From the NCBI GenBank assembly GCA_913063375.1, contig CAJXXR010000016.1, positions 1 to 64,000 of the forward strand: a DNA stretch of 64,000 nt, read 5' to 3'. The position numbers and the translations under genes were made by a program. The first letter of the stretch is position 1, and the number at the start of each line of letters is the position of its first letter. This document shows positions 1-64,000 of this stretch, piece after piece. The DNA comes from an uncultured Flavobacteriales bacterium. GTDB lineage: Bacteria > Bacteroidota > Bacteroidia > Flavobacteriales > CAJXXR01. The notes beneath the pieces were generated by a model. It searched no databases and was not told where the DNA came from. It saw nothing but the letters and a program-made list of their open reading frames with translations.

Positions 1-2
1 TT

Positions 3-1511
3 TCGGTTGATCCAATTTACAATCAAACACAAACTGCAGATGTATGTTACGGATCCGGTTATACCTTCCCTGATGGAATAACGATCAATAATATCATTGC
101 AGATACTGTTTATACCAGTAATTTAACGACGGTTCATACAGGATGTGATAGTGTTATAGTAAGTACAATTTCAGTAGATCCAGTTTACAATCAATCCAAC
201 ACGTACGATGTATGTTATAATGATAGTTATACCTTTCCTGATGGCGTAACATTCAGTGAAATTATTGCAAACATGGTTCATACAAGTAACTTGACGACCA
301 TTCACACGGGGTGCGATAGTATAATAGTAGATAGTATTACAGTGCGTCCTGTCTATGCACAATCGAATAGTTATAATGTTTGTTACGGAGATACATTTAC
401 TTTCCCTGATGGTTTGGTTGCGAGTATTACTGAACAGCTGATTCATGTAAGTAACCTAACGACTGTAGGGTTTTCTTGCGATAGTATTATAACGGATACA
501 ATCCTTGTTCAACCAGTATATAATCAGGTTCAAACAGCCAACGTATGTTATGGGGACAGTTATATCTTCCCTGATGGAAGTTCACAATCAAATATAACTG
601 CTCAGGTAGTTTACACGAGTAATCTAACTACAAAAGTTTTCGGTTGTGATAGTGTTATTGTAAGTACGATTTCGGTAGATCCAATCTACAATCAGACTCA
701 AACAGCTGATGTTTGTTATGGATCAAGTTATACCTTCCCTGATGGAGTAACGGTTAACAATATAATTGCAGATACTGTTTATACCAGTAATTTAACTACA
801 ATCCATACTGGTTGTGATAGTGTTATTGTAAGTACAATTTCAGTAGATCCAGTTTACAACCAATCCAACACCTATGATGTGTGTTACAATGGAAGCTATA
901 CTTTCCCTGATGGCGTAACGATCAATACGATTATCTCAGACATTGTTCATACAAGTAATCTAACAACAATTCACACAGGTTGTGATAGTGTAATTGTTGA
1001 TAGTATCTATGTACAGACTGTCCATTTACAAGGGAATGCATATGATGTTTGTAGTGGTGATACTTTTATATTCCCTGACGGCTTTGTAGCTAGCAATATT
1101 ACAAGTCAGATAATCCATACGAGCAATTTATCTACGGTGGGTTATTCATGTGATAGCATAATTGTAGACACCATTCATGTATACCCTGTATACAATCAAA
1201 CTCAATTTGATACAGTATGTTATAATGGAAGCTTTACACTTCCTGATGGGACATATATGGATAGTATTCCAGCTTCTTTCACGTATACTAGTTCGTTGTC
1301 TACAGTAGGTCATTCATGTGACAGTACAATTGTTAGTGCTGTTTATGTTAGAATGCCAAAATATGATGTTCAATATTTAACATTGTGTTTCGGAGGTTCT
1401 TATTCCATAGGAACTTCCTCGTATGCAGCTAATGGCGTATATATAGATACCATTCCTACTACAGTTGGTTGTGATAGTATCGTTACTACACATATTGTGG
1501 TAACAGAAGAT
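3..1511 (+). repeat. Tandem 168-bp coding repeats with a four-unit higher-order duplication
   Basis: Units of about 168 bp (56 codons) repeat in frame. Units 1 and 2 (3-338) are much closer to units 5 and 6 (672-1007) than to their neighbours; the offset is exactly 669 bp, or 223 codons. This pattern is expected from duplication of a four-unit block followed by divergence. Confidence 0.85.
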
Positions 1512-1985
1512 CTAGGACAACCAATTTATCCACAACTGGATACTTTGGTAGGGGTTACAATCCCTGGAGCAACTTATCGCTGGCTGGAGTGTAGTAGTTA
1601 CTCGGCAGTTCCTGGAGAAACTGGAAATATGCTGAAGGTATTATCTACAGGTTTATATGCTTTAGAAACTACTAAAGGAGCCTGTGTAGATACGAGCCAT
1701 TGTTCTCAGATTACTTTAGTGGAGAATTTCCCTGAAGTTGAGGCAGAGGGAGATCATTATTCTGGTGCTGCTGAAAAGAATGGTAGCAAGTATGTAGTTG
1801 TCTTTGAACAGGCTCAAGCAAACTTACATTACCAACTAATCAACAGTGGTGGAGTAATCATCTTAGATGTAACGCTTCAAAATGAAGATGGGTTTATATT
1901 GAATTTGAGCAGCTATCCTAGTGGAACATATTTCCTAAAGGTAGAAGCAGATGGACCTGACCATATAGCAAAGATTGTGCGTTAA
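3..1985 (+). CDS. T9SS cargo protein with ~56-residue tandem repeats (5' end outside window)
   Basis: The frame is open at the left edge, so only the C-terminal part is seen. It holds about nine tandem units of 55-57 residues, starting near 3, 171, 339, 504, 672, 840, 1008, 1176 and 1344. A typical unit contains a PVYNQ-like start, VCYG, FPDG, TSNLTT and a closing GCDSIIV, giving two cysteines per unit that may form a disulfide. The last unit is diverged. The final ~85 residues resemble a T9SS type A sorting domain: a beta-rich tail with LSSYPSGTYFLKV and a basic KIVR terminus. This predicts export across the outer membrane and attachment to the cell surface. The gene is followed by a terminator at 2006-2039. 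Its biological role (adhesion, matrix) is inference; the repeat family is not one I can name. Confidence 0.85.
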   Translation, partial: SVDPIYNQTQTADVCYGSGYTFPDGITINNIIADTVYTSNLTTVHTGCDSVIVSTISVDPVYNQSNTYDVCYNDSYTFPDGVTFSEIIANMVHTSNLTTIHTGCDSIIVDSITVRPVYAQSNSYNVCYGDTFTFPDGLVASITEQLIHVSNLTTVGFSCDSIITDTILVQPVYNQVQTANVCYGDSYIFPDGSSQSNITAQVVYTSNLTTKVFGCDSVIVSTISVDPIYNQTQTADVCYGSSYTFPDGVTVNNIIADTVYTSNLTTIHTGCDSVIVSTISVDPVYNQSNTYDVCYNGSYTFPDGVTINTIISDIVHTSNLTTIHTGCDSVIVDSIYVQTVHLQGNAYDVCSGDTFIFPDGFVASNITSQIIHTSNLSTVGYSCDSIIVDTIHVYPVYNQTQFDTVCYNGSFTLPDGTYMDSIPASFTYTSSLSTVGHSCDSTIVSAVYVRMPKYDVQYLTLCFGGSYSIGTSSYAANGVYIDTIPTTVGCDSIVTTHIVVTEDLGQPIYPQLDTLVGVTIPGATYRWLECSSYSAVPGETGNMLKVLSTGLYALETTKGACVDTSHCSQITLVENFPEVEAEGDHYSGAAEKNGSKYVVVFEQAQANLHYQLINSGGVIILDVTLQNEDGFILNLSSYPSGTYFLKVEADGPDHIAKIVR

Positions 1986-2005
1986 GAATGCATTCTTAAA
2001 TTTTA

Positions 2006-2039
2006 AAAAGCCTGTTAATTATTTAACAGGTTTTTTTTA
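2006..2039 (+). terminator. Rho-independent terminator
   Basis: The stem CCTGTTAA / TTAACAGG (2011-2018 and 2023-2030) is followed by a run of eight T. It lies directly after the T9SS repeat gene. Confidence 0.85.
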
Positions 2040-2064
2040 TTTAATAGAGGTCTGTCCGTTAAAG

Positions 2065-2096
2065 TTTGGCGCTTAGGCAATACAGTAGTATATTTG
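2065..2096 (+). promoter_or_regulatory. Bacteroidota-type promoter for ppa
   Basis: TTTG at 2065-2068 and TATATTTG at 2089-2096 match the -33 and -7 (TAnnTTTG) elements, with 20 bp between them. Transcription would start near 2103, about 90 nt before the ppa ATG. Confidence 0.65.
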
Positions 2097-2191
2097 CGGA
2101 ATTTCCCACAAACCTGGGGAATAGTGATTAGCTACTAATATAGAGTCTATTGAGTTTTATTAGACTACTACTTAAAGTAAATAAATCAGAG

Positions 2192-2893
2192 ATGATGGAT
2201 AAAGAAAATTTAAAAGAACTTTTTAAAGTTTTTAGTCAGCGATATAAATCTCACCCTTGGCACGGGGTTGAGCCAGGTGTTAATGCGCCAGAAGAAGTGA
2301 ATGCATTTATTGAGGTGGTACCTTCAGATTCTATCAAGTACGAAATAGATAAAGAAACGGGGTATATGTTGATTGACAGACCTCAAAAATTTTCAAATCA
2401 TTTCCCAGCATTGTACGGTTTTATACCAAAGACTTACTGTGATAAGAAGGTTGCGGAATTGAGTAGAGAGCGTACAGGAAATATGGATATTGATGGGGAC
2501 AATGATCCTGTAGATATTTGTGTATTGACGGAGCGTAACATCAATCATGGAAATGTGATTGTACCTTGTATTCCAATCGGAGGATTCCGTATGTTGGATG
2601 GGGGAGAAGCTGATGATAAAATCATCGCAGTATTGAAAGGAGATAGCATCTATGGTGATCTAAAAGATATTTCTGAATTGCCAGCAAAGGTATTGGATCG
2701 TTTAAGACACTACTTCAAGACTTATAAGGAGATTCCAGGAGAATCAACTGAAAAGCCAACGATTGAAATTACCCATACTTATGGTAAAGCAGAAGCATTG
2801 GATGTGATTAAAAGAAGTATGGAAGATTATAAAGTTAGCTACGGAGACGTAGATGATAAACTAGCAGAGATCTTCATGGAAACGGTTAAATAA
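2192..2893 (+). CDS. ppa: Inorganic pyrophosphatase (family I)
   Basis: Soluble Mg-dependent enzyme that hydrolyses pyrophosphate to two phosphates and so pulls biosynthetic reactions forward. The family I signature is clear at residues 103-108 (DNDPVD, preceded by DIDG), which supplies the metal-binding aspartates. The protein is 233 residues from the first ATG of an ATG-ATG pair. The frame also extends upstream to a TTG at 2150, but that adds 14 non-conserved residues and the ATG is preferred. It is a single gene with its own promoter and a bidirectional terminator at 2901-2930. Confidence 0.95.
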   Translation: MMDKENLKELFKVFSQRYKSHPWHGVEPGVNAPEEVNAFIEVVPSDSIKYEIDKETGYMLIDRPQKFSNHFPALYGFIPKTYCDKKVAELSRERTGNMDIDGDNDPVDICVLTERNINHGNVIVPCIPIGGFRMLDGGEADDKIIAVLKGDSIYGDLKDISELPAKVLDRLRHYFKTYKEIPGESTEKPTIEITHTYGKAEALDVIKRSMEDYKVSYGDVDDKLAEIFMETVK

Positions 2894-2900
2894 AATCAAA

Positions 2901-2930
2901 AAAATCCCCAACATACTGTTGGGGATTTTT
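2901..2930. terminator. Bidirectional terminator between convergent genes
   Basis: AATCCCCAAC and GTTGGGGATT form a perfect stem with an A-run on the left and a T-run on the right. It can serve both ppa (+) and the M1 peptidase (-). Confidence 0.85.
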
Positions 2931-2934
2931 TAGT

Positions 2935-4944
2935 TTAAATAGTTTGAAGAAAGGCTTTAGCAAGTTGTTTTACCGTTTCGTTTTCTTCATCCTTAATCAG
3001 GCTTTCTACATGCTGTTTATAGGATGATTTTTCATTTTGAGTCCTGTTGTTAAGGTATAATAAAGCATTTGCTCTAAATCTCCAATACGGATCGTTTAAA
3101 GCTGTAGCAATGAGTTTTTCGATGTTTGGATAAGAAGTGTTGGTAAGTTTGTCAAAGGCGTCGTATTTGGCTTGAAAACCACTTGACAGTACAAATTGCT
3201 GATAAAGCATCTCTTGGTTTTTGTTATCGGAAATAGTGGCCAATAATATTCTGTCAGGATCAAGATCTACAAAGTCTGGTTTTTTATCCATATTGAACTT
3301 GAATACCGATGTTTTACCATTTAATGTAATGTACTCTCTTCTTATAGTATTACCAGTATAGATCTGAACTGAAGTCGGTAATTGATAAAGGGGAGTATTA
3401 TTTAAATTTTGTTTTTGCTTGATTTCTACTTTTAAAATATTTCCATTGTAGCTATAGTCAACCTCCAGTTCTGGATGTCCTGAGGAAAGGAACCATTGGT
3501 TAAAGAACCAGTTTAGATCTCTTCCTGAAACTTTTTCCATTGCGATTCTTAAATCGTGTATCTCAACTGTTTGAAAAGCATTGTCTTCAAGGTAAGATTG
3601 CAGGCCTTGGAAAAAGGCCTTATCGCCTATGTGATTTCTTAACATATGTAATACTCTTCCTCCCTTGGCATAAGAATGGCTATCAAACATCCCTAGTATT
3701 GAGTTGTAGTCGAATCTGATTAAGTCCTCTTGTTTTACTTTCGATTCTCTTAAGTAATTATTTAAATCAAGAGATAAGTGAAAATCAGCCTCCATTCTCC
3801 CGTATTTATGTTCCTTCCAGAGATATTCTCCATAGGTTGCAAAAGATTCATTTAATGGAAGGTTTGCCCATGATTCACAAGTTACAAGGTCTCCAAACCA
3901 ATGATGGAATAACTCATGGGATACTACATCTTCATTAAATTTTCCACCCAAAGAATTATTCTTGGCATACATGAAGTCTCCAAATATTACCGCAGAGGTA
4001 TTTTCCATGGCTCCTGAAACATATTCTCTGACTATAATTTGAGCATATTTCTCCCAGGGATAATCAACACCCAATTTATTGGAGAAAAATTCTAGCATCT
4101 CCGGAGTGTTCCCAAATATTTCTTCTGCTCTATTGAGGTGTTTTTTCTCTAGATAGTAGTCTACATCTATACCTCTCCAGCTATCTTTTACTTTACTAAA
4201 CTCTCCTATGGTGATCATGGTAAGGTAGGGCGCTGCCTCCTTTGTTTGTTTCCAGTGATCTGTTTTCGTGCCATTTTCGTTTATAGTTGTACTGATGTGT
4301 TCTCCATTTGACAGTGTTGTGTATTTGGGATCAACGGTAAGGAAAAGGTCTTGGGTCATTTTTTGATTTGGACTGTCAATAGTTGGGAACCAAGAAGAAT
4401 TGGATTCAGGTTCACCTTGTGACCATATTTGAGGCATGAAGCCATTTGGTTCGTTGGTAGGATTGATAAAGTATAAGCCTTTGGAATCTGTAATGGCTGC
4501 TCCTTTTTCCTTTATTGTATTGCCAGGTATTGCGGAATATTCGATGGTTAGGCTGAAGGTTTCGGTCCGCTTATAGTATTTGGGTAAGCTGATTTTTAAT
4601 TGACGGTCGTTGTAGCTGTATTTCAGGGTTTTTTTGCTGTCTTTCCCAAGGTATACCTTCTCAATTTGCATATTTTTCGCGTCTAGAGTCAGCTCATTTG
4701 AGCTGTAAAAATATGGACTTAAGGTTAGTGTCGCCTTTCCTATTACTTCACTTTTACGCCAGTTAAAGCTTAAGTGTAATTCGGTATGTTTTAAATCGTG
4801 GTATAGTGTATTGCTCTCCTTGTAATGGTCATTTGCACCGGAGGCATTATCTTCCAAAACCCATTCATCCAATAGGACGCTTTTTGTTTTGCAAGAATAT
4901 AGCAGCGTTGAGAATAGGAGTATACTAAGGAGAGATTTTAACAT
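2935..4944 (-). CDS. M1 family aminopeptidase, lipoprotein
   Basis: Zinc aminopeptidase that removes N-terminal residues from peptides, probably in the periplasm or on the outer membrane. The N-terminus has a lipobox (LLYSC, Cys18). The exopeptidase motif GAMEN is at residues 311-315. The zinc site HELFH (343-347) is followed 18 residues later by the third ligand Glu366 in the NESF context, the full M1 pattern. The C-terminal ~130 residues look like the helical or HEAT-like tail of the family. Length 669 aa. It is monocistronic and convergent with ppa. Confidence 0.93.
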   Translation of the reverse strand: MLKSLLSILLFSTLLYSCKTKSVLLDEWVLEDNASGANDHYKESNTLYHDLKHTELHLSFNWRKSEVIGKATLTLSPYFYSSNELTLDAKNMQIEKVYLGKDSKKTLKYSYNDRQLKISLPKYYKRTETFSLTIEYSAIPGNTIKEKGAAITDSKGLYFINPTNEPNGFMPQIWSQGEPESNSSWFPTIDSPNQKMTQDLFLTVDPKYTTLSNGEHISTTINENGTKTDHWKQTKEAAPYLTMITIGEFSKVKDSWRGIDVDYYLEKKHLNRAEEIFGNTPEMLEFFSNKLGVDYPWEKYAQIIVREYVSGAMENTSAVIFGDFMYAKNNSLGGKFNEDVVSHELFHHWFGDLVTCESWANLPLNESFATYGEYLWKEHKYGRMEADFHLSLDLNNYLRESKVKQEDLIRFDYNSILGMFDSHSYAKGGRVLHMLRNHIGDKAFFQGLQSYLEDNAFQTVEIHDLRIAMEKVSGRDLNWFFNQWFLSSGHPELEVDYSYNGNILKVEIKQKQNLNNTPLYQLPTSVQIYTGNTIRREYITLNGKTSVFKFNMDKKPDFVDLDPDRILLATISDNKNQEMLYQQFVLSSGFQAKYDAFDKLTNTSYPNIEKLIATALNDPYWRFRANALLYLNNRTQNEKSSYKQHVESLIKDEENETVKQLAKAFLQTI

Positions 4945-5100
4945 AAGTTCTGGATATAATAATCTTAATTAATTGACTTACAACAACTTCTATTTGGTCG
5001 GTTTTAAGTGATATAAAGCTAATTAATTATTGCAATTCTTCAAATAATAAGACATATTCTAAGGTCATTTATTTTAAGCGGTAAGATGAAAAAAATACCG

Positions 5101-5108
5101 TATTTTTG
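5101..5108 (+). promoter_or_regulatory. -7 element for the carboxylase operon
   Basis: TATTTTTG matches TAnnTTTG 39 bp before the biotin-carrier ATG. No clear -33 TTTG is visible. Confidence 0.45.
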
Positions 5109-5147
5109 TTTTTTTAGAAAATTAGCGAATCAATCAAATGTTTTCGA

Positions 5148-5648
5148 ATGTATACAGCTAAGTTAGGTGAACATCAATATGAAATTGAGTGGAAAAATGC
5201 CATTTCTGGTGTTTTGAATAATCAAAATTTCGAAATTGATTCTATTAGTGTTGGGGAGCAAAGTTTCCATATCATCCGTAATAATAAATCCTATAGGGTA
5301 GACATCGTTGATGTTAATTGGGATGATAAACTGGTCAACCTAAAGGTTAATGGGAATTCTTATCCTGTGAAAATTTCTGATCCTTTTGATGCTCTTTTAA
5401 AAGAAATGGGACTGGAGAACATGGGTGTTAAGAAGGTGAATAGCCTAAAAGCGCCAATGCCAGGACTTGTTCTTGAAATAAAAGTGGTAGAAGGTCAAGA
5501 GATCAAAAAAGGGGATGCCTTGATTGTATTGGAAGCCATGAAGATGGAGAATGTTTTAAAGTCTCCTACAGATGGTACCATTAAAAAGGTGGTTGTAGAG
5601 AACGGGAATACGGTAGATAAAAACCAGTTATTGATTGAATTTGCTTAA
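5148..5648 (+). CDS. Biotin carboxyl carrier subunit of an acyl-CoA carboxylase
   Basis: Carries the carboxylated biotin between the biotin carboxylase and carboxyltransferase subunits. The C-terminal biotinyl/lipoyl domain (about residues 95-166) contains EAMKMEN, with the biotinylated lysine at K132. It is preceded by APMPGLV, which is typical of the domain. The N-terminal ~90 residues form a separate beta-rich region, as in methylmalonyl/propionyl-CoA carboxylase gamma-type subunits. The carboxyltransferase gene starts 10 bp downstream, so they are one operon. A biotin carboxylase (AccC-type) gene, often found beside these two, is absent here. Confidence 0.9.
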
Positions 5649-5658
5649 AGATAAAAAC

Positions 5659-7200
5659 ATGAAGACTAAAATTCAGGTACTTGAATCCAAGATAGGAGAA
5701 GCATTAAAAGGTGGTGGTGAAAAAAGGATTGCAAGCCAGCATAAAAAGGGAAAGTTAACAGCCCGTGAGCGAATTCATTTTCTTTTTGACGAAGGTACTT
5801 TCCAAGAAGTTGGAATGTTGGTAACGCACCACTCAACCAATTTTGGTTTAGATAAAACTAAATTTTTAGGTGATGGTGTCATTACCGGTTTTGGTTATGT
5901 ACAAGGCCGTTTGACCTATGCTTTTGCTCAGGATTTCACCGTAATGGGTGGTTCATTGGCTGAGGCACATGCTCAAAAGATCTGCAGAATAATGGATTTA
6001 GCCATGGAGAATGGAGCCCCAGTAATAGGGTTAAATGATTCAGGTGGAGCAAGGATCCAGGAGGGGGTAGTTTCTCTTGGGGGTTATGCAGATATCTTCT
6101 ATAAGAATACTAGAGCCTCTGGGGTGATACCTCAATTGTCCCTTATTATGGGACCATGTGCAGGTGGGGCAGTATACTCACCAGCGCTAACAGATTTTAT
6201 TATGATGGTGGAAGACACTTCATATATGTTTGTTACGGGGCCGAATGTTGTAAAAACGGTTACTCATGAGGAGGTAAGTTCAGAAGAATTAGGAGGAGCT
6301 TCTACTCATTCTACAAAATCTGGAGTTGCGCACTTAACGGCTTCTAATGAAGTTGAAGCTATTGAGAAGCTAAAGCAGCTTTTGTCTTATATGCCTCAGA
6401 ATTGTGAAGAAGACCCTGCCGCTTTATCCTACGAAGGTGGTGATGAAAAAAGGGTTAAATTGAATGATATTATTCCTGCAAATGCCAATATGCCTTATGA
6501 TATTAAAGAGGTGATTGATGGTGTTATTGATGAGGGGTCCTTTTACGAGGTCCACAAAGATTATGCAGAAAATATAGTAGTTGGTTTTGCTCGTTTAGGT
6601 GGTAAATCTGTCGGTATTGTTGCCAATCAGCCTGCTTACCTTGCAGGTGTATTGAATATAGATGCTTCTGTAAAAGGTGCTCGTTTTGTTCGTTTTTGTG
6701 ACTGTTTCAATATTCCATTATTGGTATTGGAAGATGTGCCAGGTTTTTTACCGGGTACGGATCAGGAATGGAATGGAATCATTACACATGGAGCAAAATT
6801 GTTATATGCATTTTCTGAAGCTACCGTTCCAAGAATCACGGTCATTACAAGAAAAGCATACGGTGGAGCTTATGATGTTATGAATTCAAAGCATATCGGT
6901 GCAGATATGAATTATGCTTGGCCTAGTGCAGAGATTGCTGTAATGGGAGCCAAGGGAGCAGCAGAGATTATTTTCAGAAACGAAATTAAAGGAGCTGAGA
7001 ACCCTCAAGATAAATGGTTGGAAAAAGAGCAAGAATATGCCGAGATGTTTGCACATCCTTATAACGCGGCTTCTAGAGGATATGTTGATGAGGTTATTAA
7101 GCCTGAAGACACAAGATCTAGGCTAATAGTTGCTTACAAGATGTTAGAAAACAAAGTGGCAACACTTCCTAAGAAAAAACATGGTAATATACCATTGTAG
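5659..7200 (+). CDS. Acyl-CoA carboxylase carboxyltransferase (beta) subunit, propionyl-CoA-type
   Basis: Transfers the carboxyl group from carboxybiotin to an acyl-CoA, most likely propionyl-CoA, or runs in reverse from methylmalonyl-CoA. The 513-residue length and fused N- and C-terminal crotonase-like halves match the PccB/MmdA family. Visible motifs include KLTARERI near the N-terminus, [13 protein letters not shown] and [12 protein letters not shown] in the first half, and PGFLPG and AYGGAYDVM in the second. The frame extends to a TTG at 5635 that overlaps the upstream gene, but the ATG at 5659 fits the family. Substrate specificity cannot be fixed by reading. A terminator follows at 7217-7248. 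Confidence 0.93.
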
Positions 7201-7216
7201 TTTATACAGTAAATTT

Positions 7217-7248
7217 AAAAGGCGATCCGGTTGGGTCGCCTTTTTTTG
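7217..7248 (+). terminator. Rho-independent terminator
   Basis: AAGGCGA / TCGCCTT stem followed by seven T, after the carboxyltransferase gene. Confidence 0.85.
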
Positions 7249-7286
7249 TTTCAAATAATGGCTTATTCCTAAGTCAATATTTTCTT

Positions 7287-7294
7287 TATCTTTG
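7287..7294 (+). promoter_or_regulatory. -7 element very close to the next start codon
   Basis: TATCTTTG matches TAnnTTTG and ends only 8 bp before the ATG at 7303. The transcript would be nearly leaderless, or translation may begin at the second ATG (7312). Confidence 0.45.
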
Positions 7295-7302
7295 ATTTAA
7301 AG

Positions 7303-7803
7303 ATGTTTGTCATGAGGTTACGGTTTTTGTTTTTATTTCTAATGTGTTTTTTAAGCGTCCTAAGCTACGGAAAGAAGTTTGATGCGGTTCTATTGAATGA
7401 CAGCACTAAGGTGTTCGGAAAGATTACTTATATAAGCGATTTTGTATTGCATATGGATGTGAAAGGAGAGGAGCAGTATTTCTTTGCTGATGACGTTTCT
7501 TATGTGATGATTGAGCCTCGTAATTTTAGAGTTGCTCAGCAATTGAGGGCAGAGGTATTGAATAAGGATAGAGATTTTATGGAGCTAATGGAGCAGGACA
7601 TGTTGTTTGGCTTTCGGTTTGTTCTGGGCGATGATCCCTTAATGCGAAATTATGCCTTGGCCAATGTCTCAGAAAAGCCACCAAGGTCGATGGAGGATTA
7701 TGTATATGAAGTAAATGGAAGAACATTTGCTCAGCGTGTGGGAAGTGTAGGTAAAAATGCCACGGTTCCAGCAATTTTTGTGTTGATGCTGATATTCTTG
7801 TAG
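7303..7803 (+). CDS. Exported protein of unknown function
   Basis: I do not recognise this family. The protein is 166 residues with a hydrophobic N-terminal signal (about residues 5-22, ending SYG). A beta-rich stretch follows (FDAVLLNDSTKVFGKITYI) resembling small Bacteroidota periplasmic proteins that begin with a 'D..V.G.I' strand pattern. A second hydrophobic stretch lies at the extreme C-terminus (VPAIFVLMLIFL), which could be a membrane anchor. The start could be M1 (7303) or M4 (7312). It is monocistronic, with a promoter element just upstream and a terminator downstream. Confidence 0.7.
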   Translation: MFVMRLRFLFLFLMCFLSVLSYGKKFDAVLLNDSTKVFGKITYISDFVLHMDVKGEEQYFFADDVSYVMIEPRNFRVAQQLRAEVLNKDRDFMELMEQDMLFGFRFVLGDDPLMRNYALANVSEKPPRSMEDYVYEVNGRTFAQRVGSVGKNATVPAIFVLMLIFL

Positions 7804-7818
7804 TGTAAATAATAATAA

Positions 7819-7852
7819 AAAAGGCCTGATATAACTATCAGGCCTTTTTTAT
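7819..7852. terminator. Bidirectional terminator
   Basis: AAGGCCTGATA and TATCAGGCCTT form a perfect stem with A- and T-runs on either side. It lies between the convergent unknown exported protein and the bacilliredoxin. Confidence 0.85.
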
Positions 7853-8266
7853 TTAGCATACTTCGTTGAATGCATCAACCAAGTTATCTGCGATAGTTTG
7901 AGCGTCTCTTCCCTCAATATGGTGTCTTTCTAATAAGTGAACTAGTTGTCCGTCTTTAAAAAGAGCGATTGATGGAGATGACGGAGGATAAGGAAGCATA
8001 TAATTTCTTGCTTGCTTTGTTGCGTCAGCATCTTGACCGGCAAAAACTGTTGTTAAGTTGTCAGGCTTTTTCCCGTTTTGAACAGCAATTTTCACTGCTG
8101 GTCTACAATTTGCTGCGGCACATCCGCATACAGAGTTCACAACAACAAGGGTAGTCCCTGTTTTTTGAGAAAGTAATTGATCAACGTCTTCAGTCGTTTT
8201 CAATTCGCTAAATCCAGCAGTTACTAGATCTTGGCGCATCGGTTTTACTAATTCTTCAGGATACAT
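7853..8266 (-). CDS. Bacilliredoxin (BrxA/BrxB, YphP/YqiW family)
   Basis: Small cytoplasmic thiol-disulfide protein that removes bacillithiol, or a comparable low-molecular-weight thiol, from oxidised proteins. The family's CGC motif is at residues 47-49, with a further Cys54. The N-terminus MYPEELVKPMRQDL and the tract LPYPPSSPSIALF are also characteristic. Length 137 aa, as usual for the family. A CAAATTTA element at 8287-8294 (TAAATTTG on the minus strand) fits its promoter. Confidence 0.9.
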   Translation of the reverse strand: MYPEELVKPMRQDLVTAGFSELKTTEDVDQLLSQKTGTTLVVVNSVCGCAAANCRPAVKIAVQNGKKPDNLTTVFAGQDADATKQARNYMLPYPPSSPSIALFKDGQLVHLLERHHIEGRDAQTIADNLVDAFNEVC

Positions 8267-8286
8267 AGTTTCGTATTTATATGCTG

Positions 8287-8294
8287 CAAATTTA
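8287..8294 (-). promoter_or_regulatory. -7 element for the bacilliredoxin gene
   Basis: The minus strand reads TAAATTTG, matching TAnnTTTG 20 bp before the ATG. Confidence 0.45.
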
Positions 8295-8337
8295 TGAAAT
8301 CAAACTATACGAAGAGTGATTAACAGTAGATAATTGA

Positions 8338-8511
8338 TTAGTAGGAAAAATATGGCTTTTGTAATTCTAAAAAGTATATTCTATTCACGAGGGACTTATT
8401 ACTCAAGGTAATGTTATATTTTATACGTAAATACCTTTTAATCAACTCTAAACGGTCTAATTTGCCTTTTTTCTTAGCTTTAAGAATACAAGCGGTTATT
8501 ACGTCTTTCAT
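8338..8511 (-). CDS. Small basic protein, 57 residues, unknown
   Basis: A 57-codon ORF runs from an ATG at 8511 to TAA at 8338 and fills most of the gap between the bacilliredoxin and rpiB. The product begins MKDVITACILKAKKKGKLDR and ends with an aromatic tail (PYFSY). It is strongly basic and predicted mainly helical, with LDRLELIKRYL and LVNRIYFLELQ segments. It could be a small nucleic-acid-binding protein, but no family is recognised. A weak TAATTTTTG-like element lies upstream. Coding status is inferred from its length, composition and start context only. Confidence 0.45.
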   Translation of the reverse strand: MKDVITACILKAKKKGKLDRLELIKRYLRIKYNITLSNKSLVNRIYFLELQKPYFSY

Positions 8512-8601
8512 TGTGTTGATTTTAAGTTAATTAGATACAAAAATTATACCTAATTTGCAATAAAATTGATCTAAATTTGATATTTATGTAGGTATATTCT
8601 T

Positions 8602-8609
8602 TACTTTTG
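8602..8609 (+). promoter_or_regulatory. -7 element for rpiB
   Basis: TACTTTTG matches TAnnTTTG 17 bp before the ATG. TTTG at 8576-8579 could be the -33 element, with a slightly long spacing of 22 bp. Confidence 0.5.
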
Positions 8610-8625
8610 TAAAAAAATAAGAAAA

Positions 8626-9060
8626 ATGAAGATTGCTATTGGTTCAGATCACGCGGGTGTAGAGTATAAATCGGAGATTATTAATTTTCTTAAAGAGAAG
8701 GGAATTGAAGTTGAAGACTTTGGTCCAGAAAACGGAGATAGTGTTGATTATCCTGACTTCGCTCATCCTGTTGCTTCCTCAATTGACAATGGTACTTTCA
8801 AATTGGGAATCCTTTTGTGCGGTAGCGGAAATGGAATAAACATGACAGCCAATAAATATCAAGGTGTTCGTTCTGCAATTTGCTGGGAAGAGGAGATAGC
8901 GGAAATGGCAAGGTTACATAACAATGCTAATATTTGTACTTTGCCTGCTAGATATGTTACTCTAGAAAAGGCTTTACGCATTGTAAATATATTTTTGAAT
9001 ACAGAATTTGAAGGAGGAAGACATGAAAATAGAGTGAATAAAATTGCTCGTTGCATGTAA
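8626..9060 (+). CDS. rpiB: Ribose-5-phosphate isomerase B
   Basis: Interconverts ribose 5-phosphate and ribulose 5-phosphate in the pentose phosphate pathway. The N-terminal GSDHAG (residues 6-11) and the catalytic Cys65 in LLCGSGNGI match the RpiB/LacAB fold. HNNANICTLPAR also fits the active-site region. Length 144 aa, normal for the family. It is monocistronic, with a clear promoter element and a terminator at 9081-9119. Confidence 0.95.
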   Translation: MKIAIGSDHAGVEYKSEIINFLKEKGIEVEDFGPENGDSVDYPDFAHPVASSIDNGTFKLGILLCGSGNGINMTANKYQGVRSAICWEEEIAEMARLHNNANICTLPARYVTLEKALRIVNIFLNTEFEGGRHENRVNKIARCM

Positions 9061-9080
9061 TTGCACCAAACATCTTATAT

Positions 9081-9119
9081 AAAAAAAGGGACTACTGCTA
9101 AGTAGTCCCTTTTTTTATT
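9081..9119. terminator. Bidirectional terminator
   Basis: AAAGGGACTACT and AGTAGTCCCTTT form a strong stem with A- and T-runs. It lies between rpiB (+) and mnmG (-). Confidence 0.85.
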
Positions 9120-9135
9120 TGTTCCACGTGGAACT
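9120..9135. promoter_or_regulatory. parS-like ParB-binding site (left of mnmG)
   Basis: TGTTCCACGTGGAACT matches 15 of 16 positions of the parS form TGTTCCACGTGGAACA, and its core is a perfect 14-bp palindrome. It lies at and just before the mnmG stop codon. Confidence 0.75.
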
Positions 9136-11002
9136 ATCTTCCCATATATACAAGTAAAACACTTATGTCAGCAGGAGATACTCCGCTTATTCTACTTGCT
9201 TGAGCAATGGTCTCAGGTCTGGATTCGCCAAGCTTACTCTTAGCTTCATTGGATAAGGAAGCAATTGTAGCGTAGTCGAACTGAGTGGGTATTCTGATGT
9301 TTTCTAGTTTTTGCAATTTTTTTGCATTCTCCTTTTCCCGCTCAATGTAACCACTGTATTTGATGTCTATTTCTACCTGTTCTATGGACTCCAAATCCTT
9401 TCCATTTGCCTCATAAAATTCTTGTAGAATTGGCAAGTGATCTAGAGCTAGAATCGTAATATGAGGTCTGCTGATAATTGCTTTCAGCTTATTTTTTTGT
9501 TTCAATTCTTTGGAACCAACCGATGCTAAAAGTGGATTTACCAATTCCGGTAGTGCAGATTTATCGGCAAGATATTTCTTGAACTTTTCGATATAGTTCA
9601 ACTTTTCTTCCAACCTTACTAGTCTATCTTCATTGGCTAGTCCCAATTCGTAGCCAAGCTTTGTAAGGCGTATGTCAGCATTATCTTGACGTAAAAGCAG
9701 CCGATATTCCGCTCTTGAAGTGAACATTCTATACGGCTCGTTTGTACCTTTAGTTACGAGGTCGTCAATTAATACTCCAATGTAAGCTTCGTTACGTTTT
9801 AAGATGAATGGGTCAACCCCATCGAGTTTTCTTTTGGCGTTTATACCAGCCATCAATCCTTGACAAGCCGCTTCTTCATATCCGGTGGTCCCGTTGATTT
9901 GTCCTGCGAAATATAAATTTTCAATCTGCTTAGTCTCTAAACTCAAACGTAGTTGAGTGGGAGGGAAGAAGTCATATTCTATAGCATAACCAGGTTTGAA
10001 TATTTTCACATTTTCAAATCCAGGAACCAATTTCAATGCTTGGTATTGTACGTTTTCTGGTAAGGAAGTAGAGAACCCATTTACATAGATCTCACAAGTA
10101 TCCCAACCTTCAGGCTCAATGAATAATTGGTGGCGTGTTCTTTCCTTAAATCGGGTAATTTTATCTTCAATTGAAGGGCAATACCTTGGTCCCAATCCTT
10201 TAATTCGTCCTGCGAACATTGGTGATTTTTCAAAGCCTTGTTCTAGCTTTTCGTGTACCTCAGGATTGGTATATGTGATATAGCAGCTTCTTTGTTTTTG
10301 TAAGTTTTCGGTGTTGGTATAGGAAAATTTTAAAGGGTTTTCATCACCAGGTTGTTCCTCCATTTTGGAGTAGTCAAGACTTCTCCCATCTACTCTTGGT
10401 GGCGTACCGGTTTTCATTCGCCCGCTTTCAAATCCAAGTGCCAATAATGCTTCTGTCAATCCAGTTGCATTTCGTTCTCCTGAGCGACCTCCTCCAAATT
10501 GTTTGTCCCCAATATGAATAGTCCCATTCAGGAATGTTCCATTGGTTAAGATGACAGATTTAGCCTTTATTTCAATGCCCATTTGTGTCTTTACGCCAAT
10601 AATTTTTCCGTCTTCAATAATCAGATCATTCACCATGTCCTGCCAGAAATCCAGATTTTCTGTACGTTCCAAAGCAAGTTTCCATGCTTCGGCAAAACGC
10701 ATACGGTCACTTTGAGCTCTTGGACTCCACATAGCAGGTCCCTTAGATCTGTTTAGTAATTTGAATTGGATCATGGTCTCATCCGTGATGATCCCAGACA
10801 ATCCTCCTAGGGCATCTATCTCTCGTACTATTTGACCTTTTGCTACGCCTCCCATTGCTGGGTTACAGGACATCTGAGCGATGGTCTGCATATTCATGGT
10901 GATAAGTAATGTTTTGGCACCCAATTTGGCTGCTGCATGTGCAGCTTCACAACCTGCATGGCCTCCACCTACTACAATAACATCATACGTTGTTTCAAAC
11001 AT
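9134..11002 (-). CDS. mnmG: tRNA uridine-5-carboxymethylaminomethyl modification enzyme MnmG (GidA)
   Basis: FAD-dependent enzyme that, with MnmE, modifies the wobble uridine (U34) of certain tRNAs. The N-terminal dinucleotide-binding motif is seen as VGGGHAGCEAA. The conserved block CNPAMGGVAKGQIVREIDAL follows, as does the GRSGERNATGL region. Length 622 aa, as expected. The C-terminal helical MnmE-binding part ends RISGVSPADISVLLVYMGR. MnmG is classically an origin-proximal gene, and here it is bracketed by two parS-like palindromes. ybeY lies upstream on the same strand and probably shares its transcript. Confidence 0.97.
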   Translation of the reverse strand: MFETTYDVIVVGGGHAGCEAAHAAAKLGAKTLLITMNMQTIAQMSCNPAMGGVAKGQIVREIDALGGLSGIITDETMIQFKLLNRSKGPAMWSPRAQSDRMRFAEAWKLALERTENLDFWQDMVNDLIIEDGKIIGVKTQMGIEIKAKSVILTNGTFLNGTIHIGDKQFGGGRSGERNATGLTEALLALGFESGRMKTGTPPRVDGRSLDYSKMEEQPGDENPLKFSYTNTENLQKQRSCYITYTNPEVHEKLEQGFEKSPMFAGRIKGLGPRYCPSIEDKITRFKERTRHQLFIEPEGWDTCEIYVNGFSTSLPENVQYQALKLVPGFENVKIFKPGYAIEYDFFPPTQLRLSLETKQIENLYFAGQINGTTGYEEAACQGLMAGINAKRKLDGVDPFILKRNEAYIGVLIDDLVTKGTNEPYRMFTSRAEYRLLLRQDNADIRLTKLGYELGLANEDRLVRLEEKLNYIEKFKKYLADKSALPELVNPLLASVGSKELKQKNKLKAIISRPHITILALDHLPILQEFYEANGKDLESIEQVEIDIKYSGYIEREKENAKKLQKLENIRIPTQFDYATIASLSNEAKSKLGESRPETIAQASRISGVSPADISVLLVYMGR

Positions 11003-11014
11003 AATTATCTGGCT

Positions 11015-11030
11015 AGTTCCACGTGGAACA
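11015..11030. promoter_or_regulatory. parS-like ParB-binding site (right of mnmG)
   Basis: AGTTCCACGTGGAACA has the same perfect 14-bp palindromic core as the site at 9120-9135 and matches 15 of 16 parS positions. It lies in the 29-bp gap between ybeY and mnmG. Confidence 0.75.
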
Positions 11031-11031
11031 A

Positions 11032-11463
11032 TTATTTTTTAGTTGATAACGTTAGTTTCTGCAGATAGTGATTTTCACGTTCTCTCATCTTTTCTGCTTC
11101 TACTTCCGACTTATCTTTATAACCACAAAGGTGCATTACACCATGAACCATTACCCTATGAAGCTCTTCTTCAAAACTAACTTCAAAAGTATTGGCGTTG
11201 TCTTTCACTCTGTCAATACTAATGAAAAGATCGGAAATGATAAGGTCATTTTCACAATAGTCGAAGGTGATAATATCGGTATAGTAATCATGGTTCAGAT
11301 GTTCGATATTTACCTTCAATAAATATTCATCATCGCAAAAAATAAAATTGAGTCCTCCCAATTCTTTGTCTTCCTCCTCAATAGAATCGTTCAACCATTG
11401 ACTAATGGCAGTAGGGTCTTTTAGGTCGAATTCTGTTTCGTAATGATAAATAATCTCTTCCAT
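11032..11463 (-). CDS. ybeY: Endoribonuclease YbeY (rRNA maturation)
   Basis: Metal-dependent RNase involved in 16S rRNA 3' processing and ribosome quality control. The signature is seen as HGVMHLCGYKD near the C-terminus, preceded by DIITFDYCE and the DLFISIDRV strand. Length 143 aa. The third metal-ligand histidine of the usual HGxxHLxGYDH motif is Asp here (GYKD); as I recall this is common in Bacteroidota homologues, so it need not mean loss of function. It is divergent from uvrC, and a minus-strand TATTTTTG element at 11481-11488 is its likely promoter. Confidence 0.92.
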   Translation of the reverse strand: MEEIIYHYETEFDLKDPTAISQWLNDSIEEEDKELGGLNFIFCDDEYLLKVNIEHLNHDYYTDIITFDYCENDLIISDLFISIDRVKDNANTFEVSFEEELHRVMVHGVMHLCGYKDKSEVEAEKMRERENHYLQKLTLSTKK

Positions 11464-11480
11464 GAATGTGATTTATCCTG

Positions 11481-11488
11481 CAAAAATA
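11481..11488 (-). promoter_or_regulatory. -7 element for ybeY-mnmG
   Basis: CAAAAATA reads TATTTTTG on the minus strand, 17 bp before the ybeY start. Confidence 0.5.
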
Positions 11489-11574
11489 CATAATCCTTTT
11501 GAAAGGGTATTTATTGATTACTTTAATTAGATGAATGGCACAATTATAAATGTAAAATTTACAGTTAGATGCTG

Positions 11575-11582
11575 TATATTTG
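11575..11582 (+). promoter_or_regulatory. -7 element for uvrC
   Basis: TATATTTG matches TAnnTTTG 19 bp before the ATG at 11602. This argues against translation from an upstream ATG at 11569, which would lie inside the promoter. Confidence 0.55.
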
Positions 11583-11601
11583 TCCAAATGGGTATTTAAT
11601 A

Positions 11602-13416
11602 ATGGCAGATTTTTCAGAAGATTTATTGCGTGCTGTAAAGGCATTACCACTTAAACCAGGAGTCTATTTATTCAAGGATAAAATGGATGAGGTAATCTAC
11701 GTGGGAATGTCCAAAAGTTTACGGAAAAGAGTTTCTTCCTATTTCCAAAAAACACATGATAGAACCAAAACAAAGCGATTAGTTTCTAGAGTTGTTTCAT
11801 TTGATTTTATAGTTGTAGAGACAGAAGCGGATGCGCTCTTATTGGAAAGTTCCCTTATTAAAAAGTATCGCCCCCGTTACAATGTTTTATTGAAAGATGA
11901 TAAATCATACCCATGGATTTGCATTAAGCGCGAACGTTTTCCAAGAGTGTTTACTACCCGTAGATTGGTGAAGGATGGATCAGAGTACTTTGGGCCTTAT
12001 GCATCAGGGAAAATGATGAAAACCATGTTGGAACTTATTCGTCAAATCTATCCCCTTAGGACTTGCAATTTGAATTTATCGGAAAGTTCTATTGAGCAAG
12101 GGAAGCATAAAGTTTGCCTTGAATACCATATTAAAAAATGTTTGGGCCCTTGCGAAGCACATCAATCCCAAGAGGGATATGATGAGGATATTCAAGCAAT
12201 CCGTCAAATACTGAAAGGGAATACTAAAGAGGTACTTGTTTTATTGGAAGATAAAATGAAAGGCTTAGCCACCAATTTGGAATTTGAGAAAGCTCAAATA
12301 TTAAAGGAAAAATGGGACCTACTCAAAAATTATCAAGTAAGATCTTCCGTAGTTAGTGCCATTGTAAATAGAGTGGATGTCTTTTCCATTATATCAGATG
12401 TAAAATATGCTTATGTAAACTTTTTTAAGATCATGAGTGGGGCCATAGTTCAATCCTATACTTCTGAAATAAAAAAGCAAATGGATGAACCTGATGAGGA
12501 ATTATTGAAACGTGCAATCATCGAATTGAAAGAACGATTCCATTCAGAATCTACGGAAATAATTACCAATATCCCTGTTGACATTGAAGGTCGAAATTGG
12601 CATTTTTCAGTTCCACAAAGAGGGGATCGAAAAAAACTAATTGAACTTTCTGAAAAGAATGCACGCTATCAAAGACTGGAGCGTTTGAAACAAATGTCCA
12701 TGGTGGATCCAGAAAGACATGGTAATCGTATCATGGAGCAGGTGAAGCACGATTTGAGAATGGATGTACTACCAGAACATATAGAATGTTTTGATAATTC
12801 CAATATACAAGGTACAAATCCCGTTGCTGCATGTGTGGTCTTCAAGAAAGCTAAACCTTCAAAAAAGGATTACCGTCACTTTAATATCAAAACGGTTGAA
12901 GGCCCTGATGATTATGCCAGTATGGAAGAGGTGGTTTATCGGCGTTATAAGCGTTTAAAAGAAGAAAACGAATCATTGCCTCAGTTGATTGTAATTGATG
13001 GGGGAAAGGGACAGTTGTCATCCGCATTAAAGGCGCTAGAGAAGCTAGACCTTAGGGGAACGATCTCAATAATAGGAATAGCTAAAAGGTTGGAGGAAAT
13101 TTATTTCCCAGGAGATCCATTACCGTTATATATCGACAAACGATCAGAAAGCTTGAAGTTAATTCAGCAACTTCGAAACGAGGCCCACAGATTTGGAATT
13201 ACGCACCATCGAAAGAAAAGAATTAATGCTGGGATCACATCGGAATTAGAAAATATAGAAGGAATTGGACCCGGGAGTATTCAAAAATTATTGTCGGAAT
13301 TTAGGTCAGTGAAAATTATCAAGGAAACAACAAGGGAAAAATTGGAACAGGTAGTAGGACTGGCAAAAGCAGCTCTAGTATTTGATTATTATAATAAGGA
13401 CAATGGAAAAGGTTAG
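11602..13416 (+). CDS. uvrC: Excinuclease ABC subunit C
   Basis: Makes the dual incisions in nucleotide excision repair together with UvrA and UvrB. An N-terminal GIY-YIG nuclease domain (GVYLF at 20-24, IYVG at 32-35) is followed by a UVR motif near residues 205-240. An RNase H-like endonuclease domain comes next (ECFDNSNIQG, VIDGGKGQL). A C-terminal helix-hairpin-helix closes the protein (IEGIGPGSIQKLL). Length 604 aa, normal. It overlaps the S4-domain gene by 14 bp, so the two are cotranscribed. Confidence 0.96.
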   Translation: MADFSEDLLRAVKALPLKPGVYLFKDKMDEVIYVGMSKSLRKRVSSYFQKTHDRTKTKRLVSRVVSFDFIVVETEADALLLESSLIKKYRPRYNVLLKDDKSYPWICIKRERFPRVFTTRRLVKDGSEYFGPYASGKMMKTMLELIRQIYPLRTCNLNLSESSIEQGKHKVCLEYHIKKCLGPCEAHQSQEGYDEDIQAIRQILKGNTKEVLVLLEDKMKGLATNLEFEKAQILKEKWDLLKNYQVRSSVVSAIVNRVDVFSIISDVKYAYVNFFKIMSGAIVQSYTSEIKKQMDEPDEELLKRAIIELKERFHSESTEIITNIPVDIEGRNWHFSVPQRGDRKKLIELSEKNARYQRLERLKQMSMVDPERHGNRIMEQVKHDLRMDVLPEHIECFDNSNIQGTNPVAACVVFKKAKPSKKDYRHFNIKTVEGPDDYASMEEVVYRRYKRLKEENESLPQLIVIDGGKGQLSSALKALEKLDLRGTISIIGIAKRLEEIYFPGDPLPLYIDKRSESLKLIQQLRNEAHRFGITHHRKKRINAGITSELENIEGIGPGSIQKLLSEFRSVKIIKETTREKLEQVVGLAKAALVFDYYNKDNGKG

Positions 13417-13843
13417 ATTAGATAAATGGTTGTGGTCTGTTCGTATATTTAAATCTCGAAGTATTGCTACCAAATTGTGTAAAGCAGGAAAGATAAAAGT
13501 GAATGGTAAAAATGCAAAACCATCTACTTTGGTAGCCGTAAATGATAAATTGGAGGTACTCAAAAATGGGATACGTCTACAAATAATGGTGGATGCTTTG
13601 ATCAGTAAAAGGGTAGGAGCACCAATCGCTAGAGAATGTTACCAAGATGTAACGCCTGAAGAAGAAAAGAATAAATTCAATGCAAAATTCTTGCGAGCCT
13701 ATCGCAATGAAATCAGAGATAAAGGGCTTGGGAGACCAACTAAAAAAGAAGGCCGTGATATATCTGAATTTAAGAAAGGGAAGGATTGGGATTCTTTCTT
13801 TGAAAGTTTAAATGATGATGAATTCGAAGAGGATATGTTTTAA
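13403..13843 (+). CDS. S4 domain RNA-binding protein (Hsp15-like)
   Basis: Cytoplasmic RNA-binding protein of the Hsp15/YlmH-like group, whose E. coli member rescues stalled 50S subunits. The S4 domain spans about residues 4-60, beginning VRLDKWLWSVRIFKSRS, with KAGKIKVNGK as the RNA-binding loop. The C-terminal tail is acidic and low in complexity (SLNDDEFEEDMF). The ATG at 13403 lies inside the end of uvrC; the reading frame opens earlier, but the S4 domain begins right after this ATG. The ribosome-rescue role is inferred from the family. Confidence 0.88.
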   Translation: MEKVRLDKWLWSVRIFKSRSIATKLCKAGKIKVNGKNAKPSTLVAVNDKLEVLKNGIRLQIMVDALISKRVGAPIARECYQDVTPEEEKNKFNAKFLRAYRNEIRDKGLGRPTKKEGRDISEFKKGKDWDSFFESLNDDEFEEDMF

Positions 13844-13907
13844 ATCACACAAACTGTGATTTTATAAGTCATATGTCCTGAACTTTTCTTGGAATTACTT
13901 ACTTTTA

Positions 13908-13915
13908 TATTTTTG
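13908..13915 (+). promoter_or_regulatory. -7 element for the serine hydrolase gene
   Basis: TATTTTTG matches TAnnTTTG, 24 bp before the ATG at 13940. Confidence 0.45.
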
Positions 13916-13939
13916 TATTTTTAACTCATAACAAGCACT

Positions 13940-15100
13940 ATGAAAATTGTTAAGAAGATTTTCTTTACTTTTCTCTCTATTATCTTTCTGTCTATTGTCG
14001 GTCTATATGCTACAGGCAATTCTTATCTTCTTAGAGGAATATGTTCAACCTATCTGATTGGGGAGAATTCAGCAACTATTACCGATAAAAAATATTTCAA
14101 CACTCGAACTGTTGAGGCCGGTGAATATATCCCATGGGATATTACAGATGCATATAAAGAGAAAACGTTAAGTCCAGAATTACGAAGTATGCTTGAAAAG
14201 CAAGAAAGTATTGCTTTCTTGGTTCTTCAAAGTGGAAAAGTTGATTATGAAGAGTATTGGGGAATTGGATCTGAAGATTCCCGTACCAATTCATTTTCAA
14301 TGGCAAAAACCATTGTTGGTATGTTGGCTGGAGCAGCCATGGTTGACAATAAAATTGACAACGTATTTCAACCTGTAACCGACTTTTTACCAGAATGGAA
14401 TGGCGCTAACCCTACCAATGGGAACCTTAATAGTTCAAGTTTACAGATAAGACATCTTCTTACAATGTCTGCAGGTTTGGAATGGGATGAAAGATATAGT
14501 AGCCCATTCTCTATTACCACTGAGGCCTATTATGGTGATCAACTTCAAGATTTAATCATGGGATTGGATTTAGCAGTTGAGCCTGGAACAGAGCATAACT
14601 ATCAAAGTTGTGCTACCCAATTATTAGCAATGGTAATTGAAAAAGCAACTGGAAAATCATTGAGTGAGTATGCTTCTGAGAAATTGTGGAAACCGCTTGG
14701 TGCAAAATTTGATGCCGAATGGCATTTGGATAAAGAAGGCGGAGATGAAATTGCTTTTTGTTGTTTCAATTCTAACGCAAGAGACTTTGCAAGATTTGGT
14801 CAGCTTTATTTGAATAAAGGAAAGTGGAATGGTAAACAAGTGATACCGGAACCTTATGTTGATATATCTATCGAAGCAAGTCCAACTGCAAGTTGGTATG
14901 GATACGGTTGGTGGCTTGTAAATCACAATGGACATGACGCATATTATATGCGTGGAATATTTGGTCAATATGTTTGTGTGATTCCAGACATGGATATTGT
15001 ATTTGTTCGCTTAGGACATAAGTATGGTGAAAAAAATGGCCATCATAGGGTTGATTTCCTGACATATCTCGAAGAAGTCATAGATATGTATCAGAAGTAA
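13940..15100 (+). CDS. Serine hydrolase, beta-lactamase/PBP-like fold (class C type)
   Basis: Member of the beta-lactamase-related family (COG1680-like), which includes esterases and D-aminopeptidases as well as lactamases. The N-terminal hydrophobic helix (about residues 7-25) is a signal or membrane anchor, placing the domain in the periplasm. The catalytic SxxK is seen at S120-M-A-K123, and the Tyr of the second motif is likely Y221 in HNYQSC. Length 386 aa. It is monocistronic. The true substrate cannot be predicted; antibiotic resistance should not be assumed. Confidence 0.85.
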   Translation: MKIVKKIFFTFLSIIFLSIVGLYATGNSYLLRGICSTYLIGENSATITDKKYFNTRTVEAGEYIPWDITDAYKEKTLSPELRSMLEKQESIAFLVLQSGKVDYEEYWGIGSEDSRTNSFSMAKTIVGMLAGAAMVDNKIDNVFQPVTDFLPEWNGANPTNGNLNSSSLQIRHLLTMSAGLEWDERYSSPFSITTEAYYGDQLQDLIMGLDLAVEPGTEHNYQSCATQLLAMVIEKATGKSLSEYASEKLWKPLGAKFDAEWHLDKEGGDEIAFCCFNSNARDFARFGQLYLNKGKWNGKQVIPEPYVDISIEASPTASWYGYGWWLVNHNGHDAYYMRGIFGQYVCVIPDMDIVFVRLGHKYGEKNGHHRVDFLTYLEEVIDMYQK

Positions 15101-15114
15101 AAGACAAAAGCATT

Positions 15115-15153
15115 AAAAAGCCTGAAAGAGCGAAATTCTTTCAGGCTTTTTTT
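15115..15153. terminator. Bidirectional terminator
   Basis: AAAAAGCCTGAAAGA and TCTTTCAGGCTTTTT form a 15-bp stem. It lies between the serine hydrolase gene and the end of the nos operon. Confidence 0.85.
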
Positions 15154-15200
15154 ATTTTTTAAAATGCTTGTCCTTTGGAGTTGAAAATTTCAACATTTTG

Positions 15201-15983
15201 TTAAAAATCTTTCCTTGAGGCTTTACGAACAATTCTAAGCAATGGAAATATTATCCATAGCATCAACATTGAGAAAGATGCAATAAGTCCAAAGATGGTT
15301 CCGAAAAAATCTTTAAATACGGCACCAGTATATCCCATTAATGCAGAAATATCCAATTTCAATAGAATTAGTATTCTAGAAAGATCAACAGGATTGAATA
15401 CCGTTGCAAAAAGAGAAAATTGATCTAGTGGGTAATCGTCAAAGACAAGGAGTGAAATCAAAAAGAGCCCATCGTAAATTACAGCCATAAATAGCCACAT
15501 TAAGATAGCGTACCCAAAGCCCTTAATTTTATTTTCATTGCTAAGAGCAATATTATATGCCAGAGCAACAAAAATGAATGTTAGAAAAGCGCCAACAAAT
15601 ATGAGCGTAATAAAATTGAGTATAATCGCTGAGTTCATAATCCCATAAAAAAGAAACGGAATTCCTAACCCTAGGACCAAACTAAGACTCAAGGAAACGG
15701 AGAGTCCAATGAATTGTCCTAAAAATATAGTGCTTCTTTTGACGGGTTGAGCCAAGAGTAATTCTGTAAATTCTTTGGAATTATAATAGTACATCACTCC
15801 AAATACAGTTCCTATTAGAGGCGTTAAAATGACTATTATATTCATAAGAGTAATAATGGCCTTATCCAAATTGTTGTTCAGGAAAAGCAATACAAAGCCT
15901 AATAGGAGATAGAATACAAAATAGGCGTAGCTCCATCTGCTTCGCATCAAGTCGTAAAAACTATATTTTAGTATCTTAATCAT
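15201..15983 (-). CDS. nosY: NosY, ABC transporter permease for N2O reductase maturation
   Basis: Inner-membrane permease that works with NosF and NosD in assembling the copper-sulfur CuZ site of NosZ. About six hydrophobic segments are visible across 260 residues (for example 20-36, 45-67, 92-115, 124-146 and 158-178, plus one near 235). KSFTELLLAQPV-like sequence (KEFTELLLAQPVKRS) is typical of ABC-2-type NosY permeases. It is the last gene of the operon and overlaps nosF by 8 bp. Confidence 0.9.
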   Translation of the reverse strand: MIKILKYSFYDLMRSRWSYAYFVFYLLLGFVLLFLNNNLDKAIITLMNIIVILTPLIGTVFGVMYYYNSKEFTELLLAQPVKRSTIFLGQFIGLSVSLSLSLVLGLGIPFLFYGIMNSAIILNFITLIFVGAFLTFIFVALAYNIALSNENKIKGFGYAILMWLFMAVIYDGLFLISLLVFDDYPLDQFSLFATVFNPVDLSRILILLKLDISALMGYTGAVFKDFFGTIFGLIASFSMLMLWIIFPLLRIVRKASRKDF

Positions 15984-16683
15984 ATTGTACGTTTAAAAGA
16001 GCTGCAATAGCATGTTCCAAGTCCTGTTCGTTGTAGGTCTCTTTTAATAATTTTACACTTCCCTTGAAGTAGATTTTTCCATCCAGTAGAAATACAATTT
16101 CGTCTGAAATTTCTTCCACGAATTGCATGATATGGGAAGTAATGAGTATGGTTTTCCCTTTTTCTTTGGCCTCCTTAATTAAGGATTTCAAATGGATTAG
16201 AGATAAAGGGTCTAATCCCGTTGTGGGTTCATCCAGAATCAAAATAGGATCGTCAAACATAAAGGTTAGAATAATATTGACTTTTTGACGGGTACCTCCA
16301 GAAAGGTTGGCCAACTTCTTATTCAGAAAGGGTTGTAGCTTAAATAGCTCAACTAAGTCCCCATCCCTGGTCTTACTATTCCTAATATTCTTGATCATTT
16401 CAATTACCTCAATTACCGATAGGTTACTGGGGAAATTGGCAATCTGCGGAAGGTAATTTATCTTTTGTCGATGTTCCCATTGTCCTTTTGTGGACTTTCC
16501 ATCGATTAAAATTTCTCCCTTATCAGGAACCACCATTCCTAGGATGCTTTTTATTAAAGTAGTTTTACCAGAACCATTTGGACCAAGAATCGCAAAAATA
16601 CCACTGTCTTTAATCGTAAGGTTTAGTTCTTTCAAGACAGGAACCTTACCAAATGTTTTATGTAGGTCTTTGATTTGAATCAT
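15976..16683 (-). CDS. nosF: NosF, ABC transporter ATPase for N2O reductase maturation
   Basis: ATPase subunit that powers the NosDFY complex. Walker A GPNGSGKT is at residues 34-41. The signature is LSGGTRQKV and Walker B is ILILDEPTTGLDP. Length 235 aa, short as usual for NosF. It overlaps nosD by 4 bp (ATGA) and nosY by 8 bp, which indicates translational coupling. Confidence 0.93.
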   Translation of the reverse strand: MIQIKDLHKTFGKVPVLKELNLTIKDSGIFAILGPNGSGKTTLIKSILGMVVPDKGEILIDGKSTKGQWEHRQKINYLPQIANFPSNLSVIEVIEMIKNIRNSKTRDGDLVELFKLQPFLNKKLANLSGGTRQKVNIILTFMFDDPILILDEPTTGLDPLSLIHLKSLIKEAKEKGKTILITSHIMQFVEEISDEIVFLLDGKIYFKGSVKLLKETYNEQDLEHAIAALLNVQYD

Positions 16684-17912
16684 CTTACTTCTCTCATCAT
16701 AGGGTTATTGTCTAGCAGATTGTCCGGGGTAAATATTGGCGATACTTTCTCAGAAAAATTGATCATATCGACAAATAAGCTCCTTAGGAGAATTATAGTT
16801 TCAGGAGTTCTGTTTACGATATATGAAAATAGTTTTACTGGTCGGTAAGGGATGTCTCCAACCCCATTTTTGTCTAGGTCATATCCTGTATAGGAACTCC
16901 AATAATTTTGATCAAATTGGTTCTCATTTAAATTTCCTTGATAGGAGATATCAAAGGTATTGAAGAGAAAATTATTTTGTTTAAAAATATTCTTAAAACA
17001 GGCTCCCCTTACTTTTACAGCCCAACCATTTCTTACAAAATTGTTATTGAAATAGTTTATTCTGTTTGTGCCTTCAGCGTGAATACCTATTGTATTTTCT
17101 TCGAATAAGTTCTCTTTTATTTCTGCATCATTTATTTCTTTGAGCAGTAGTCCATAAGAAGAAGAACCCCAATTTTTAATAAAGGTGTTGCGGATCATTT
17201 TGATCTTTTTTGAGAACATTACTGCAACTCCCGCTCCATTATCCATAAAGGTATTGTTGATGTACTCATCTTCATGGGAGAACATAAAATGTAGACCGTA
17301 GCGTAAATTATCTGAGCATATATTATTTTCTATTCTACTTTTATCTACAAATTCAAGGTATATACCATCTCGCTGACCAGAAACGTTATTTCCTACTATT
17401 TCAATCATTTTACTATGCCATAAATGAATCCCGTTTCCAGAGTTGTGCTCACTTTCAGATACAGAATGTATGGTATTGTTTCGTATGATGCCTCTTTTGG
17501 ATTTTTCTACAACAATCCCAAAAAATACATTTTCGAAATGATTATTTTCAATTATAAAGCCTTTTGTCTTATGGAGTTTAATAGCGGCCCAATCTTTTAT
17601 ATAGCTTTTACCGACATTCTGGATTCGTAAGCCTCTTATGTGTACACTGTCGGATGTAATGATTATTATACCTCCAGCTTCATTGCCATCTATTATAGCA
17701 CCAGGTTCACCTTCGATCTGAATCTTTTTATCGATCACTAAATCATTGACTAGATAGACGCCCTTTTTTATCAGTATATGTGTTCCGTCTTCTGCCTTTT
17801 CTACTGCACTTTGCACAGTGTTTATTGGGCATTCAGGGCATACTGTTAGTTGTCCAAAACAGGAGAGTATAGGGCATAGAAAGCCTATTATGTAAAGAAT
17901 GAGTCTGTACAT
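16680..17912 (-). CDS. nosD: NosD, periplasmic beta-helix copper-site maturation factor
   Basis: Periplasmic right-handed parallel beta-helix protein that interacts with NosFY and NosZ during CuZ assembly. An N-terminal signal peptide (about residues 1-20) is followed by many NosD/CASH-type helix turns such as IENNHFENVFFGI, IRNNTIHSV and IEENTIGIHAEG. The C-terminal NYWSSYTGYDLDKNGVGD is highly characteristic of NosD. Length 410 aa. Confidence 0.95.
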   Translation of the reverse strand: MYRLILYIIGFLCPILSCFGQLTVCPECPINTVQSAVEKAEDGTHILIKKGVYLVNDLVIDKKIQIEGEPGAIIDGNEAGGIIIITSDSVHIRGLRIQNVGKSYIKDWAAIKLHKTKGFIIENNHFENVFFGIVVEKSKRGIIRNNTIHSVSESEHNSGNGIHLWHSKMIEIVGNNVSGQRDGIYLEFVDKSRIENNICSDNLRYGLHFMFSHEDEYINNTFMDNGAGVAVMFSKKIKMIRNTFIKNWGSSSYGLLLKEINDAEIKENLFEENTIGIHAEGTNRINYFNNNFVRNGWAVKVRGACFKNIFKQNNFLFNTFDISYQGNLNENQFDQNYWSSYTGYDLDKNGVGDIPYRPVKLFSYIVNRTPETIILLRSLFVDMINFSEKVSPIFTPDNLLDNNPMMREVR

Positions 17913-17936
17913 ATTGGTAATTTAAGAAAGAAATAT

Positions 17937-18380
17937 TTAGTGTACCTTATAACTACTCAATAATTCGCTCCAATCAAGAAGTTCATCTTTTTCAGACTTA
18001 ACCAATGTATTGGCTTTTTGGAGCGATTTAAAGGCTGTAAGATTTGCGCCCATTGGACTTTTAATTTGTGGGCTGATTAGATAACTCGCCTCTGAAGCAG
18101 GAATCAAAACTCCTGGGTTATCAAAGTCATTTACCAAAAAAAGGGAGACCTTTTGTGTGTCAAAATCCTTGAGATGATTTGCCATACATTCAATGGCATC
18201 ATACTTATAGGATTTTCCCTTTTTGGTTACTATTTGGGCGGCATGTTGCTGATCTACTATGGTCATTTTACAGAAATGACAGGCGTCAGATCCATAAGCC
18301 ATTTTCGAAGGCTCTATACTACAACTTACTACTAAGCTTATTAAAAAGCTCACTAACAATATAGCGCTTAGTTTTTTCAT
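17937..18380 (-). CDS. nosL: NosL, copper-binding lipoprotein
   Basis: Lipoprotein that delivers Cu(I) to apo-NosZ through NosD. The lipobox ends at Cys20 (LVVSC). The copper-binding region has CHFCKM (C34, C37, M39), followed by the AAQIVTKKGKSYKYDAIECM stretch typical of NosL. Length 147 aa. It overlaps the preceding membrane-protein gene by 4 bp and is followed by nosD after 24 bp. Confidence 0.93.
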   Translation of the reverse strand: MKKLSAILLVSFLISLVVSCSIEPSKMAYGSDACHFCKMTIVDQQHAAQIVTKKGKSYKYDAIECMANHLKDFDTQKVSLFLVNDFDNPGVLIPASEASYLISPQIKSPMGANLTAFKSLQKANTLVKSEKDELLDWSELLSSYKVH

Positions 18381-18952
18381 GACCTTTCCTTTTTTAGAGC
18401 GACCACATAGGCCGTCAGGGTTAATGCCAAACCAGTAAGCATGAAATATGCTCCAGTAGCAGGTAGGGAAATGGCATTGAAATTAAGGATTTTTTTACTT
18501 CCAATAAGTGGTGGTTGATAGGCTTGACCTGGGATTTTAATGGCTGCTTTGGGGTTTAAATTATGGCCATAGTCATATTCCCATAGATAGAAATCATACA
18601 TGCCTGCAATACCTAAAATTAGGATGAGTATAAACCATCCAAGGAATAGGTTTTTCTTACCACTGAATCCTATAAGGATTCCTAAAATTGACATTCCTGC
18701 AATTACAATAGGGAAGATTTCGAATTCTTTCATTTCTGTTGTGATCTCTTTCATCCCAACATAATGATTCATAAGATTGATATTTTGAATATCGCCCTTA
18801 TTTGTTCCAGTTAGTTTTGTTATCCAGATGTCCATACCTAATGGAGTTGGATATTGCGGTGCTTCTAGGGTAATATTCCACAATGGGAATACGAATAAAC
18901 TGAGAAGCAGGGCAGAACCTAAAATCATTAATATTTTGTGTAGTGATTTCAT
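18377..18952 (-). CDS. Four-helix membrane protein of the nos operon (NosB-like candidate)
   Basis: A 191-residue inner-membrane protein with four predicted helices (about 7-25, 79-97, 102-123 and 164-186). Large extracytoplasmic loops contain YPTPLGMDIWITKLTG, NHYVGM and DYGHNLNPKAAIKIPG. It sits between nosZ and nosL, overlapping nosL by 4 bp. In clade II nos clusters a multi-helix membrane protein called NosB follows nosZ, so this is a positional candidate for the same role, perhaps in electron transfer or assembly. I cannot establish homology by reading. Confidence 0.8.
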   Translation of the reverse strand: MKSLHKILMILGSALLLSLFVFPLWNITLEAPQYPTPLGMDIWITKLTGTNKGDIQNINLMNHYVGMKEITTEMKEFEIFPIVIAGMSILGILIGFSGKKNLFLGWFILILILGIAGMYDFYLWEYDYGHNLNPKAAIKIPGQAYQPPLIGSKKILNFNAISLPATGAYFMLTGLALTLTAYVVALKKERS

Positions 18953-19046
18953 AACTGTTGGTTCTTTAGAGGTTTTAAAATATAGGGGACAAAAGGAGAA
19001 GCCCCCTATATTATTGATAGATGAATATCATCTAATCATAGCATTG

Positions 19047-21032
19047 TTATAGTTCTTCCTCGTCATCTTCTCCTAGAGACCAAGTAAGTGGTGTATTTGA
19101 ATTTTTAGGAGATACGCGGATGTATCCTTGCATCTCTTGGTGTAATGCTGAACAGAAATCTGTACAGTAGAATGGAATAACTCCTTCAAACTGTGGTTTC
19201 CATAAAAGTGTCTCAGTTTGACCTGGCATTACAAGTATTTCTGAGTTACGAGCACCCATTACTGAGAATCCGTGCGGTACATCATAATCCTGTTCAAGGT
19301 TGGTAACATGCCAATATACATTATCGCCAACTTTGATTCCTTCAATATTATCCGGAGCAAAGTGACTTCTAATCATTGTCATATAAACATGAACATCATT
19401 ACCATCTCTTACTACCTTCGTTTCAGATTCGTTTTGGACACCATAAGGATGTTTGTTTTCTTCTAATTCATAAATCTTACGTGACTTAGGAATAATCTTA
19501 GAAGCTTCAATACCCTGTGCATAATGCGGTTCACCAATAGTAGGGAAATCAAGCAATAATTTCATTTTCTCTCCACTAATATCAAACAACTGTGCTGATT
19601 GTGTTACCTCAGGTCCAGTAGGTAGGTATCTATCTTTGGTGATTTTGTTCAGTGCAACTAGGTATTTTCCGTTTGGATTCTTAGAATCTCCACCAGGAAT
19701 CATCAAGTGACCGATAGAGTAGTAAGTAGGTTGTCTATCCACTACTTCCCAAGTTCCCAATTTCCATTTTACTACTTCAGAAGTAATAAAGAACGAAGTG
19801 TAAGCATTACCTCTTCCATCAAATTCAGTATGAAGTGGTCCTAATCCTGGTTGTTCAACAATACCAGCAATAATCTCATCCATTTTTAAGATAGGAATAC
19901 CGTACGCATCACCAGCAAAGCTTTCGTTTTCGATAGCCTTCATCACTTTAGTGAAAGAGTGTACAGTAAGGTTGGCAGATAATTTACCATTCCCAACAAT
20001 GTACTCACCAGATGGATCTACATCTACTCCGTGGGGAGATTTTGGGGTAGGAAGGAAATAAACTAATCCAGGGCAATCCGCTGGATCTAGAACACGAACA
20101 GTCTTCTTCATGACAGATGTAGCCATGTGGGTATGTTCATCGTATCTATTATGTGCATAATTAACTGGAACCTCTTTGAATTTACCTTGTTTGATATATT
20201 CTTCCGCTTTTTTCCAGTTAACTGCTGCGATAAAGTCTTTATCATTTTGAGATGCACCAACTTCCATCAGTGTTCCACTCTCTTCCGTATTATAAGTAGT
20301 AAAGAATGTCCATCCATGAGATTTCCCTTTTCCAGAATGCGCTAGGTCATAATTGAAACCAGGCATTAATATTTGGAAAGAAAGGTCCATTAGTCCAGAT
20401 TCTTTGTCTACACTGATGTATGAAAGCATCCCCTTGAAGTTACCTTTATATTCCTTAATTGGCATATCTCTCTGTGGGTAAGGAACAGCAAATCTAGTTC
20501 CTGCTACAACATATTCTGTATTTTCAGTTGTAAAAGGCGAACTGTGATTCCCTCCACTATTTGGAATCTCAATGATTTCAGTTGTTTCAAATGTACTTAG
20601 ATCAATTTTGGCAATACGAGGTGTATTGTTACCATTGATAAAAACAAATCGTCCATCAGTTTCACCATTCGTTTGTGACAATTCTGGATGGTGTGAATCA
20701 TCCCAAGGGATGTGTCCAAAAGAGGTATTCAACATTGGTTTGGTTTCTTCATTGAAACCGTACCCTTTTTCCGCATCTAAAGAGAATACAGGAATTACTT
20801 TAAATAGTCTACCAGAGGGGAGCCCATACACTGACATTTGTCCACTAAACCCACCAGAAACCAATGCGTAAAATTCATCGTATTCACCCGGCTTAACATA
20901 TACACTAGAGGCTGCATCCGATTCTAGTGCCCCTGAGTTTGAAGTAGTCTCTTGACTATTTCCTTGGCTACAACTTACAACTGTTGCTGACGCAATAGAA
21001 AGTGCAAGTATTGATTTGATTAGTTTTTTCAT
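19047..21032 (-). CDS. nosZ: Nitrous oxide reductase, clade II (Sec-dependent) with lipobox
   Basis: Reduces N2O to N2, the last step of denitrification. The N-terminus is a Sec signal with a lipobox (TVVSC, Cys21) and not a twin-arginine signal; this and the gene order mark it as clade II. The beta-propeller domain holds CuZ histidines such as H114-H115 in DDSHHPELSQTNG. The C-terminal cupredoxin domain carries the CuA ligands H587, C623, C627, H631 and M634 in CTDFCSALHQEM. Length 661 aa. The acidic C-terminus is EDDEEEL. The lipobox predicts a membrane-tethered enzyme. Confidence 0.97.
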   Translation of the reverse strand: MKKLIKSILALSIASATVVSCSQGNSQETTSNSGALESDAASSVYVKPGEYDEFYALVSGGFSGQMSVYGLPSGRLFKVIPVFSLDAEKGYGFNEETKPMLNTSFGHIPWDDSHHPELSQTNGETDGRFVFINGNNTPRIAKIDLSTFETTEIIEIPNSGGNHSSPFTTENTEYVVAGTRFAVPYPQRDMPIKEYKGNFKGMLSYISVDKESGLMDLSFQILMPGFNYDLAHSGKGKSHGWTFFTTYNTEESGTLMEVGASQNDKDFIAAVNWKKAEEYIKQGKFKEVPVNYAHNRYDEHTHMATSVMKKTVRVLDPADCPGLVYFLPTPKSPHGVDVDPSGEYIVGNGKLSANLTVHSFTKVMKAIENESFAGDAYGIPILKMDEIIAGIVEQPGLGPLHTEFDGRGNAYTSFFITSEVVKWKLGTWEVVDRQPTYYSIGHLMIPGGDSKNPNGKYLVALNKITKDRYLPTGPEVTQSAQLFDISGEKMKLLLDFPTIGEPHYAQGIEASKIIPKSRKIYELEENKHPYGVQNESETKVVRDGNDVHVYMTMIRSHFAPDNIEGIKVGDNVYWHVTNLEQDYDVPHGFSVMGARNSEILVMPGQTETLLWKPQFEGVIPFYCTDFCSALHQEMQGYIRVSPKNSNTPLTWSLGEDDEEEL

Positions 21033-21051
21033 TTTTCTAGAATTTGAAAAA

Positions 21052-21636
21052 TTACTCCTTAGTAGGAGGTAAGATTACTTTATCTACTACATGTACTATA
21101 CCGTTACCACAAGGTACACTTGCAATAATTTTTGCTCCACCAACGTAAACTTCACCGTCTTTAACCTTTATATCTACATATTGGTTATTGGCTTGACCAA
21201 GCTTTTTAAAACGCTTTAGGAAGTCTTTTTTATAGTTTCCCGGAGTCGCGTGGTACTTAATGATATTGGATAAAGCTTTTTTGTTCTCTGGTTTAATAAG
21301 ATGCTCTACAGTTCCCGCTGGCAAAAGGTTGAATGCCGCATCTGTAGGTGCAAATACTGTAAGTGGTCCTGCATTAACCAAAACATTTTCTAATTCTGCT
21401 GCTTGAACTGCTGCAACAAGTGTTTTGTGATCAGGTGAACCCATTGCAACTTGCAATATTGTTTGCTTTGAGACATCGTCTTTTACAAACGCTTGACCTT
21501 TATTGTTACCAGTTTTTTCTGTTTTTGGTTTCGCGATACTGGCAGCGCTATTTTCTTTTGGCGCGCTGTCGCTACAACTCAATAACATAACCGATATAGC
21601 AAATAAACCGGTCATCATTTTAAATAGTGATTTCAT
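21052..21636 (-). CDS. Fasciclin (FAS1) domain lipoprotein
   Basis: A 194-residue lipoprotein (lipobox MLLSC, Cys21) with one FAS1 domain at about residues 55-190. Typical motifs are NAGPLTVFAPTDAAFNLLP and, at the end, NGIVHVVDKVILPP. FAS1 domains generally mediate protein-protein or cell-surface interaction. It lies between the cytochrome c and nosZ genes with 6- and 19-bp gaps, so it is part of the nos operon. Its job there is not known to me; a scaffold for the electron-transfer proteins is a guess. Confidence 0.92.
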   Translation of the reverse strand: MKSLFKMMTGLFAISVMLLSCSDSAPKENSAASIAKPKTEKTGNNKGQAFVKDDVSKQTILQVAMGSPDHKTLVAAVQAAELENVLVNAGPLTVFAPTDAAFNLLPAGTVEHLIKPENKKALSNIIKYHATPGNYKKDFLKRFKKLGQANNQYVDIKVKDGEVYVGGAKIIASVPCGNGIVHVVDKVILPPTKE

Positions 21637-21642
21637 AGTAGG

Positions 21643-22113
21643 TTAATTTAGTGTTCGGAAAAATTCCAGAATATTTCTGGCTTCTTTTTCTGTTAAACTT
21701 TGGTTAGCCATTGGAGCACTATATTCCATTAATAATTGTTTAGCTATCGGGTTTTTCTTAACCATTTCATCTGGGTTAAGGATCATGTTCATGGTCCATT
21801 CTGGACTTCTTCTTTTTAGAACTCCTTTCATAGCTGGGCCAATGAATCTTTTGGATACTTTGTGACAAGCAGAACATTTTCCCTTGAACAATTTTTTCCC
21901 TTCAGCTACCATTGTCTGATCGATTTCAGCGGCTAATTCAACAGATTTTACTGGACCAATTCCTTTGTCATCCATTGGGTTTGAAGCTTCTTTTTTGACT
22001 TCTGTCTTAGCAGGGCCAGTCGCTTTTATGGTTTTCTTTGGGGCTTGATCACCACCACAACTCATTAATAAAAGAGTGGTTGATAGGATTAGTGTGAAGA
22101 TGCTTTTTCTCAT
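21643..22113 (-). CDS. Monohaem cytochrome c lipoprotein, likely electron donor in the nos operon
   Basis: A 156-residue class I-type cytochrome c. The lipobox ends at Cys19 (LLMSC), followed by a flexible Lys/Pro/Ala-rich linker to about residue 60. The haem motif is CSACH (C80, C83, H84), and M135 in YSAPM is the likely axial methionine. It is the first gene of the operon and likely passes electrons to NosZ. The electron-donor role follows from position and is inferred. Confidence 0.93.
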   Translation of the reverse strand: MRKSIFTLILSTTLLLMSCGGDQAPKKTIKATGPAKTEVKKEASNPMDDKGIGPVKSVELAAEIDQTMVAEGKKLFKGKCSACHKVSKRFIGPAMKGVLKRRSPEWTMNMILNPDEMVKKNPIAKQLLMEYSAPMANQSLTEKEARNILEFFRTLN

Positions 22114-22134
22114 GGTTAATTACTTTTGTTAATG

Positions 22135-22142
22135 CAAAATTA
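22135..22142 (-). promoter_or_regulatory. -7 element for the nos operon
   Basis: CAAAATTA reads TAATTTTG on the minus strand, 21 bp before the cytochrome c ATG. It matches TAnnTTTG. Confidence 0.5.
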
Positions 22143-22188
22143 GTTAAAAAAAGATAAAAAGGTCTTTTATTATGGAAAAGATTAATAA

Positions 22189-22223
22189 AATATTTAATCC
22201 TCATCAATATTTAATTAACTTTG
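22189..22223 (+). promoter_or_regulatory. rrf2 promoter with duplicated AATATTTAAT element
   Basis: TAACTTTG at 22216-22223 is the -7 element. The decamer AATATTTAAT occurs at 22189-22198 and again at 22206-22215, 17 bp apart, covering the -33 to -7 region. This is a candidate operator for the Rrf2 protein encoded just downstream. Confidence 0.45.
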
Positions 22224-22246
22224 GAGAGATAAAAGAAGAATAAATT

Positions 22247-22690
22247 ATGCTGTCAACAGGTTGTAAATACGCTATCCGCTCTGTGTTATATATTGCATTG
22301 AACGCATCGGAAGAGAAGAAGATTGGAGTGAAAGAAGTTTCAGAAGTATTGGAAGTGCCCTTTCCTTTTCTTGCTAAGCTGATGCAACAATTGACGAAGG
22401 CGAAATTAATCTCATCTACAAAAGGGCCTAAAGGTGGCTTCTATTTGAATGAGCAAGACCAAAGTAGAAATGTTTTGGATATTATTAATCTCATGGATGG
22501 CATTGATAAATTCCAAGGTTGTTTTTTGGGCTTGTCAAAATGTGACCCCGCAAATCCCTGTCCCGTGCATTTTACGGTTGCTCCATTTAAAGAGGAGATA
22601 ATGGGAAAATTTCGTGATAAGAGTATCATGGAGTTTGCGGCTGAAATAAGGTTAACGGGTAGGCATATTACTTTAAAGGATATAGTTTAA
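22247..22690 (+). CDS. Rrf2 family transcriptional regulator with three conserved-position cysteines
   Basis: DNA-binding winged-helix regulator of the Rrf2 family (IscR, NsrR, CymR relatives). The N-terminus MLSTGCKYAIRSVLYIAL and the wing GPKGGFYL are typical. Three cysteines, C92, C99 and C105 (CX6CX5C), lie where IscR and NsrR bind an Fe-S cluster, which suggests sensing of NO, oxygen or Fe-S status. It is divergent from the nos operon across 133 bp and is the obvious candidate to regulate it. Length 147 aa. Confidence 0.92.
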   Translation: MLSTGCKYAIRSVLYIALNASEEKKIGVKEVSEVLEVPFPFLAKLMQQLTKAKLISSTKGPKGGFYLNEQDQSRNVLDIINLMDGIDKFQGCFLGLSKCDPANPCPVHFTVAPFKEEIMGKFRDKSIMEFAAEIRLTGRHITLKDIV

Positions 22691-22762
22691 GTATTAGTCA
22701 CTAATTTTTAAGATATTGTAGGTTGTTCGATTCTAGTATAGATATCCATTGAACTTACAGCC

Positions 22763-23761
22763 ATGGGAATAAAGCGAGGAACCAAGTGTCTAGATTGTCA
22801 AGAGGAATTTGATCAATCAACTAATTATTGTCCAAATTGTGGGCAAAAAAATGATACTCATCAACTCAATCTTGCCTTTTTGATTAAAGAGGGGATGTCT
22901 TTTTTCTTTTCCTACGATTCCAAATTGCATAGAACCATTTGGGGTTTACTTAGCCAACCAGGGAAGGTTTCTACTCATTTTCTTGAGGGACAAAGACAAC
23001 GCTATATCAATCCATTTAAGTTGTATTTCAGTATTTCCTTGCTGTTTTTCCTTTTTAATTCCATCAATAGTAGCTTAAGCTCTTTTAATGAGCATTCCAT
23101 TTCCATTGAAGACAAACCAATGGATTATAGTAAATTAAACGAAAAGTCGTTTTTACAAGTAGCAGATAGTACAAAATGGGCACTAGAAAGGGATTCTTCT
23201 TTTCAATTCAAGGTGCAGAATGCTGGATTTATCGAACGCACATTTTTGTATTGCGATTATCAGGATTCTATTAAACAAACCAATGTTGACAGTGCCTTAC
23301 TTGATCTTGGTTTAGATAATTCCAAATGGAATGTTTGGCATTATAAAAAGAGCTGGAAAATTTTAAACTTGTTCAAGTATCCTAAAACGTTGTTGGAATT
23401 ATTTGTAAGTAAGATTCCTCTATTTCTAATGTTGTTGATGCCCGTATTTACACTATTTATGTATCTTTTTTATATCAGGCAAAAGAAAAGGTATATGGAG
23501 CATCTGATCTTTGTATTTCATAGTCAAACAACTTTTTTTCTATTGATGATTCTGAGTTTGATACCCGAAATTTTTATCTCCTTAGAAATGATCTGGATAG
23601 TTTTGGTAGTATTTCTAATCTACCTTTATAAAGGAATGCGCAATTTTTATACACAGAGCAGGTCTAAAACAATCTTTAAATTGATTAGTTTAATGGCGAT
23701 CTACACTTGCTTAGTACTTGGTTTGTTTTTAATATCTATCCCTGTCATTCTTTTTGCTTAA
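22763..23761 (+). CDS. DUF3667-type membrane protein with zinc ribbon
   Basis: Common Bacteroidota protein of unknown function. An N-terminal zinc ribbon has C9-C12 and C23-C26 (CLDC and CPNC). The conserved block LLSQPGKVSTHFLEGQRQRYINPFKLYF follows, in two parts of the DUF3667 signature. The C-terminal half has four to five hydrophobic helices (about 86-102, 220-236, 248-270 and 310-330). Length 332 aa. It is predicted to lie in the inner membrane. No clear operon partner. Confidence 0.85.
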   Translation: MGIKRGTKCLDCQEEFDQSTNYCPNCGQKNDTHQLNLAFLIKEGMSFFFSYDSKLHRTIWGLLSQPGKVSTHFLEGQRQRYINPFKLYFSISLLFFLFNSINSSLSSFNEHSISIEDKPMDYSKLNEKSFLQVADSTKWALERDSSFQFKVQNAGFIERTFLYCDYQDSIKQTNVDSALLDLGLDNSKWNVWHYKKSWKILNLFKYPKTLLELFVSKIPLFLMLLMPVFTLFMYLFYIRQKKRYMEHLIFVFHSQTTFFLLMILSLIPEIFISLEMIWIVLVVFLIYLYKGMRNFYTQSRSKTIFKLISLMAIYTCLVLGLFLISIPVILFA

Positions 23762-23867
23762 TTTTTGAACTACTTTTTAAAGGTGTTTGTTCCTACCTTA
23801 TAGAGAATCTCTATTGTGAAATAAGGAATATTTAAATTATCTTCATGTTCGCAAAAAAGTAGATTGT

Positions 23868-23875
23868 TACCTTTG
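23868..23875 (+). promoter_or_regulatory. -7 element for superoxide dismutase
   Basis: TACCTTTG matches TAnnTTTG, 41 bp before the ATG at 23917. Confidence 0.5.
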
Positions 23876-23916
23876 CGATAGAAATCGGAAATTATTAATA
23901 CCTAAAAAATAATATT

Positions 23917-24519
23917 ATGGCTTTTGAACTACCAAAATTGCCTTATGCATATGATGCATTAGAGCCACATTTTGACGCTATGACAATGGAGATTCACCAC
24001 AGCAAGCACCATGCAGGATATACTGCTAAATTGAATGCTGCACTAGAAGGATCTAACTTAGCTGGAAAGTCTATTACAGATATTCTTGCTGAAGGAGAAA
24101 GCTTGAGTGGCGCATTGCGAAATAATGGTGGAGGTTACTTCAACCATTGTCTTTTCTGGGAAGTACTGTCTCCAAACGGTGGCGGAAAACCATCAGGGAA
24201 GTTGGCAGCTGCTATTGATGCTGCTTTCGGATCATTTGAAAACATGCAAACTGAATTCAACAATGCAGCGGCAACTAGATTTGGTTCTGGATGGGCTTGG
24301 CTATGTGTTGAAGGTGGTAGCTTAAAAGTATGTTCTACTGCAAACCAAGATAGTCCACTTATGGGATTAGGTTGTTCAGGAACTCCAATTATGGGGCTTG
24401 ATGTTTGGGAACACGCTTATTACTTGAAATTCCAAAATAGAAGACCAGACTATATCTCTGCATTCTGGAACCTAGTAAACTGGGAAAAAGTAGCTGAGAA
24501 CTTTGATGCAGCAATGTAA
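23917..24519 (+). CDS. sodA: Superoxide dismutase, Fe/Mn family (Mn-type features)
   Basis: Converts superoxide to oxygen and hydrogen peroxide in the cytoplasm. The four metal ligands are visible: H27 (in [10 protein letters not shown]), H77 (NHCLFW), D162 and H166 (DVWEHAYY). The NNGGGYFNH block and the NQDSPLM segment resemble manganese enzymes more than iron ones, but a cambialistic enzyme cannot be excluded. Length 200 aa. It is monocistronic, between its own promoter and a bidirectional terminator. Confidence 0.95.
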
Positions 24520-24534
24520 TCAAGTTTAAATAAC

Positions 24535-24575
24535 ATAAAAAAAGCTCGTTTGAATATCAAACGAGCTTTTTTTTA
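24535..24575. terminator. Bidirectional terminator
   Basis: AAAGCTCGTTTGA and TCAAACGAGCTTT form a 13-bp stem with A- and T-runs. It lies between the convergent superoxide dismutase and flavodoxin genes. Confidence 0.88.
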
Positions 24576-24590
24576 TACTAGTAGTTTAGC

Positions 24591-25109
24591 TTAAGCTTCC
24601 AAAGGGAACTCTGCTTTAAGCTGTGTAATCCAGCCTTCAATTCTTTCTTCTGATTGGTCAAATTGATTGTCCTCATCCAAGGCAAGTCCAATAAATACAC
24701 CTTCCTCAATTTCACCTTTAGAATGCGTGTGCTCGTAACCTTCAGTTGACCATTTACCAACTATTTTAGCTCCGTTTTCAATAGCAATTTCCCCAATGAT
24801 TCCAATACCATCAACGAAATAATCAGCATAAACATATTGATCTCCTAAACCGTATAAAGCAACTGATTTTCCAGATAAGTCAATTTTCTTAAAGTCTTCG
24901 AAAAAGTTGTCCCAATCACTTTGAAGTTGTCCATCATGCCAAGTTGAAAGGCCAAGGATAATCTTATCAAATTTAGCAAAGTCTTCTGGCTTAGCTTCAT
25001 ACATGTCGAATACTTCAACAACGTCCTCACCTAGCTTTTCTTGTATCTTAGTAGCAACTTCTTCAGTATTTCCGGTATCGGATCCAAAAAATAGTCCTAT
25101 TTTTTCCAT
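24591..25109 (-). CDS. fldA: Flavodoxin (long chain)
   Basis: Small FMN-binding electron carrier that often replaces ferredoxin under iron limitation. The FMN phosphate loop is GSDTGNTEEVA near residues 9-19. The LSTWHDGQLQSDWDNF and LYGLGDQYVYADYFVDG blocks are typical of long-chain flavodoxins. Length 172 aa. It is convergent with the superoxide dismutase gene. A minus-strand TATTTTTG at 25129-25136 fits its promoter. Confidence 0.96.
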   Translation of the reverse strand: MEKIGLFFGSDTGNTEEVATKIQEKLGEDVVEVFDMYEAKPEDFAKFDKIILGLSTWHDGQLQSDWDNFFEDFKKIDLSGKSVALYGLGDQYVYADYFVDGIGIIGEIAIENGAKIVGKWSTEGYEHTHSKGEIEEGVFIGLALDEDNQFDQSEERIEGWITQLKAEFPLEA

Positions 25110-25128
25110 AGTGGTAATATTTGTAATG

Positions 25129-25136
25129 CAAAAATA
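25129..25136 (-). promoter_or_regulatory. -7 element for flavodoxin
   Basis: CAAAAATA reads TATTTTTG on the minus strand, 19 bp before the flavodoxin start. Confidence 0.5.
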
Positions 25137-25249
25137 TCTAATAATTACCTCCTGTGCAATTCATTTGCTACTGAGTGGTCGTTGTTTTTGAAATAAGTAC
25201 TGTTTTGCAAACTAAATCGTAAAAAATATTTAGGAATTCGAAAAAGGGT

Positions 25250-25257
25250 TAATTTTG
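25250..25257 (+). promoter_or_regulatory. -7 element for thiL
   Basis: TAATTTTG matches TAnnTTTG, 25 bp before the thiL ATG. No TPP riboswitch is visible in the leader. Confidence 0.5.
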
Positions 25258-25282
25258 CACTAGCAAAAAGATAGAAGACACT

Positions 25283-26338
25283 ATGTTTGAGAATAAAGAA
25301 CAAAGTAAAACCCCAATTACAGATTTAGGGGAATTCGGTTTGATTAAACATCTAACGAATGCTAATAAGAAAGTAAATGCAACAACCGTAATGGCGGTTG
25401 GTGATGATGCTGCGGTTATAGAGAACACCCAAGAGCAGACTTTGATTTCTACGGACATGTTGGTAGAAGGGGTGCATTTTGACTTGGCGTATGCTCCATT
25501 AAAACATCTTGGGTATAAGGCTGTGGCGGTAAATCTATCGGATATATGTGCCATGAATGCAATTCCATCTCAAATAACTGTATCTCTTGCGTTATCTAAT
25601 AGGTTTACTGTTGAAGCTATAGAAGAGTTATATAAAGGAATTTACCTTGCTTGTGATACTTACGGAGTAGATCTAGTTGGTGGAGATACCACTAGCTCAA
25701 ATGCAGGGCTTGTAATAAGTGTGTCTGTTATAGGGCAAGCGAAAGCTGAGGATGTTTGTTATAGACATATGGCAAAAGAGAAAGACTTAATAGTTGTTTC
25801 TGGAGATCTAGGTGCTGCATATATCGGACTTCAGTTGCTACAGAGGGAAAAGGCTGTATTTGAAGTGAACCCTAATATGCAACCTGAACTGGAAGAGAGA
25901 CATTCATATATGTTGGAAAGACAGTTGAAGCCGGAAGCTAGAAAAGATATAGTAGAGCTGTTGAAAAAGATGGATCTAAAACCGAGTGCTATGATAGATA
26001 TTTCTGATGGTTTGTCTTCAGAAGTACTTCATTTATGTGAAGATTCAAGTTTAGGTTGCAGAATCTATGAAAATAAACTTCCAATAGACCCACAGGTTGT
26101 AAATACAGCTGAAGAATTCAGTATGCATCCAAGTACCTGTGCTTTAAATGGAGGGGAAGATTACGAATTACTCTTTACCATTTCTATGGAAGATTTCGAT
26201 AAGATAAAAGGGAATCCAAACATGACCGTAATAGGGCATATGACCGCAAAGGAGGATGGCGCTAATTTAGTCAGTTCTTCTGGAGACATGCTTCCATTGA
26301 CCGCTCAAGGTTGGAGTTCAATAGAGAAAACAGAATAA
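25283..26338 (+). CDS. thiL: Thiamine-monophosphate kinase
   Basis: Phosphorylates thiamine monophosphate to the active cofactor thiamine pyrophosphate. The PurM-like fold is seen in GDDAAVI near the N-terminus, STDMLVEGVHFDL, and NLSDICAMNA. LVGGDTTSS and MIDISDGLSSE are further active-site blocks. ALNGGEDYELLFT near the C-terminus is diagnostic. Length 351 aa. It is monocistronic with its own promoter. No other thiamine biosynthesis genes are nearby. Confidence 0.96.
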   Translation: MFENKEQSKTPITDLGEFGLIKHLTNANKKVNATTVMAVGDDAAVIENTQEQTLISTDMLVEGVHFDLAYAPLKHLGYKAVAVNLSDICAMNAIPSQITVSLALSNRFTVEAIEELYKGIYLACDTYGVDLVGGDTTSSNAGLVISVSVIGQAKAEDVCYRHMAKEKDLIVVSGDLGAAYIGLQLLQREKAVFEVNPNMQPELEERHSYMLERQLKPEARKDIVELLKKMDLKPSAMIDISDGLSSEVLHLCEDSSLGCRIYENKLPIDPQVVNTAEEFSMHPSTCALNGGEDYELLFTISMEDFDKIKGNPNMTVIGHMTAKEDGANLVSSSGDMLPLTAQGWSSIEKTE

Positions 26339-26341
26339 TTT

Positions 26342-26380
26342 AAAAGGGCTATTTGGAAGGAATTCTATTTAGCCCTTTTT
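26342..26380. terminator. Terminator between thiL and the histidine kinase
   Basis: AAAAGGGCTA and TAGCCCTTTT form a stem around an 18-nt loop, with a T-tract on the right. It overlaps the last codons of the convergent kinase gene. Confidence 0.7.
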
Positions 26381-27393
26381 AATGAAAATGTAAAAGTAGA
26401 ACCAACTTCAGGTGTGCTTTGAACGTTAATTAAGCCTCCGTGAGCCTCGATTAAATGCTTGACAATTGACAGGCCTAATCCAGTTCCCCCGTCATCTCTA
26501 GACCTTGATTTAGAAACTCTATAGAAACGTTCAAATAATCTTGGGAGGTGTTCTTCTGCTATACCCACGCCATTATCCTTAACTTCTATCAAAACTCGAT
26601 TGTCCATATCCTCAAAGGCAATTTTGACAAATCCTCCATCAACACCATACTTTATTGCGTTGACAAAAAGGTTTACCAAAACCTGCTTGATTTTTTCTGT
26701 GTCACATTCTACGTAAATCGGATAGATTGGTTCCTTTTTAAAAGAAAGAGTAATATTCTTCTTCTTTGCCTTTAGCTCAAGAAGCTCCAATACTTCCCTC
26801 ACAATAGGGACAAGGTCCGTTTTTTGAAGGTCCACTTGTATAGCTTTAGCTTCAAGCTTAGTGATTTGTTCAAGATCTTGAACAATATGAATCATTCTTT
26901 CGACACTCTTATTGGCCCTTTGAAGATACTTTTCATTGATATTGCTATCATACAATGCGCCATCTAGCAAGGTTAGAAGATATCCTTGAATGTTGAAAAT
27001 TGGCGTTTTTAGTTCATGGGAAACATTCCCAATAAATTCTCTTCTAAAAGATTCTCTTTCTCTCAGATCTTCTAATTCACTTTTTGTATCCTTTGCCCAG
27101 GCTTCTACTTGTCCCTCTACTGCAGAAATATTCGTTTCCCTATTGATAACCTCCTTTTGAGTACGATAGATATTCTTATAGATTAATCGAATTCTTTTCT
27201 TGATAAAATTATTAGTGATGTAAAAATATAAGATATACTGGCCAATAGATATGACGAAAGAGAAGGCAATTGTTGCCCAGAGGTGAATAGATATTCCCGT
27301 TAGTTTTTCTAGTACCTGTAATGATATAAAGGAGAGAATTCCCAGTACTAAGGAAATGATAAACCCCAATTCATTTACACTCGAAAATTTCAT
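26365..27393 (-). CDS. Sensor histidine kinase, PhoR-like
   Basis: Membrane sensor kinase of the PhoR/HisKA class. Two N-terminal transmembrane helices (about residues 10-28 and 38-60) enclose almost no periplasmic loop. A coiled linker follows. The phosphorylated histidine is H126 in NVSHELKTPIFNIQGY, and the ATPase domain has NLFVNAIKYG (N box), VKDNGVGI (G1) and GTGLGLSIVKHL (G2). The start overlaps the response regulator stop by 4 bp. The short sensor loop is typical of PhoR proteins, which monitor the state of the Pst transporter. The specific signal is inferred. Confidence 0.93.
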   Translation of the reverse strand: MKFSSVNELGFIISLVLGILSFISLQVLEKLTGISIHLWATIAFSFVISIGQYILYFYITNNFIKKRIRLIYKNIYRTQKEVINRETNISAVEGQVEAWAKDTKSELEDLRERESFRREFIGNVSHELKTPIFNIQGYLLTLLDGALYDSNINEKYLQRANKSVERMIHIVQDLEQITKLEAKAIQVDLQKTDLVPIVREVLELLELKAKKKNITLSFKKEPIYPIYVECDTEKIKQVLVNLFVNAIKYGVDGGFVKIAFEDMDNRVLIEVKDNGVGIAEEHLPRLFERFYRVSKSRSRDDGGTGLGLSIVKHLIEAHGGLINVQSTPEVGSTFTFSLKRAK

Positions 27394-28082
27394 TTTAAAT
27401 CAAATTTATAACCAACACCTTTAATGGTTTTGATATAGCCTTCACCAATCTTTTCTCTAAGTTTTCGAATATGAACATCAATTGTTCTTCCTCCAACTAC
27501 AACATCGTTACCCCAGATATTAGAAAAAATCTCTTCTCTATTGAATACTTTACCTGGCTTTGATGCCATTAGTAGTAAGAGCTCAAATTCCTTTCTTGGT
27601 AATTCAATCTGCTTGTCATCCTTATAAACTAGGTATTGCTCTCTGTCGATCGCTATGTTACCTGCCTTTACAACATTGTCCTTTTTAGCGGAACCATTTT
27701 CGTTTTTCCTTCTTAAAAGGGCTTTTATTCTTGAGACTAGTAATTTCGGTTTAATAGGCTTTGTAATATAGTCATCAGCGCCGGCATCAAATCCAGCAAT
27801 TTGTGAATAGTCTTCACCCCGAGCTGTCAAAAAGGCTATTAGAACATTGTCCATGTCTTCTTTAGCTCTGATCTGTTCACATACCTCAACGCCGTCCATT
27901 CCAGGCATCATAACATCTAACAAAATAAGATGTGGTTTTTCCTTATCGATAAAGGAAAGAGCATCTTTTCCGTTGCTGCAAGTAACTACCTTAAACCCTT
28001 CTTTTCTAAGGTTGTATCCTATGAATTCAAGGATGTCTGGCTCGTCATCAACTAATAGTATTTTGTAATCTTTTGGGTCCAT
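27390..28082 (-). CDS. Response regulator, OmpR/PhoB family
   Basis: DNA-binding response regulator with an N-terminal receiver domain (VDDEPD at 11-16, phospho-acceptor D56 in LLDVMMPGMDG, K108-region TKPIKPK). The C-terminal OmpR-type winged helix ends in GRTIDVHIRKLREKIG and IKTIKGVGYKF. Length 230 aa. It is transcribed with the downstream kinase. The divergent intergenic region contains 11-bp-phased direct repeats, the arrangement used by PhoB-family regulators. A phosphate role is supported by synteny and site architecture, not proven. Confidence 0.93.
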   Translation of the reverse strand: MDPKDYKILLVDDEPDILEFIGYNLRKEGFKVVTCSNGKDALSFIDKEKPHLILLDVMMPGMDGVEVCEQIRAKEDMDNVLIAFLTARGEDYSQIAGFDAGADDYITKPIKPKLLVSRIKALLRRKNENGSAKKDNVVKAGNIAIDREQYLVYKDDKQIELPRKEFELLLLMASKPGKVFNREEIFSNIWGNDVVVGGRTIDVHIRKLREKIGEGYIKTIKGVGYKFDLK

Positions 28083-28136
28083 TTTTATATAGCTTTTCCG
28101 CTAAGTTAAGTGGAATTTACACACAATAGTATCCAA

Positions 28137-28184
28137 TTAACCCAACCTTAACATTGCGGAATGTAATATAACATCCAGTTAACA
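28137..28184. promoter_or_regulatory. Phased direct repeats, candidate Pho-box-like operator
   Basis: TTAACC (28137), TTAACA (28148), ATAACA (28168) and TTAACA (28179) form two pairs, each with exactly 11 bp between starts; the pairs lie 20 bp apart. The last element ends 21 bp before the -7 box of the TonB receptor promoter, the position expected for an activator covering the -33 region. Confidence 0.6.
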
Positions 28185-28205
28185 ATTGACCGCCTTTTGT
28201 GAACG

Positions 28206-28213
28206 TAACTTTG
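28206..28213 (+). promoter_or_regulatory. -7 element for the TonB-dependent receptor
   Basis: TAACTTTG matches TAnnTTTG. The transcript would have a leader of about 70 nt before the ATG at 28292. Confidence 0.55.
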
Positions 28214-28291
28214 CACTGAAATCAAATCAGAGTTCATTCTGAATGATAAATCTAGTGATAATTTACAAAACGGAATCATAAATTAAAAACG

Positions 28292-31078
28292 ATGCACAGG
28301 TTAAAAAGTTTTTTTACAATACTAATGATAGTATGCTATACAGTAGTTATGGCCGAAGGGATTGTAAAAGGAAGAATTACGGACGCAAACAATCGGAATG
28401 AAGGGATTCCATTTGCCAATGTGATAGTTGAAGGAACTGCAATTGGTGGAACAACCGATATAGATGGTAACTTCATATTAAAAGTCGACGAAGGAGTGTA
28501 TACTATTAAGGTTAGTTTTATTGGCTATAAAACGGTGAGCCTGGAAAATATAGTTGTTGAAACCGAAGTTGAAACCGAGATTAATGCAGCGCTGGAAGAA
28601 AGTGCTGAAATTCTTGCCGATGTTGTACTTAGCGCTAAGGTAGATTCTGAATCTGAGTCTACCTTATTGTTAGCTCAAAAGAAATCTGTAGCAGTAATTC
28701 AAAGTATTGGAGCAAAAGAGCTTTCTAAAAAGGGCGTTTCAAATGTTGCCGATGGAGTAACTAAGGTTGTAGGAATCTCTAAGTCCGGCTCGACGAAACA
28801 AATATTTGTACGTGGAATGGGGGACCGTTATAACAATGCCCTATTAAATGGATTGCCAATACCTTCTCCAGATCCAGATTTGAAAATGATTCCATTGGAT
28901 ATCTTCCCTGCTAAGGTTGTAAAACAACTTTCTATAGCGAAGGTGTTTTCTCCACAATATTATGGAGATTTTGCTGGAGCAACGGTAGATATTAAGACAA
29001 AGGACTATCCTGAAAAGAAATTTTGGGAAGTTTCATTTTCCACAAGTGTAAATTCGCAAACGATATTTAAAAATTTCAAAAGGTCCGATGGAGGTTCTCT
29101 TTCTTATTTTGGAATTAACGATGGAAGTCGTTCGTTATCTGATGCGATAAAAAATGATTTCAAATATAGTACGGCAAGAAATGGAAGCTCTAATCCGTTT
29201 TCCACAGGGCTTTCTCCGAATATTTATACTGCCATGCCAAATGTAAGCTTCTCCATAATGGGTGGAGACTTTTTTAAAATGGAAAATGGTAGAGAATTCG
29301 GTTACCTTACTAGTTTGAGTTATAAAAACAACAGTAGTTTCAATGATGGAACTATTCGGAACTATAGAACTCAAGGAAGTACTCGACTAAATTATGAATA
29401 TGATAAATTTAATTTCTCAACGAATTTCACAGGGCTTTTGAATTTGTACACTGGTGTTGCTGATAAATATAAGATTAGATTCAACACACTTTTCATCAAC
29501 GACACTAACGACAGCTATGAGGAGTATTATGGAGTGAATACAGATGCTTTGGATAGAAATATTCTTTCTGTAAGAGCAAGCTATACACAGAACAATGTGT
29601 GGGTAAATCAGTTATTAGCAGATGTTACTATTAATGATAGAATGAGATTGACATCAGGTGTTTCTTATAGCTTAGCTATGAGCCAGATGCCGGATAGAAA
29701 AAGTCTGCTTTATTCAGAAAAGGAAGATGGGTTCTCTATCTACAACCTTAATGATGGCGATAATAATAGATTTTGGTCTGAAATGACAGATCATGAGGTA
29801 TCGGGAAGGGTGAAATTTGACTATGATATTGATAATAGGGCGAACGGAAAGGTAAGAACCAAAGTGTCTGCTGGATTTGATACGAGATCAAAATTCAGAA
29901 AATTTGATTCTTGGCAAGTGAATTACCTTTTTGATAATGCAAATAGCATTTCAACTGCCTATTCTGGTTTGGATGTGGATAATCCTGATGTTTATTATTC
30001 AGATGTGGAATTGGCGGATGGAGGTTTCACACTGAAAGCACTTCCAAACCCCTCTTCGGCTTATGAAGTAGATGCAATTCAAGTCGCTGGTTATGCTAAT
30101 TTCGAACACGACCTTATCCCTGAAATACTTAAATTAAGTATCGGCGTTAGAGCAGAGCAAGGAATCCAAGAGGTGAGGTATAAAAAATTACAAGATTTAT
30201 CGTCCAGCGAATTTAGAGTTGCTGAGCAGAATGATATGAATGTACTTCCAGCTTTAAATGTTCGATATGCAATGAGCGAGAAAAGTAATTTGAGATTTGC
30301 TGTTAGTAAAACAATCACTCGTCCAAAGTTTAAGGAAGTTGCTCCATTCTTATTTAAAGAATTCTTTGGTGGTCAAGAGTTTATTGGAAATCCAGATTTG
30401 ATTGCTGGATCAAATTATAATGTGGATCTTAAGTATGAAATTTTCCCAGAGAAAGGTGGGTTAATTGCATTTACAACATTTGCTAAGTACCTTGAAAACC
30501 CTATTGAGAAAGTATTGAGAGGGGGAACGACCTATACCTATGACAATACCAAGGAGGCTTATATTGCTGGGTTGGAAGCAGAAGTTAGTTTTAAGGTGTA
30601 TAAGAAGTTCTCTATGGGAACAAATGTTTCCTTTCTATATTCTCAAATCAATATGGGAGAGGACAATACCAATCTTAATACAAACCAAGAACGAGCCCTA
30701 CAGGGCGCTTCACCGTTGGTTGTGAATTTCGATATTTCCTATAATTGGAAAAGAACAAGCGGATCTACCAACTTCACCTTGGTATACAATTATGTAAGCG
30801 AAAAGCTATATGCTGCAGGAACTGAAAATGCAGGAGACCAATTTGAACTTGGATTATCAAATTTGAACCTAGTAATTAAGAATAAATTGGCGAAGGATTG
30901 GAGTTTAGACTTCTCCTTGAACAATATCTTGAACCCATATACTAGAATTATTCAGGAAGTATCTTCGGCAGATAATACAGCTAGCGATCCATATAGAGAG
31001 GAGTACAATGGGGACCTTTTGATAAATGAGTATCAAAGAGGAGTCTCACTTGGAGTAGGACTTTCTAAGAAATTCTAA
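28292..31078 (+). CDS. TonB-dependent receptor with carboxypeptidase-like regulatory domain
   Basis: Outer-membrane active transporter. A signal peptide (about residues 1-21) is followed by a CarboxypepD_reg-like domain (about 23-110: GRITDANNRNEGIPFANVIVEG, read in two halves). The plug domain contains VFVRGMGDRYNNALLNG-type sequence (IFVRGMGDRYNNALLNG) at about 173-190. A long beta-barrel runs to the C-terminal aromatic GVSLGVGLSKKF. Length 928 aa. It is divergent from the PhoB-like regulator and is followed by a beta-helix lipoprotein gene. The substrate may be a phosphorus compound, judged only from context. Confidence 0.93.
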   Translation: MHRLKSFFTILMIVCYTVVMAEGIVKGRITDANNRNEGIPFANVIVEGTAIGGTTDIDGNFILKVDEGVYTIKVSFIGYKTVSLENIVVETEVETEINAALEESAEILADVVLSAKVDSESESTLLLAQKKSVAVIQSIGAKELSKKGVSNVADGVTKVVGISKSGSTKQIFVRGMGDRYNNALLNGLPIPSPDPDLKMIPLDIFPAKVVKQLSIAKVFSPQYYGDFAGATVDIKTKDYPEKKFWEVSFSTSVNSQTIFKNFKRSDGGSLSYFGINDGSRSLSDAIKNDFKYSTARNGSSNPFSTGLSPNIYTAMPNVSFSIMGGDFFKMENGREFGYLTSLSYKNNSSFNDGTIRNYRTQGSTRLNYEYDKFNFSTNFTGLLNLYTGVADKYKIRFNTLFINDTNDSYEEYYGVNTDALDRNILSVRASYTQNNVWVNQLLADVTINDRMRLTSGVSYSLAMSQMPDRKSLLYSEKEDGFSIYNLNDGDNNRFWSEMTDHEVSGRVKFDYDIDNRANGKVRTKVSAGFDTRSKFRKFDSWQVNYLFDNANSISTAYSGLDVDNPDVYYSDVELADGGFTLKALPNPSSAYEVDAIQVAGYANFEHDLIPEILKLSIGVRAEQGIQEVRYKKLQDLSSSEFRVAEQNDMNVLPALNVRYAMSEKSNLRFAVSKTITRPKFKEVAPFLFKEFFGGQEFIGNPDLIAGSNYNVDLKYEIFPEKGGLIAFTTFAKYLENPIEKVLRGGTTYTYDNTKEAYIAGLEAEVSFKVYKKFSMGTNVSFLYSQINMGEDNTNLNTNQERALQGASPLVVNFDISYNWKRTSGSTNFTLVYNYVSEKLYAAGTENAGDQFELGLSNLNLVIKNKLAKDWSLDFSLNNILNPYTRIIQEVSSADNTASDPYREEYNGDLLINEYQRGVSLGVGLSKKF

Positions 31079-31104
31079 ATAGATAAAATCATTTTTTTTA
31101 TTAC

Positions 31105-31136
31105 AAAAGGCCGTTACAAATAGTAGCGGCTTTTTT
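31105..31136 (+). terminator. Terminator after the TonB-dependent receptor
   Basis: AAGGCCGTTAC and GTAGCGGCTTT pair with G-U wobbles and are followed by a T-run. The next gene therefore needs its own promoter. Confidence 0.7.
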
Positions 31137-31169
31137 GGGTTTAAGGAAATGTAAAGAGGAGTCTATTAT

Positions 31170-31247
31170 TTAACATGAAGCTAACAAAAACTTAGGGATT
31201 CTGTAACATAGATCACACGATCACTTAACACTTGATGCATTTCTTTG
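31170..31247 (+). promoter_or_regulatory. Second array of 11-bp-phased TTAACA-like repeats plus weak -7 element
   Basis: TTAACA (31170), CTAACA (31181), GTAACA (31203) and TTAACA (31225) all fall on an 11-bp grid; the intermediate grid points 31192 and 31214 carry weaker matches. TTTCTTTG at 31240-31247 is a near-match -7 element. It precedes the beta-helix lipoprotein gene, so this gene and the receptor probably share a regulator. Confidence 0.5.
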
Positions 31248-31268
31248 TAGTGTAAAAAAGAACTAAAA

Positions 31269-32516
31269 ATGAACACAAATAAATTCAAAATGAAAACGTT
31301 AAATTTTCAACCAGTTAGGTTTATAACCCTAGGTCTAATAGCAGGTTTTGTAGCTGTATCCTGTGAAGATGACAAAAAGGAGACTACACCAGGACTTTCA
31401 TCAGAGGCAATAATTTCTGGAGAAATCACAAACAATCGTTTATTGAGTAATGATACAACTTATTTCTTGACAGGAGGCGTACATGTGAAATCCGGTGCTG
31501 TATTAACGATTGATCCAGGTACCGTAATTAAATCAAATCCAGCAGAAGCTTCAGTTGCTTATTTATTAATTGAAAGAGGAGGGAAGTTGATGGCAGATGG
31601 AACAGTATCTCAGCCAATCGTTTTTACTTCAGGTGAAGACGCTCCTTCAAGAGGAGATTGGGGAGGTATTATTATCTGTGGTAAATCACCTATCAATAAA
31701 GGTTTAGAAGCTACTTCGGAAGTAGGAGATGCTCTTTATGGAGGAACCATTGCTAATGATGACTCTGGAATCCTAAGATATTTGAGAGTTGAATATACCG
31801 GTAACGCTATCAGTGATACTAAGGAGCATAATGGATTCTCTTTCAATGGAGTTGGATCAGGTACAATTGTAGACCATGTAGAAGCGTACATGGGCAATGA
31901 TGATGGGTTTGAATTCTTTGGGGGAACCGTTAACGCAAAACACCTAATCTCCTATGGTTCAAAAGATGATTCTTTTGACTGGACCTATGGATGGTCTGGA
32001 AAAGGACAATACTGGTTGGCAATACAAGCAGATGATAAAGGTGACAGAGGAATTGAAGCAGATAACAATGGAGACAACAATGAAGCAGCTCCTTATTCCA
32101 ATCCAGTTCTGTCAAATATTACATTGATAGGCGCAGATGATGCAGAAGATGAAGACAATACAGGCATGCGGCTTAGAGAAGGTACTAAGGGTGAAATTTA
32201 CAATGCAATTGTAACAGGCTTCCCTAAGACCGGAGTGAGAGTATCAGAAGAGGTAACTACAGCTAATATGGTCGCCGGAGAGTTATTTGTTAAGCACTCT
32301 GTAGTATTTGGAAATACTACTAACTTCCAAGATTGTTCTGACTTCGAATCGGATACTACAAATGAAACTTCTTCAGTAAGTTTAACAAACGGTGTAGGAA
32401 CAGTTGTTGGTGGATTTGATGTATCATCATTGGACAATTGGTTTGATGCTACTGATTATAAAGGCGCTGTTCAAGAGTCCGCTAATTGGACTACAGGATG
32501 GTCAATTGGACTATAA
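31269..32516 (+). CDS. Beta-helix-type lipoprotein partner of the TonB receptor
   Basis: A 415-residue lipoprotein (lipobox VAVSC about 33 residues from the first ATG; a start at the second ATG, 31290, gives a better signal length). The mature part looks like a right-handed parallel beta-helix, with a pattern such as GVHVKSGAVLTIDPGTVI and recurrent Gly/Asn/Asp turns (DDGFEFFGGTVNAKHLI). No T9SS tail is present. I recognise the type as a Bacteroidota family often beside TonB receptors but cannot give a proven function. Regulation by the adjacent PhoB-like protein is suggested by the repeats upstream. Confidence 0.8.
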   Translation: MNTNKFKMKTLNFQPVRFITLGLIAGFVAVSCEDDKKETTPGLSSEAIISGEITNNRLLSNDTTYFLTGGVHVKSGAVLTIDPGTVIKSNPAEASVAYLLIERGGKLMADGTVSQPIVFTSGEDAPSRGDWGGIIICGKSPINKGLEATSEVGDALYGGTIANDDSGILRYLRVEYTGNAISDTKEHNGFSFNGVGSGTIVDHVEAYMGNDDGFEFFGGTVNAKHLISYGSKDDSFDWTYGWSGKGQYWLAIQADDKGDRGIEADNNGDNNEAAPYSNPVLSNITLIGADDAEDEDNTGMRLREGTKGEIYNAIVTGFPKTGVRVSEEVTTANMVAGELFVKHSVVFGNTTNFQDCSDFESDTTNETSSVSLTNGVGTVVGGFDVSSLDNWFDATDYKGAVQESANWTTGWSIGL

Positions 32517-32544
32517 TCCAAAACTAGAATAACAATATGGGGTT

Positions 32545-32576
32545 CCCCTCTCAGTCTTTGCTGTGAGGGGATTTTT
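32545..32576. terminator. Terminator after the beta-helix lipoprotein gene
   Basis: CCCCTCTCAG and CTGTGAGGGG pair with one mismatch and are followed by ATTTTT. It ends at the convergent murF-alr stop codon. Confidence 0.75.
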
Positions 32577-35041
32577 CATTCTTTGATATAGATTCTAGGA
32601 ACGCGTTCTGATATCCCTGTTAAGATTTCGTATGGAATGGTTTGAGCCGCTTTTGCCAACTGTTCTATTGGCCATTCAGGACCAAAAATTATAACCTCAT
32701 CATTTACGGAAACTTCAAATCCGGATACATCTACCATGGTCATGTCCATGCAAATGGAGCCAACTATAGCACATGCTTTTCCTTGAATTAGAACTTGTCC
32801 CTTGCCATCACTGAGGCAGCGCATCAATCCGTCTGCATATCCAATCGGAATGATTGCAATTTTCATTGGAGAATCTGCAATATGGGCTCTGTTGTATCCA
32901 ACGCTTTCACCCTCTTGGACTGTACGGATCTGACTTATATGGCTGATAAGTTTTGATACTGCTCTTAATTTACCTTTGCTCTTAGGACTATTCTCTATGC
33001 CGTAAAGACCTATTCCAAGTCGAACCATATCTGCATAGCCTTCTGGGTAGTTGAGTGTTCCTGCACTATTTAAAATATGCCTGATAAACCCTTTTCCGAT
33101 CCTTTTTCCCAGATTCAGGCATGCGCGTTTGAAATTATGAATCTGTTCAAGGTTGAATGCAGTATCCTCTAAATTATCACTACTTGCCAGATGCGAGAGG
33201 ACACTGGCCACCTTCAATTTCTTTGAGCCGCTAAGTATTCTTCCAAGCTGATCCACCTCGTTGAGGTCGAACCCAAGTCTTTTCATTCCCGTGTCTAGCT
33301 TTATGTGGACAGGGTATTTATTTGTGATATGTGTATCGTTTAGTGCACGCTCCCAAGCCTTAAGAAGCTCCATTGAATATATTTCAGGCTCAAGGCTATA
33401 ACGCAACATTTGATCTATTTGTTCCACTCTACTGTTGAGGACAAGTATGGGCAATTGGATTCCTGAATCTCTCAATTGAACACCTTCAGATAAATAGGCT
33501 ACGGCCAAATAATCGACCCTATTATATGCTAATTCCTGTGCGATTTCAATTGCTCCAGCACCGTAGGAAAATGCTTTAACCATGGCCATTATCTTGATGT
33601 CCTTTGGCAGTGTAGACCGATAGAAGTTTAAATTCTCCCGAAGAGAATTCAAGTTAATCTCTAGTCTTGTTAAATGGATCTTCTCTTTTAACCTACTATT
33701 GATTTCTTCTAGTTTGAATTTCCGAGAACCCTTTATAAGAATTGTCTCACGGCTCAATTGGTTGAAATTGAACTGGGATAAAAAATCATGGCTGGAAGCA
33801 TAAAATATACTCTCCATCGGGAAGTAAGATTGGTATTTTTCAAGCTTTTTTCCAATGCCAATAAAATGTTTAAGATCCAAGGACTTTATCTGTTGAGCAA
33901 TCGCTCTGTAAAAATCCTCTTCCTGATCTGCAATTTCTTGGAAATCCGATAATATTACGGATTTCGCACTTTTAAATTGGTTGAGGTAGTTGAGTGCTGC
34001 GTTTAATGCAGTAGCATCATTCGTGTAGCTATCGTTTATCAATTGGCATTGATTGATTCCAGCGTGAAGTTGAAGTCGCATATCAATGGTGGAAAGCGAT
34101 TCAAAATTCTTGATCAGCTTATCGCTGATTAAATCCTGAGAACAGATTAGGCAGAAGCAATAAATGGCATTTTCAATGGACGCCTTATCAGTAAATGGGA
34201 GCATTATTTGATATTGCTCCTTTTTATATATGAATTGGATTTTAGTATATGGGTGACCTAATTCGATATTCTCTACAAAGAGACTTGCTTCAGTATTTTT
34301 GGTAGACCATGTATATTTTTGGACCTCTGGATACAATTTCTTGATAGCATCATTGACTAAAGGTTCATCTTCGCAATAGATAATTTTTTCACAAGCCTTA
34401 AACAGTTTCAGCTTCTCATAAATTTTCTCGTTAGGACTGCTGAAGTTTTTTTGATGAGCTTCACCAAAGTGACAAAAAATCCCGATATCTGGATGAACTA
34501 TTCTTTGATGTAAATTCATGTCACCAGGTTGGGATATTCCGACTTCTATCAGCCCTAAATTATGCTCTTTCTGAAATTGTTTGATAGAGAGCGGCACGCC
34601 AATTTTAGAATTGAAACTTTTAGGGCTCTTTACAAGATCATATTGATCTTGTAGGAGTGAAAAAAGCCATTCCTTGATAATGGTTTTACCATTACTACCC
34701 GTTATCCCAATAACCGGAAAGTCGAATTGTTCTCTATGTGCAAAGCAGAGGTCCTGAAAGGCTGTTAGTGCATTCTTTACGAGGTATACATTCGCCTCTT
34801 TTGGAAGTTTTATGTTTGGATTCTCAATGACAAATGATCGCACCCCTTTATTGTATATCTCTTGGATATACTGATGGCCGTCCAGGTGATCTCCTTTAAT
34901 TGCGAAAAAAATTTGATTATTGGCATCAATAGGGAAGGTCCTGCTGTCTATCAGGACATCCTTAATATACAAGTCAGCGTTTACCTTTTGTATCCACTCA
35001 GCCTTGCAAATGGAGGCAATATCTTTGGGGTAGAATAGCAT
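32576..35041 (-). CDS. murF/alr: Bifunctional MurF ligase / alanine racemase
   Basis: Fusion of two peptidoglycan precursor enzymes, common in Bacteroidota. The N-terminal ~450 residues are MurF-like (adds D-Ala-D-Ala to the UDP-MurNAc-tripeptide), with the ATP loop GITGSNGKT near residue 107. The C-terminal ~370 residues are the PLP-dependent alanine racemase, with the cofactor lysine in MAMVKAFSYGAG, HIKLDTGMKRLGF and VGSICMDMTMVDV. Length 821 aa. The fusion couples D-Ala supply to its use. It is transcribed with tdk, with only 3 bp between. Confidence 0.95.
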   Translation of the reverse strand: MLFYPKDIASICKAEWIQKVNADLYIKDVLIDSRTFPIDANNQIFFAIKGDHLDGHQYIQEIYNKGVRSFVIENPNIKLPKEANVYLVKNALTAFQDLCFAHREQFDFPVIGITGSNGKTIIKEWLFSLLQDQYDLVKSPKSFNSKIGVPLSIKQFQKEHNLGLIEVGISQPGDMNLHQRIVHPDIGIFCHFGEAHQKNFSSPNEKIYEKLKLFKACEKIIYCEDEPLVNDAIKKLYPEVQKYTWSTKNTEASLFVENIELGHPYTKIQFIYKKEQYQIMLPFTDKASIENAIYCFCLICSQDLISDKLIKNFESLSTIDMRLQLHAGINQCQLINDSYTNDATALNAALNYLNQFKSAKSVILSDFQEIADQEEDFYRAIAQQIKSLDLKHFIGIGKKLEKYQSYFPMESIFYASSHDFLSQFNFNQLSRETILIKGSRKFKLEEINSRLKEKIHLTRLEINLNSLRENLNFYRSTLPKDIKIMAMVKAFSYGAGAIEIAQELAYNRVDYLAVAYLSEGVQLRDSGIQLPILVLNSRVEQIDQMLRYSLEPEIYSMELLKAWERALNDTHITNKYPVHIKLDTGMKRLGFDLNEVDQLGRILSGSKKLKVASVLSHLASSDNLEDTAFNLEQIHNFKRACLNLGKRIGKGFIRHILNSAGTLNYPEGYADMVRLGIGLYGIENSPKSKGKLRAVSKLISHISQIRTVQEGESVGYNRAHIADSPMKIAIIPIGYADGLMRCLSDGKGQVLIQGKACAIVGSICMDMTMVDVSGFEVSVNDEVIIFGPEWPIEQLAKAAQTIPYEILTGISERVPRIYIKE

Positions 35042-35044
35042 GGA

Positions 35045-35617
35045 TTATCTTTGAGTATTATAACACCTTCGGCATAAAGGTCGGTAATTATCTTGTTCTC
35101 CTAAAAGAATTCTATCTTGAATAGGGTTTATTCGCTTTGAATAATGAGCAATTTCGCCACAATCCATACAGATTGCATGCACCTTAGTGACAAATTCAGC
35201 ACAAGCCATAAGTTGAGGGATCGGGCCGAATGGCTTACCCTTGAAGTCCATATCCAAACCTGCCAAGATTACTCTCGTTCCAGCATTTGCTAATTGACTA
35301 CAAACCTCAACTAAGCCCTCATCGAAGAATTGGGCTTCATCAATACCCAATACGTCTACTTGATTTGCTTGTAGCAGTATTTGAGAGGAATGTGAAACGG
35401 CGTTAGAGGTTATTTCATTTTTATCATGTGACACAATATTCTCTTTTGCATACCGGTCATCTACAGATGGTTTAAATATCTGCACGTTCTGTTTTGCAAT
35501 CTGTGCCCTTTTCAGCCTTCGTATTAATTCTTCAGTTTTACCTGAAAACATCGAACCCGAGATTACTTCAATCCATCCTTTTTTGAGATCTCTGTCTTGT
35601 TTTCTTTCTAGAAACAT
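35045..35617 (-). CDS. tdk: Thymidine kinase
   Basis: Type II thymidine kinase for pyrimidine salvage. The P-loop is GSMFSGKT at residues 21-28. DEAQFFDEGLVEVC is the Walker B and lid region. A zinc-binding lasso is seen as CMDCGEIAHYSKR with a second CRRC pair near the C-terminus. Length 190 aa. It is the first gene of an apparent tdk-murF/alr operon. A decayed repeat of an LTD gene starts immediately upstream. Confidence 0.95.
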   Translation of the reverse strand: MFLERKQDRDLKKGWIEVISGSMFSGKTEELIRRLKRAQIAKQNVQIFKPSVDDRYAKENIVSHDKNEITSNAVSHSSQILLQANQVDVLGIDEAQFFDEGLVEVCSQLANAGTRVILAGLDMDFKGKPFGPIPQLMACAEFVTKVHAICMDCGEIAHYSKRINPIQDRILLGEQDNYRPLCRRCYNTQR

Positions 35618-35620
35618 ATA

Positions 35621-35850
35621 GGTCGATTGGTTAAAGCTTAATTTTTTCTATGAATAGAAATCTAGCTTACGGAATTGCTATTCATGTGACTCTTTGGCTG
35701 TTTATTTTGTGCCTTAAAACAGCTAATGAGATAATAAATGTACTATAAATTAAGATGCAAATAAAATATATTAGGCTTCTCGGGTTACTAGAGATTGGAA
35801 TTCATTATGCTTCAGTTTTTATTGATTTCCACAATGTGGATTATTCAAAA
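35621..35850 (+). repeat. Left copy of a ~230-bp direct repeat flanking pyruvate carboxylase
   Basis: Aligns nearly gap-free with 39784-40012. Shared blocks include GGTCGATTGGTTAAA versus GGCCGATCGGTTAAA, AAAACAGCTAATGAGATA and GATGCAAATAAAATATA versus GATGCTAATAAAATATA. It covers the upstream leader and first ~30 codons of the LTD gene. Similarity continues, with deletions, to about 36045. Confidence 0.85.
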
Positions 35851-36045
35851 GGGGGAATGATTCTGGCCAGCTAATCTTCTATAGTTCTGATGGGGTACTG
35901 AAAAATGATGTTTTAGTTAAGGTTGATAGAGTCTCTGGTACATAGAGAGGCCTATAACGCTAAACCAGTTTTGACAATTATAACAAGGTATCCTTATCTA
36001 AGAAGAAACATTTATTGGTGAAATATTGGATATGACATGCAATGA
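35755..36045 (+). pseudogene. Decayed 5' fragment of a lamin-tail-domain T9SS gene
   Basis: The ATG at 35755 opens a frame (MQIKYIRLLGLLEIGI) that aligns with the intact gene at 39918 (MLIKYSRLLVFLMVGI). At TTATTCAAA (35841-35849) the sequence jumps to what corresponds to 40281 onward, a 277-bp deletion that shifts the frame; a stop follows at about 35872. A further ~10-bp deletion lies near 35900. Recognisable similarity fades out near 36045. The rest of the gene is missing. Confidence 0.8.
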
Positions 36046-36166
36046 AAAGGAATGTTTAAAATTAAACGGAAAAAGGGTTTAAAATGGAATTCATTTAATA
36101 AATAATTCAAATAAATATTTTAATTTTATTTCGACAAACCTAAACCAGTAAGACCCCATTTCCAAA
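36046..36166. other. AT-rich upstream region of pyc
   Basis: No further LTD-gene similarity is seen. The stretch is very AT-rich and must contain the pyc promoter, but no clean TAnnTTTG element was identified; CGACAAACC near 36133 is not a match. No RNA gene is apparent. Confidence 0.4.
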
Positions 36167-39100
36167 ATGAAAATTAAAAAAGTATTAGTTGCTAATCGCG
36201 GTGAAATAGCCATCCGAATATTCAGAGCTTGTGTTGAGATAGGTATTAAAACAGTTGGTATCTACACCTTTGAAGATCGTTATTCATTACATCGTTATAA
36301 ATCTGATGAGTCCTACCAAATAGGTAAAGACAATGAGCCTTTAAAGCCTTATCTGGATATTGATGAGATAATAAGGGTTGCAAAGCAAAATAATGTTGAT
36401 GCGATACATCCAGGCTATGGATTCTTGTCGGAAAATGCAATGTTTGCTCAAAAATGTGAGGAAAATGGTATCATATTTATCGGACCTAAAGTAGAAGTTT
36501 TAAATGCATTAGGGGATAAAATCATGGCAAAGCAGGTTGCTGTTAATAATAATATTCCCATAATAAAAAGCAATACTGAAGACCTTGTAACGATTGATAT
36601 AGCGCTGTCAGAGGCTGAGAAGATTGGATATCCAGTCATGCTAAAGGCTGCGTCAGGTGGTGGTGGACGAGGAATGCGCGTGATACGACTAAAAGAAGAA
36701 TTAGAAAGTGCATTTGCTGAGGCAAAACGAGAGTCGCTGAATGCCTTTGGAGATGACACCGTTTTTTTAGAAAAGTACGTTGAAAATCCGAAGCATATTG
36801 AAATTCAGATTGTCGCTGATAATTTCGGTAATACGGTTCATTTATTTGAACGTGATTGTTCGGTACAGAGGCGTTATCAAAAGGTTATTGAGTTTGCACC
36901 TTCTTATGGTTTAGATCAAGAAACAAAAGATAGTCTTTATGAATACGCTCTTAAGATCTGTAAGGCAGTAGATTATAATAATATTGGGACTGTAGAATTC
37001 TTATTAGATGAAGATGGGAGTATTTACTTTATTGAAGTTAATCCCAGAATACAAGTAGAACACACTGTCACTGAAATTGTGACAAATATAGATTTAGTTA
37101 AGGCTCAATTATTTATTGCTGGAGGCTATAAACTTTCCGATCAGCAAATAAAAATTAAAAATCAAGAAGCAATAAAGGTCACGGGGTATGCATTACAATG
37201 TCGTATTACCACGGAGGATCCTTCCAATGATTTTAAGCCAGATTATGGGACTATATCAACCTTTAGAAGTGCTTCAGGATTTGGGATACGTTTGGATGCC
37301 GGTAGTTTATATCAAGGTGTAAATGTGTCTCCTTTTTTCGATTCGATGCTGGTTAAAGTATCTGCCAATAGTAGAACATTAGATGGCGCTTGTAGAAAGA
37401 TGCAGAGAGCTTTACTTGAATTTCGAATTAGAGGCGTTAAAACCAATATAAACTTTTTAGATAATATTTTAAAACATCCAACCTTTAGGGCTGGGAATGT
37501 TACAGTTAACTTTGTTAAGAATGAGCCTTCACTATTTAAGTTTACTGAATCTAGAAATAGAACAAGTAAGTTAGTTGAAATTTTAGCAGAAACTATTGTT
37601 AATGGTAATCCCGATATCAAGAACAAAATTGATAATAAGACATTCTTAAAACCTAAGGTGCCAAGTTTTGATAAATCATCTACCTACCCAAAAGGGACTA
37701 AAGATTTGTTAACTGAGCTTGGACCAGAAAAGTTTTCGCAATGGTTGAAAAATGAAAAGAAAATTCATTTCACAGATACCACAATGCGGGATGCACATCA
37801 AAGTTTATTGGCAACTCGAATGCGTACTTTAGATATGGAACAAGTAGCGGAAGGTTTTGCAAAAAACCATCCGGAGATCTTTAGCATGGAAGTCTGGGGA
37901 GGAGCTACATTTGATGTGTGTTTACGTTTTTTGCAAGAGAACCCTTGGGAACGATTGAGAATATTACGAAAAGCCATGCCGAATGTGTTATTACAGATGC
38001 TAATAAGAGGATCTAATGGCGTTGGATATACAGCATACCCTGACAATTTAATCGAAAAATTTGTTGAGCAATCATGGGAAAACGGCGTAGATGTTTTTAG
38101 AGTGTTCGATTCTTTAAACTGGATGAAGTCTATTGCGCCATGTATAGAACATGTTAGGACTAAGACAAATGGGCTAGCCGAAGGTTCTATATGTTATACA
38201 GGCGATATACTGAATCCTAATAAATCAAAATACGATTTAAATTATTATATACAGTTAGCAAAAGACATTGAAAATGCTGGCGCACATATATTGGGGGTAA
38301 AAGATATGGCTGGTTTATTAAAACCAAATGCTGCATTTGAATTAATTTCTGCATTAAAATCGGAAATTAATATACCCATTCACCTACATACACACGATAC
38401 GTCTTCTGTACAAGCAGCTATGTATTTAAAGGCAGCAGAAGCTGGTGTCGATGTAATAGATGTAGCATTAGGAGGCTTGTCTGGCCTTACCTCTCAACCA
38501 AATTTCAACTCTATATTAGAAATATTTCGTTTCCACGAGCGTGAAAATGATTTTAACACAGAAAAGCTTGCGGAATATTCAGATTATTGGGAGTTAGTAA
38601 GAAACTATTATTATCCTTTTGAATCTGGATTAAAAGCAGGGACGGGAGAAGTTTACAAGCATGAAATACCTGGTGGACAGTATTCAAATTTAAAGGGTCA
38701 AGCCATAGCTTTAGGTTTAGAAGACAAATTCCCTGAAGTCACTAAGATGTATGGAGAAGTAAACAACCTTTTTGGAGATATTGTGAAAGTAACGCCTAGT
38801 TCTAAAGTAGTAGGAGATATGGCACAATATCTTATTAGTAACAATTACACGACTCAAGATGTACTAGATAAAGGAGACACGATGTCCTTTCCTCAATCTG
38901 TGATAGGCTTCTTTAAAGGTGATTTGGGACAACCGGTGGGTGGATTCCCTGAGGAATTGCAGAAGATTATATTAAAACAAGAAACACCCTATACAAATAG
39001 GCCAAATGCTCATTTGGAACCAATAGATTTTGAAAGTGAATTCGAGGTATTTAAGCGCACTTTTTCTACGGGAATGGGTAGAGCGTTAGAAATAACAGAT

Positions 39101-39619
39101 TTCCTTTCCTATAAATTGTACCCTAAGGTATTTACAGAAGCTCATAACAAACACATGAAGTATGGCAGCGTGATGAATATCCCAACCAAGAATTTTTTCT
39201 ATGGTATGGAGGTAGGCGAGGAGATCATGGTGGAGCTAGATAAAGGTAAGAATGTTTTGATCTCATTAGTCTCTGTAGCAGAGGCAGATAGTGAGGGGAA
39301 TGTTGGAGTCTTATTTAAGGTAAATGGACAATTGAGGAATGTGATTGTTAAGGATGAATCTATCAAAATTTTTAAAGTAGAGAATGTAAAGGCAGAAACA
39401 GATAACGAGAAGGAAATAGGTGCACCATTACAGGGGTTACTTTCAAACGTCTTTGTTAAAAAGGGGCAAAAAATAAAAAAGAATGATCCCTTGTTTGTCA
39501 TTGAGGCAATGAAAATGGAAACAACCGTTATGTCACATTTTGAGGGCGTTATTGATAAGGTGCAATTAAAGTCTGGAGTAATGGTAAATACGAGTGATCT
39601 AATTATCGTTTTAAAATAA
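36167..39619 (+). CDS. pyc: Pyruvate carboxylase
   Basis: Biotin enzyme that makes oxaloacetate from pyruvate, bicarbonate and ATP to refill the TCA cycle. Domains in order: biotin carboxylase (about 1-450; ATP-grasp loop ASGGGGRGMRVI), carboxyltransferase (about 530-800; FTDTTMRDAHQSLLATRMRT and LGVKDMAGL), the conserved carboxylase region, and a C-terminal biotinyl domain with EAMKMET and biotin lysine K1116. Length 1150 aa, the full single-chain form. It stands alone between direct repeats of an LTD gene, which suggests it arrived or was duplicated with that gene. Confidence 0.97.
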   Translation: MKIKKVLVANRGEIAIRIFRACVEIGIKTVGIYTFEDRYSLHRYKSDESYQIGKDNEPLKPYLDIDEIIRVAKQNNVDAIHPGYGFLSENAMFAQKCEENGIIFIGPKVEVLNALGDKIMAKQVAVNNNIPIIKSNTEDLVTIDIALSEAEKIGYPVMLKAASGGGGRGMRVIRLKEELESAFAEAKRESLNAFGDDTVFLEKYVENPKHIEIQIVADNFGNTVHLFERDCSVQRRYQKVIEFAPSYGLDQETKDSLYEYALKICKAVDYNNIGTVEFLLDEDGSIYFIEVNPRIQVEHTVTEIVTNIDLVKAQLFIAGGYKLSDQQIKIKNQEAIKVTGYALQCRITTEDPSNDFKPDYGTISTFRSASGFGIRLDAGSLYQGVNVSPFFDSMLVKVSANSRTLDGACRKMQRALLEFRIRGVKTNINFLDNILKHPTFRAGNVTVNFVKNEPSLFKFTESRNRTSKLVEILAETIVNGNPDIKNKIDNKTFLKPKVPSFDKSSTYPKGTKDLLTELGPEKFSQWLKNEKKIHFTDTTMRDAHQSLLATRMRTLDMEQVAEGFAKNHPEIFSMEVWGGATFDVCLRFLQENPWERLRILRKAMPNVLLQMLIRGSNGVGYTAYPDNLIEKFVEQSWENGVDVFRVFDSLNWMKSIAPCIEHVRTKTNGLAEGSICYTGDILNPNKSKYDLNYYIQLAKDIENAGAHILGVKDMAGLLKPNAAFELISALKSEINIPIHLHTHDTSSVQAAMYLKAAEAGVDVIDVALGGLSGLTSQPNFNSILEIFRFHERENDFNTEKLAEYSDYWELVRNYYYPFESGLKAGTGEVYKHEIPGGQYSNLKGQAIALGLEDKFPEVTKMYGEVNNLFGDIVKVTPSSKVVGDMAQYLISNNYTTQDVLDKGDTMSFPQSVIGFFKGDLGQPVGGFPEELQKIILKQETPYTNRPNAHLEPIDFESEFEVFKRTFSTGMGRALEITDFLSYKLYPKVFTEAHNKHMKYGSVMNIPTKNFFYGMEVGEEIMVELDKGKNVLISLVSVAEADSEGNVGVLFKVNGQLRNVIVKDESIKIFKVENVKAETDNEKEIGAPLQGLLSNVFVKKGQKIKKNDPLFVIEAMKMETTVMSHFEGVIDKVQLKSGVMVNTSDLIIVLK

Positions 39620-39670
39620 ACATAGTTTTGGTAGCGTAGGTTCTAGCCTCGTTATAAAAATTTCATAATT

Positions 39671-39713
39671 GAAAAGCAGCCTTTGAATTTGTATTCAGAG
39701 GCTGCTTTGTTTT
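39671..39713 (+). terminator. Terminator after pyc
   Basis: AAAGCAGCCTTTGAAT and ATTCAGAGGCTGCTTT form a 16-bp stem with one mismatch, followed by GTTTTAT. Confidence 0.82.
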
Positions 39714-39783
39714 ATAGTATATCATCATTTGAAGTGGAATAAATTATTAGAACCAATACTTGTTTTGTTTCTAGGGATATAAT

Positions 39784-40012
39784 GGCCGATCGGTTAAAAC
39801 TAAAAACATTTTCATGAATAAAAACCTAGCCTATAGAGCTTCCATTCATGTAGTTTTTGGGCTGTTTTTTTGTAACTTAAAACAGCTAATGAGATATTTA
39901 ATGTAATATATATTAAGATGCTAATAAAATATAGTAGGCTGCTGGTGTTTCTAATGGTTGGAATTCTGAATGCTCAAGTTTTTGATGATTTCCAAGATGG
40001 GGATTATTCAAA
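39784..40012 (+). repeat. Right copy of the direct repeat flanking pyc
   Basis: Intact counterpart of 35621-35850. It spans the leader and signal-peptide region of the LTD gene. The leader contains two inverted repeats kept in both copies: CATGAAT/ATTCATG (39813-39850) and GCTGTTTT/AAAACAGC (39861-39886). Confidence 0.85.
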
Positions 40013-42449
40013 TAATCCTGTTTGGTCTGGGGATACAATGGACTTTAAAGTGAACAATGATTTTACACTGCAATTATTTGCAGATCCTCCTAGTGGATTA
40101 TCTCGTATTTATACCGTAAATCAAGCAATTAGTAATGCAATTTTTGAATTCAATATAAAGCTTGACTTTAACCCATCTTCTCAGAATTATTTAGAAGTAT
40201 ACCTACAGGTAGAGGGCGTTGATTTTGAAACTTCAGATGCCGTTTTTCTTAGAGTTGGAGATAGTCAAGATAGAATAGGGTTATTCAAAAGGGTAAATGG
40301 TTCTAACGAATTAATGTTCGATAGTTCTGATGGACTATTAAATAATTCTGAAAATGATGTCCAGGTTAAAGTTACCAGAAATTCTGGAGGTTTATGGAAG
40401 GTTGATATTGCTTTAAACGGGGGGCAAATGGAGACCATTGGTCAAGGGATTGAAGTAGGCATGTTGTCGACAAATTATTTTGGATTCGATTGTCATTATA
40501 CAAGCACCAGGAGTACGAAGTTCTATATAGATAATATTCAAATTGAAGGGAGTCCATTTTTAGATATAGAGGCTCCGGAGGTTATAGATTTTCGGAGGTT
40601 GGATTCATTTCAGGTGCTTTTGAATTTTAATGAGCCATTGGATACTCAATTTATAGTTAGTGAAATGTTTCAGATGGAGCCTGCAGGGAATGTGAAATCT
40701 CTTATATATAATGTCCTGGATTCAAGTGTTGTTTGTGAAATAAACCAGTTGGATTGGAATCAGGAATCAAGCATTAAAATAGGGCCTTTACAAGATCTTT
40801 CAGGAAACAGCTTAGCGGACACCAATTTTTCAATAAGATGGCAAAAGATATACCCGAGTGACCTTTTGATAACAGAGATAATGTTTGATCCTGAACCGTC
40901 CGTATACCTGCCTGAATTTGAATATATAGAATTGTACAATACTAAAGATTACCCATTGAGTTTGGAGGGCGTTCAATTATCAATAGATGGGAAGACTACG
41001 GTGTTTGGTATCGACTCTATTTTACCAAAATCGTATCTCGTTGTTGGAAGTATGGCGGAAGAGGTTATGCTATTAGGTGTTGATCAATACATAGCTTTGG
41101 GATATTTCCCATCAATGAGTAATACAAGTAGTTTCCTCTCACTCAAGACGGCTGAAAATGTATTTGTTCATGGGGTGAAATATGATAAGTCCTGGCATAT
41201 TAAAGCTAAACAAAATGGAGGTTGGTCACTTGAAATGATTGATCAAGAATTATATTGTTTGTCGGAGGAAGGATGGGCTTCTTCAAGAAGCTTACAGGGA
41301 GGATCTCCAGGCAGGATGAATGTCGCCTTGGATTCTATGATTGATCTACAAAATGAATACTATTTGGAGGTGAATGGAGTGCAGGAAATTGTACTTACCT
41401 CACTATTTGTAATGGAGGATCCAAATTGGGAAGACCCCAAAAGTTTTGTGCTAAATGGTGAGTATAGAGTGAATGAGGTAGAACGGGTTTCTGAACGTAG
41501 TATTTTGTTAAGAACAGATATGCCACTGTCTTTAAGAACAGGGTATCAATTGGGAATTACTTTCTTGTCCAATAATTGCTTGAATGAACAAGAAGGGGGA
41601 GTCCTAGTGAATTTTAGTCTTCCCGAGATGCCGAAAGCTGATGAAGTAAAAGTCTCTGAAATCTTATTTAATCCTTTAGATGGGAAAGAGAAATTTATTG
41701 AGTTTGTTCATGAAGGAATGTATCCTATAGATTGTTATGATTTGCTTTTAGGGCAAAAAAATGAAGCCGACCATACCTGGAGTTATTACAATATTACAGG
41801 AAATCATGAAATATGGTATCCAGATGATTTCTTGGTTGTGACTACATCAGTAAATGGTCTTCGGGATCAATACAATTGTGGTGAAAGGGTTAAAATCATC
41901 GGTTTGAAATCCTTTCCTAGCTTACCTATTTCAGGAGGTCAAGGTGGACTTTTTAGACGTAATCACATAGCCTTAGATACCTTTTGCTATGAAGACGATT
42001 GGCACGCTGGACACCTGCTAAGTACGAAAGGAGTTTCCTTGGAGCGGATAGATTTCAATGCCAATCCTTGTCTTGAATCAACGTGGGGATCAGCCTCAGA
42101 AAATTCGGATTATGCTAGTCCAGGATCTGTCAACAGTTATCATGAGATTTCTAATAATGGAGCTCGGCTATCTATTTCTTCAGATATCCTTGCTCCGAAT
42201 TTGAAATTCTATGAAATAATAATTTCTTTCAACCTCATTAGTCCTGAAGAAAAACTATCTATTGAAGTTTATACCATAGATGGTATCCTTATAGCGGTTT
42301 TAGCTAGGAATAAATTCGCACTAGGGAAGGGTAATTTACAATGGACTGGTGAAGGCCTAGCAGTGGGAAGTTATATCTTGATGGCGGCCATTGAAAAAAA
42401 TGGAAAGCAGGTGATTAAAGAAAAATGGCTGATTAATATTCGTCTTTAA
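39918..42449 (+). CDS. Secreted lamin-tail-domain protein with C-terminal sorting region
   Basis: An 843-residue exported protein (signal about residues 1-19, ending NAQ). The first ~200 residues resemble a concanavalin-like/glucanase sandwich (VFDDFQDGDYSNNPVW). Two lamin tail domains follow: about 312-430 (LLITEIMFDPEP, FEYIELYN) and about 573-690 (VKVSEILFNPLDGKEKFIEF). The last ~95 residues look like a FlgD-like or T9SS type A-like tail (LSIEVYTIDGILIAVLA ... GSYILMAAI). It likely ends up on the surface or in the medium. The function is unknown. It overlaps the convergent hydrolase by 17 bp. Confidence 0.88.
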   Translation: MLIKYSRLLVFLMVGILNAQVFDDFQDGDYSNNPVWSGDTMDFKVNNDFTLQLFADPPSGLSRIYTVNQAISNAIFEFNIKLDFNPSSQNYLEVYLQVEGVDFETSDAVFLRVGDSQDRIGLFKRVNGSNELMFDSSDGLLNNSENDVQVKVTRNSGGLWKVDIALNGGQMETIGQGIEVGMLSTNYFGFDCHYTSTRSTKFYIDNIQIEGSPFLDIEAPEVIDFRRLDSFQVLLNFNEPLDTQFIVSEMFQMEPAGNVKSLIYNVLDSSVVCEINQLDWNQESSIKIGPLQDLSGNSLADTNFSIRWQKIYPSDLLITEIMFDPEPSVYLPEFEYIELYNTKDYPLSLEGVQLSIDGKTTVFGIDSILPKSYLVVGSMAEEVMLLGVDQYIALGYFPSMSNTSSFLSLKTAENVFVHGVKYDKSWHIKAKQNGGWSLEMIDQELYCLSEEGWASSRSLQGGSPGRMNVALDSMIDLQNEYYLEVNGVQEIVLTSLFVMEDPNWEDPKSFVLNGEYRVNEVERVSERSILLRTDMPLSLRTGYQLGITFLSNNCLNEQEGGVLVNFSLPEMPKADEVKVSEILFNPLDGKEKFIEFVHEGMYPIDCYDLLLGQKNEADHTWSYYNITGNHEIWYPDDFLVVTTSVNGLRDQYNCGERVKIIGLKSFPSLPISGGQGGLFRRNHIALDTFCYEDDWHAGHLLSTKGVSLERIDFNANPCLESTWGSASENSDYASPGSVNSYHEISNNGARLSISSDILAPNLKFYEIIISFNLISPEEKLSIEVYTIDGILIAVLARNKFALGKGNLQWTGEGLAVGSYILMAAIEKNGKQVIKEKWLINIRL

Positions 42450-43221
42450 TTAGCGTGATGACTAAATCTGCTACCTCTTTGGGCTTTTCAAAAGGGAATA
42501 GATGACCGCCTTCAAAAGGGGTAAATGTTGCGGATGGAATCAAGGCTTCTAATTCCGAAATACCGTCTAATCGGCTATCGAATATTTCACCACTATTGGC
42601 AAAAATATACTGTACAGGAACGGAAATGGAAATGGGTTTTTCAAAAGAAGGGATGGTGCAAAAAATGGTATACTCTAGTTCTTTCGGAAAGCTTAATGCG
42701 ACCTTTCCATTTGGGAGTATGGTGAAGGCGCCCTTTAGGTAATCTTGAAAGCATATTGGATGAAATTGTTGAAAGAGGCTTTTCCCTCTCAAAACTCGTT
42801 CAACAAGTTCCATTGAAGGAAAGATGTCTTTCCGGATTTTAGCCTTTTGTGCTACAGATAATACGTCATGAACTGAGCCTTCCTTTTGTTTTTGTTGAAT
42901 AGAAAGTCTCAATCCATGCCCCATGATTGGAGGGTCCATCAATATAATTTTCTTAAATAATTCAGGTTTTTTCTCGGCAGCTAATAGCATGAATACAGCC
43001 CCCATGGAATGACCTAAACCAATGACAGGTTCTTGGTATTTATTTTCAATGAATGAAATTAGTTCATCTCGAAGTTCAGTCCATCCGATAGATATATTCG
43101 CTAGATTCTTCCCGGAAAATGGAATGCTGTCAATTTCATAATCCACGAACTGCTGAAAGAAAAAATCATAGCAGGAAGATGGAAATCCGTTAGCGTGAGA
43201 AAAAACGATCTTATTGGACAT
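42433..43221 (-). CDS. Alpha/beta hydrolase
   Basis: Cytoplasmic alpha/beta-fold hydrolase of unknown substrate. The nucleophile elbow is GLGHSMGAVF with Ser72; the N-terminal FSHANGFPSSCY carries the oxyanion-hole region. The catalytic His is likely in FEGGHLFPFEKP near the C-terminus. Length 262 aa. It lies 25 bp downstream of the M42 peptidase gene on the same strand and overlaps the convergent LTD gene end. Confidence 0.88.
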   Translation of the reverse strand: MSNKIVFSHANGFPSSCYDFFFQQFVDYEIDSIPFSGKNLANISIGWTELRDELISFIENKYQEPVIGLGHSMGAVFMLLAAEKKPELFKKIILMDPPIMGHGLRLSIQQKQKEGSVHDVLSVAQKAKIRKDIFPSMELVERVLRGKSLFQQFHPICFQDYLKGAFTILPNGKVALSFPKELEYTIFCTIPSFEKPISISVPVQYIFANSGEIFDSRLDGISELEALIPSATFTPFEGGHLFPFEKPKEVADLVITLIKDEY

Positions 43222-43246
43222 GAATGAGGTGTTAGGAAATTGGGAG

Positions 43247-44299
43247 CTAGTGCTCCCAATTATAATTGTTCATATCTTCTACAAGGTGTACAAGAAGATC
43301 AATGGCTAGTGCAACATCGTCTTTATGTACCATCTCAATTACTTGGTGTATATGTCTCGTTGGAATTGAAAGGGCACCTGCAATTGATCCACCGGCTGTG
43401 AAACGTTGGATTGCTGCTGTGTCTGTCCCGCCAGCTGTTAGGATTTCTGGTTGGAATTTTATTTTATGCTTGGTCGCGGTAGCCTTCATAAATGCAACCA
43501 TTCTATAGTCGCAAACGGTTGCCGAATCCATTATCTTAACGGCTACACCTTCCCCAAGAGAGGTTACCTTCTCATGAGCTGCCGCTCCAGGAACATCAAA
43601 GGCAATAGTAGTGTCAATGGCAATTCCAAAGTCTGGCTGAATAGCAATGGCAGAAACTTGGGCTCCCCTTATACCAATCTCCTCTTGGACTGTAAATACA
43701 GCGTAGAAATCATGGGCAGGATTCTCCAAGCGTTTGAAAGCTTCAAGAAGAACGAATACAGAAATTCTATTATCTAGGGATTTACTATTTATGCAATCTC
43801 CCATCTCTATTAGGGCACGCTCTCTAGTAATTGGGTTCCCTATTTCGATCCATTTTTCTACTTCCTTTTTGGACATTCCAAGGTCAATGAAGTAGTCTGT
43901 GGTCTTTGGAGATTTAGTTCTCTCCTCCGGCGACATAATGTGAATAGGCTTTGATCCCATTACGCCAATAAGATCCTTCTTCCCATGAATAATAACGCGC
44001 TGCGCAGTCAAGGTTTTTGGATCGAATCCACCTAAGGTATGAAATCTAAGAAACCCATTATCGTCAATGTGTGTGACAATAAACCCGATTTCATCCATAT
44101 GAGCCGCAGCCATTATTTTCTTAGCGCCGGACCCTTTTTTAACAGCAATGACATTCCCCATATTATCGACCTCTAAGGTGTCAGCATATGGCTTAATTTC
44201 TCCAAGGATAAAATCTCTAATTTGCTTTTCAAAACCAGAAGCTCCTGGTTTTTCGCAAATGGTTTTTAATAATGGAATATTTAATTCTTTAGTTTTCAT
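43247..44299 (-). CDS. M42 family metallopeptidase
   Basis: Dinuclear zinc/cobalt aminopeptidase of the M42 group (glutamyl aminopeptidase/TET-like), which usually forms dodecamers in the cytoplasm. Metal-site motifs are AAHMDEIGFIV (H67, D69), VQEEIGIRGA and the C-terminal HQVIEMVHKDD. Length 350 aa. It sits 10 bp downstream of pyk and is probably cotranscribed with it. Confidence 0.93.
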   Translation of the reverse strand: MKTKELNIPLLKTICEKPGASGFEKQIRDFILGEIKPYADTLEVDNMGNVIAVKKGSGAKKIMAAAHMDEIGFIVTHIDDNGFLRFHTLGGFDPKTLTAQRVIIHGKKDLIGVMGSKPIHIMSPEERTKSPKTTDYFIDLGMSKKEVEKWIEIGNPITRERALIEMGDCINSKSLDNRISVFVLLEAFKRLENPAHDFYAVFTVQEEIGIRGAQVSAIAIQPDFGIAIDTTIAFDVPGAAAHEKVTSLGEGVAVKIMDSATVCDYRMVAFMKATATKHKIKFQPEILTAGGTDTAAIQRFTAGGSIAGALSIPTRHIHQVIEMVHKDDVALAIDLLVHLVEDMNNYNWEH

Positions 44300-44309
44300 G
44301 CGTCTTGGT

Positions 44310-45725
44310 TTATGAAATCACACTTAGTTTAATCATATTCGTCATTCCTTGTTCTAGGATCGGCATACTAGCAACGTTTACTACGTAATCACCATTATTT
44401 AATACGCCTTCTTCTTTAAGCATGTCGTGGACTTCATTAATCGTTTCATCTGTACCAATAGCGTTATCGTAAAAATACCCATTGGTTCCCCAAAGTAAGC
44501 TCAATGTATTTAGAATTTTTCGATTGCTGGTAAAGACACAGATTTGAGCATCCGGTCTATGACTTGCAATTTTAAATGCGTTGAATCCAGAATGGGTCAT
44601 CGAAATGATTGCTTTTGCCCCAACTTGATCTGTTAGCTTACAGGCGTGGTAACAGATGGAGTTAGAAATATACCTTTCATTTACCTTTACTGGAGGGTTC
44701 TCGGGTTTTATTAATTCCTCAGAGCTCTCAACTTCTGCTATAATACTGCACATCGCTTTTATTACAGCGACAGGAAATTTACCCACTGATGTTTCTCCGG
44801 ATAACATGACTGCATCTGCACCATCATATACAGAATTGGCAACATCTGTAATTTCTGCTCTGGTAGGTGTCATACTCTCTATCATGCTTTCCATCATTTG
44901 GGTAGCTATGATAACAGGTGTAGAATTTCTTCTACATCTACGTACGATTTTCTTTTGAAGACCAGGAAGTTGCTCCATAGGTACTTCAACACCCAGATCC
45001 CCTCTGGCAACCATTACAGCACCGGAAATTTGGATGATTTCATCCAATTCTTCAATAGCTTCAGGCTTTTCAATTTTCGCTACAACTCTAGCACTAGAAT
45101 TTCTACTTCTGATAATACTTTGTAGGGAACGGACGTCGTCTGCACTTCTAACAAAGGATAATCCAATCCATTCAATATTCTCCTTAAGGGCAAAAATTAA
45201 ATCTTTTAGATCCTTACGTGTCAAACTTGGAATCGAAATCTTTGTATTGGGAAGATTGACCCCTTTTTTTGATTTAATTGGACCACCATGAATAACTTTG
45301 GTTTTTACTTCGTCTAGCCTATTTGTAGCAGTGACTTTAAGTAAAACTTTCCCATCGTCTATCAGAATCCTATCTCCCTTTCTAACGTCTTTTGGGAAAT
45401 CTTGATAAGTGATATAGACAGAATCTTTATCACCAACTTTCTCCTTGTTTGTTAGGATGAATTCTTCACCATCATTAATTACTAGGCCCTCTTCAACCAA
45501 GCCTAATCTTATTTTTGGTCCCTGTAAATCGCCTAGGATTGCAACATTGGTATTCAGTTCTTCGTTTAACTCTGCCACAGTTTTGATCATTTCTCTAGCA
45601 TCTTTATGAGAGCTATGAGAGAAGTTGATCCTTGCAACGTTTAACCCAGCCAAAATCATCTCTTTGATCTTCTTTTTATCAGAAGAGGCAGGTCCTAGTG
45701 TCGCTATTATTTTAGTTTTCTTCAT
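44310..45725 (-). CDS. pyk: Pyruvate kinase
   Basis: Final ATP-producing step of glycolysis, phosphoenolpyruvate to pyruvate. The barrel begins KTKIIATLGPASSDKKKI and contains RINFSHSSHKDA. The active-site stretch is VMVARGDLGVEVP with ATQMMESMIESMTPTRAEI nearby. Length 471 aa. The IPExxxVDY gene lies 2 bp upstream, a pairing known in Bacteroidota. Confidence 0.97.
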   Translation of the reverse strand: MKKTKIIATLGPASSDKKKIKEMILAGLNVARINFSHSSHKDAREMIKTVAELNEELNTNVAILGDLQGPKIRLGLVEEGLVINDGEEFILTNKEKVGDKDSVYITYQDFPKDVRKGDRILIDDGKVLLKVTATNRLDEVKTKVIHGGPIKSKKGVNLPNTKISIPSLTRKDLKDLIFALKENIEWIGLSFVRSADDVRSLQSIIRSRNSSARVVAKIEKPEAIEELDEIIQISGAVMVARGDLGVEVPMEQLPGLQKKIVRRCRRNSTPVIIATQMMESMIESMTPTRAEITDVANSVYDGADAVMLSGETSVGKFPVAVIKAMCSIIAEVESSEELIKPENPPVKVNERYISNSICYHACKLTDQVGAKAIISMTHSGFNAFKIASHRPDAQICVFTSNRKILNTLSLLWGTNGYFYDNAIGTDETINEVHDMLKEEGVLNNGDYVVNVASMPILEQGMTNMIKLSVIS

Positions 45726-45727
45726 GT

Positions 45728-46231
45728 TTAATGTATCAAGAGATTTTCTTTGGACTTTATAGTCGAAATATCCAACTCGTAAATGGCCAATACGTGTTTG
45801 ATAAGTTTAATGTTTTGAATAATTTCCTTTTTCTCCGTATCACTGAGAGGGTGGTGGACCTGGAGAAAGTAATCAACCTTGTTGTGCTCTTCAATCAAAG
45901 TATACTTTTGCCTTCTTGTGTTTTTTAGCCCAACAAATAAGCTCCCTTCTAATTCTTGACTATCTTCTTCTACATCAGTTTCATGCTTGTTTGCATGTAA
46001 TAACCAAACAGAATCATTCGGCTTGTCGTCAAAAGAATACAATGGAAAGGCGATTTCTCCCGCTTCTTTTTCTTTTTTTACTAGGATATCCACTTTACTT
46101 CTTCCAAGGCTAGATTGTAGCTTCTTGTTGATGAAATAGCATAATTTATAGTGGTTTATCCTTCCGCAAATAGCAAAAAGATGAAAGTCATAATCGTACT
46201 CAGCCTCAATTGTAAGGGTGCGTTTAGCCAT
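45728..46231 (-). CDS. IPExxxVDY family protein
   Basis: Small cytoplasmic protein of a Bacteroidota-specific family of unknown function named after a short motif; here the motif region reads IEEHNKVDYFLQ near residues 117-128. The N-terminus has FHLFAICGRINHYKLCYFIN. Length 167 aa. It is the first gene of the operon ending in the alpha/beta hydrolase. In many relatives it also lies next to pyk, which supports the assignment. Confidence 0.85.
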   Translation of the reverse strand: MAKRTLTIEAEYDYDFHLFAICGRINHYKLCYFINKKLQSSLGRSKVDILVKKEKEAGEIAFPLYSFDDKPNDSVWLLHANKHETDVEEDSQELEGSLFVGLKNTRRQKYTLIEEHNKVDYFLQVHHPLSDTEKKEIIQNIKLIKHVLAIYELDISTIKSKENLLIH

Positions 46232-46615
46232 GAGATAAAATTAAATTTATTGCGGGAATTATATAACAAAAAGCGTAATAATTTGGATGAATGGTGAAAA
46301 CAATATTTTATTCTTACCTCATACAATCCCAAAAGGTGAAATAAATGCAGTTATATCCTCATTTTTGGGGATGAAAATGGAGCGGACAATTGAAATTTAT
46401 TCCTTGGAAATGATGGAATTAAACCTCTATGAATAGTTTAAAATCGTATGAAATGGCTTGAATTTAGGCCTGTTAGAAAATAATCTAAGATGGTTAAATG
46501 TGTTAAAGCCTATAAATTAGGGAACTAAAGGGGAAATCTTCATGAATAAATGTTACGCAGAATAAAAAAAAATCTCTACTTTTACTTTCTTATTATTTTT
46601 AAACTGAAAAACACC
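46232..46615. other. Intergenic region, no gene recognised
   Basis: AT-rich 384-bp gap between divergent transcription units. A 21-codon ORF (46371-46436) is too short to call. TACTTTTA at 46577-46584 is a one-mismatch -7 element upstream of the large T9SS gene. No RNA structure or tRNA is evident. Confidence 0.5.
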
Positions 46616-49600
46616 ATGCTTAAGCGTCTTTCGATTTTAACATCATTCTTTTTTCTGCTAACTGCAGCATCTACTAGCTTATTTGCCCAATGTCCAGAAC
46701 CTGACTCTCTTGAGGTCCTTTCTGTTACTGATGTGACAGCAAACCTTCAATGGGTTATTAATGGTTCTGAAGGAAGTTGGGACATTGAAATAGTGGATTT
46801 AACGCTTGGAGAAAGTGCCACTGGTACACCAACCTCCATTGAATTGTCCAATACTCCTTTAATCTCTGGTCTTATAGCAGATCATGAGTACGAAGTATGG
46901 GTTCGTGCTTTTTGTGGATTTGGAAATACTCCTGAAAACAGTATATGGGTAGGACCTACTCTTTTTTCTACAGATCCTTCCTGCTTCCCAGTAGGTGATA
47001 TTGTAGTTACCGATATGGATACAACGGACTTTACTATAGAGTGGTCCGCTGGTGGTGATGAAACACTGTGGAACCTAGAAATCGTAAATACTACGATCGG
47101 TGATACGCTAACTTTTACACCAACAAGTACCGGGGAGATAGATAGTACATTCAATTTCACCAATTTACTTCCTGGAAATGATTACCAAGTTATTGTTCAG
47201 GCAGATTGTGGAGTAATTGATGGGGAAAGTGCTTGGTCAGATACCTTATTCGTTACAACAGATGATTTGTGTATTATACCGGGAGATTTGATGTTAACTA
47301 ATTTATCATCTACAACTGCTTCAATTTCGTGGACTCCTCTAGATGGAGAGTCAAACTGGGAAATTGAAGTTGTTGACATTACAGCAGGTGATACTCAAGA
47401 CGGTGTCGCAGATTATTTTGCCTTTACTACACCGGATTATTCTATTATAAATTTGTTGCCAGATAATGAGTACTACATTTATGTACGTGCAAATTGTCAA
47501 GGGTCAGATGGTTTTTCGGAATGGACGGAAGAGTTGGGGATATTTACCTACTGTGCACCATTTTCAATGCCTTTTGGTGAGACTTTTGACCTTAGTCCAT
47601 TAAATTGTTGGACGACTGTTATCAATGGAATAAATATTTCGGTTGATGTAAATAACGATGACGTTTTTGCAAGCCCTGATGGGAATGGAGGTAATGCCAC
47701 GCTTACTTCTCCATTAATTACCAATGTTGGACCATCAAGAGTTTACTTCGAATGGTCTCATAACTTTATAGAAGCTCCAGATAATGATTCACTAGCCTTA
47801 TATGGTTCATTCAATGGTGGAGGAACTTGGAATTTATTATGGGAGAGAACAGGTGAGGATTTAGCGTCTAATGATGGTGCAGGGAATACTTTTCCTGGAT
47901 CCTATAAATCTGAATATGTACCATTATCAAACGCATACAATAATAACGATATATCATTTAGATTTGCATTTGGGTCAGAGGGATACAGTTCAGGAGATAC
48001 TTGGATAGATTCTATTGGTGTTGAACTAATGCCTGCATGTAACTTCCCATATAATATGGCTGTTTCTAATGTAGGAGAAACAACTGCCGATGTTGATTTT
48101 GATATTTTTGGATCAGGTGTTACTACCTATGATTATGAAATTGTCCCAGCTAATCTAAACCCTTCTGGAATTGCTACTGGAAGTGTTAATTCAGGGATAA
48201 ACAATTTCAACCTAACGGGACTTACTCCTGGTTCTGTTTATTCTTTATATATGATGGCAAACTGTTCCCCAACCAACTCAGATTGGATAGGACCAGTAAC
48301 CTTTACAACAGAATGTGCTAGTTTAACAGAATTTATTGAAGGCTTTGAGACTACGGATGCTGCCGAGGTGCCAATGTGCTGGTCAAATATTGATCCGGGA
48401 AATGGAGACGCTTTCGTTATAAACGGGAGTCAATTTACAGGAAATAAGAGTTTTAGAATGACCAATAATAATTTGGTGGATACAGCCGTGAAGCTCACGC
48501 TAGTGTCTCCAGAGTTGTCAAATATTAATGGAGGGACAAATTGGTTAAGATTCTATGCTAGGGCTTTTAATAATGCGGGATTAGACATTGGAACATTGTC
48601 AGACCCAACGGACATCAATACTTTTTCTTCATTCGAGGCGGTTACTTTAACTGGAGTTTATCAAGAATTCTTTATAGACTTTTCGAATTATGTTGGAACC
48701 GAGGATTATATCGCCATCCGTATGGTTGCACCAAATACAAATTCGACTGTTAATTTGGATCTGGTTAAATGGCAAGAAATACCAACTTGTTTTCCTCCAG
48801 ATGACTTTTCCTTTTCAAATGTAGATACTACATCATTTGAATTGGATATAAATCCTGCTAATTCAGGAGATACTTTATTTGAAGTTTCAGTGGTTAATGT
48901 TACTAATAATGAGTCCTTCTTAGAAATAGTGACAGATACGGTTTCATTGACAGATAGCAGTATTGAAGGATTGAATCCAGGAACATTTTATGAAATTTAT
49001 ATTCGTACAGTATGTTCTCCAACTGATTTTAGTGAATGGACATTTGGATCAACTATCGGTACGCATTGTGTCGCAACGGATACTATCACAGAAGGGTTTG
49101 AAATCTTAAGTCCAATTAATGACTTTCCTATTTGTTGGATACCCTTTGAATCAAATGATATGATGTTTTCAGTGTCTAGTACTTGGCCAAATAATAATGG
49201 AGCTAGACATTTAGATATATATGGACAGAACTTTGCACCTGCTGGTGGAGTCGCGATGGCTTCAACACCTGCGTTAGATAATATTGCTAGTGGGACAAAA
49301 TGGCTTAAGTTTTATGCACGAAATTACAACGCAAACACAACCTTTAAAGTAGGGACAACAACAGACCCATTAGATCCTTCAACCTTTGAAGAGCGAATGA
49401 CAATTTCTGTTGGATCTACTTATCAAGAGTATACAGTACCGTTTGCAGATTATGTAGGAGTTGGTGAATATATCACGTTCTATACAGAGTCTGATGGTGG
49501 TGTATCCAATGGATTTAGGATTGATGATGTAAGTTGGGAAGATGCTCCAGAATGTGGCGAGCCTGTCGGATTGAATGCTGATACTTTATTGGCTAATGAA

Positions 49601-52600
49601 GCGACAATTTCATGGTTTCCTGTATCTCAGGATACATTGTGGTATTTGGAAATAGTTAATATCCCTGGAAATACGCCAACTGGTATTCCTACCGATACAT
49701 CAATGAGTACTAGTTATTCTTTTGATAACTTAATCCAGAATGAGATTTATGATGTTTATATTAAATCATCTTGTACTGGTGCAACTTGGGCTGGTCCTTT
49801 AACTATTGTAACTTTATTTGAAAATAATGTTGCAGTGAGTGAAGTGCTTAGTCCTTTGGATGAAGACTGTGGCTTAACTGCCAATAGTGAAATAGTAATT
49901 GAAGTTGCGAATACTGGAGGGTCTATGCAGACAAGTATTCCTATTGAATATAGTTGGGATCTGACTAACTGGATACCTGCAGGAGACTTTACAGACACCT
50001 TATTAGGTGGAGAAACAGGAGTATATACTTTACCAGGAACATTTGATTTCTTAGCTGCTGTTGATTCTAATTTTTGGGTAAGAACCAATTTGGTTGGAGA
50101 TAGTGATAACGGTGACGATATACTTCATAGTGAAGTCACAAATAGTGGAGACACCTGGTTGAATTTAGAAATAAACTTTGGCTCTGGAGCAACAGAAACA
50201 CAAGTCCTTATTTTGGATAGTATTACTGGAGATGAGGCGTATGAATTAATAGCAAATACAGTGGCTAATTTTTCTACTGTAGAATATGCTGTATGTCTTT
50301 TTGCGGGAGCTACGTATGAATTCCAAGCCATCGATCAATGGGCTGATGGATGGGAAGGTGGTACTTACAATCTTACTGCTTGCGGTGGAATAACTTTAGC
50401 AGATAATGATGGACTTTCTCCAGATGACGGAGTTGGACCTCCTCCTTGGATTCCCACAGTTGAAACTTCTGAATTTTTCTTCTTAGAAGGATGTGCAGAT
50501 TATAACCTAAGTATTACAGACATTGGTGGTCCATATAGTAATTGTGGACTAGATACTAACGAAACTTTTGAAATAACAATAGTCAATAATGGTATTTTAG
50601 ATTTGGATTCTGCAGATGCTGAATTGCAAATAAACTTCAATGGCAATGGATTTGTAACATTATCAGACTTCCCTAACGGGCTTGCTCCTGATTCAAGTAT
50701 CACATTTACAACTGACGAATATGATTTGAGTACTTCAGGTTTATATACTGTTGATGTATCTGTAGTATTTGCTGCTGATGAATTTATGGATGATAATACC
50801 GCTTCTTTTGATGTTGTGAATGCACCAACGTTAACTTCAGATACTTCGAATTTTGATGTGAATAACGGACTTTGGTCAAATGACTTTAATGTTCCAGGAG
50901 GTTCTTCTTGGGAATGGGGTGTACCAACTACACCTATTTTGTCAGCTGGAGCTTCAGGAAGTGTTTGGGCAACTGGATTGTCTTCTACAATAACACCAAA
51001 TGAGGTCTCTTATGTGGAGTCACCATGTTATGATTTCTCGGCTTATAGTTTCCCTCCAGAAGTATTATATGATTTTATTTTCGACGGAGGAACAGCTTCT
51101 GTTCAGTTACAAGTAAGTACTGACGGTGGAGCGAACTGGGCGAATATGCAAAGTTTCTCTAATACTGCTGTATGGACTCAAAATGTACACTTACTAACTA
51201 CTTTCTTAGGGGAGTCTGATGTAAAGTTCAGATTTAAGTTTGATTCCGGAAATGCTAATGGTGTTGAAGGTTTTGGATTTGATAACTGGGAAGTAATAGA
51301 GCACATACCTTACACGGATGCTAGTTTGTTAGATCTTGAAGTTGGCGGAACGTCAGTAACAGGATTTAGTTCAACAACATTGTCTTATACGGTTACACTA
51401 CCTTTTGGAGCTACTTCAATTCCTTCTGTGTTTGGGGTTGTAAATGCACCTATTGTTGATACCGTTATGTATGACGAAGCCGTATTGCCTTTACCGGATA
51501 CTACATTTGTAACTGTAGTTGCAGAAGATACTTTATTCTCTACTACATATATGGTGATATTTGAAGAGGCGCTGCCAAGTTCAGATAACGATCTTAGTAT
51601 GATTACTGTAGATGGTATCAACTTAACTGGTTTTTCTTCAAACTTAACGCTGTATAGTATCACTGTTCCTTTTGGTGGCGCTATACCAGTTATAGATGGT
51701 ACAGTAGCTGATCCAACTGCTAGTGTTGTAGTAACGCAAGCTGGATCTCTTCCAGGTGCGGCAACGCTTGTTGTAACAGCGCAGGATGGTTCTACACAGA
51801 CTTATACCGTTAATATTACTGAATTGCCACCATCAACAAATGCATTCCTTGCGAACTTATCAATTGATGGGGTTACTGTAACTGGATTTACGCCTTCAAC
51901 ATTGAACTATACTGCTAACTCATTTGCAGCACCTCTGCCAATTGTTACCGCAACAGAATTAGATCCTAATGCGACTAGTGTAGTTGTAACTCAAGTAGGT
52001 GCAATTCCTGGTGTTGCAACTGTTGTTGTTACCGCTGAGGATGGTATTACTACAATGACGTATACGATTACTTTCAATCTGTTGTTGAATATCAATGCTA
52101 ACTTAACTGGAATTGATGTGAATGGTGCGCCACTAGCTGGATTTAGTACAAGTACATTCTATTATACCATGGAATTACCTTACGGAACTCCGGTACCTGT
52201 AGTATCAGCTACATTGGAAGATCCATTAGCAAGTTATATAGTGAATGATGCAGCTCAGATCCCTGGTATATCAGAAGTGGTAGTTACAGCTGAGAATGGA
52301 GTTATCATACAGACATACATTATTGAATGGACTGAAGAGCTACCAAATAACAATGCACACTTGTCAAGTATTAATCTAGTTGCTGGTACGGTCGGCTCTA
52401 TGACTCCAGGCTTTAATCAAGGAAACTTAAATTACTTGATATGTTTGGGAGATGGTAATCCAAATTTACCATCAGTAGTTGTGACCCTTGCTGATACAAC
52501 AGCTAGTTATGAAGTTATTAATCCATCTTCTATTCCTGGAGATATATTAGTAGTAGTAACAGCTCAGGATGGTACAAGTATCAATACCTATGTATTGGAG

Positions 52601-52882
52601 CTTGGAAATTGTGATCCTCTAACTTTGGAAGAGAATTTATTTGATCTTGCAATCTATCCTAACCCTAATCAAGGTTCAATAGTGATCCAGTCAGATTTGG
52701 AAACCGATAACTTTAAGATGGAGCTTATCAACCCGCTTGGAGCAGTTGTATTCTCGAAGGATGAGTCACAAATTCAATTGAATGAGACTATTCATTTAGA
52801 TGAATTACCGAATGGAATTTATGTTCTGAGATTGTTTATCAACAGCACTTGGTACACAGAGCGTATTACAATCATGAAGTAA
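46616..52882 (+). CDS. Very large T9SS surface protein with FN3, MAM-like and cadherin-like repeats
   Basis: A 2,088-residue exported protein. The start is the ATG at 46616, which gives a proper signal peptide (about 1-23, ending LFAQ); an upstream ATG at 46550 is less likely. The N-terminal half alternates fibronectin III-like domains (each opening with a Cys, as in CPEPDSL and CFPVGD) with MAM/jelly-roll-like domains (GETFDLSPLNCW, EGFETTDAAEVPMCW, EGFEILSPINDFPICW). Five cadherin-like beta-sandwich repeats of about 85 residues lie at 51311-52610 (VVTAQDG, VVTAEDG). The C-terminal ~80 residues (LAIYPNPNQGSIVI) are a T9SS type A sorting domain. An adhesin role is inferred. Confidence 0.92.
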   Translation: MLKRLSILTSFFFLLTAASTSLFAQCPEPDSLEVLSVTDVTANLQWVINGSEGSWDIEIVDLTLGESATGTPTSIELSNTPLISGLIADHEYEVWVRAFCGFGNTPENSIWVGPTLFSTDPSCFPVGDIVVTDMDTTDFTIEWSAGGDETLWNLEIVNTTIGDTLTFTPTSTGEIDSTFNFTNLLPGNDYQVIVQADCGVIDGESAWSDTLFVTTDDLCIIPGDLMLTNLSSTTASISWTPLDGESNWEIEVVDITAGDTQDGVADYFAFTTPDYSIINLLPDNEYYIYVRANCQGSDGFSEWTEELGIFTYCAPFSMPFGETFDLSPLNCWTTVINGINISVDVNNDDVFASPDGNGGNATLTSPLITNVGPSRVYFEWSHNFIEAPDNDSLALYGSFNGGGTWNLLWERTGEDLASNDGAGNTFPGSYKSEYVPLSNAYNNNDISFRFAFGSEGYSSGDTWIDSIGVELMPACNFPYNMAVSNVGETTADVDFDIFGSGVTTYDYEIVPANLNPSGIATGSVNSGINNFNLTGLTPGSVYSLYMMANCSPTNSDWIGPVTFTTECASLTEFIEGFETTDAAEVPMCWSNIDPGNGDAFVINGSQFTGNKSFRMTNNNLVDTAVKLTLVSPELSNINGGTNWLRFYARAFNNAGLDIGTLSDPTDINTFSSFEAVTLTGVYQEFFIDFSNYVGTEDYIAIRMVAPNTNSTVNLDLVKWQEIPTCFPPDDFSFSNVDTTSFELDINPANSGDTLFEVSVVNVTNNESFLEIVTDTVSLTDSSIEGLNPGTFYEIYIRTVCSPTDFSEWTFGSTIGTHCVATDTITEGFEILSPINDFPICWIPFESNDMMFSVSSTWPNNNGARHLDIYGQNFAPAGGVAMASTPALDNIASGTKWLKFYARNYNANTTFKVGTTTDPLDPSTFEERMTISVGSTYQEYTVPFADYVGVGEYITFYTESDGGVSNGFRIDDVSWEDAPECGEPVGLNADTLLANEATISWFPVSQDTLWYLEIVNIPGNTPTGIPTDTSMSTSYSFDNLIQNEIYDVYIKSSCTGATWAGPLTIVTLFENNVAVSEVLSPLDEDCGLTANSEIVIEVANTGGSMQTSIPIEYSWDLTNWIPAGDFTDTLLGGETGVYTLPGTFDFLAAVDSNFWVRTNLVGDSDNGDDILHSEVTNSGDTWLNLEINFGSGATETQVLILDSITGDEAYELIANTVANFSTVEYAVCLFAGATYEFQAIDQWADGWEGGTYNLTACGGITLADNDGLSPDDGVGPPPWIPTVETSEFFFLEGCADYNLSITDIGGPYSNCGLDTNETFEITIVNNGILDLDSADAELQINFNGNGFVTLSDFPNGLAPDSSITFTTDEYDLSTSGLYTVDVSVVFAADEFMDDNTASFDVVNAPTLTSDTSNFDVNNGLWSNDFNVPGGSSWEWGVPTTPILSAGASGSVWATGLSSTITPNEVSYVESPCYDFSAYSFPPEVLYDFIFDGGTASVQLQVSTDGGANWANMQSFSNTAVWTQNVHLLTTFLGESDVKFRFKFDSGNANGVEGFGFDNWEVIEHIPYTDASLLDLEVGGTSVTGFSSTTLSYTVTLPFGATSIPSVFGVVNAPIVDTVMYDEAVLPLPDTTFVTVVAEDTLFSTTYMVIFEEALPSSDNDLSMITVDGINLTGFSSNLTLYSITVPFGGAIPVIDGTVADPTASVVVTQAGSLPGAATLVVTAQDGSTQTYTVNITELPPSTNAFLANLSIDGVTVTGFTPSTLNYTANSFAAPLPIVTATELDPNATSVVVTQVGAIPGVATVVVTAEDGITTMTYTITFNLLLNINANLTGIDVNGAPLAGFSTSTFYYTMELPYGTPVPVVSATLEDPLASYIVNDAAQIPGISEVVVTAENGVIIQTYIIEWTEELPNNNAHLSSINLVAGTVGSMTPGFNQGNLNYLICLGDGNPNLPSVVVTLADTTASYEVINPSSIPGDILVVVTAQDGTSINTYVLELGNCDPLTLEENLFDLAIYPNPNQGSIVIQSDLETDNFKMELINPLGAVVFSKDESQIQLNETIHLDELPNGIYVLRLFINSTWYTERITIMK
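51311..52610 (+). repeat. Five tandem cadherin-like beta-sandwich repeats
   Basis: Units begin near 51311, 51573, 51835, 52090 and 52346 (255-262 bp each). Each has a 'L..I.V.G....GF....L.Y' start, a central PFG or equivalent, and a closing VVTAxDG...TY strand. The first unit is the most diverged. Confidence 0.75.
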
Positions 52883-52899
52883 TACCTTCGATATAATCA

Positions 52900-52937
52900 A
52901 AAAAAAGAGCTGCATTTTGTGCAGCTCTTTTTTTTTG
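52900..52937 (+). terminator. Terminator for the large T9SS gene
   Basis: AAAGAGCTGCA and TGCAGCTCTTT form an 11-bp stem around TTTTG, followed by nine or more T. Confidence 0.88.
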
Positions 52938-52950
52938 TTCAATTGAGCAC

Positions 52951-52987
52951 AAAAAAAGGCCTGAAGATAATCTTCAGGCCTTTTTTA
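52951..52987. terminator. Second, bidirectional terminator before glmS end
   Basis: AAGGCCTGAAGA and TCTTCAGGCCTT form a 12-bp stem with A- and T-runs. It lies 15 bp after the first terminator and probably serves the convergent glmS operon. Confidence 0.85.
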
Positions 52988-53006
52988 TATGCTAATGCAA
53001 GGGGTA

Positions 53007-54851
53007 TTACTCTACAGTAACTGACTTTGCAAGGTTTCTTGGCTGATCCACATTACACCCTCTTAGAAGGGCTATATGGTAGGATAGTAGCTGTAATGGA
53101 ATAGTAGTAATCAATGGGCTAAATCTTTCGTCTACTTGCGGTACTTCAATATAGTGGTCCGCAATCTGCTTGATTTCCTCATCACCTTCATTTATGATTG
53201 CAATGATTTGTCCTTTTCTTGCTTTTACTTCTTGAATATTACTTACTACCTTTTCATGGTGCCCATTTAAAGTGGCAACAATTACGATTGGCATATTCTC
53301 ATCAATCAAAGCAATTGGCCCATGCTTCATCTCTGCCGCTGGGTACCCTTCAGCATGAATATAAGATATCTCCTTTAGCTTTAAGGCTCCTTCTAGCGCT
53401 ACAGGATAACTATACCCTCTACCAAGGTAAAGGCAGTTTGTAGCGTCTTTATACATTTCAGAAATGGCAATGATTTTATCATTACAATTTAAGGCTTGCT
53501 CAATTTTCGAAGGGATAGCATCTAGTTCGGTTATAAGTTGATGGAACTCTGCTTGGTTGATGGTTCCTTTTTTCTTTCCTAAAGAAAGTGCAATTAAAGA
53601 TAGAATAGCAACCTGTGCAGTAAATGCTTTTGTAGAGGCAACACCAATCTCTGGTCCTGCATGCGTATAGGCTCCTGCATCAGCGAAACGAGCAATAGAT
53701 GAACCAACGACATTACACACGCCGAAAATAGTAGCACCTTTAGATTTAGCCAATTTAATAGCAGATAAGGTGTCTGCAGTTTCTCCAGATTGAGAAATTG
53801 CAATTACAATATCCCCTTCATTAATGACCGGGTTTCTGTATCGGAATTCTGATGCGTATTCTACTTCAACTGGGATTCTTGCTAAGTCCTCAAAAAGGTA
53901 CTCAGCAACAAGTCCGGCATGCCAAGAAGTTCCACATGCAACGATGATAATTCGCTTAGCATTCAGAAATGTTTGCTCATACTCTACAAAGCCTCCAAGT
54001 TGGATGGTTCCTTCATTTGCAAGTAATCTACCTCTTAATGTATCTTGAATAGATTTAGGTTGCTCATGAATTTCTTTAAGCATGAAATAATCATAGCCTC
54101 CTTTTTCAATAGCCTCCAAACTTAAAGCCAGCTCTTGAATATATGGACGGATTATTTCATTCTTGATATTTTTTAGGACAACATTCTCTCCGCGCTGTAG
54201 AAGGGCTACTTCTTCATCTTCAAGATAAAGTGCTCTTTTAGTATATTCAATAAATGGACTAGCATCTGAAGCGATGAAATATTCATCCTCTCCTACACCA
54301 ATAACTAAAGGGCTTCCTTTTTTGGCAACTACAATGGTGTCTGGATCATTTTTATCTATAACACAGATTGCATAAGCTCCTACCACCTGGTTTAAACTGA
54401 TTCTAACTGCATCGAATAAAGAGACTTCGGTATTGTTCTTAACATCTTCTATTAGGTTAATCAGAACTTCTGTATCAGTATCACTTTGGAATGTGAAACC
54501 TTTTGATGAAAGTGCTGCTTTTATTGTTCCGTAGTTCTCAATTATACCATTGTGAATAATAGCAAGATTCCCGCTATTTGATTTGTGAGGATGAGAATTG
54601 ACATCATTTGGTTCTCCATGGGTCGCCCATCTAGTATGTCCTATTCCTAAAAATGAATTAGGGTCATAGTTTCCAGCGGTAGCTTCCATTTCAACAACCT
54701 TACCCTTCTTTTTAAAGATTTGTAAGTTCATCGATTGGTCGATCATAGCCACACCAGCGCTATCATATCCTCTATACTCTAGCCTCTTCAGACCTTTGAC
54801 TAAAATGGGAAAAACTTCCCTCTTGCCCATGTATCCAACAATTCCACACAT
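53007..54851 (-). CDS. glmS: Glutamine-fructose-6-phosphate aminotransferase (isomerising)
   Basis: Makes glucosamine 6-phosphate from fructose 6-phosphate and glutamine, feeding peptidoglycan and lipopolysaccharide synthesis. The N-terminal glutaminase domain starts MCGIVGYMGK with catalytic Cys2. The two SIS domains contain CGTSWHAG and SQSGETADTL, and GRGYSYPVALEGALKLKE. The C-terminus is the conserved NLAKSVTVE. Length 614 aa. No glmS ribozyme is visible. It lies 5 bp downstream of the DUF4270 gene. Confidence 0.97.
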   Translation of the reverse strand: MCGIVGYMGKREVFPILVKGLKRLEYRGYDSAGVAMIDQSMNLQIFKKKGKVVEMEATAGNYDPNSFLGIGHTRWATHGEPNDVNSHPHKSNSGNLAIIHNGIIENYGTIKAALSSKGFTFQSDTDTEVLINLIEDVKNNTEVSLFDAVRISLNQVVGAYAICVIDKNDPDTIVVAKKGSPLVIGVGEDEYFIASDASPFIEYTKRALYLEDEEVALLQRGENVVLKNIKNEIIRPYIQELALSLEAIEKGGYDYFMLKEIHEQPKSIQDTLRGRLLANEGTIQLGGFVEYEQTFLNAKRIIIVACGTSWHAGLVAEYLFEDLARIPVEVEYASEFRYRNPVINEGDIVIAISQSGETADTLSAIKLAKSKGATIFGVCNVVGSSIARFADAGAYTHAGPEIGVASTKAFTAQVAILSLIALSLGKKKGTINQAEFHQLITELDAIPSKIEQALNCNDKIIAISEMYKDATNCLYLGRGYSYPVALEGALKLKEISYIHAEGYPAAEMKHGPIALIDENMPIVIVATLNGHHEKVVSNIQEVKARKGQIIAIINEGDEEIKQIADHYIEVPQVDERFSPLITTIPLQLLSYHIALLRGCNVDQPRNLAKSVTVE

Positions 54852-54856
54852 CTTTA

Positions 54857-56119
54857 TTAGTTCTTTTCTTTAGAATACGTTAAATGTAATTTGATTTTAT
54901 TATCAGGATGATTTACCCCATTAAGTATAGTCTTTGTTCCAGAAAAATTAGATTGAGATCTCAAATAGAGTGATTTATCTGTTTTTCCACTGATAAGTTC
55001 CTGAATATATCTTGTAATTACAAATTCATATTGGTTGTTCTCAGGGTGGAAATCCCCTTTATAGGTATTTTCATCAATGATAGCATCGTATTCGTCGTCT
55101 TCAATATTATAATGCTCTAGCCTTAAATTTGGGTAAGTTTGGAAGTTCAAAACAGTATCTACATTCCTAGGCATTATTAAGACAGCTTTATTGACATAGA
55201 TGCTATCTGATTCCAATATTTCAGGGAATTTGAACTCAACGTCCATCCCAGCTAATGATTGGATATATAGTTCGTTTGTGTTTGAATCCGCTTCAAGACT
55301 AGTAAGGGCATTTGATCCAGTTAAATCATGTTCAAAATGACTTAAGCTAGTCGTGTTGGTGTTGAAAATAAAATCGAGGCTATCACTACCTGAATCATTT
55401 GTATAGAATAATTGAATATTTGAAGCTTCGTAATTCAGTGTTACAAATGTTCCTTCATCTAAATCGAATTCATTTTGAGGCTCAATTAACAAGCCATTGA
55501 AAAAGTCAACAAAATTATCATTGTTTTTAAGTTCATCCTCACCAGACTTGCTCAGAATGTTATTTCCAAAGCTATCGTCTAACTTTAAAGACTGACTTAA
55601 GAAAGTTACTTCTTCCTCCCCATCAACAGTCTTAACAGATCTTATTTGTGGATAGAAATTGATATCTCCGATGATTGCACCAGTTTGGTAGCTTTGGTTA
55701 GAATATTTTTTCGCTGTATCAACATTTTCACTTAGCTGATAAACCAAAAAGTGTTGATTTAAGCTTGTGTCTCCATAGAAGTTGACATACTTAATGTTTA
55801 AAACAATAGAATCAAGACTTGCATTTGCTCCAAAATCAAGATCATTTTGTGATAAATTTAACTCAGTGAAAAAAGAAGCTTGGCTTTTTCCAAAATACGC
55901 ATCATTGGAAGCTCCAATGATAGGGAAATTTGGGTCCAAAGTCTTTACTGAATCAATAAGCCTATAGCTGGTTGTAATTGCTGTAGAGTCAGAGGTGAAA
56001 TGGTTTAGTTCAGAATCACCGATTAATCCATCTCCTAGGTTATTTTCCTCTTTATCACAGGCAATTAGAAGGCTGAAGCCCATCAACAGACCTAATATTC
56101 TTGAAGTCTTTATCATCAT
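54857..56119 (-). CDS. DUF4270 family lipoprotein
   Basis: A 420-residue lipoprotein of a Bacteroidota family of unknown function. From the ATG at 56119 the N-terminus has a good signal with lipobox LLIAC (Cys21); the frame opens further upstream, but that would bury the signal. Typical features are the early DSTAITTSYRLIDSVKT segment and the terminal NGVNHPDNKIKLHLTYS. It lies in the glmS - DUF4270 - GT5-like block that is often conserved next to panC and panD in this phylum. Confidence 0.88.
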   Translation of the reverse strand: MMIKTSRILGLLMGFSLLIACDKEENNLGDGLIGDSELNHFTSDSTAITTSYRLIDSVKTLDPNFPIIGASNDAYFGKSQASFFTELNLSQNDLDFGANASLDSIVLNIKYVNFYGDTSLNQHFLVYQLSENVDTAKKYSNQSYQTGAIIGDINFYPQIRSVKTVDGEEEVTFLSQSLKLDDSFGNNILSKSGEDELKNNDNFVDFFNGLLIEPQNEFDLDEGTFVTLNYEASNIQLFYTNDSGSDSLDFIFNTNTTSLSHFEHDLTGSNALTSLEADSNTNELYIQSLAGMDVEFKFPEILESDSIYVNKAVLIMPRNVDTVLNFQTYPNLRLEHYNIEDDEYDAIIDENTYKGDFHPENNQYEFVITRYIQELISGKTDKSLYLRSQSNFSGTKTILNGVNHPDNKIKLHLTYSKEKN

Positions 56120-56216
56120 TTTTGTTTTATTAAACGAAAACAGGTAAATTTTATTTTCCCAAAGATACTTGGAACCCATAAAATTTACCTGTTTTTATTG
56201 TGAAATTATCTTAAAA

Positions 56217-57035
56217 CTATACTGTTTGCTCAACGAGTAGGTTTTCATAAATTTCATTGTATTTTTCTTTGTAATCCTCTTTTTCGACTGCATCGTAAAC
56301 AGGAATACCTAAATCTTCAGCACATTTAAGTACTTCAGGATCTATATTTTCACCATTATTAATAAGCGCATCTGTATACTTCAACGCTAGTTTTGCTAAG
56401 TTGGTATGTGAAGGAGAAGTAACTGTGCTAGTTAGTTCATCCGAAAAACCATCAAATTTCAATTTGTTTGCAAAGTTCGCATCCAACTCACCTTCAAATG
56501 CATTGTCATACATAGAGTAAACTACTTTGGCGCCTTTGAAAATTGGGTCGTCCTTAAAATTTTCTTTAAGGTATAGTGGAAGCATAGAAGCCATCCAACC
56601 ATGACAGTGAATTACGTCAGGAGACCAACCTAATTTTTTGACCGTCTCCAATACTCCTCTACAAAAGAAAAGCATTCTTTCGTCATTGTCAGAATAAGGT
56701 TTCCCATCTGCATCAACAGTGCTAAACTTTCTTTTAAAGTATTCCTCGTTGTCGATAAAATATACCTGCATTTTAGCTTGCGGTACAGAAGCAACCTTTA
56801 TGATCAAAAGTTGATCTATGTCATTAACAATAAGATTCATCCCCGAAAGGCGAATTACCTCATGAAGTTGGTTTCTTCTTTCATTGACAGCCCCAAACCT
56901 AGGCATAAATAGACGTACCTCATTTCCAGACTCATTTATGGCCTGTGGAAGGTGTCTTGCGGTATCGGAAAGAATGTTAGATGATAGATAGGGAGATATC
57001 TCTTGAGAGACATAGAGTATTTTCTTCTTCGACAT
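56217..57035 (-). CDS. GT5-like (glycogen/starch synthase N-domain) protein
   Basis: A 272-residue protein resembling the N-terminal Rossmann domain of glycogen/starch synthase (ILYVSQEISPYL, VIHCHGWMASMLPLYLK, KVVYSMYDNAF). The usual KxGGL motif that binds ADP-glucose after the first strand is absent (PYLSSNILSD here), and the C-terminal GT1-type half is missing compared with ~480-residue enzymes. It may therefore not be a real glucan synthase. It is divergent from panC across 112 bp; a minus-strand TACTTTTG (57065-57072) fits its promoter. Confidence 0.82.
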   Translation of the reverse strand: MSKKKILYVSQEISPYLSSNILSDTARHLPQAINESGNEVRLFMPRFGAVNERRNQLHEVIRLSGMNLIVNDIDQLLIIKVASVPQAKMQVYFIDNEEYFKRKFSTVDADGKPYSDNDERMLFFCRGVLETVKKLGWSPDVIHCHGWMASMLPLYLKENFKDDPIFKGAKVVYSMYDNAFEGELDANFANKLKFDGFSDELTSTVTSPSHTNLAKLALKYTDALINNGENIDPEVLKCAEDLGIPVYDAVEKEDYKEKYNEIYENLLVEQTV

Positions 57036-57064
57036 ACGATTCTATTTACAAACTATATAAAGTG

Positions 57065-57072
57065 CAAAAGTA
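57065..57072 (-). promoter_or_regulatory. -7 element for the GT5-like/DUF4270/glmS operon
   Basis: CAAAAGTA reads TACTTTTG on the minus strand, 29 bp before the GT5-like start codon. Confidence 0.5.
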
Positions 57073-57147
57073 TTAAAAATTAATGGATATTTAAAGTTTA
57101 TTATTAGCTTTACCGATTGAATTTAGAGATAATTAGGAGTTTTTCGA

Positions 57148-57999
57148 ATGGTAATTTTTTCAGAACCTAAGGGATTAAGAGACTATCTGTTGGCGCAGAG
57201 GAAGGAAGGGAAGCGAATTGGATTCGTCCCTACTATGGGTGCCTTGCACAATGGGCATTTATCCCTAGTGGGCAAAGCAAAGTCTAGTTGCGATATAGCT
57301 GTTGTAAGTATTTTTGTAAATCCAACTCAATTTAATGATTCTTCAGACCTTGAAAAATATCCTAGGCATGTTGAAGCTGATTGTGATTTATTGAAATCTG
57401 TCGACTGTGACGTTGTTTTCTTGCCTAAGGTAGAGCATATTTATCCGGAAGGAACAAAGGATACAAGGACCTATGATTATGGATTGCTTACAAGTGTCAT
57501 GGAGGCAGAAAGTCGTCAAGGGCATTTTGATGGCGTAATCACAGTAGTTCGAAAATTCTTGCAAATGGTAGCTCCTGATGCAGCCTTTTTTGGTCAAAAG
57601 GATTTTCAGCAATTGGCCATTATTAGACATATGGTTAGATCAGAAGGAATTCCAACTACCATAGTGTCGTGCGAAATAATCAGAGAAAAGGATGGGCTAG
57701 CAATGAGCTCTAGAAATGAACGTCTTTCTGATGAAGGTCGTAGAATATCAAAATTACTTAGTAAATGTCTTTTCAAAGTAGATGAATTGAGGCTTACTAA
57801 ATCTATTGAGGAAGTGCAAAAATGGATAGAAGATCAATTCGATAGTGAGCCATTAGCGAAATTGGAGTACTTTTGCGTTTCAGATGCTCAGACACTAGAA
57901 CCATGTTCTTCTTGGAGGGATGCTTTTGAAATGGTCTGCTGTATTGCTGTATTTGTTGGTGAGGTGAGATTGATTGATAACCAAATAATAAAAGCTTAA
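57148..57999 (+). CDS. panC: Pantothenate synthetase
   Basis: Joins pantoate and beta-alanine, using ATP, to make pantothenate. The nucleotidyl-transferase motif is [14 protein letters not shown] (HNGH), followed by [21 protein letters not shown]-type sequence ([15 protein letters not shown]) and the MSSRNERLS block (KMSKS equivalent) are present. Length 283 aa. panD starts 14 bp downstream and supplies beta-alanine. Confidence 0.97.
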
Positions 58000-58013
58000 T
58001 TAAGCTAGTTGAC

Positions 58014-58361
58014 ATGCAAGTTACTGTTGTAAAATCAAAAATTCATAGGGTTAAAGTAACCCAAGCTGATTTGAATTATATTGGAAGTGTTACTATCGAT
58101 GAAGATTTGATGGATGCTTCAAATATTATTGAAGGTGAAAAGGTGCAAATTGTGAACGTGAACAATGGGCAGCGATTAGAAACCTATGCAATAACAGGGG
58201 AAAGAAAGTCAGGAATCATTTGTTTAAATGGTCCTGCAGCTAGATTGGTTGAAAAGGATGATATCCTAATAATTATAGCGTATGCTCAAATGGATTTTGA
58301 AGAGGCTAAACAATTTAAGCCCTCTTTAATTTTTCCAGATGAGACCACAAATAGGCTGTAA
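58014..58361 (+). CDS. panD: Aspartate 1-decarboxylase
   Basis: Pyruvoyl-dependent enzyme that makes beta-alanine from aspartate. The self-cleavage site is Gly24-Ser25 (NYIGSVTID); Ser25 becomes the pyruvoyl group. [13 protein letters not shown] is the second conserved block. Length 115 aa, typical. It forms an operon with panC. Confidence 0.97.
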
Positions 58362-58395
58362 ATAGCTATCTTAAACAAAATTTAAAATAGGTGAT

Positions 58396-59394
58396 TTGAA
58401 GGACGCATTAATAAAATTTCTAAAAATAGGAGTCCCTATTATTATTGGGGTAGTTTTAATTTGGGTCCAATTTCACAAGCTTGAGACGTCGGAGTTTGAA
58501 GAAATCAAAATAGCTTTCATGGATGCAAATTATTGGTGGATTACCTTATCAGTAATTTTGGGAATACTTAGCCATGTTTCAAGAGCAATAAGGTGGTCAT
58601 TTACTTTAGACCCATTCGGATATAAAACACCTTTTTATAATAGGTTTTTTGCTGTGATGGTGGGTTACCTTATGAATATGCTGATCCCAAGAATGGGTGA
58701 AGTTTCTCGTGCAATGGTATTGCTGAAAACCAATGATGTTCCTTTTGATAAAGGTTTTGGGACAATTGTAGCAGAGCGAATTGCTGATTTCCTTGTATTA
58801 ATTAGCTTTATTATTGTAGTGGTTTGGATCCAGTTTGATAGCCTTTATGGTTTATATGCTGAGGATATCAGTAATATGAATCCATGGAAATTCATTGTAT
58901 GGGGTATAGCCGGGATAGTTGTCATTGTTTTAGGTTGGTTATTCCTTAAGAATTCAACAAATGTTATTGCTTCGAAAATAAGAACTTTCGTCGTTGGGAT
59001 TTTTGAAGGTGTTAAATCCATTCTATTAATGAAGGATAAATGGAAATTCATATTCCATACCTTTTTCATTTGGGTTATGTATTATGGTATGTTTTGGGTA
59101 GCTACTTTATGCTTCCCAGAAACTACGGGACTTAGCTTTCAGGGAATCATTACAGCCTTTGTTGTGGGAGGAATTAGCATGGTTTTCACCAACGGTGGGT
59201 TAGGCGCTTATCCTCTTGGGGTTGCGAAAATACTTGTTCTTTACGGTGTATTAGAGGTCTATGGTATATCATTCGGTTGGATGGTGTGGACTTCGCAAGC
59301 TATAATGATCTTAACTTTAGGGATCGCTTCATTTATTTTAATTCCAGTACTTAATAAAAATGGTATCGATTCAGGAGAAAATATTTCAGCTTGA
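58396..59394 (+). CDS. Flippase-like membrane protein (LPG synthase TM/UPF0104 family)
   Basis: A 332-residue inner-membrane protein of the lysylphosphatidylglycerol-synthase transmembrane domain family, with about eight hydrophobic helices. Family motifs include LSHVSRAIRWSFTL, NMLIPRMGEVSRAMVL and FTNGGLGAYPLGVAKI. It lacks the soluble synthetase domain, so it is not an aminoacyl-PG synthase. The start is a TTG at 58396; no suitable ATG is present in frame. Its substrate is unknown. It overlaps rfaE2 by 35 bp. Confidence 0.88.
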   Translation: MKDALIKFLKIGVPIIIGVVLIWVQFHKLETSEFEEIKIAFMDANYWWITLSVILGILSHVSRAIRWSFTLDPFGYKTPFYNRFFAVMVGYLMNMLIPRMGEVSRAMVLLKTNDVPFDKGFGTIVAERIADFLVLISFIIVVVWIQFDSLYGLYAEDISNMNPWKFIVWGIAGIVVIVLGWLFLKNSTNVIASKIRTFVVGIFEGVKSILLMKDKWKFIFHTFFIWVMYYGMFWVATLCFPETTGLSFQGIITAFVVGGISMVFTNGGLGAYPLGVAKILVLYGVLEVYGISFGWMVWTSQAIMILTLGIASFILIPVLNKNGIDSGENISA

Positions 59395-59842
59395 TGCTTT
59401 AGTGAGCCAAGTTGATGATTGGAAGGCGAATGGTCAGAAAATCGTTTTTACCAACGGTTGTTTCGATTTGATTCATCGAGGTCACTTGGATTATCTTTCA
59501 AAGGCAAAAGGGTTAGGAAATAAGTTGATATTGGGCTTGAATTCTGATAATTCTGTTAAGCGATTAAAGGGCGAGGAACGCCCGATAAACGATCAGCTAA
59601 GCAGAGCAGAATTAATAGCCTCTTTATATTTTGTAGACGCTGTCGTTATATTCGAGGAAGATACTCCTGCAAGATTGATCTCCAGTGTAGTGCCAAACAT
59701 TCTAGTGAAAGGTGGCGATTATGAAGTAAAAGAAATTGTCGGATATGATACTGTGACCCAGAATGGTGGTGAAGTGTTAACCATTCCATTTCTGGATGGA
59801 TTCTCATCTACTAATCTCATTGAGAAAATAAAAAAATTATAA
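59360..59842 (+). CDS. rfaE2: D-glycero-beta-D-manno-heptose 1-phosphate adenylyltransferase (RfaE domain II type)
   Basis: Cytidylyltransferase-fold enzyme equivalent to the C-terminal domain of HldE, activating heptose phosphate for lipopolysaccharide core synthesis. Motifs: FTNGCFDLIHRGHLDYL (HRGH), GLNSDNSVKRLKG and VKGGDYEVKEIVG, ending GFSSTNLIEKI. Length 160 aa. It stands alone without the kinase domain. Its start lies inside the preceding gene. Confidence 0.93.
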   Translation: MVSIQEKIFQLDALVSQVDDWKANGQKIVFTNGCFDLIHRGHLDYLSKAKGLGNKLILGLNSDNSVKRLKGEERPINDQLSRAELIASLYFVDAVVIFEEDTPARLISSVVPNILVKGGDYEVKEIVGYDTVTQNGGEVLTIPFLDGFSSTNLIEKIKKL

Positions 59843-59855
59843 CTTCACCTTTTCT

Positions 59856-62204
59856 TTAATTGGTGAAAATTAATGTTGTTATCTCCGTAAAATTATCATT
59901 CTCAAACCTCAGAAAGTAAGCTCCGTTAGTGATTTGTAAATTTGATAAATCAATATAGGTCCTTTGGAGGGCATTTATTTCTATGTTCCCACTACTATAT
60001 ACCAATTGTCCAAACGGAGTGATAATTTGATACCTCCCTTTTATTGTCTCCACTGTTTTATTGTCAAAATGGAAGTTCCCATCAGTAGGGTTTGGCGCCA
60101 CGGTCAGGTGATTGTTGTTATCCTGGAGAGTGTCTGAGCAGTCAAAGTCAAGTGAATTCAATTGGAAATAATTCATTATTTCACTTTTTATATGACAAGG
60201 TCTTTTTAAAGCAAATTCTTTAAGAACACCAATTCTTTCGTTCCAAAATGATAAACTAGAAGGGTAATGCCATCTCTTGATTTGGTTTTCCATTTCAGGT
60301 GTATAAAGATCCTGAAATGATTCTATTTTTTCAATTACATTTTTAGTAAGAAATGTATTGTTTAGATGGAAGGTAAACCTTTCAATAAATCGCTCCTTAT
60401 AGGTTTCATTTTTTAGTAAGTTTCTGAAAAGAATATTACTACATTCACAATGTGGCCAATCATTTTCTTCACTCGTTGCATGATCTATTGATAAGAAATC
60501 AAATGTAGCGTAATCTTGATAGCCAAAAGACAAGTCTAGGTCATAAATCAAAAATCGCCACTTAGAACCTAACTGGTTAGATTTCCATACTTTGTAGTTG
60601 TTGCATGGCCAGTCGAAGTTAGCATAAAAAATCTCTGCAATTTGAAAGTCGATATGATTTCCAATGTCCATTTTTTCCGCGACATGATCATAATTAAAAT
60701 CGGTTGATAGGTCATTGCTCTCAACGAAATGTAAAAGATCGTTATAATCGTCATTATTTCCTTCTTCAATTTGACCACAGAAACCCAAAATGTTTATGTC
60801 CTCCTCCGCTACATCATAGTTATATTTGAAATGGAACTTATCATATTTTTCTCTTATGTTGTGGATTCCCCAATACTCACCATTAATATATACAATTGAT
60901 GGTTGGTTTCTTTGAAGGTCTAAATTGAATGGTTCCAAAATGGATTGTAAAAGGGCATCTTGAAAATGGGTGTGTAAAAAGTCTTGGCCAGAATTTCGAA
61001 AAATTAATCGTTTATATTCAGTGTTTTCAGATTGTTCGAAAATCGGGAAGTCTACTTTCTTTGATCCATATTCAGGACGAAAGTAAATGACAAAAGATTT
61101 TTGGGGATAAGCTGCGCTTCCAAAACCACGCATGCGCATTCCGGCATCGGTTGAAAATTTAGATTGTTCATTGTCATAATAAGAAACATGAATCTCTTTT
61201 TCCCAATCGGCCCCTCTATTGTGGTAATTCCCCATGGCTATCCAGTTGAATCCTTCCTCCTCAAAGCGGTAGCCTGGAATATAGATGCCCGTGTCGTAAT
61301 TAAAGAGACTCTGACTATCTATTGCCAGGGAAAGAATGGGGAAAGAATGCGTATAGTTAGATCCCACAAAATAGTCATTCGTATAGATAGGGCTAATTAA
61401 GGAGTCATTTTCAAAAATGCCGAATCGAATGAGGTGACTTTTATTAAGGTATTCTGGTTCTTTCCATTTGTAGGCTGCAAGGTGACTATTTCCGGTGAAT
61501 GGAGTTGTAGGAATAAAGCCAATCCCTGCTGTTTCGTCATATTGGTCGTTTAGCGTAAGTGGGGAGCTGTATAATGGGCTTTCCAAGCTTGGAGAATCAC
61601 CATTTAATGTATAGCGAACTAATTGACTAGAATTTAGAGAAGCTATGCTAAGCATGATGTCATCCTTATAGAAACCAGGGGCGTGAGAGTAGAAAACACC
61701 ACTTCCTGATTGATTATTTTGTCCTGGACTAGGTAGGTGAAAGGAGGCAATCCGATTTGTCCCATCCTGCATTCTTCCGACGGAATAGTCGGTTGAGATA
61801 TGTAGAGGACTAAATTCAGAAATAACTTGTCCTGATGGATTTGTCAAATAAATTGGTTCACCCTCTTGTGAGATTTTGAAATTTGTATGAAGTTCGTCTG
61901 GATTATTGATGTTTTTATTTGATGCGAAAACAACCAAATATTCATAAGGAGCCAAGTAGGTTTCAGGGAAACTCCATTTTGTTAGGTTAGATTGCTTATC
62001 AGAAAGGGAATAATTTTTTAGATTAATGCTTGATGATCCAGAGTTATATACTTCTATCCAGTCGTTAAACTCTCCATCTTTATCTGCAATTGTGGATTCA
62101 TTACTAGACATGCATTCATTTAGTACAAGGTTTTGTCCAAAGACAGACAGGCTAAGAAGATGGAAAATAGCAAAGAGTATGAAACGAAAATGAGAACAAA
62201 GCAT
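59856..62204 (-). CDS. CotH-kinase/lamin-tail T9SS protein
   Basis: A 782-residue exported protein (signal about 1-23, ending VFGQ). An N-terminal lamin tail domain (about 24-130: LVLNECMSSN, DWIEVYNSG) is followed by a chitobiase-like region (YTLNGDSPSLESPLYS). The CotH kinase-like domain (about 275-600) has MRMRGFGSAAYPQKSF, YINGEYWGIHNIREKYD and FLIYDLDLSFGY. A T9SS type A tail (VAPNPTDGNFHF) closes the protein. CotH proteins can phosphorylate surface proteins, but activity here is inferred. Confidence 0.9.
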   Translation of the reverse strand: MLCSHFRFILFAIFHLLSLSVFGQNLVLNECMSSNESTIADKDGEFNDWIEVYNSGSSSINLKNYSLSDKQSNLTKWSFPETYLAPYEYLVVFASNKNINNPDELHTNFKISQEGEPIYLTNPSGQVISEFSPLHISTDYSVGRMQDGTNRIASFHLPSPGQNNQSGSGVFYSHAPGFYKDDIMLSIASLNSSQLVRYTLNGDSPSLESPLYSSPLTLNDQYDETAGIGFIPTTPFTGNSHLAAYKWKEPEYLNKSHLIRFGIFENDSLISPIYTNDYFVGSNYTHSFPILSLAIDSQSLFNYDTGIYIPGYRFEEEGFNWIAMGNYHNRGADWEKEIHVSYYDNEQSKFSTDAGMRMRGFGSAAYPQKSFVIYFRPEYGSKKVDFPIFEQSENTEYKRLIFRNSGQDFLHTHFQDALLQSILEPFNLDLQRNQPSIVYINGEYWGIHNIREKYDKFHFKYNYDVAEEDINILGFCGQIEEGNNDDYNDLLHFVESNDLSTDFNYDHVAEKMDIGNHIDFQIAEIFYANFDWPCNNYKVWKSNQLGSKWRFLIYDLDLSFGYQDYATFDFLSIDHATSEENDWPHCECSNILFRNLLKNETYKERFIERFTFHLNNTFLTKNVIEKIESFQDLYTPEMENQIKRWHYPSSLSFWNERIGVLKEFALKRPCHIKSEIMNYFQLNSLDFDCSDTLQDNNNHLTVAPNPTDGNFHFDNKTVETIKGRYQIITPFGQLVYSSGNIEINALQRTYIDLSNLQITNGAYFLRFENDNFTEITTLIFTN

Positions 62205-62668
62205 GAGAGATAAGGTAAGAGAGGTTATATTGTACGGCTTGAGGTGATTTGATTTTATGTTTCCCTTTCTACGTAAGTGTTAGGGTAATAAACGATTATA
62301 TTCTATGAAAATTGCGATAAAGATATAGTTTTTTTTTGTTGAAATTTAAGCAAATGGAATTGTAAGTTGTTACCATTTGAAATCCCATTTAGATATGATC
62401 CCTCTCAATAATTGATTTTTTTAAAACAGCATGATTTACTCAACTAGAGAGGTGTGTTTATAATGCTCTTATTTACAGTTGTATGCCTGTTTTTGTTGAT
62501 TTCGGCGATGAATTTATGTTAGTAATCTTATGTGTTGATTGACTTTTTTACTTTCCAGTTCAATACAACCAAAATAAATACCTTGTGAAAAAGTATTTAC
62601 ATTTAAAAAATATTGACTAGTTTTGCACAGAATTTTCAGGAGAGAAGAATTACAAAATCTATCTATTG
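62205..62668. other. Upstream region of the atp operon
   Basis: A 464-bp AT-rich stretch without a convincing gene. A 19-codon hydrophobic ORF (62461-62520) is too short to call. TAGTTTTG at 62618-62625 is a good -7 element, leaving a ~40-nt leader before atpB. No AtpI/AtpZ-type gene is present before atpB. Confidence 0.5.
62618..62625 (+). promoter_or_regulatory. -7 element for the atp operon
   Basis: TAGTTTTG matches TAnnTTTG, 43 bp before the atpB ATG. Confidence 0.5.
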
Positions 62669-63703
62669 ATGAAGACGTTTTATAGAACTTTAGTTCTGTT
62701 TTTGATGATGTTTAGCCTTACGGCTAACGCAAGTGCCTCGGACAATGGTTCGTCGGAGGAGAAGGAACTTGATATAGTTTCAACTATTTTACATCACATT
62801 AGTGATGCGCATGAATTTCACTTGTGGGGAGAAGGAGACGAGTCTGTATCTATTCCATTACCAGTAATTTTATTCACGGACGGAAGTCTTGATGTATTTA
62901 TGTCAAGTGCTTTTCATCATGGACATTCTACTGTAAAGAAAGGTGATTATGAATTTGCCCTGAAACCGAATGAAAATGGGCATTTGCATATTGTTGAATT
63001 AAGCGGAGCGCATCCTTGGGACTTTTCTATTACTAAGAATGTTTTCACATTATTGATGTCTTGTGTATTCCTATTGTTGATTTTTATTCCTTCAGCAAAG
63101 AAATACAAGAAAAACGGACCTGTGCCAAGTGGACTACAGTCTTTCGTTGAGCCATTGATCTTATTCGTTAGAGACGAAATAGCAAAACCAAATATTGAAG
63201 AGAAGAAAGTAAGCAAATTCATGCCATACCTTCTGTCTGTATTCTTCTTTATCTGGATAAGTAACATGATAGGGTTAATTCCATTTTTCCCATTCAGCGC
63301 AAACCTTACTGGAAATATTGCTGTAACTATTGTTTTGGCAATGATTACCTTTATTATTACAACTATCAACGGAAATAAAGCGTACTGGGGTCACATCTTC
63401 AATATGCCAGGAGTACCTAAAGTAATGTTGCTTATTATGGTTCCTGTTGAAGTATTGGGTATGTTCACAAAGCCATTTGCCTTGATGATTCGTTTGTTTG
63501 CGAATATCACTGCAGGACACATTATTATTTTGAGTTTGGTGTCTCTGTTCTTTGTATTTCAAACATATCTAGTAGCACCAGTTGTAGTTCCTTTCGTTCT
63601 ATTTATGTCCGTACTGGAACTATTGGTAGCCTTTTTACAGGCATTTGTATTTACGATGTTATCTGCATTATTTATCGGTTCGGCCGTAGCAGATCATCAC
63701 TAA
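62669..63703 (+). CDS. atpB: F0F1 ATP synthase subunit a
   Basis: Membrane subunit that forms the proton half-channels. The N-terminal signal-like helix (about 6-22) and ~110-residue extracytoplasmic domain are typical of Bacteroidota AtpB. The essential arginine is in MIRLFANITAGH, within the C-terminal helices. Length 344 aa from the ATG at 62669; a TTG directly before it (62666) is less likely. atpE follows after 41 bp. Confidence 0.96.
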   Translation: MKTFYRTLVLFLMMFSLTANASASDNGSSEEKELDIVSTILHHISDAHEFHLWGEGDESVSIPLPVILFTDGSLDVFMSSAFHHGHSTVKKGDYEFALKPNENGHLHIVELSGAHPWDFSITKNVFTLLMSCVFLLLIFIPSAKKYKKNGPVPSGLQSFVEPLILFVRDEIAKPNIEEKKVSKFMPYLLSVFFFIWISNMIGLIPFFPFSANLTGNIAVTIVLAMITFIITTINGNKAYWGHIFNMPGVPKVMLLIMVPVEVLGMFTKPFALMIRLFANITAGHIIILSLVSLFFVFQTYLVAPVVVPFVLFMSVLELLVAFLQAFVFTMLSALFIGSAVADHH

Positions 63704-63732
63704 GTTTAGAATTAATTTTTGTTTAACTATAA

Positions 63733-63951
<219 letters not shown>

Positions 63952-64000
63952 TCCCGGATCAACTTCCAAAAAGAAAGAGAAAGCCTGTTGTCGACCTAAG

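Follow-up and report, generated by a model that had tools for sequence, protein, structure and literature searches.

A full-length pyruvate carboxylase gene (pyc) in an uncultured Flavobacteriales bacterium sits between two same-orientation copies of one stretch of DNA. We consider it likely that the gene was acquired horizontally and that at least 0.63 kb of target was duplicated when it integrated; no mobile element is visible. The window analyzed is a stretch of 64,000 nucleotides from the draft genome of this host. Transferred genes mostly carry no clue to their route of entry; here the scar of integration can still be read around a large gene of central metabolism. The event is of a clear but ordinary kind. 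An earlier note on this DNA had proposed that the layout marks a past rearrangement around pyc, and the analysis supports that proposal.

The duplicated tdk-LTD border

Two intact genes define the host sequence around pyc. Upstream, on the minus strand, lies the thymidine kinase gene tdk (35045..35617; Pfam PF00265 and NCBIfam NF003296 above cut-off), and downstream, on the plus strand, a gene for an 843-aa lamin tail domain (LTD) protein (39918..42449; PF00932 above cut-off). The repeat occupies 35596-35938 in its upstream copy and 39759-40387 in its downstream copy, both read on the plus strand, with about 80% identity. In a gapped alignment with blocks joined from 35596, the copies score 243.5, against 54.5 for the highest of 200 shuffles. 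The first block (35596-35849 = 39759-40012; 79-81% identity) is recovered by blastn at 79% over 254 bp (E 2.9e-53) and includes an ungapped core of 81% identity (35693-35849 = 39856-40012); two further ungapped blocks pair 35838-35906 with 40278-40346 (77%) and 35902-35938 with 40351-40387 (70%). Beyond these, 35939-36045 aligns with the corresponding LTD stretch no better than background, 105 of 500 random windows aligning as well, which places the right edge at about 35938 and not at 36045. The earlier note had described 35621-36045 as a degraded, same-orientation copy of the front of the downstream LTD gene; the relationship is borne out, with both edges redrawn.

The left edge of the repeat, 35596, falls within tdk. 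The first 22 bp of the gene (35596-35617) recur at 39759-39780, with 18 of 22 positions identical (P about 1e-7); apart from tdk itself, no site in the window matches the tdk start better, and the next best reaches 15/22. The downstream copy is thus headed by a seven-codon fragment of the tdk start on the minus strand, and the duplicated unit is the tdk 5' end, the spacer and the LTD 5' part. Because the upstream copy has lost 277 bp, the original unit measured at least 629 bp, as retained downstream. By blastn, the repeat has only two copies in the whole genome, and in the 397 other genomes of the order we found no copy, only scattered short matches of about 27-82 bp.

The thymidine kinase N-terminus M-F-(L/I)-E is conserved among relatives, which identifies the repeated piece of tdk as old tdk coding sequence. 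Since the repeat begins inside this conserved part, the upstream copy, beside intact tdk, is in its native place, and it is the downstream copy whose tdk end is broken. The full LTD gene is joined to the downstream copy. This layout is the picture expected of an insert with a duplicated target.

The upstream copy decays like a pseudogene. Its internal 277-bp deletion, at about 35838-35849, removed sequence between two short direct repeats (GGATTATTCAAA / GGGTTATTCAAA), and the remnant of the LTD reading frame (35755..35938, plus strand) reaches a stop after 39 codons in translation and is unlikely to code for anything. Within the LTD part, differences between the copies number 15, 14 and 18 at first, second and third codon positions, with no third-position excess, and the distance between the copies is 0.21 per site for the leader and 0.28 for the coding part. 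For this small sample, the values fit neutral decay of an initially identical copy.

The host genome is a draft of 34 contigs with 83% completeness, a setting in which an assembly artefact or contaminating sequence has to be weighed. However, pyc lies within a single 65-kb contig, with a diverged copy of the host tdk-LTD border on each side; copies of about 80% identity do not mislead assembly, and a chimera would account for neither the decay of a copy nor the broken tdk end. We therefore regard this explanation as very improbable.

The border itself appears to have a longer history. Relatives keep the order of tdk with murF/alr, and relatives of the LTD protein, at 21-36% identity, occur in other families of the order (f1, f2, f8, f9, f12, f13, f14 and f15). 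In four relatives, one each from f15, f4, f9 and f8 (L286, L287, L288 and L289), the LTD gene is not beside tdk, so the adjacency of the two is particular to the host lineage among the genomes examined. From its N-terminal sequence, the head-to-head or next-but-one partner of tdk in those four genomes looks like rsmI. In the host, LTD holds the usual place of rsmI at tdk (35617), and an earlier rearrangement would therefore also have touched the tdk border. We infer the ancestral tdk-LTD junction from the tdk fragment alone; a tdk-LTD junction lacking pyc was found neither among the 398 genomes of the order nor in viral contigs.

Phylogenetic placement of pyc

The window pyc (36167..39619, plus strand) encodes a protein of 1150 aa that, by its sequence, belongs to the standard single-chain pyruvate carboxylases of the TIGR01235/NF009554 type. 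Both equivalog profiles match above their curated cut-offs (NF009554, 1714.7 bits; TIGR01235, 1629.6 bits), the BC, CT, PYC_OADA and biotinyl domains are all present and in order, the biotin-attachment motif (AMKM) lies near the C-terminus as EAMKME at residue 1113, and comparison with the solved Pyc 4qsk gives about 1280 bits. The gene is apparently functional. It is followed by a probable terminator, a hairpin and then a T-rich run (39673..39709, plus strand), recognized as an inverted repeat with a predicted folding energy of -25.2 kcal/mol for 39660-39730.

In our trees, the window Pyc pairs with the Flavobacterium jejuense Pyc as its sister, nested within Flavobacteriaceae (family f3, identified through identical Pyc proteins in the tree), with bootstrap/SH-aLRT support of 100/99. 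Approximately unbiased (AU) tests reject both a grouping of the window Pyc with the sister family f15 (p 1e-4; lnL difference 332) and a Flavobacteriaceae-type Pyc clade that excludes it (p 8e-5; difference 110). A tree of MnmG and GlmS instead places the host with G001 (support 100), the only same-family genome compared, and with f15 (95), apart from Flavobacteriaceae. The earlier note held that a layout shared by all relatives, with no pyc-less junction and with pyc following the species tree, would favor an old local duplication; the Pyc tree and AU tests conflict with the MnmG and GlmS tree, and vertical descent is rejected at p about 1e-4.

Protein identities point the same way. The window Pyc is 84% identical to that of F. 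jejuense, 79-82% to those of Arenibacter and 80-81% to those of Cellulophaga and Zobellia; it shares 73-84% with most Flavobacteriaceae-type Pycs, 66-67% with two divergent ones from that family and 59-63% with Pycs of f8, f13 and f15. For host MnmG and GlmS, the values are 74-76% with G001, 69-72% with f15 and 63-70% with Flavobacteriaceae. Full-length pyc is patchy across the order (36/398 genomes), and none was found in G001, which is 99% complete. Together, the sequences indicate that pyc was acquired horizontally from Flavobacteriaceae, another family of the order Flavobacteriales. Because pyc departs from the species tree and a same-family genome lacks it, integration is favored over mere local duplication.

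A comparison of base composition and codon use with the neighbors, which the earlier note had suggested as a check, proved uninformative: pyc has a GC content of 35.9% and a mid-range codon distance, neither of which stands out, and candidate donors cover similar GC. Detection of transfer by composition is thus of no help for this gene. The F. jejuense pyc (L129, 8001-11453) sits between trxB-like and ABC transporter genes and may itself be a transferred copy.

Possible routes of integration

We propose that tdk and the LTD gene at first stood head to head in the host lineage. A pyc segment, ultimately from a Flavobacteriaceae-type bacterium, would have been inserted beside or inside the front of the LTD gene, so that each side of the insert came to carry a target segment of at least 629 bp, running from codon 7 of tdk, back across its start, to about codon 157 of LTD. 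The copy attached to the 3' part of LTD would have stayed functional, and the copy severed from LTD, beside tdk, would have been left to decay. We infer that insertion and duplication were one event. We prefer an illegitimate route: from a break in the LTD gene, or a fork stalled there, copying would have passed through an incoming pyc fragment and returned to the chromosome in tdk, about 0.6 kb further back. We favor such a one-event insertion because the donor group seems to lack a homologous arm and no vehicle genes remain, and the preference over other routes is a weak one. The final order is the same for single crossover, for template switching and for duplication with later insertion, and the three are indistinguishable here. 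One tentative conjecture is that template switching at a broken fork captured this foreign core-metabolism gene in a single step, in which about 0.6 kb of target was duplicated and the host leader was also placed upstream of pyc.

The LTD gene bears on whether the donor could have supplied homology. No LTD relative was detected at E<=1e-3 in the five Flavobacteriaceae genomes searched, nor at E<=1e-60 in any Flavobacteriaceae genome within the 398-genome sample of the order. The lack of a recognizable relative in these genomes argues against a homologous arm carried by the donor, and the Flavobacteriaceae donor probably did not supply one.

The same result weighs on a Campbell-type single crossover, in which circular DNA bearing pyc together with 0.63 kb or more of the tdk-LTD segment recombined with the chromosome by homology. 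That process predicts exactly the order observed, an insert flanked by direct repeats of the target, and the duplication is of a fitting size: in Escherichia coli, single crossovers by circularized incoming DNA left duplications of 109-950 bp flanking the insert (PMC3240628). With LTD absent from the Flavobacteriaceae genomes examined, however, pyc would have had to be linked to DNA of the recipient lineage on the vehicle beforehand. The insert holds no plasmid or element gene, no plasmid record contains a Pyc of 60% identity or more (the best is below 60%), which speaks against a plasmid vehicle, and the lack of a third-position excess between the copies gives, in this small sample, no sign of a diverged functional incoming LTD. 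We hold the single crossover possible but doubtful; as one route to the outcome proposed above, it shares part of the confidence placed in that outcome. The earlier note had named integration and local duplication as alternatives, and it is integration that gains support; its specific version, a single crossover by a molecule carrying pyc and an LTD gene, is a possible route.

Mobile elements offer little as an explanation. By reading, there is no transposase between 35045 and 43221, the repeat occurs only twice in the genome and the duplication is at least 629 bp long. An integrative element at a tRNA was likewise set aside: the window contains no tRNA and, by reading and not by profile search, no integrase-like ORF near pyc.

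Sequence between the decayed copy and pyc (35939..36166, plus strand), which matches LTD no better than background, should contain the left junction of the insert and the pyc promoter. Compared with pyc flanks in 80 Flavobacteriaceae loci, it matches only in a few bases before the start codon and in weak AT-rich similarity, and no donor-derived flanks around pyc were found in that comparison. Junction microhomology is no longer readable at the locus. The 10-mer CTAAACCAGT occurs twice in this stretch, about 180 bp apart (about 35960 and 36140), and is possibly a junction or regulatory trace, or chance. A promoter-like TTG-N20-TAnnTTTG of the Bacteroidota type lies on the minus strand at 36135-36165, directed at tdk; its TAnnTTTG site (36135-36142) was rejected as a promoter, such sites occurring at about the frequency of chance.

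The preferred insertion with target duplication resembles known systems in part. As in the E. coli single-crossover integrations, foreign DNA lies between direct repeats of the target, 109-950 bp long in E. coli and at least 629 bp at pyc, and one copy is truncated; in E. coli, however, the homology was cloned on the plasmid, and the event at pyc is old (PMC3240628). Homology-facilitated illegitimate recombination, described for Streptococcus pneumoniae, Acinetobacter baylyi and Pseudomonas stutzeri (per PMC3240628), likewise captures foreign DNA with homology on at most one side and no mobile element, but it usually leaves a deletion of similar size, where the pyc locus shows a duplication. 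Merodiploids made by transformation in S. pneumoniae (PMC3784515) also involve a direct chromosomal duplication arising during DNA uptake; unlike the pyc locus, they arise from repeats already present in the chromosome and extend over about 100-900 kb. Other horizontally transferred pyc genes of Flavobacteriales are of the same single-chain TIGR01235 type, and the window pyc differs in keeping duplicated integration flanks.

Timing, function and neighboring genes

The window pyc differs from that of F. jejuense at 67% of four-fold sites, a saturated value, against 0.21-0.28 differences per site between the repeat copies. The scar is much younger than the split of pyc from any sampled donor, a point that weighs against the reading proposed above and leaves two options: a true donor outside the sample, or an earlier entry of pyc into the lineage with a later move to this place.

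The youth of the repeat relative to the divergence of Pyc from every sampled relative also accords with an order of events in which the tdk-LTD border was first duplicated in tandem and pyc was later inserted between the copies, or was duplicated in from further downstream with deletions following. Promoter capture through tandem duplication is a known means of switching on transferred genes (PMC11111574), and pyc is indeed preceded by the LTD leader. Yet this order requires at least two events, its promoter-capture version two deletions besides, and a scan for TAnnTTTG finds no recognizable promoter left in the upstream copy. We judge it unlikely. Integration of pyc together with duplication of its target is the reading we retain.

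Searches for PEP carboxylase found none in the host draft, a provisional absence at 83% completeness, or in G001, and PEP carboxykinase is present in both. Given the lack of a detected PEP carboxylase in the host draft and its family relative, pyc may replenish oxaloacetate, and its arrival may have brought pyruvate-based anaplerosis to the host lineage.

The window also holds a nitrous oxide reductase cluster (15201-22690). It includes a Sec-dependent (clade II type) NosZ (19047-21032; TIGR04246, 937 bits) and NosD (16680-17912; TIGR04247), along with an ABC ATPase and permease, a NosL-like lipoprotein, a cytochrome c-like protein and an Rrf2-like regulator, the last four assigned by reading.
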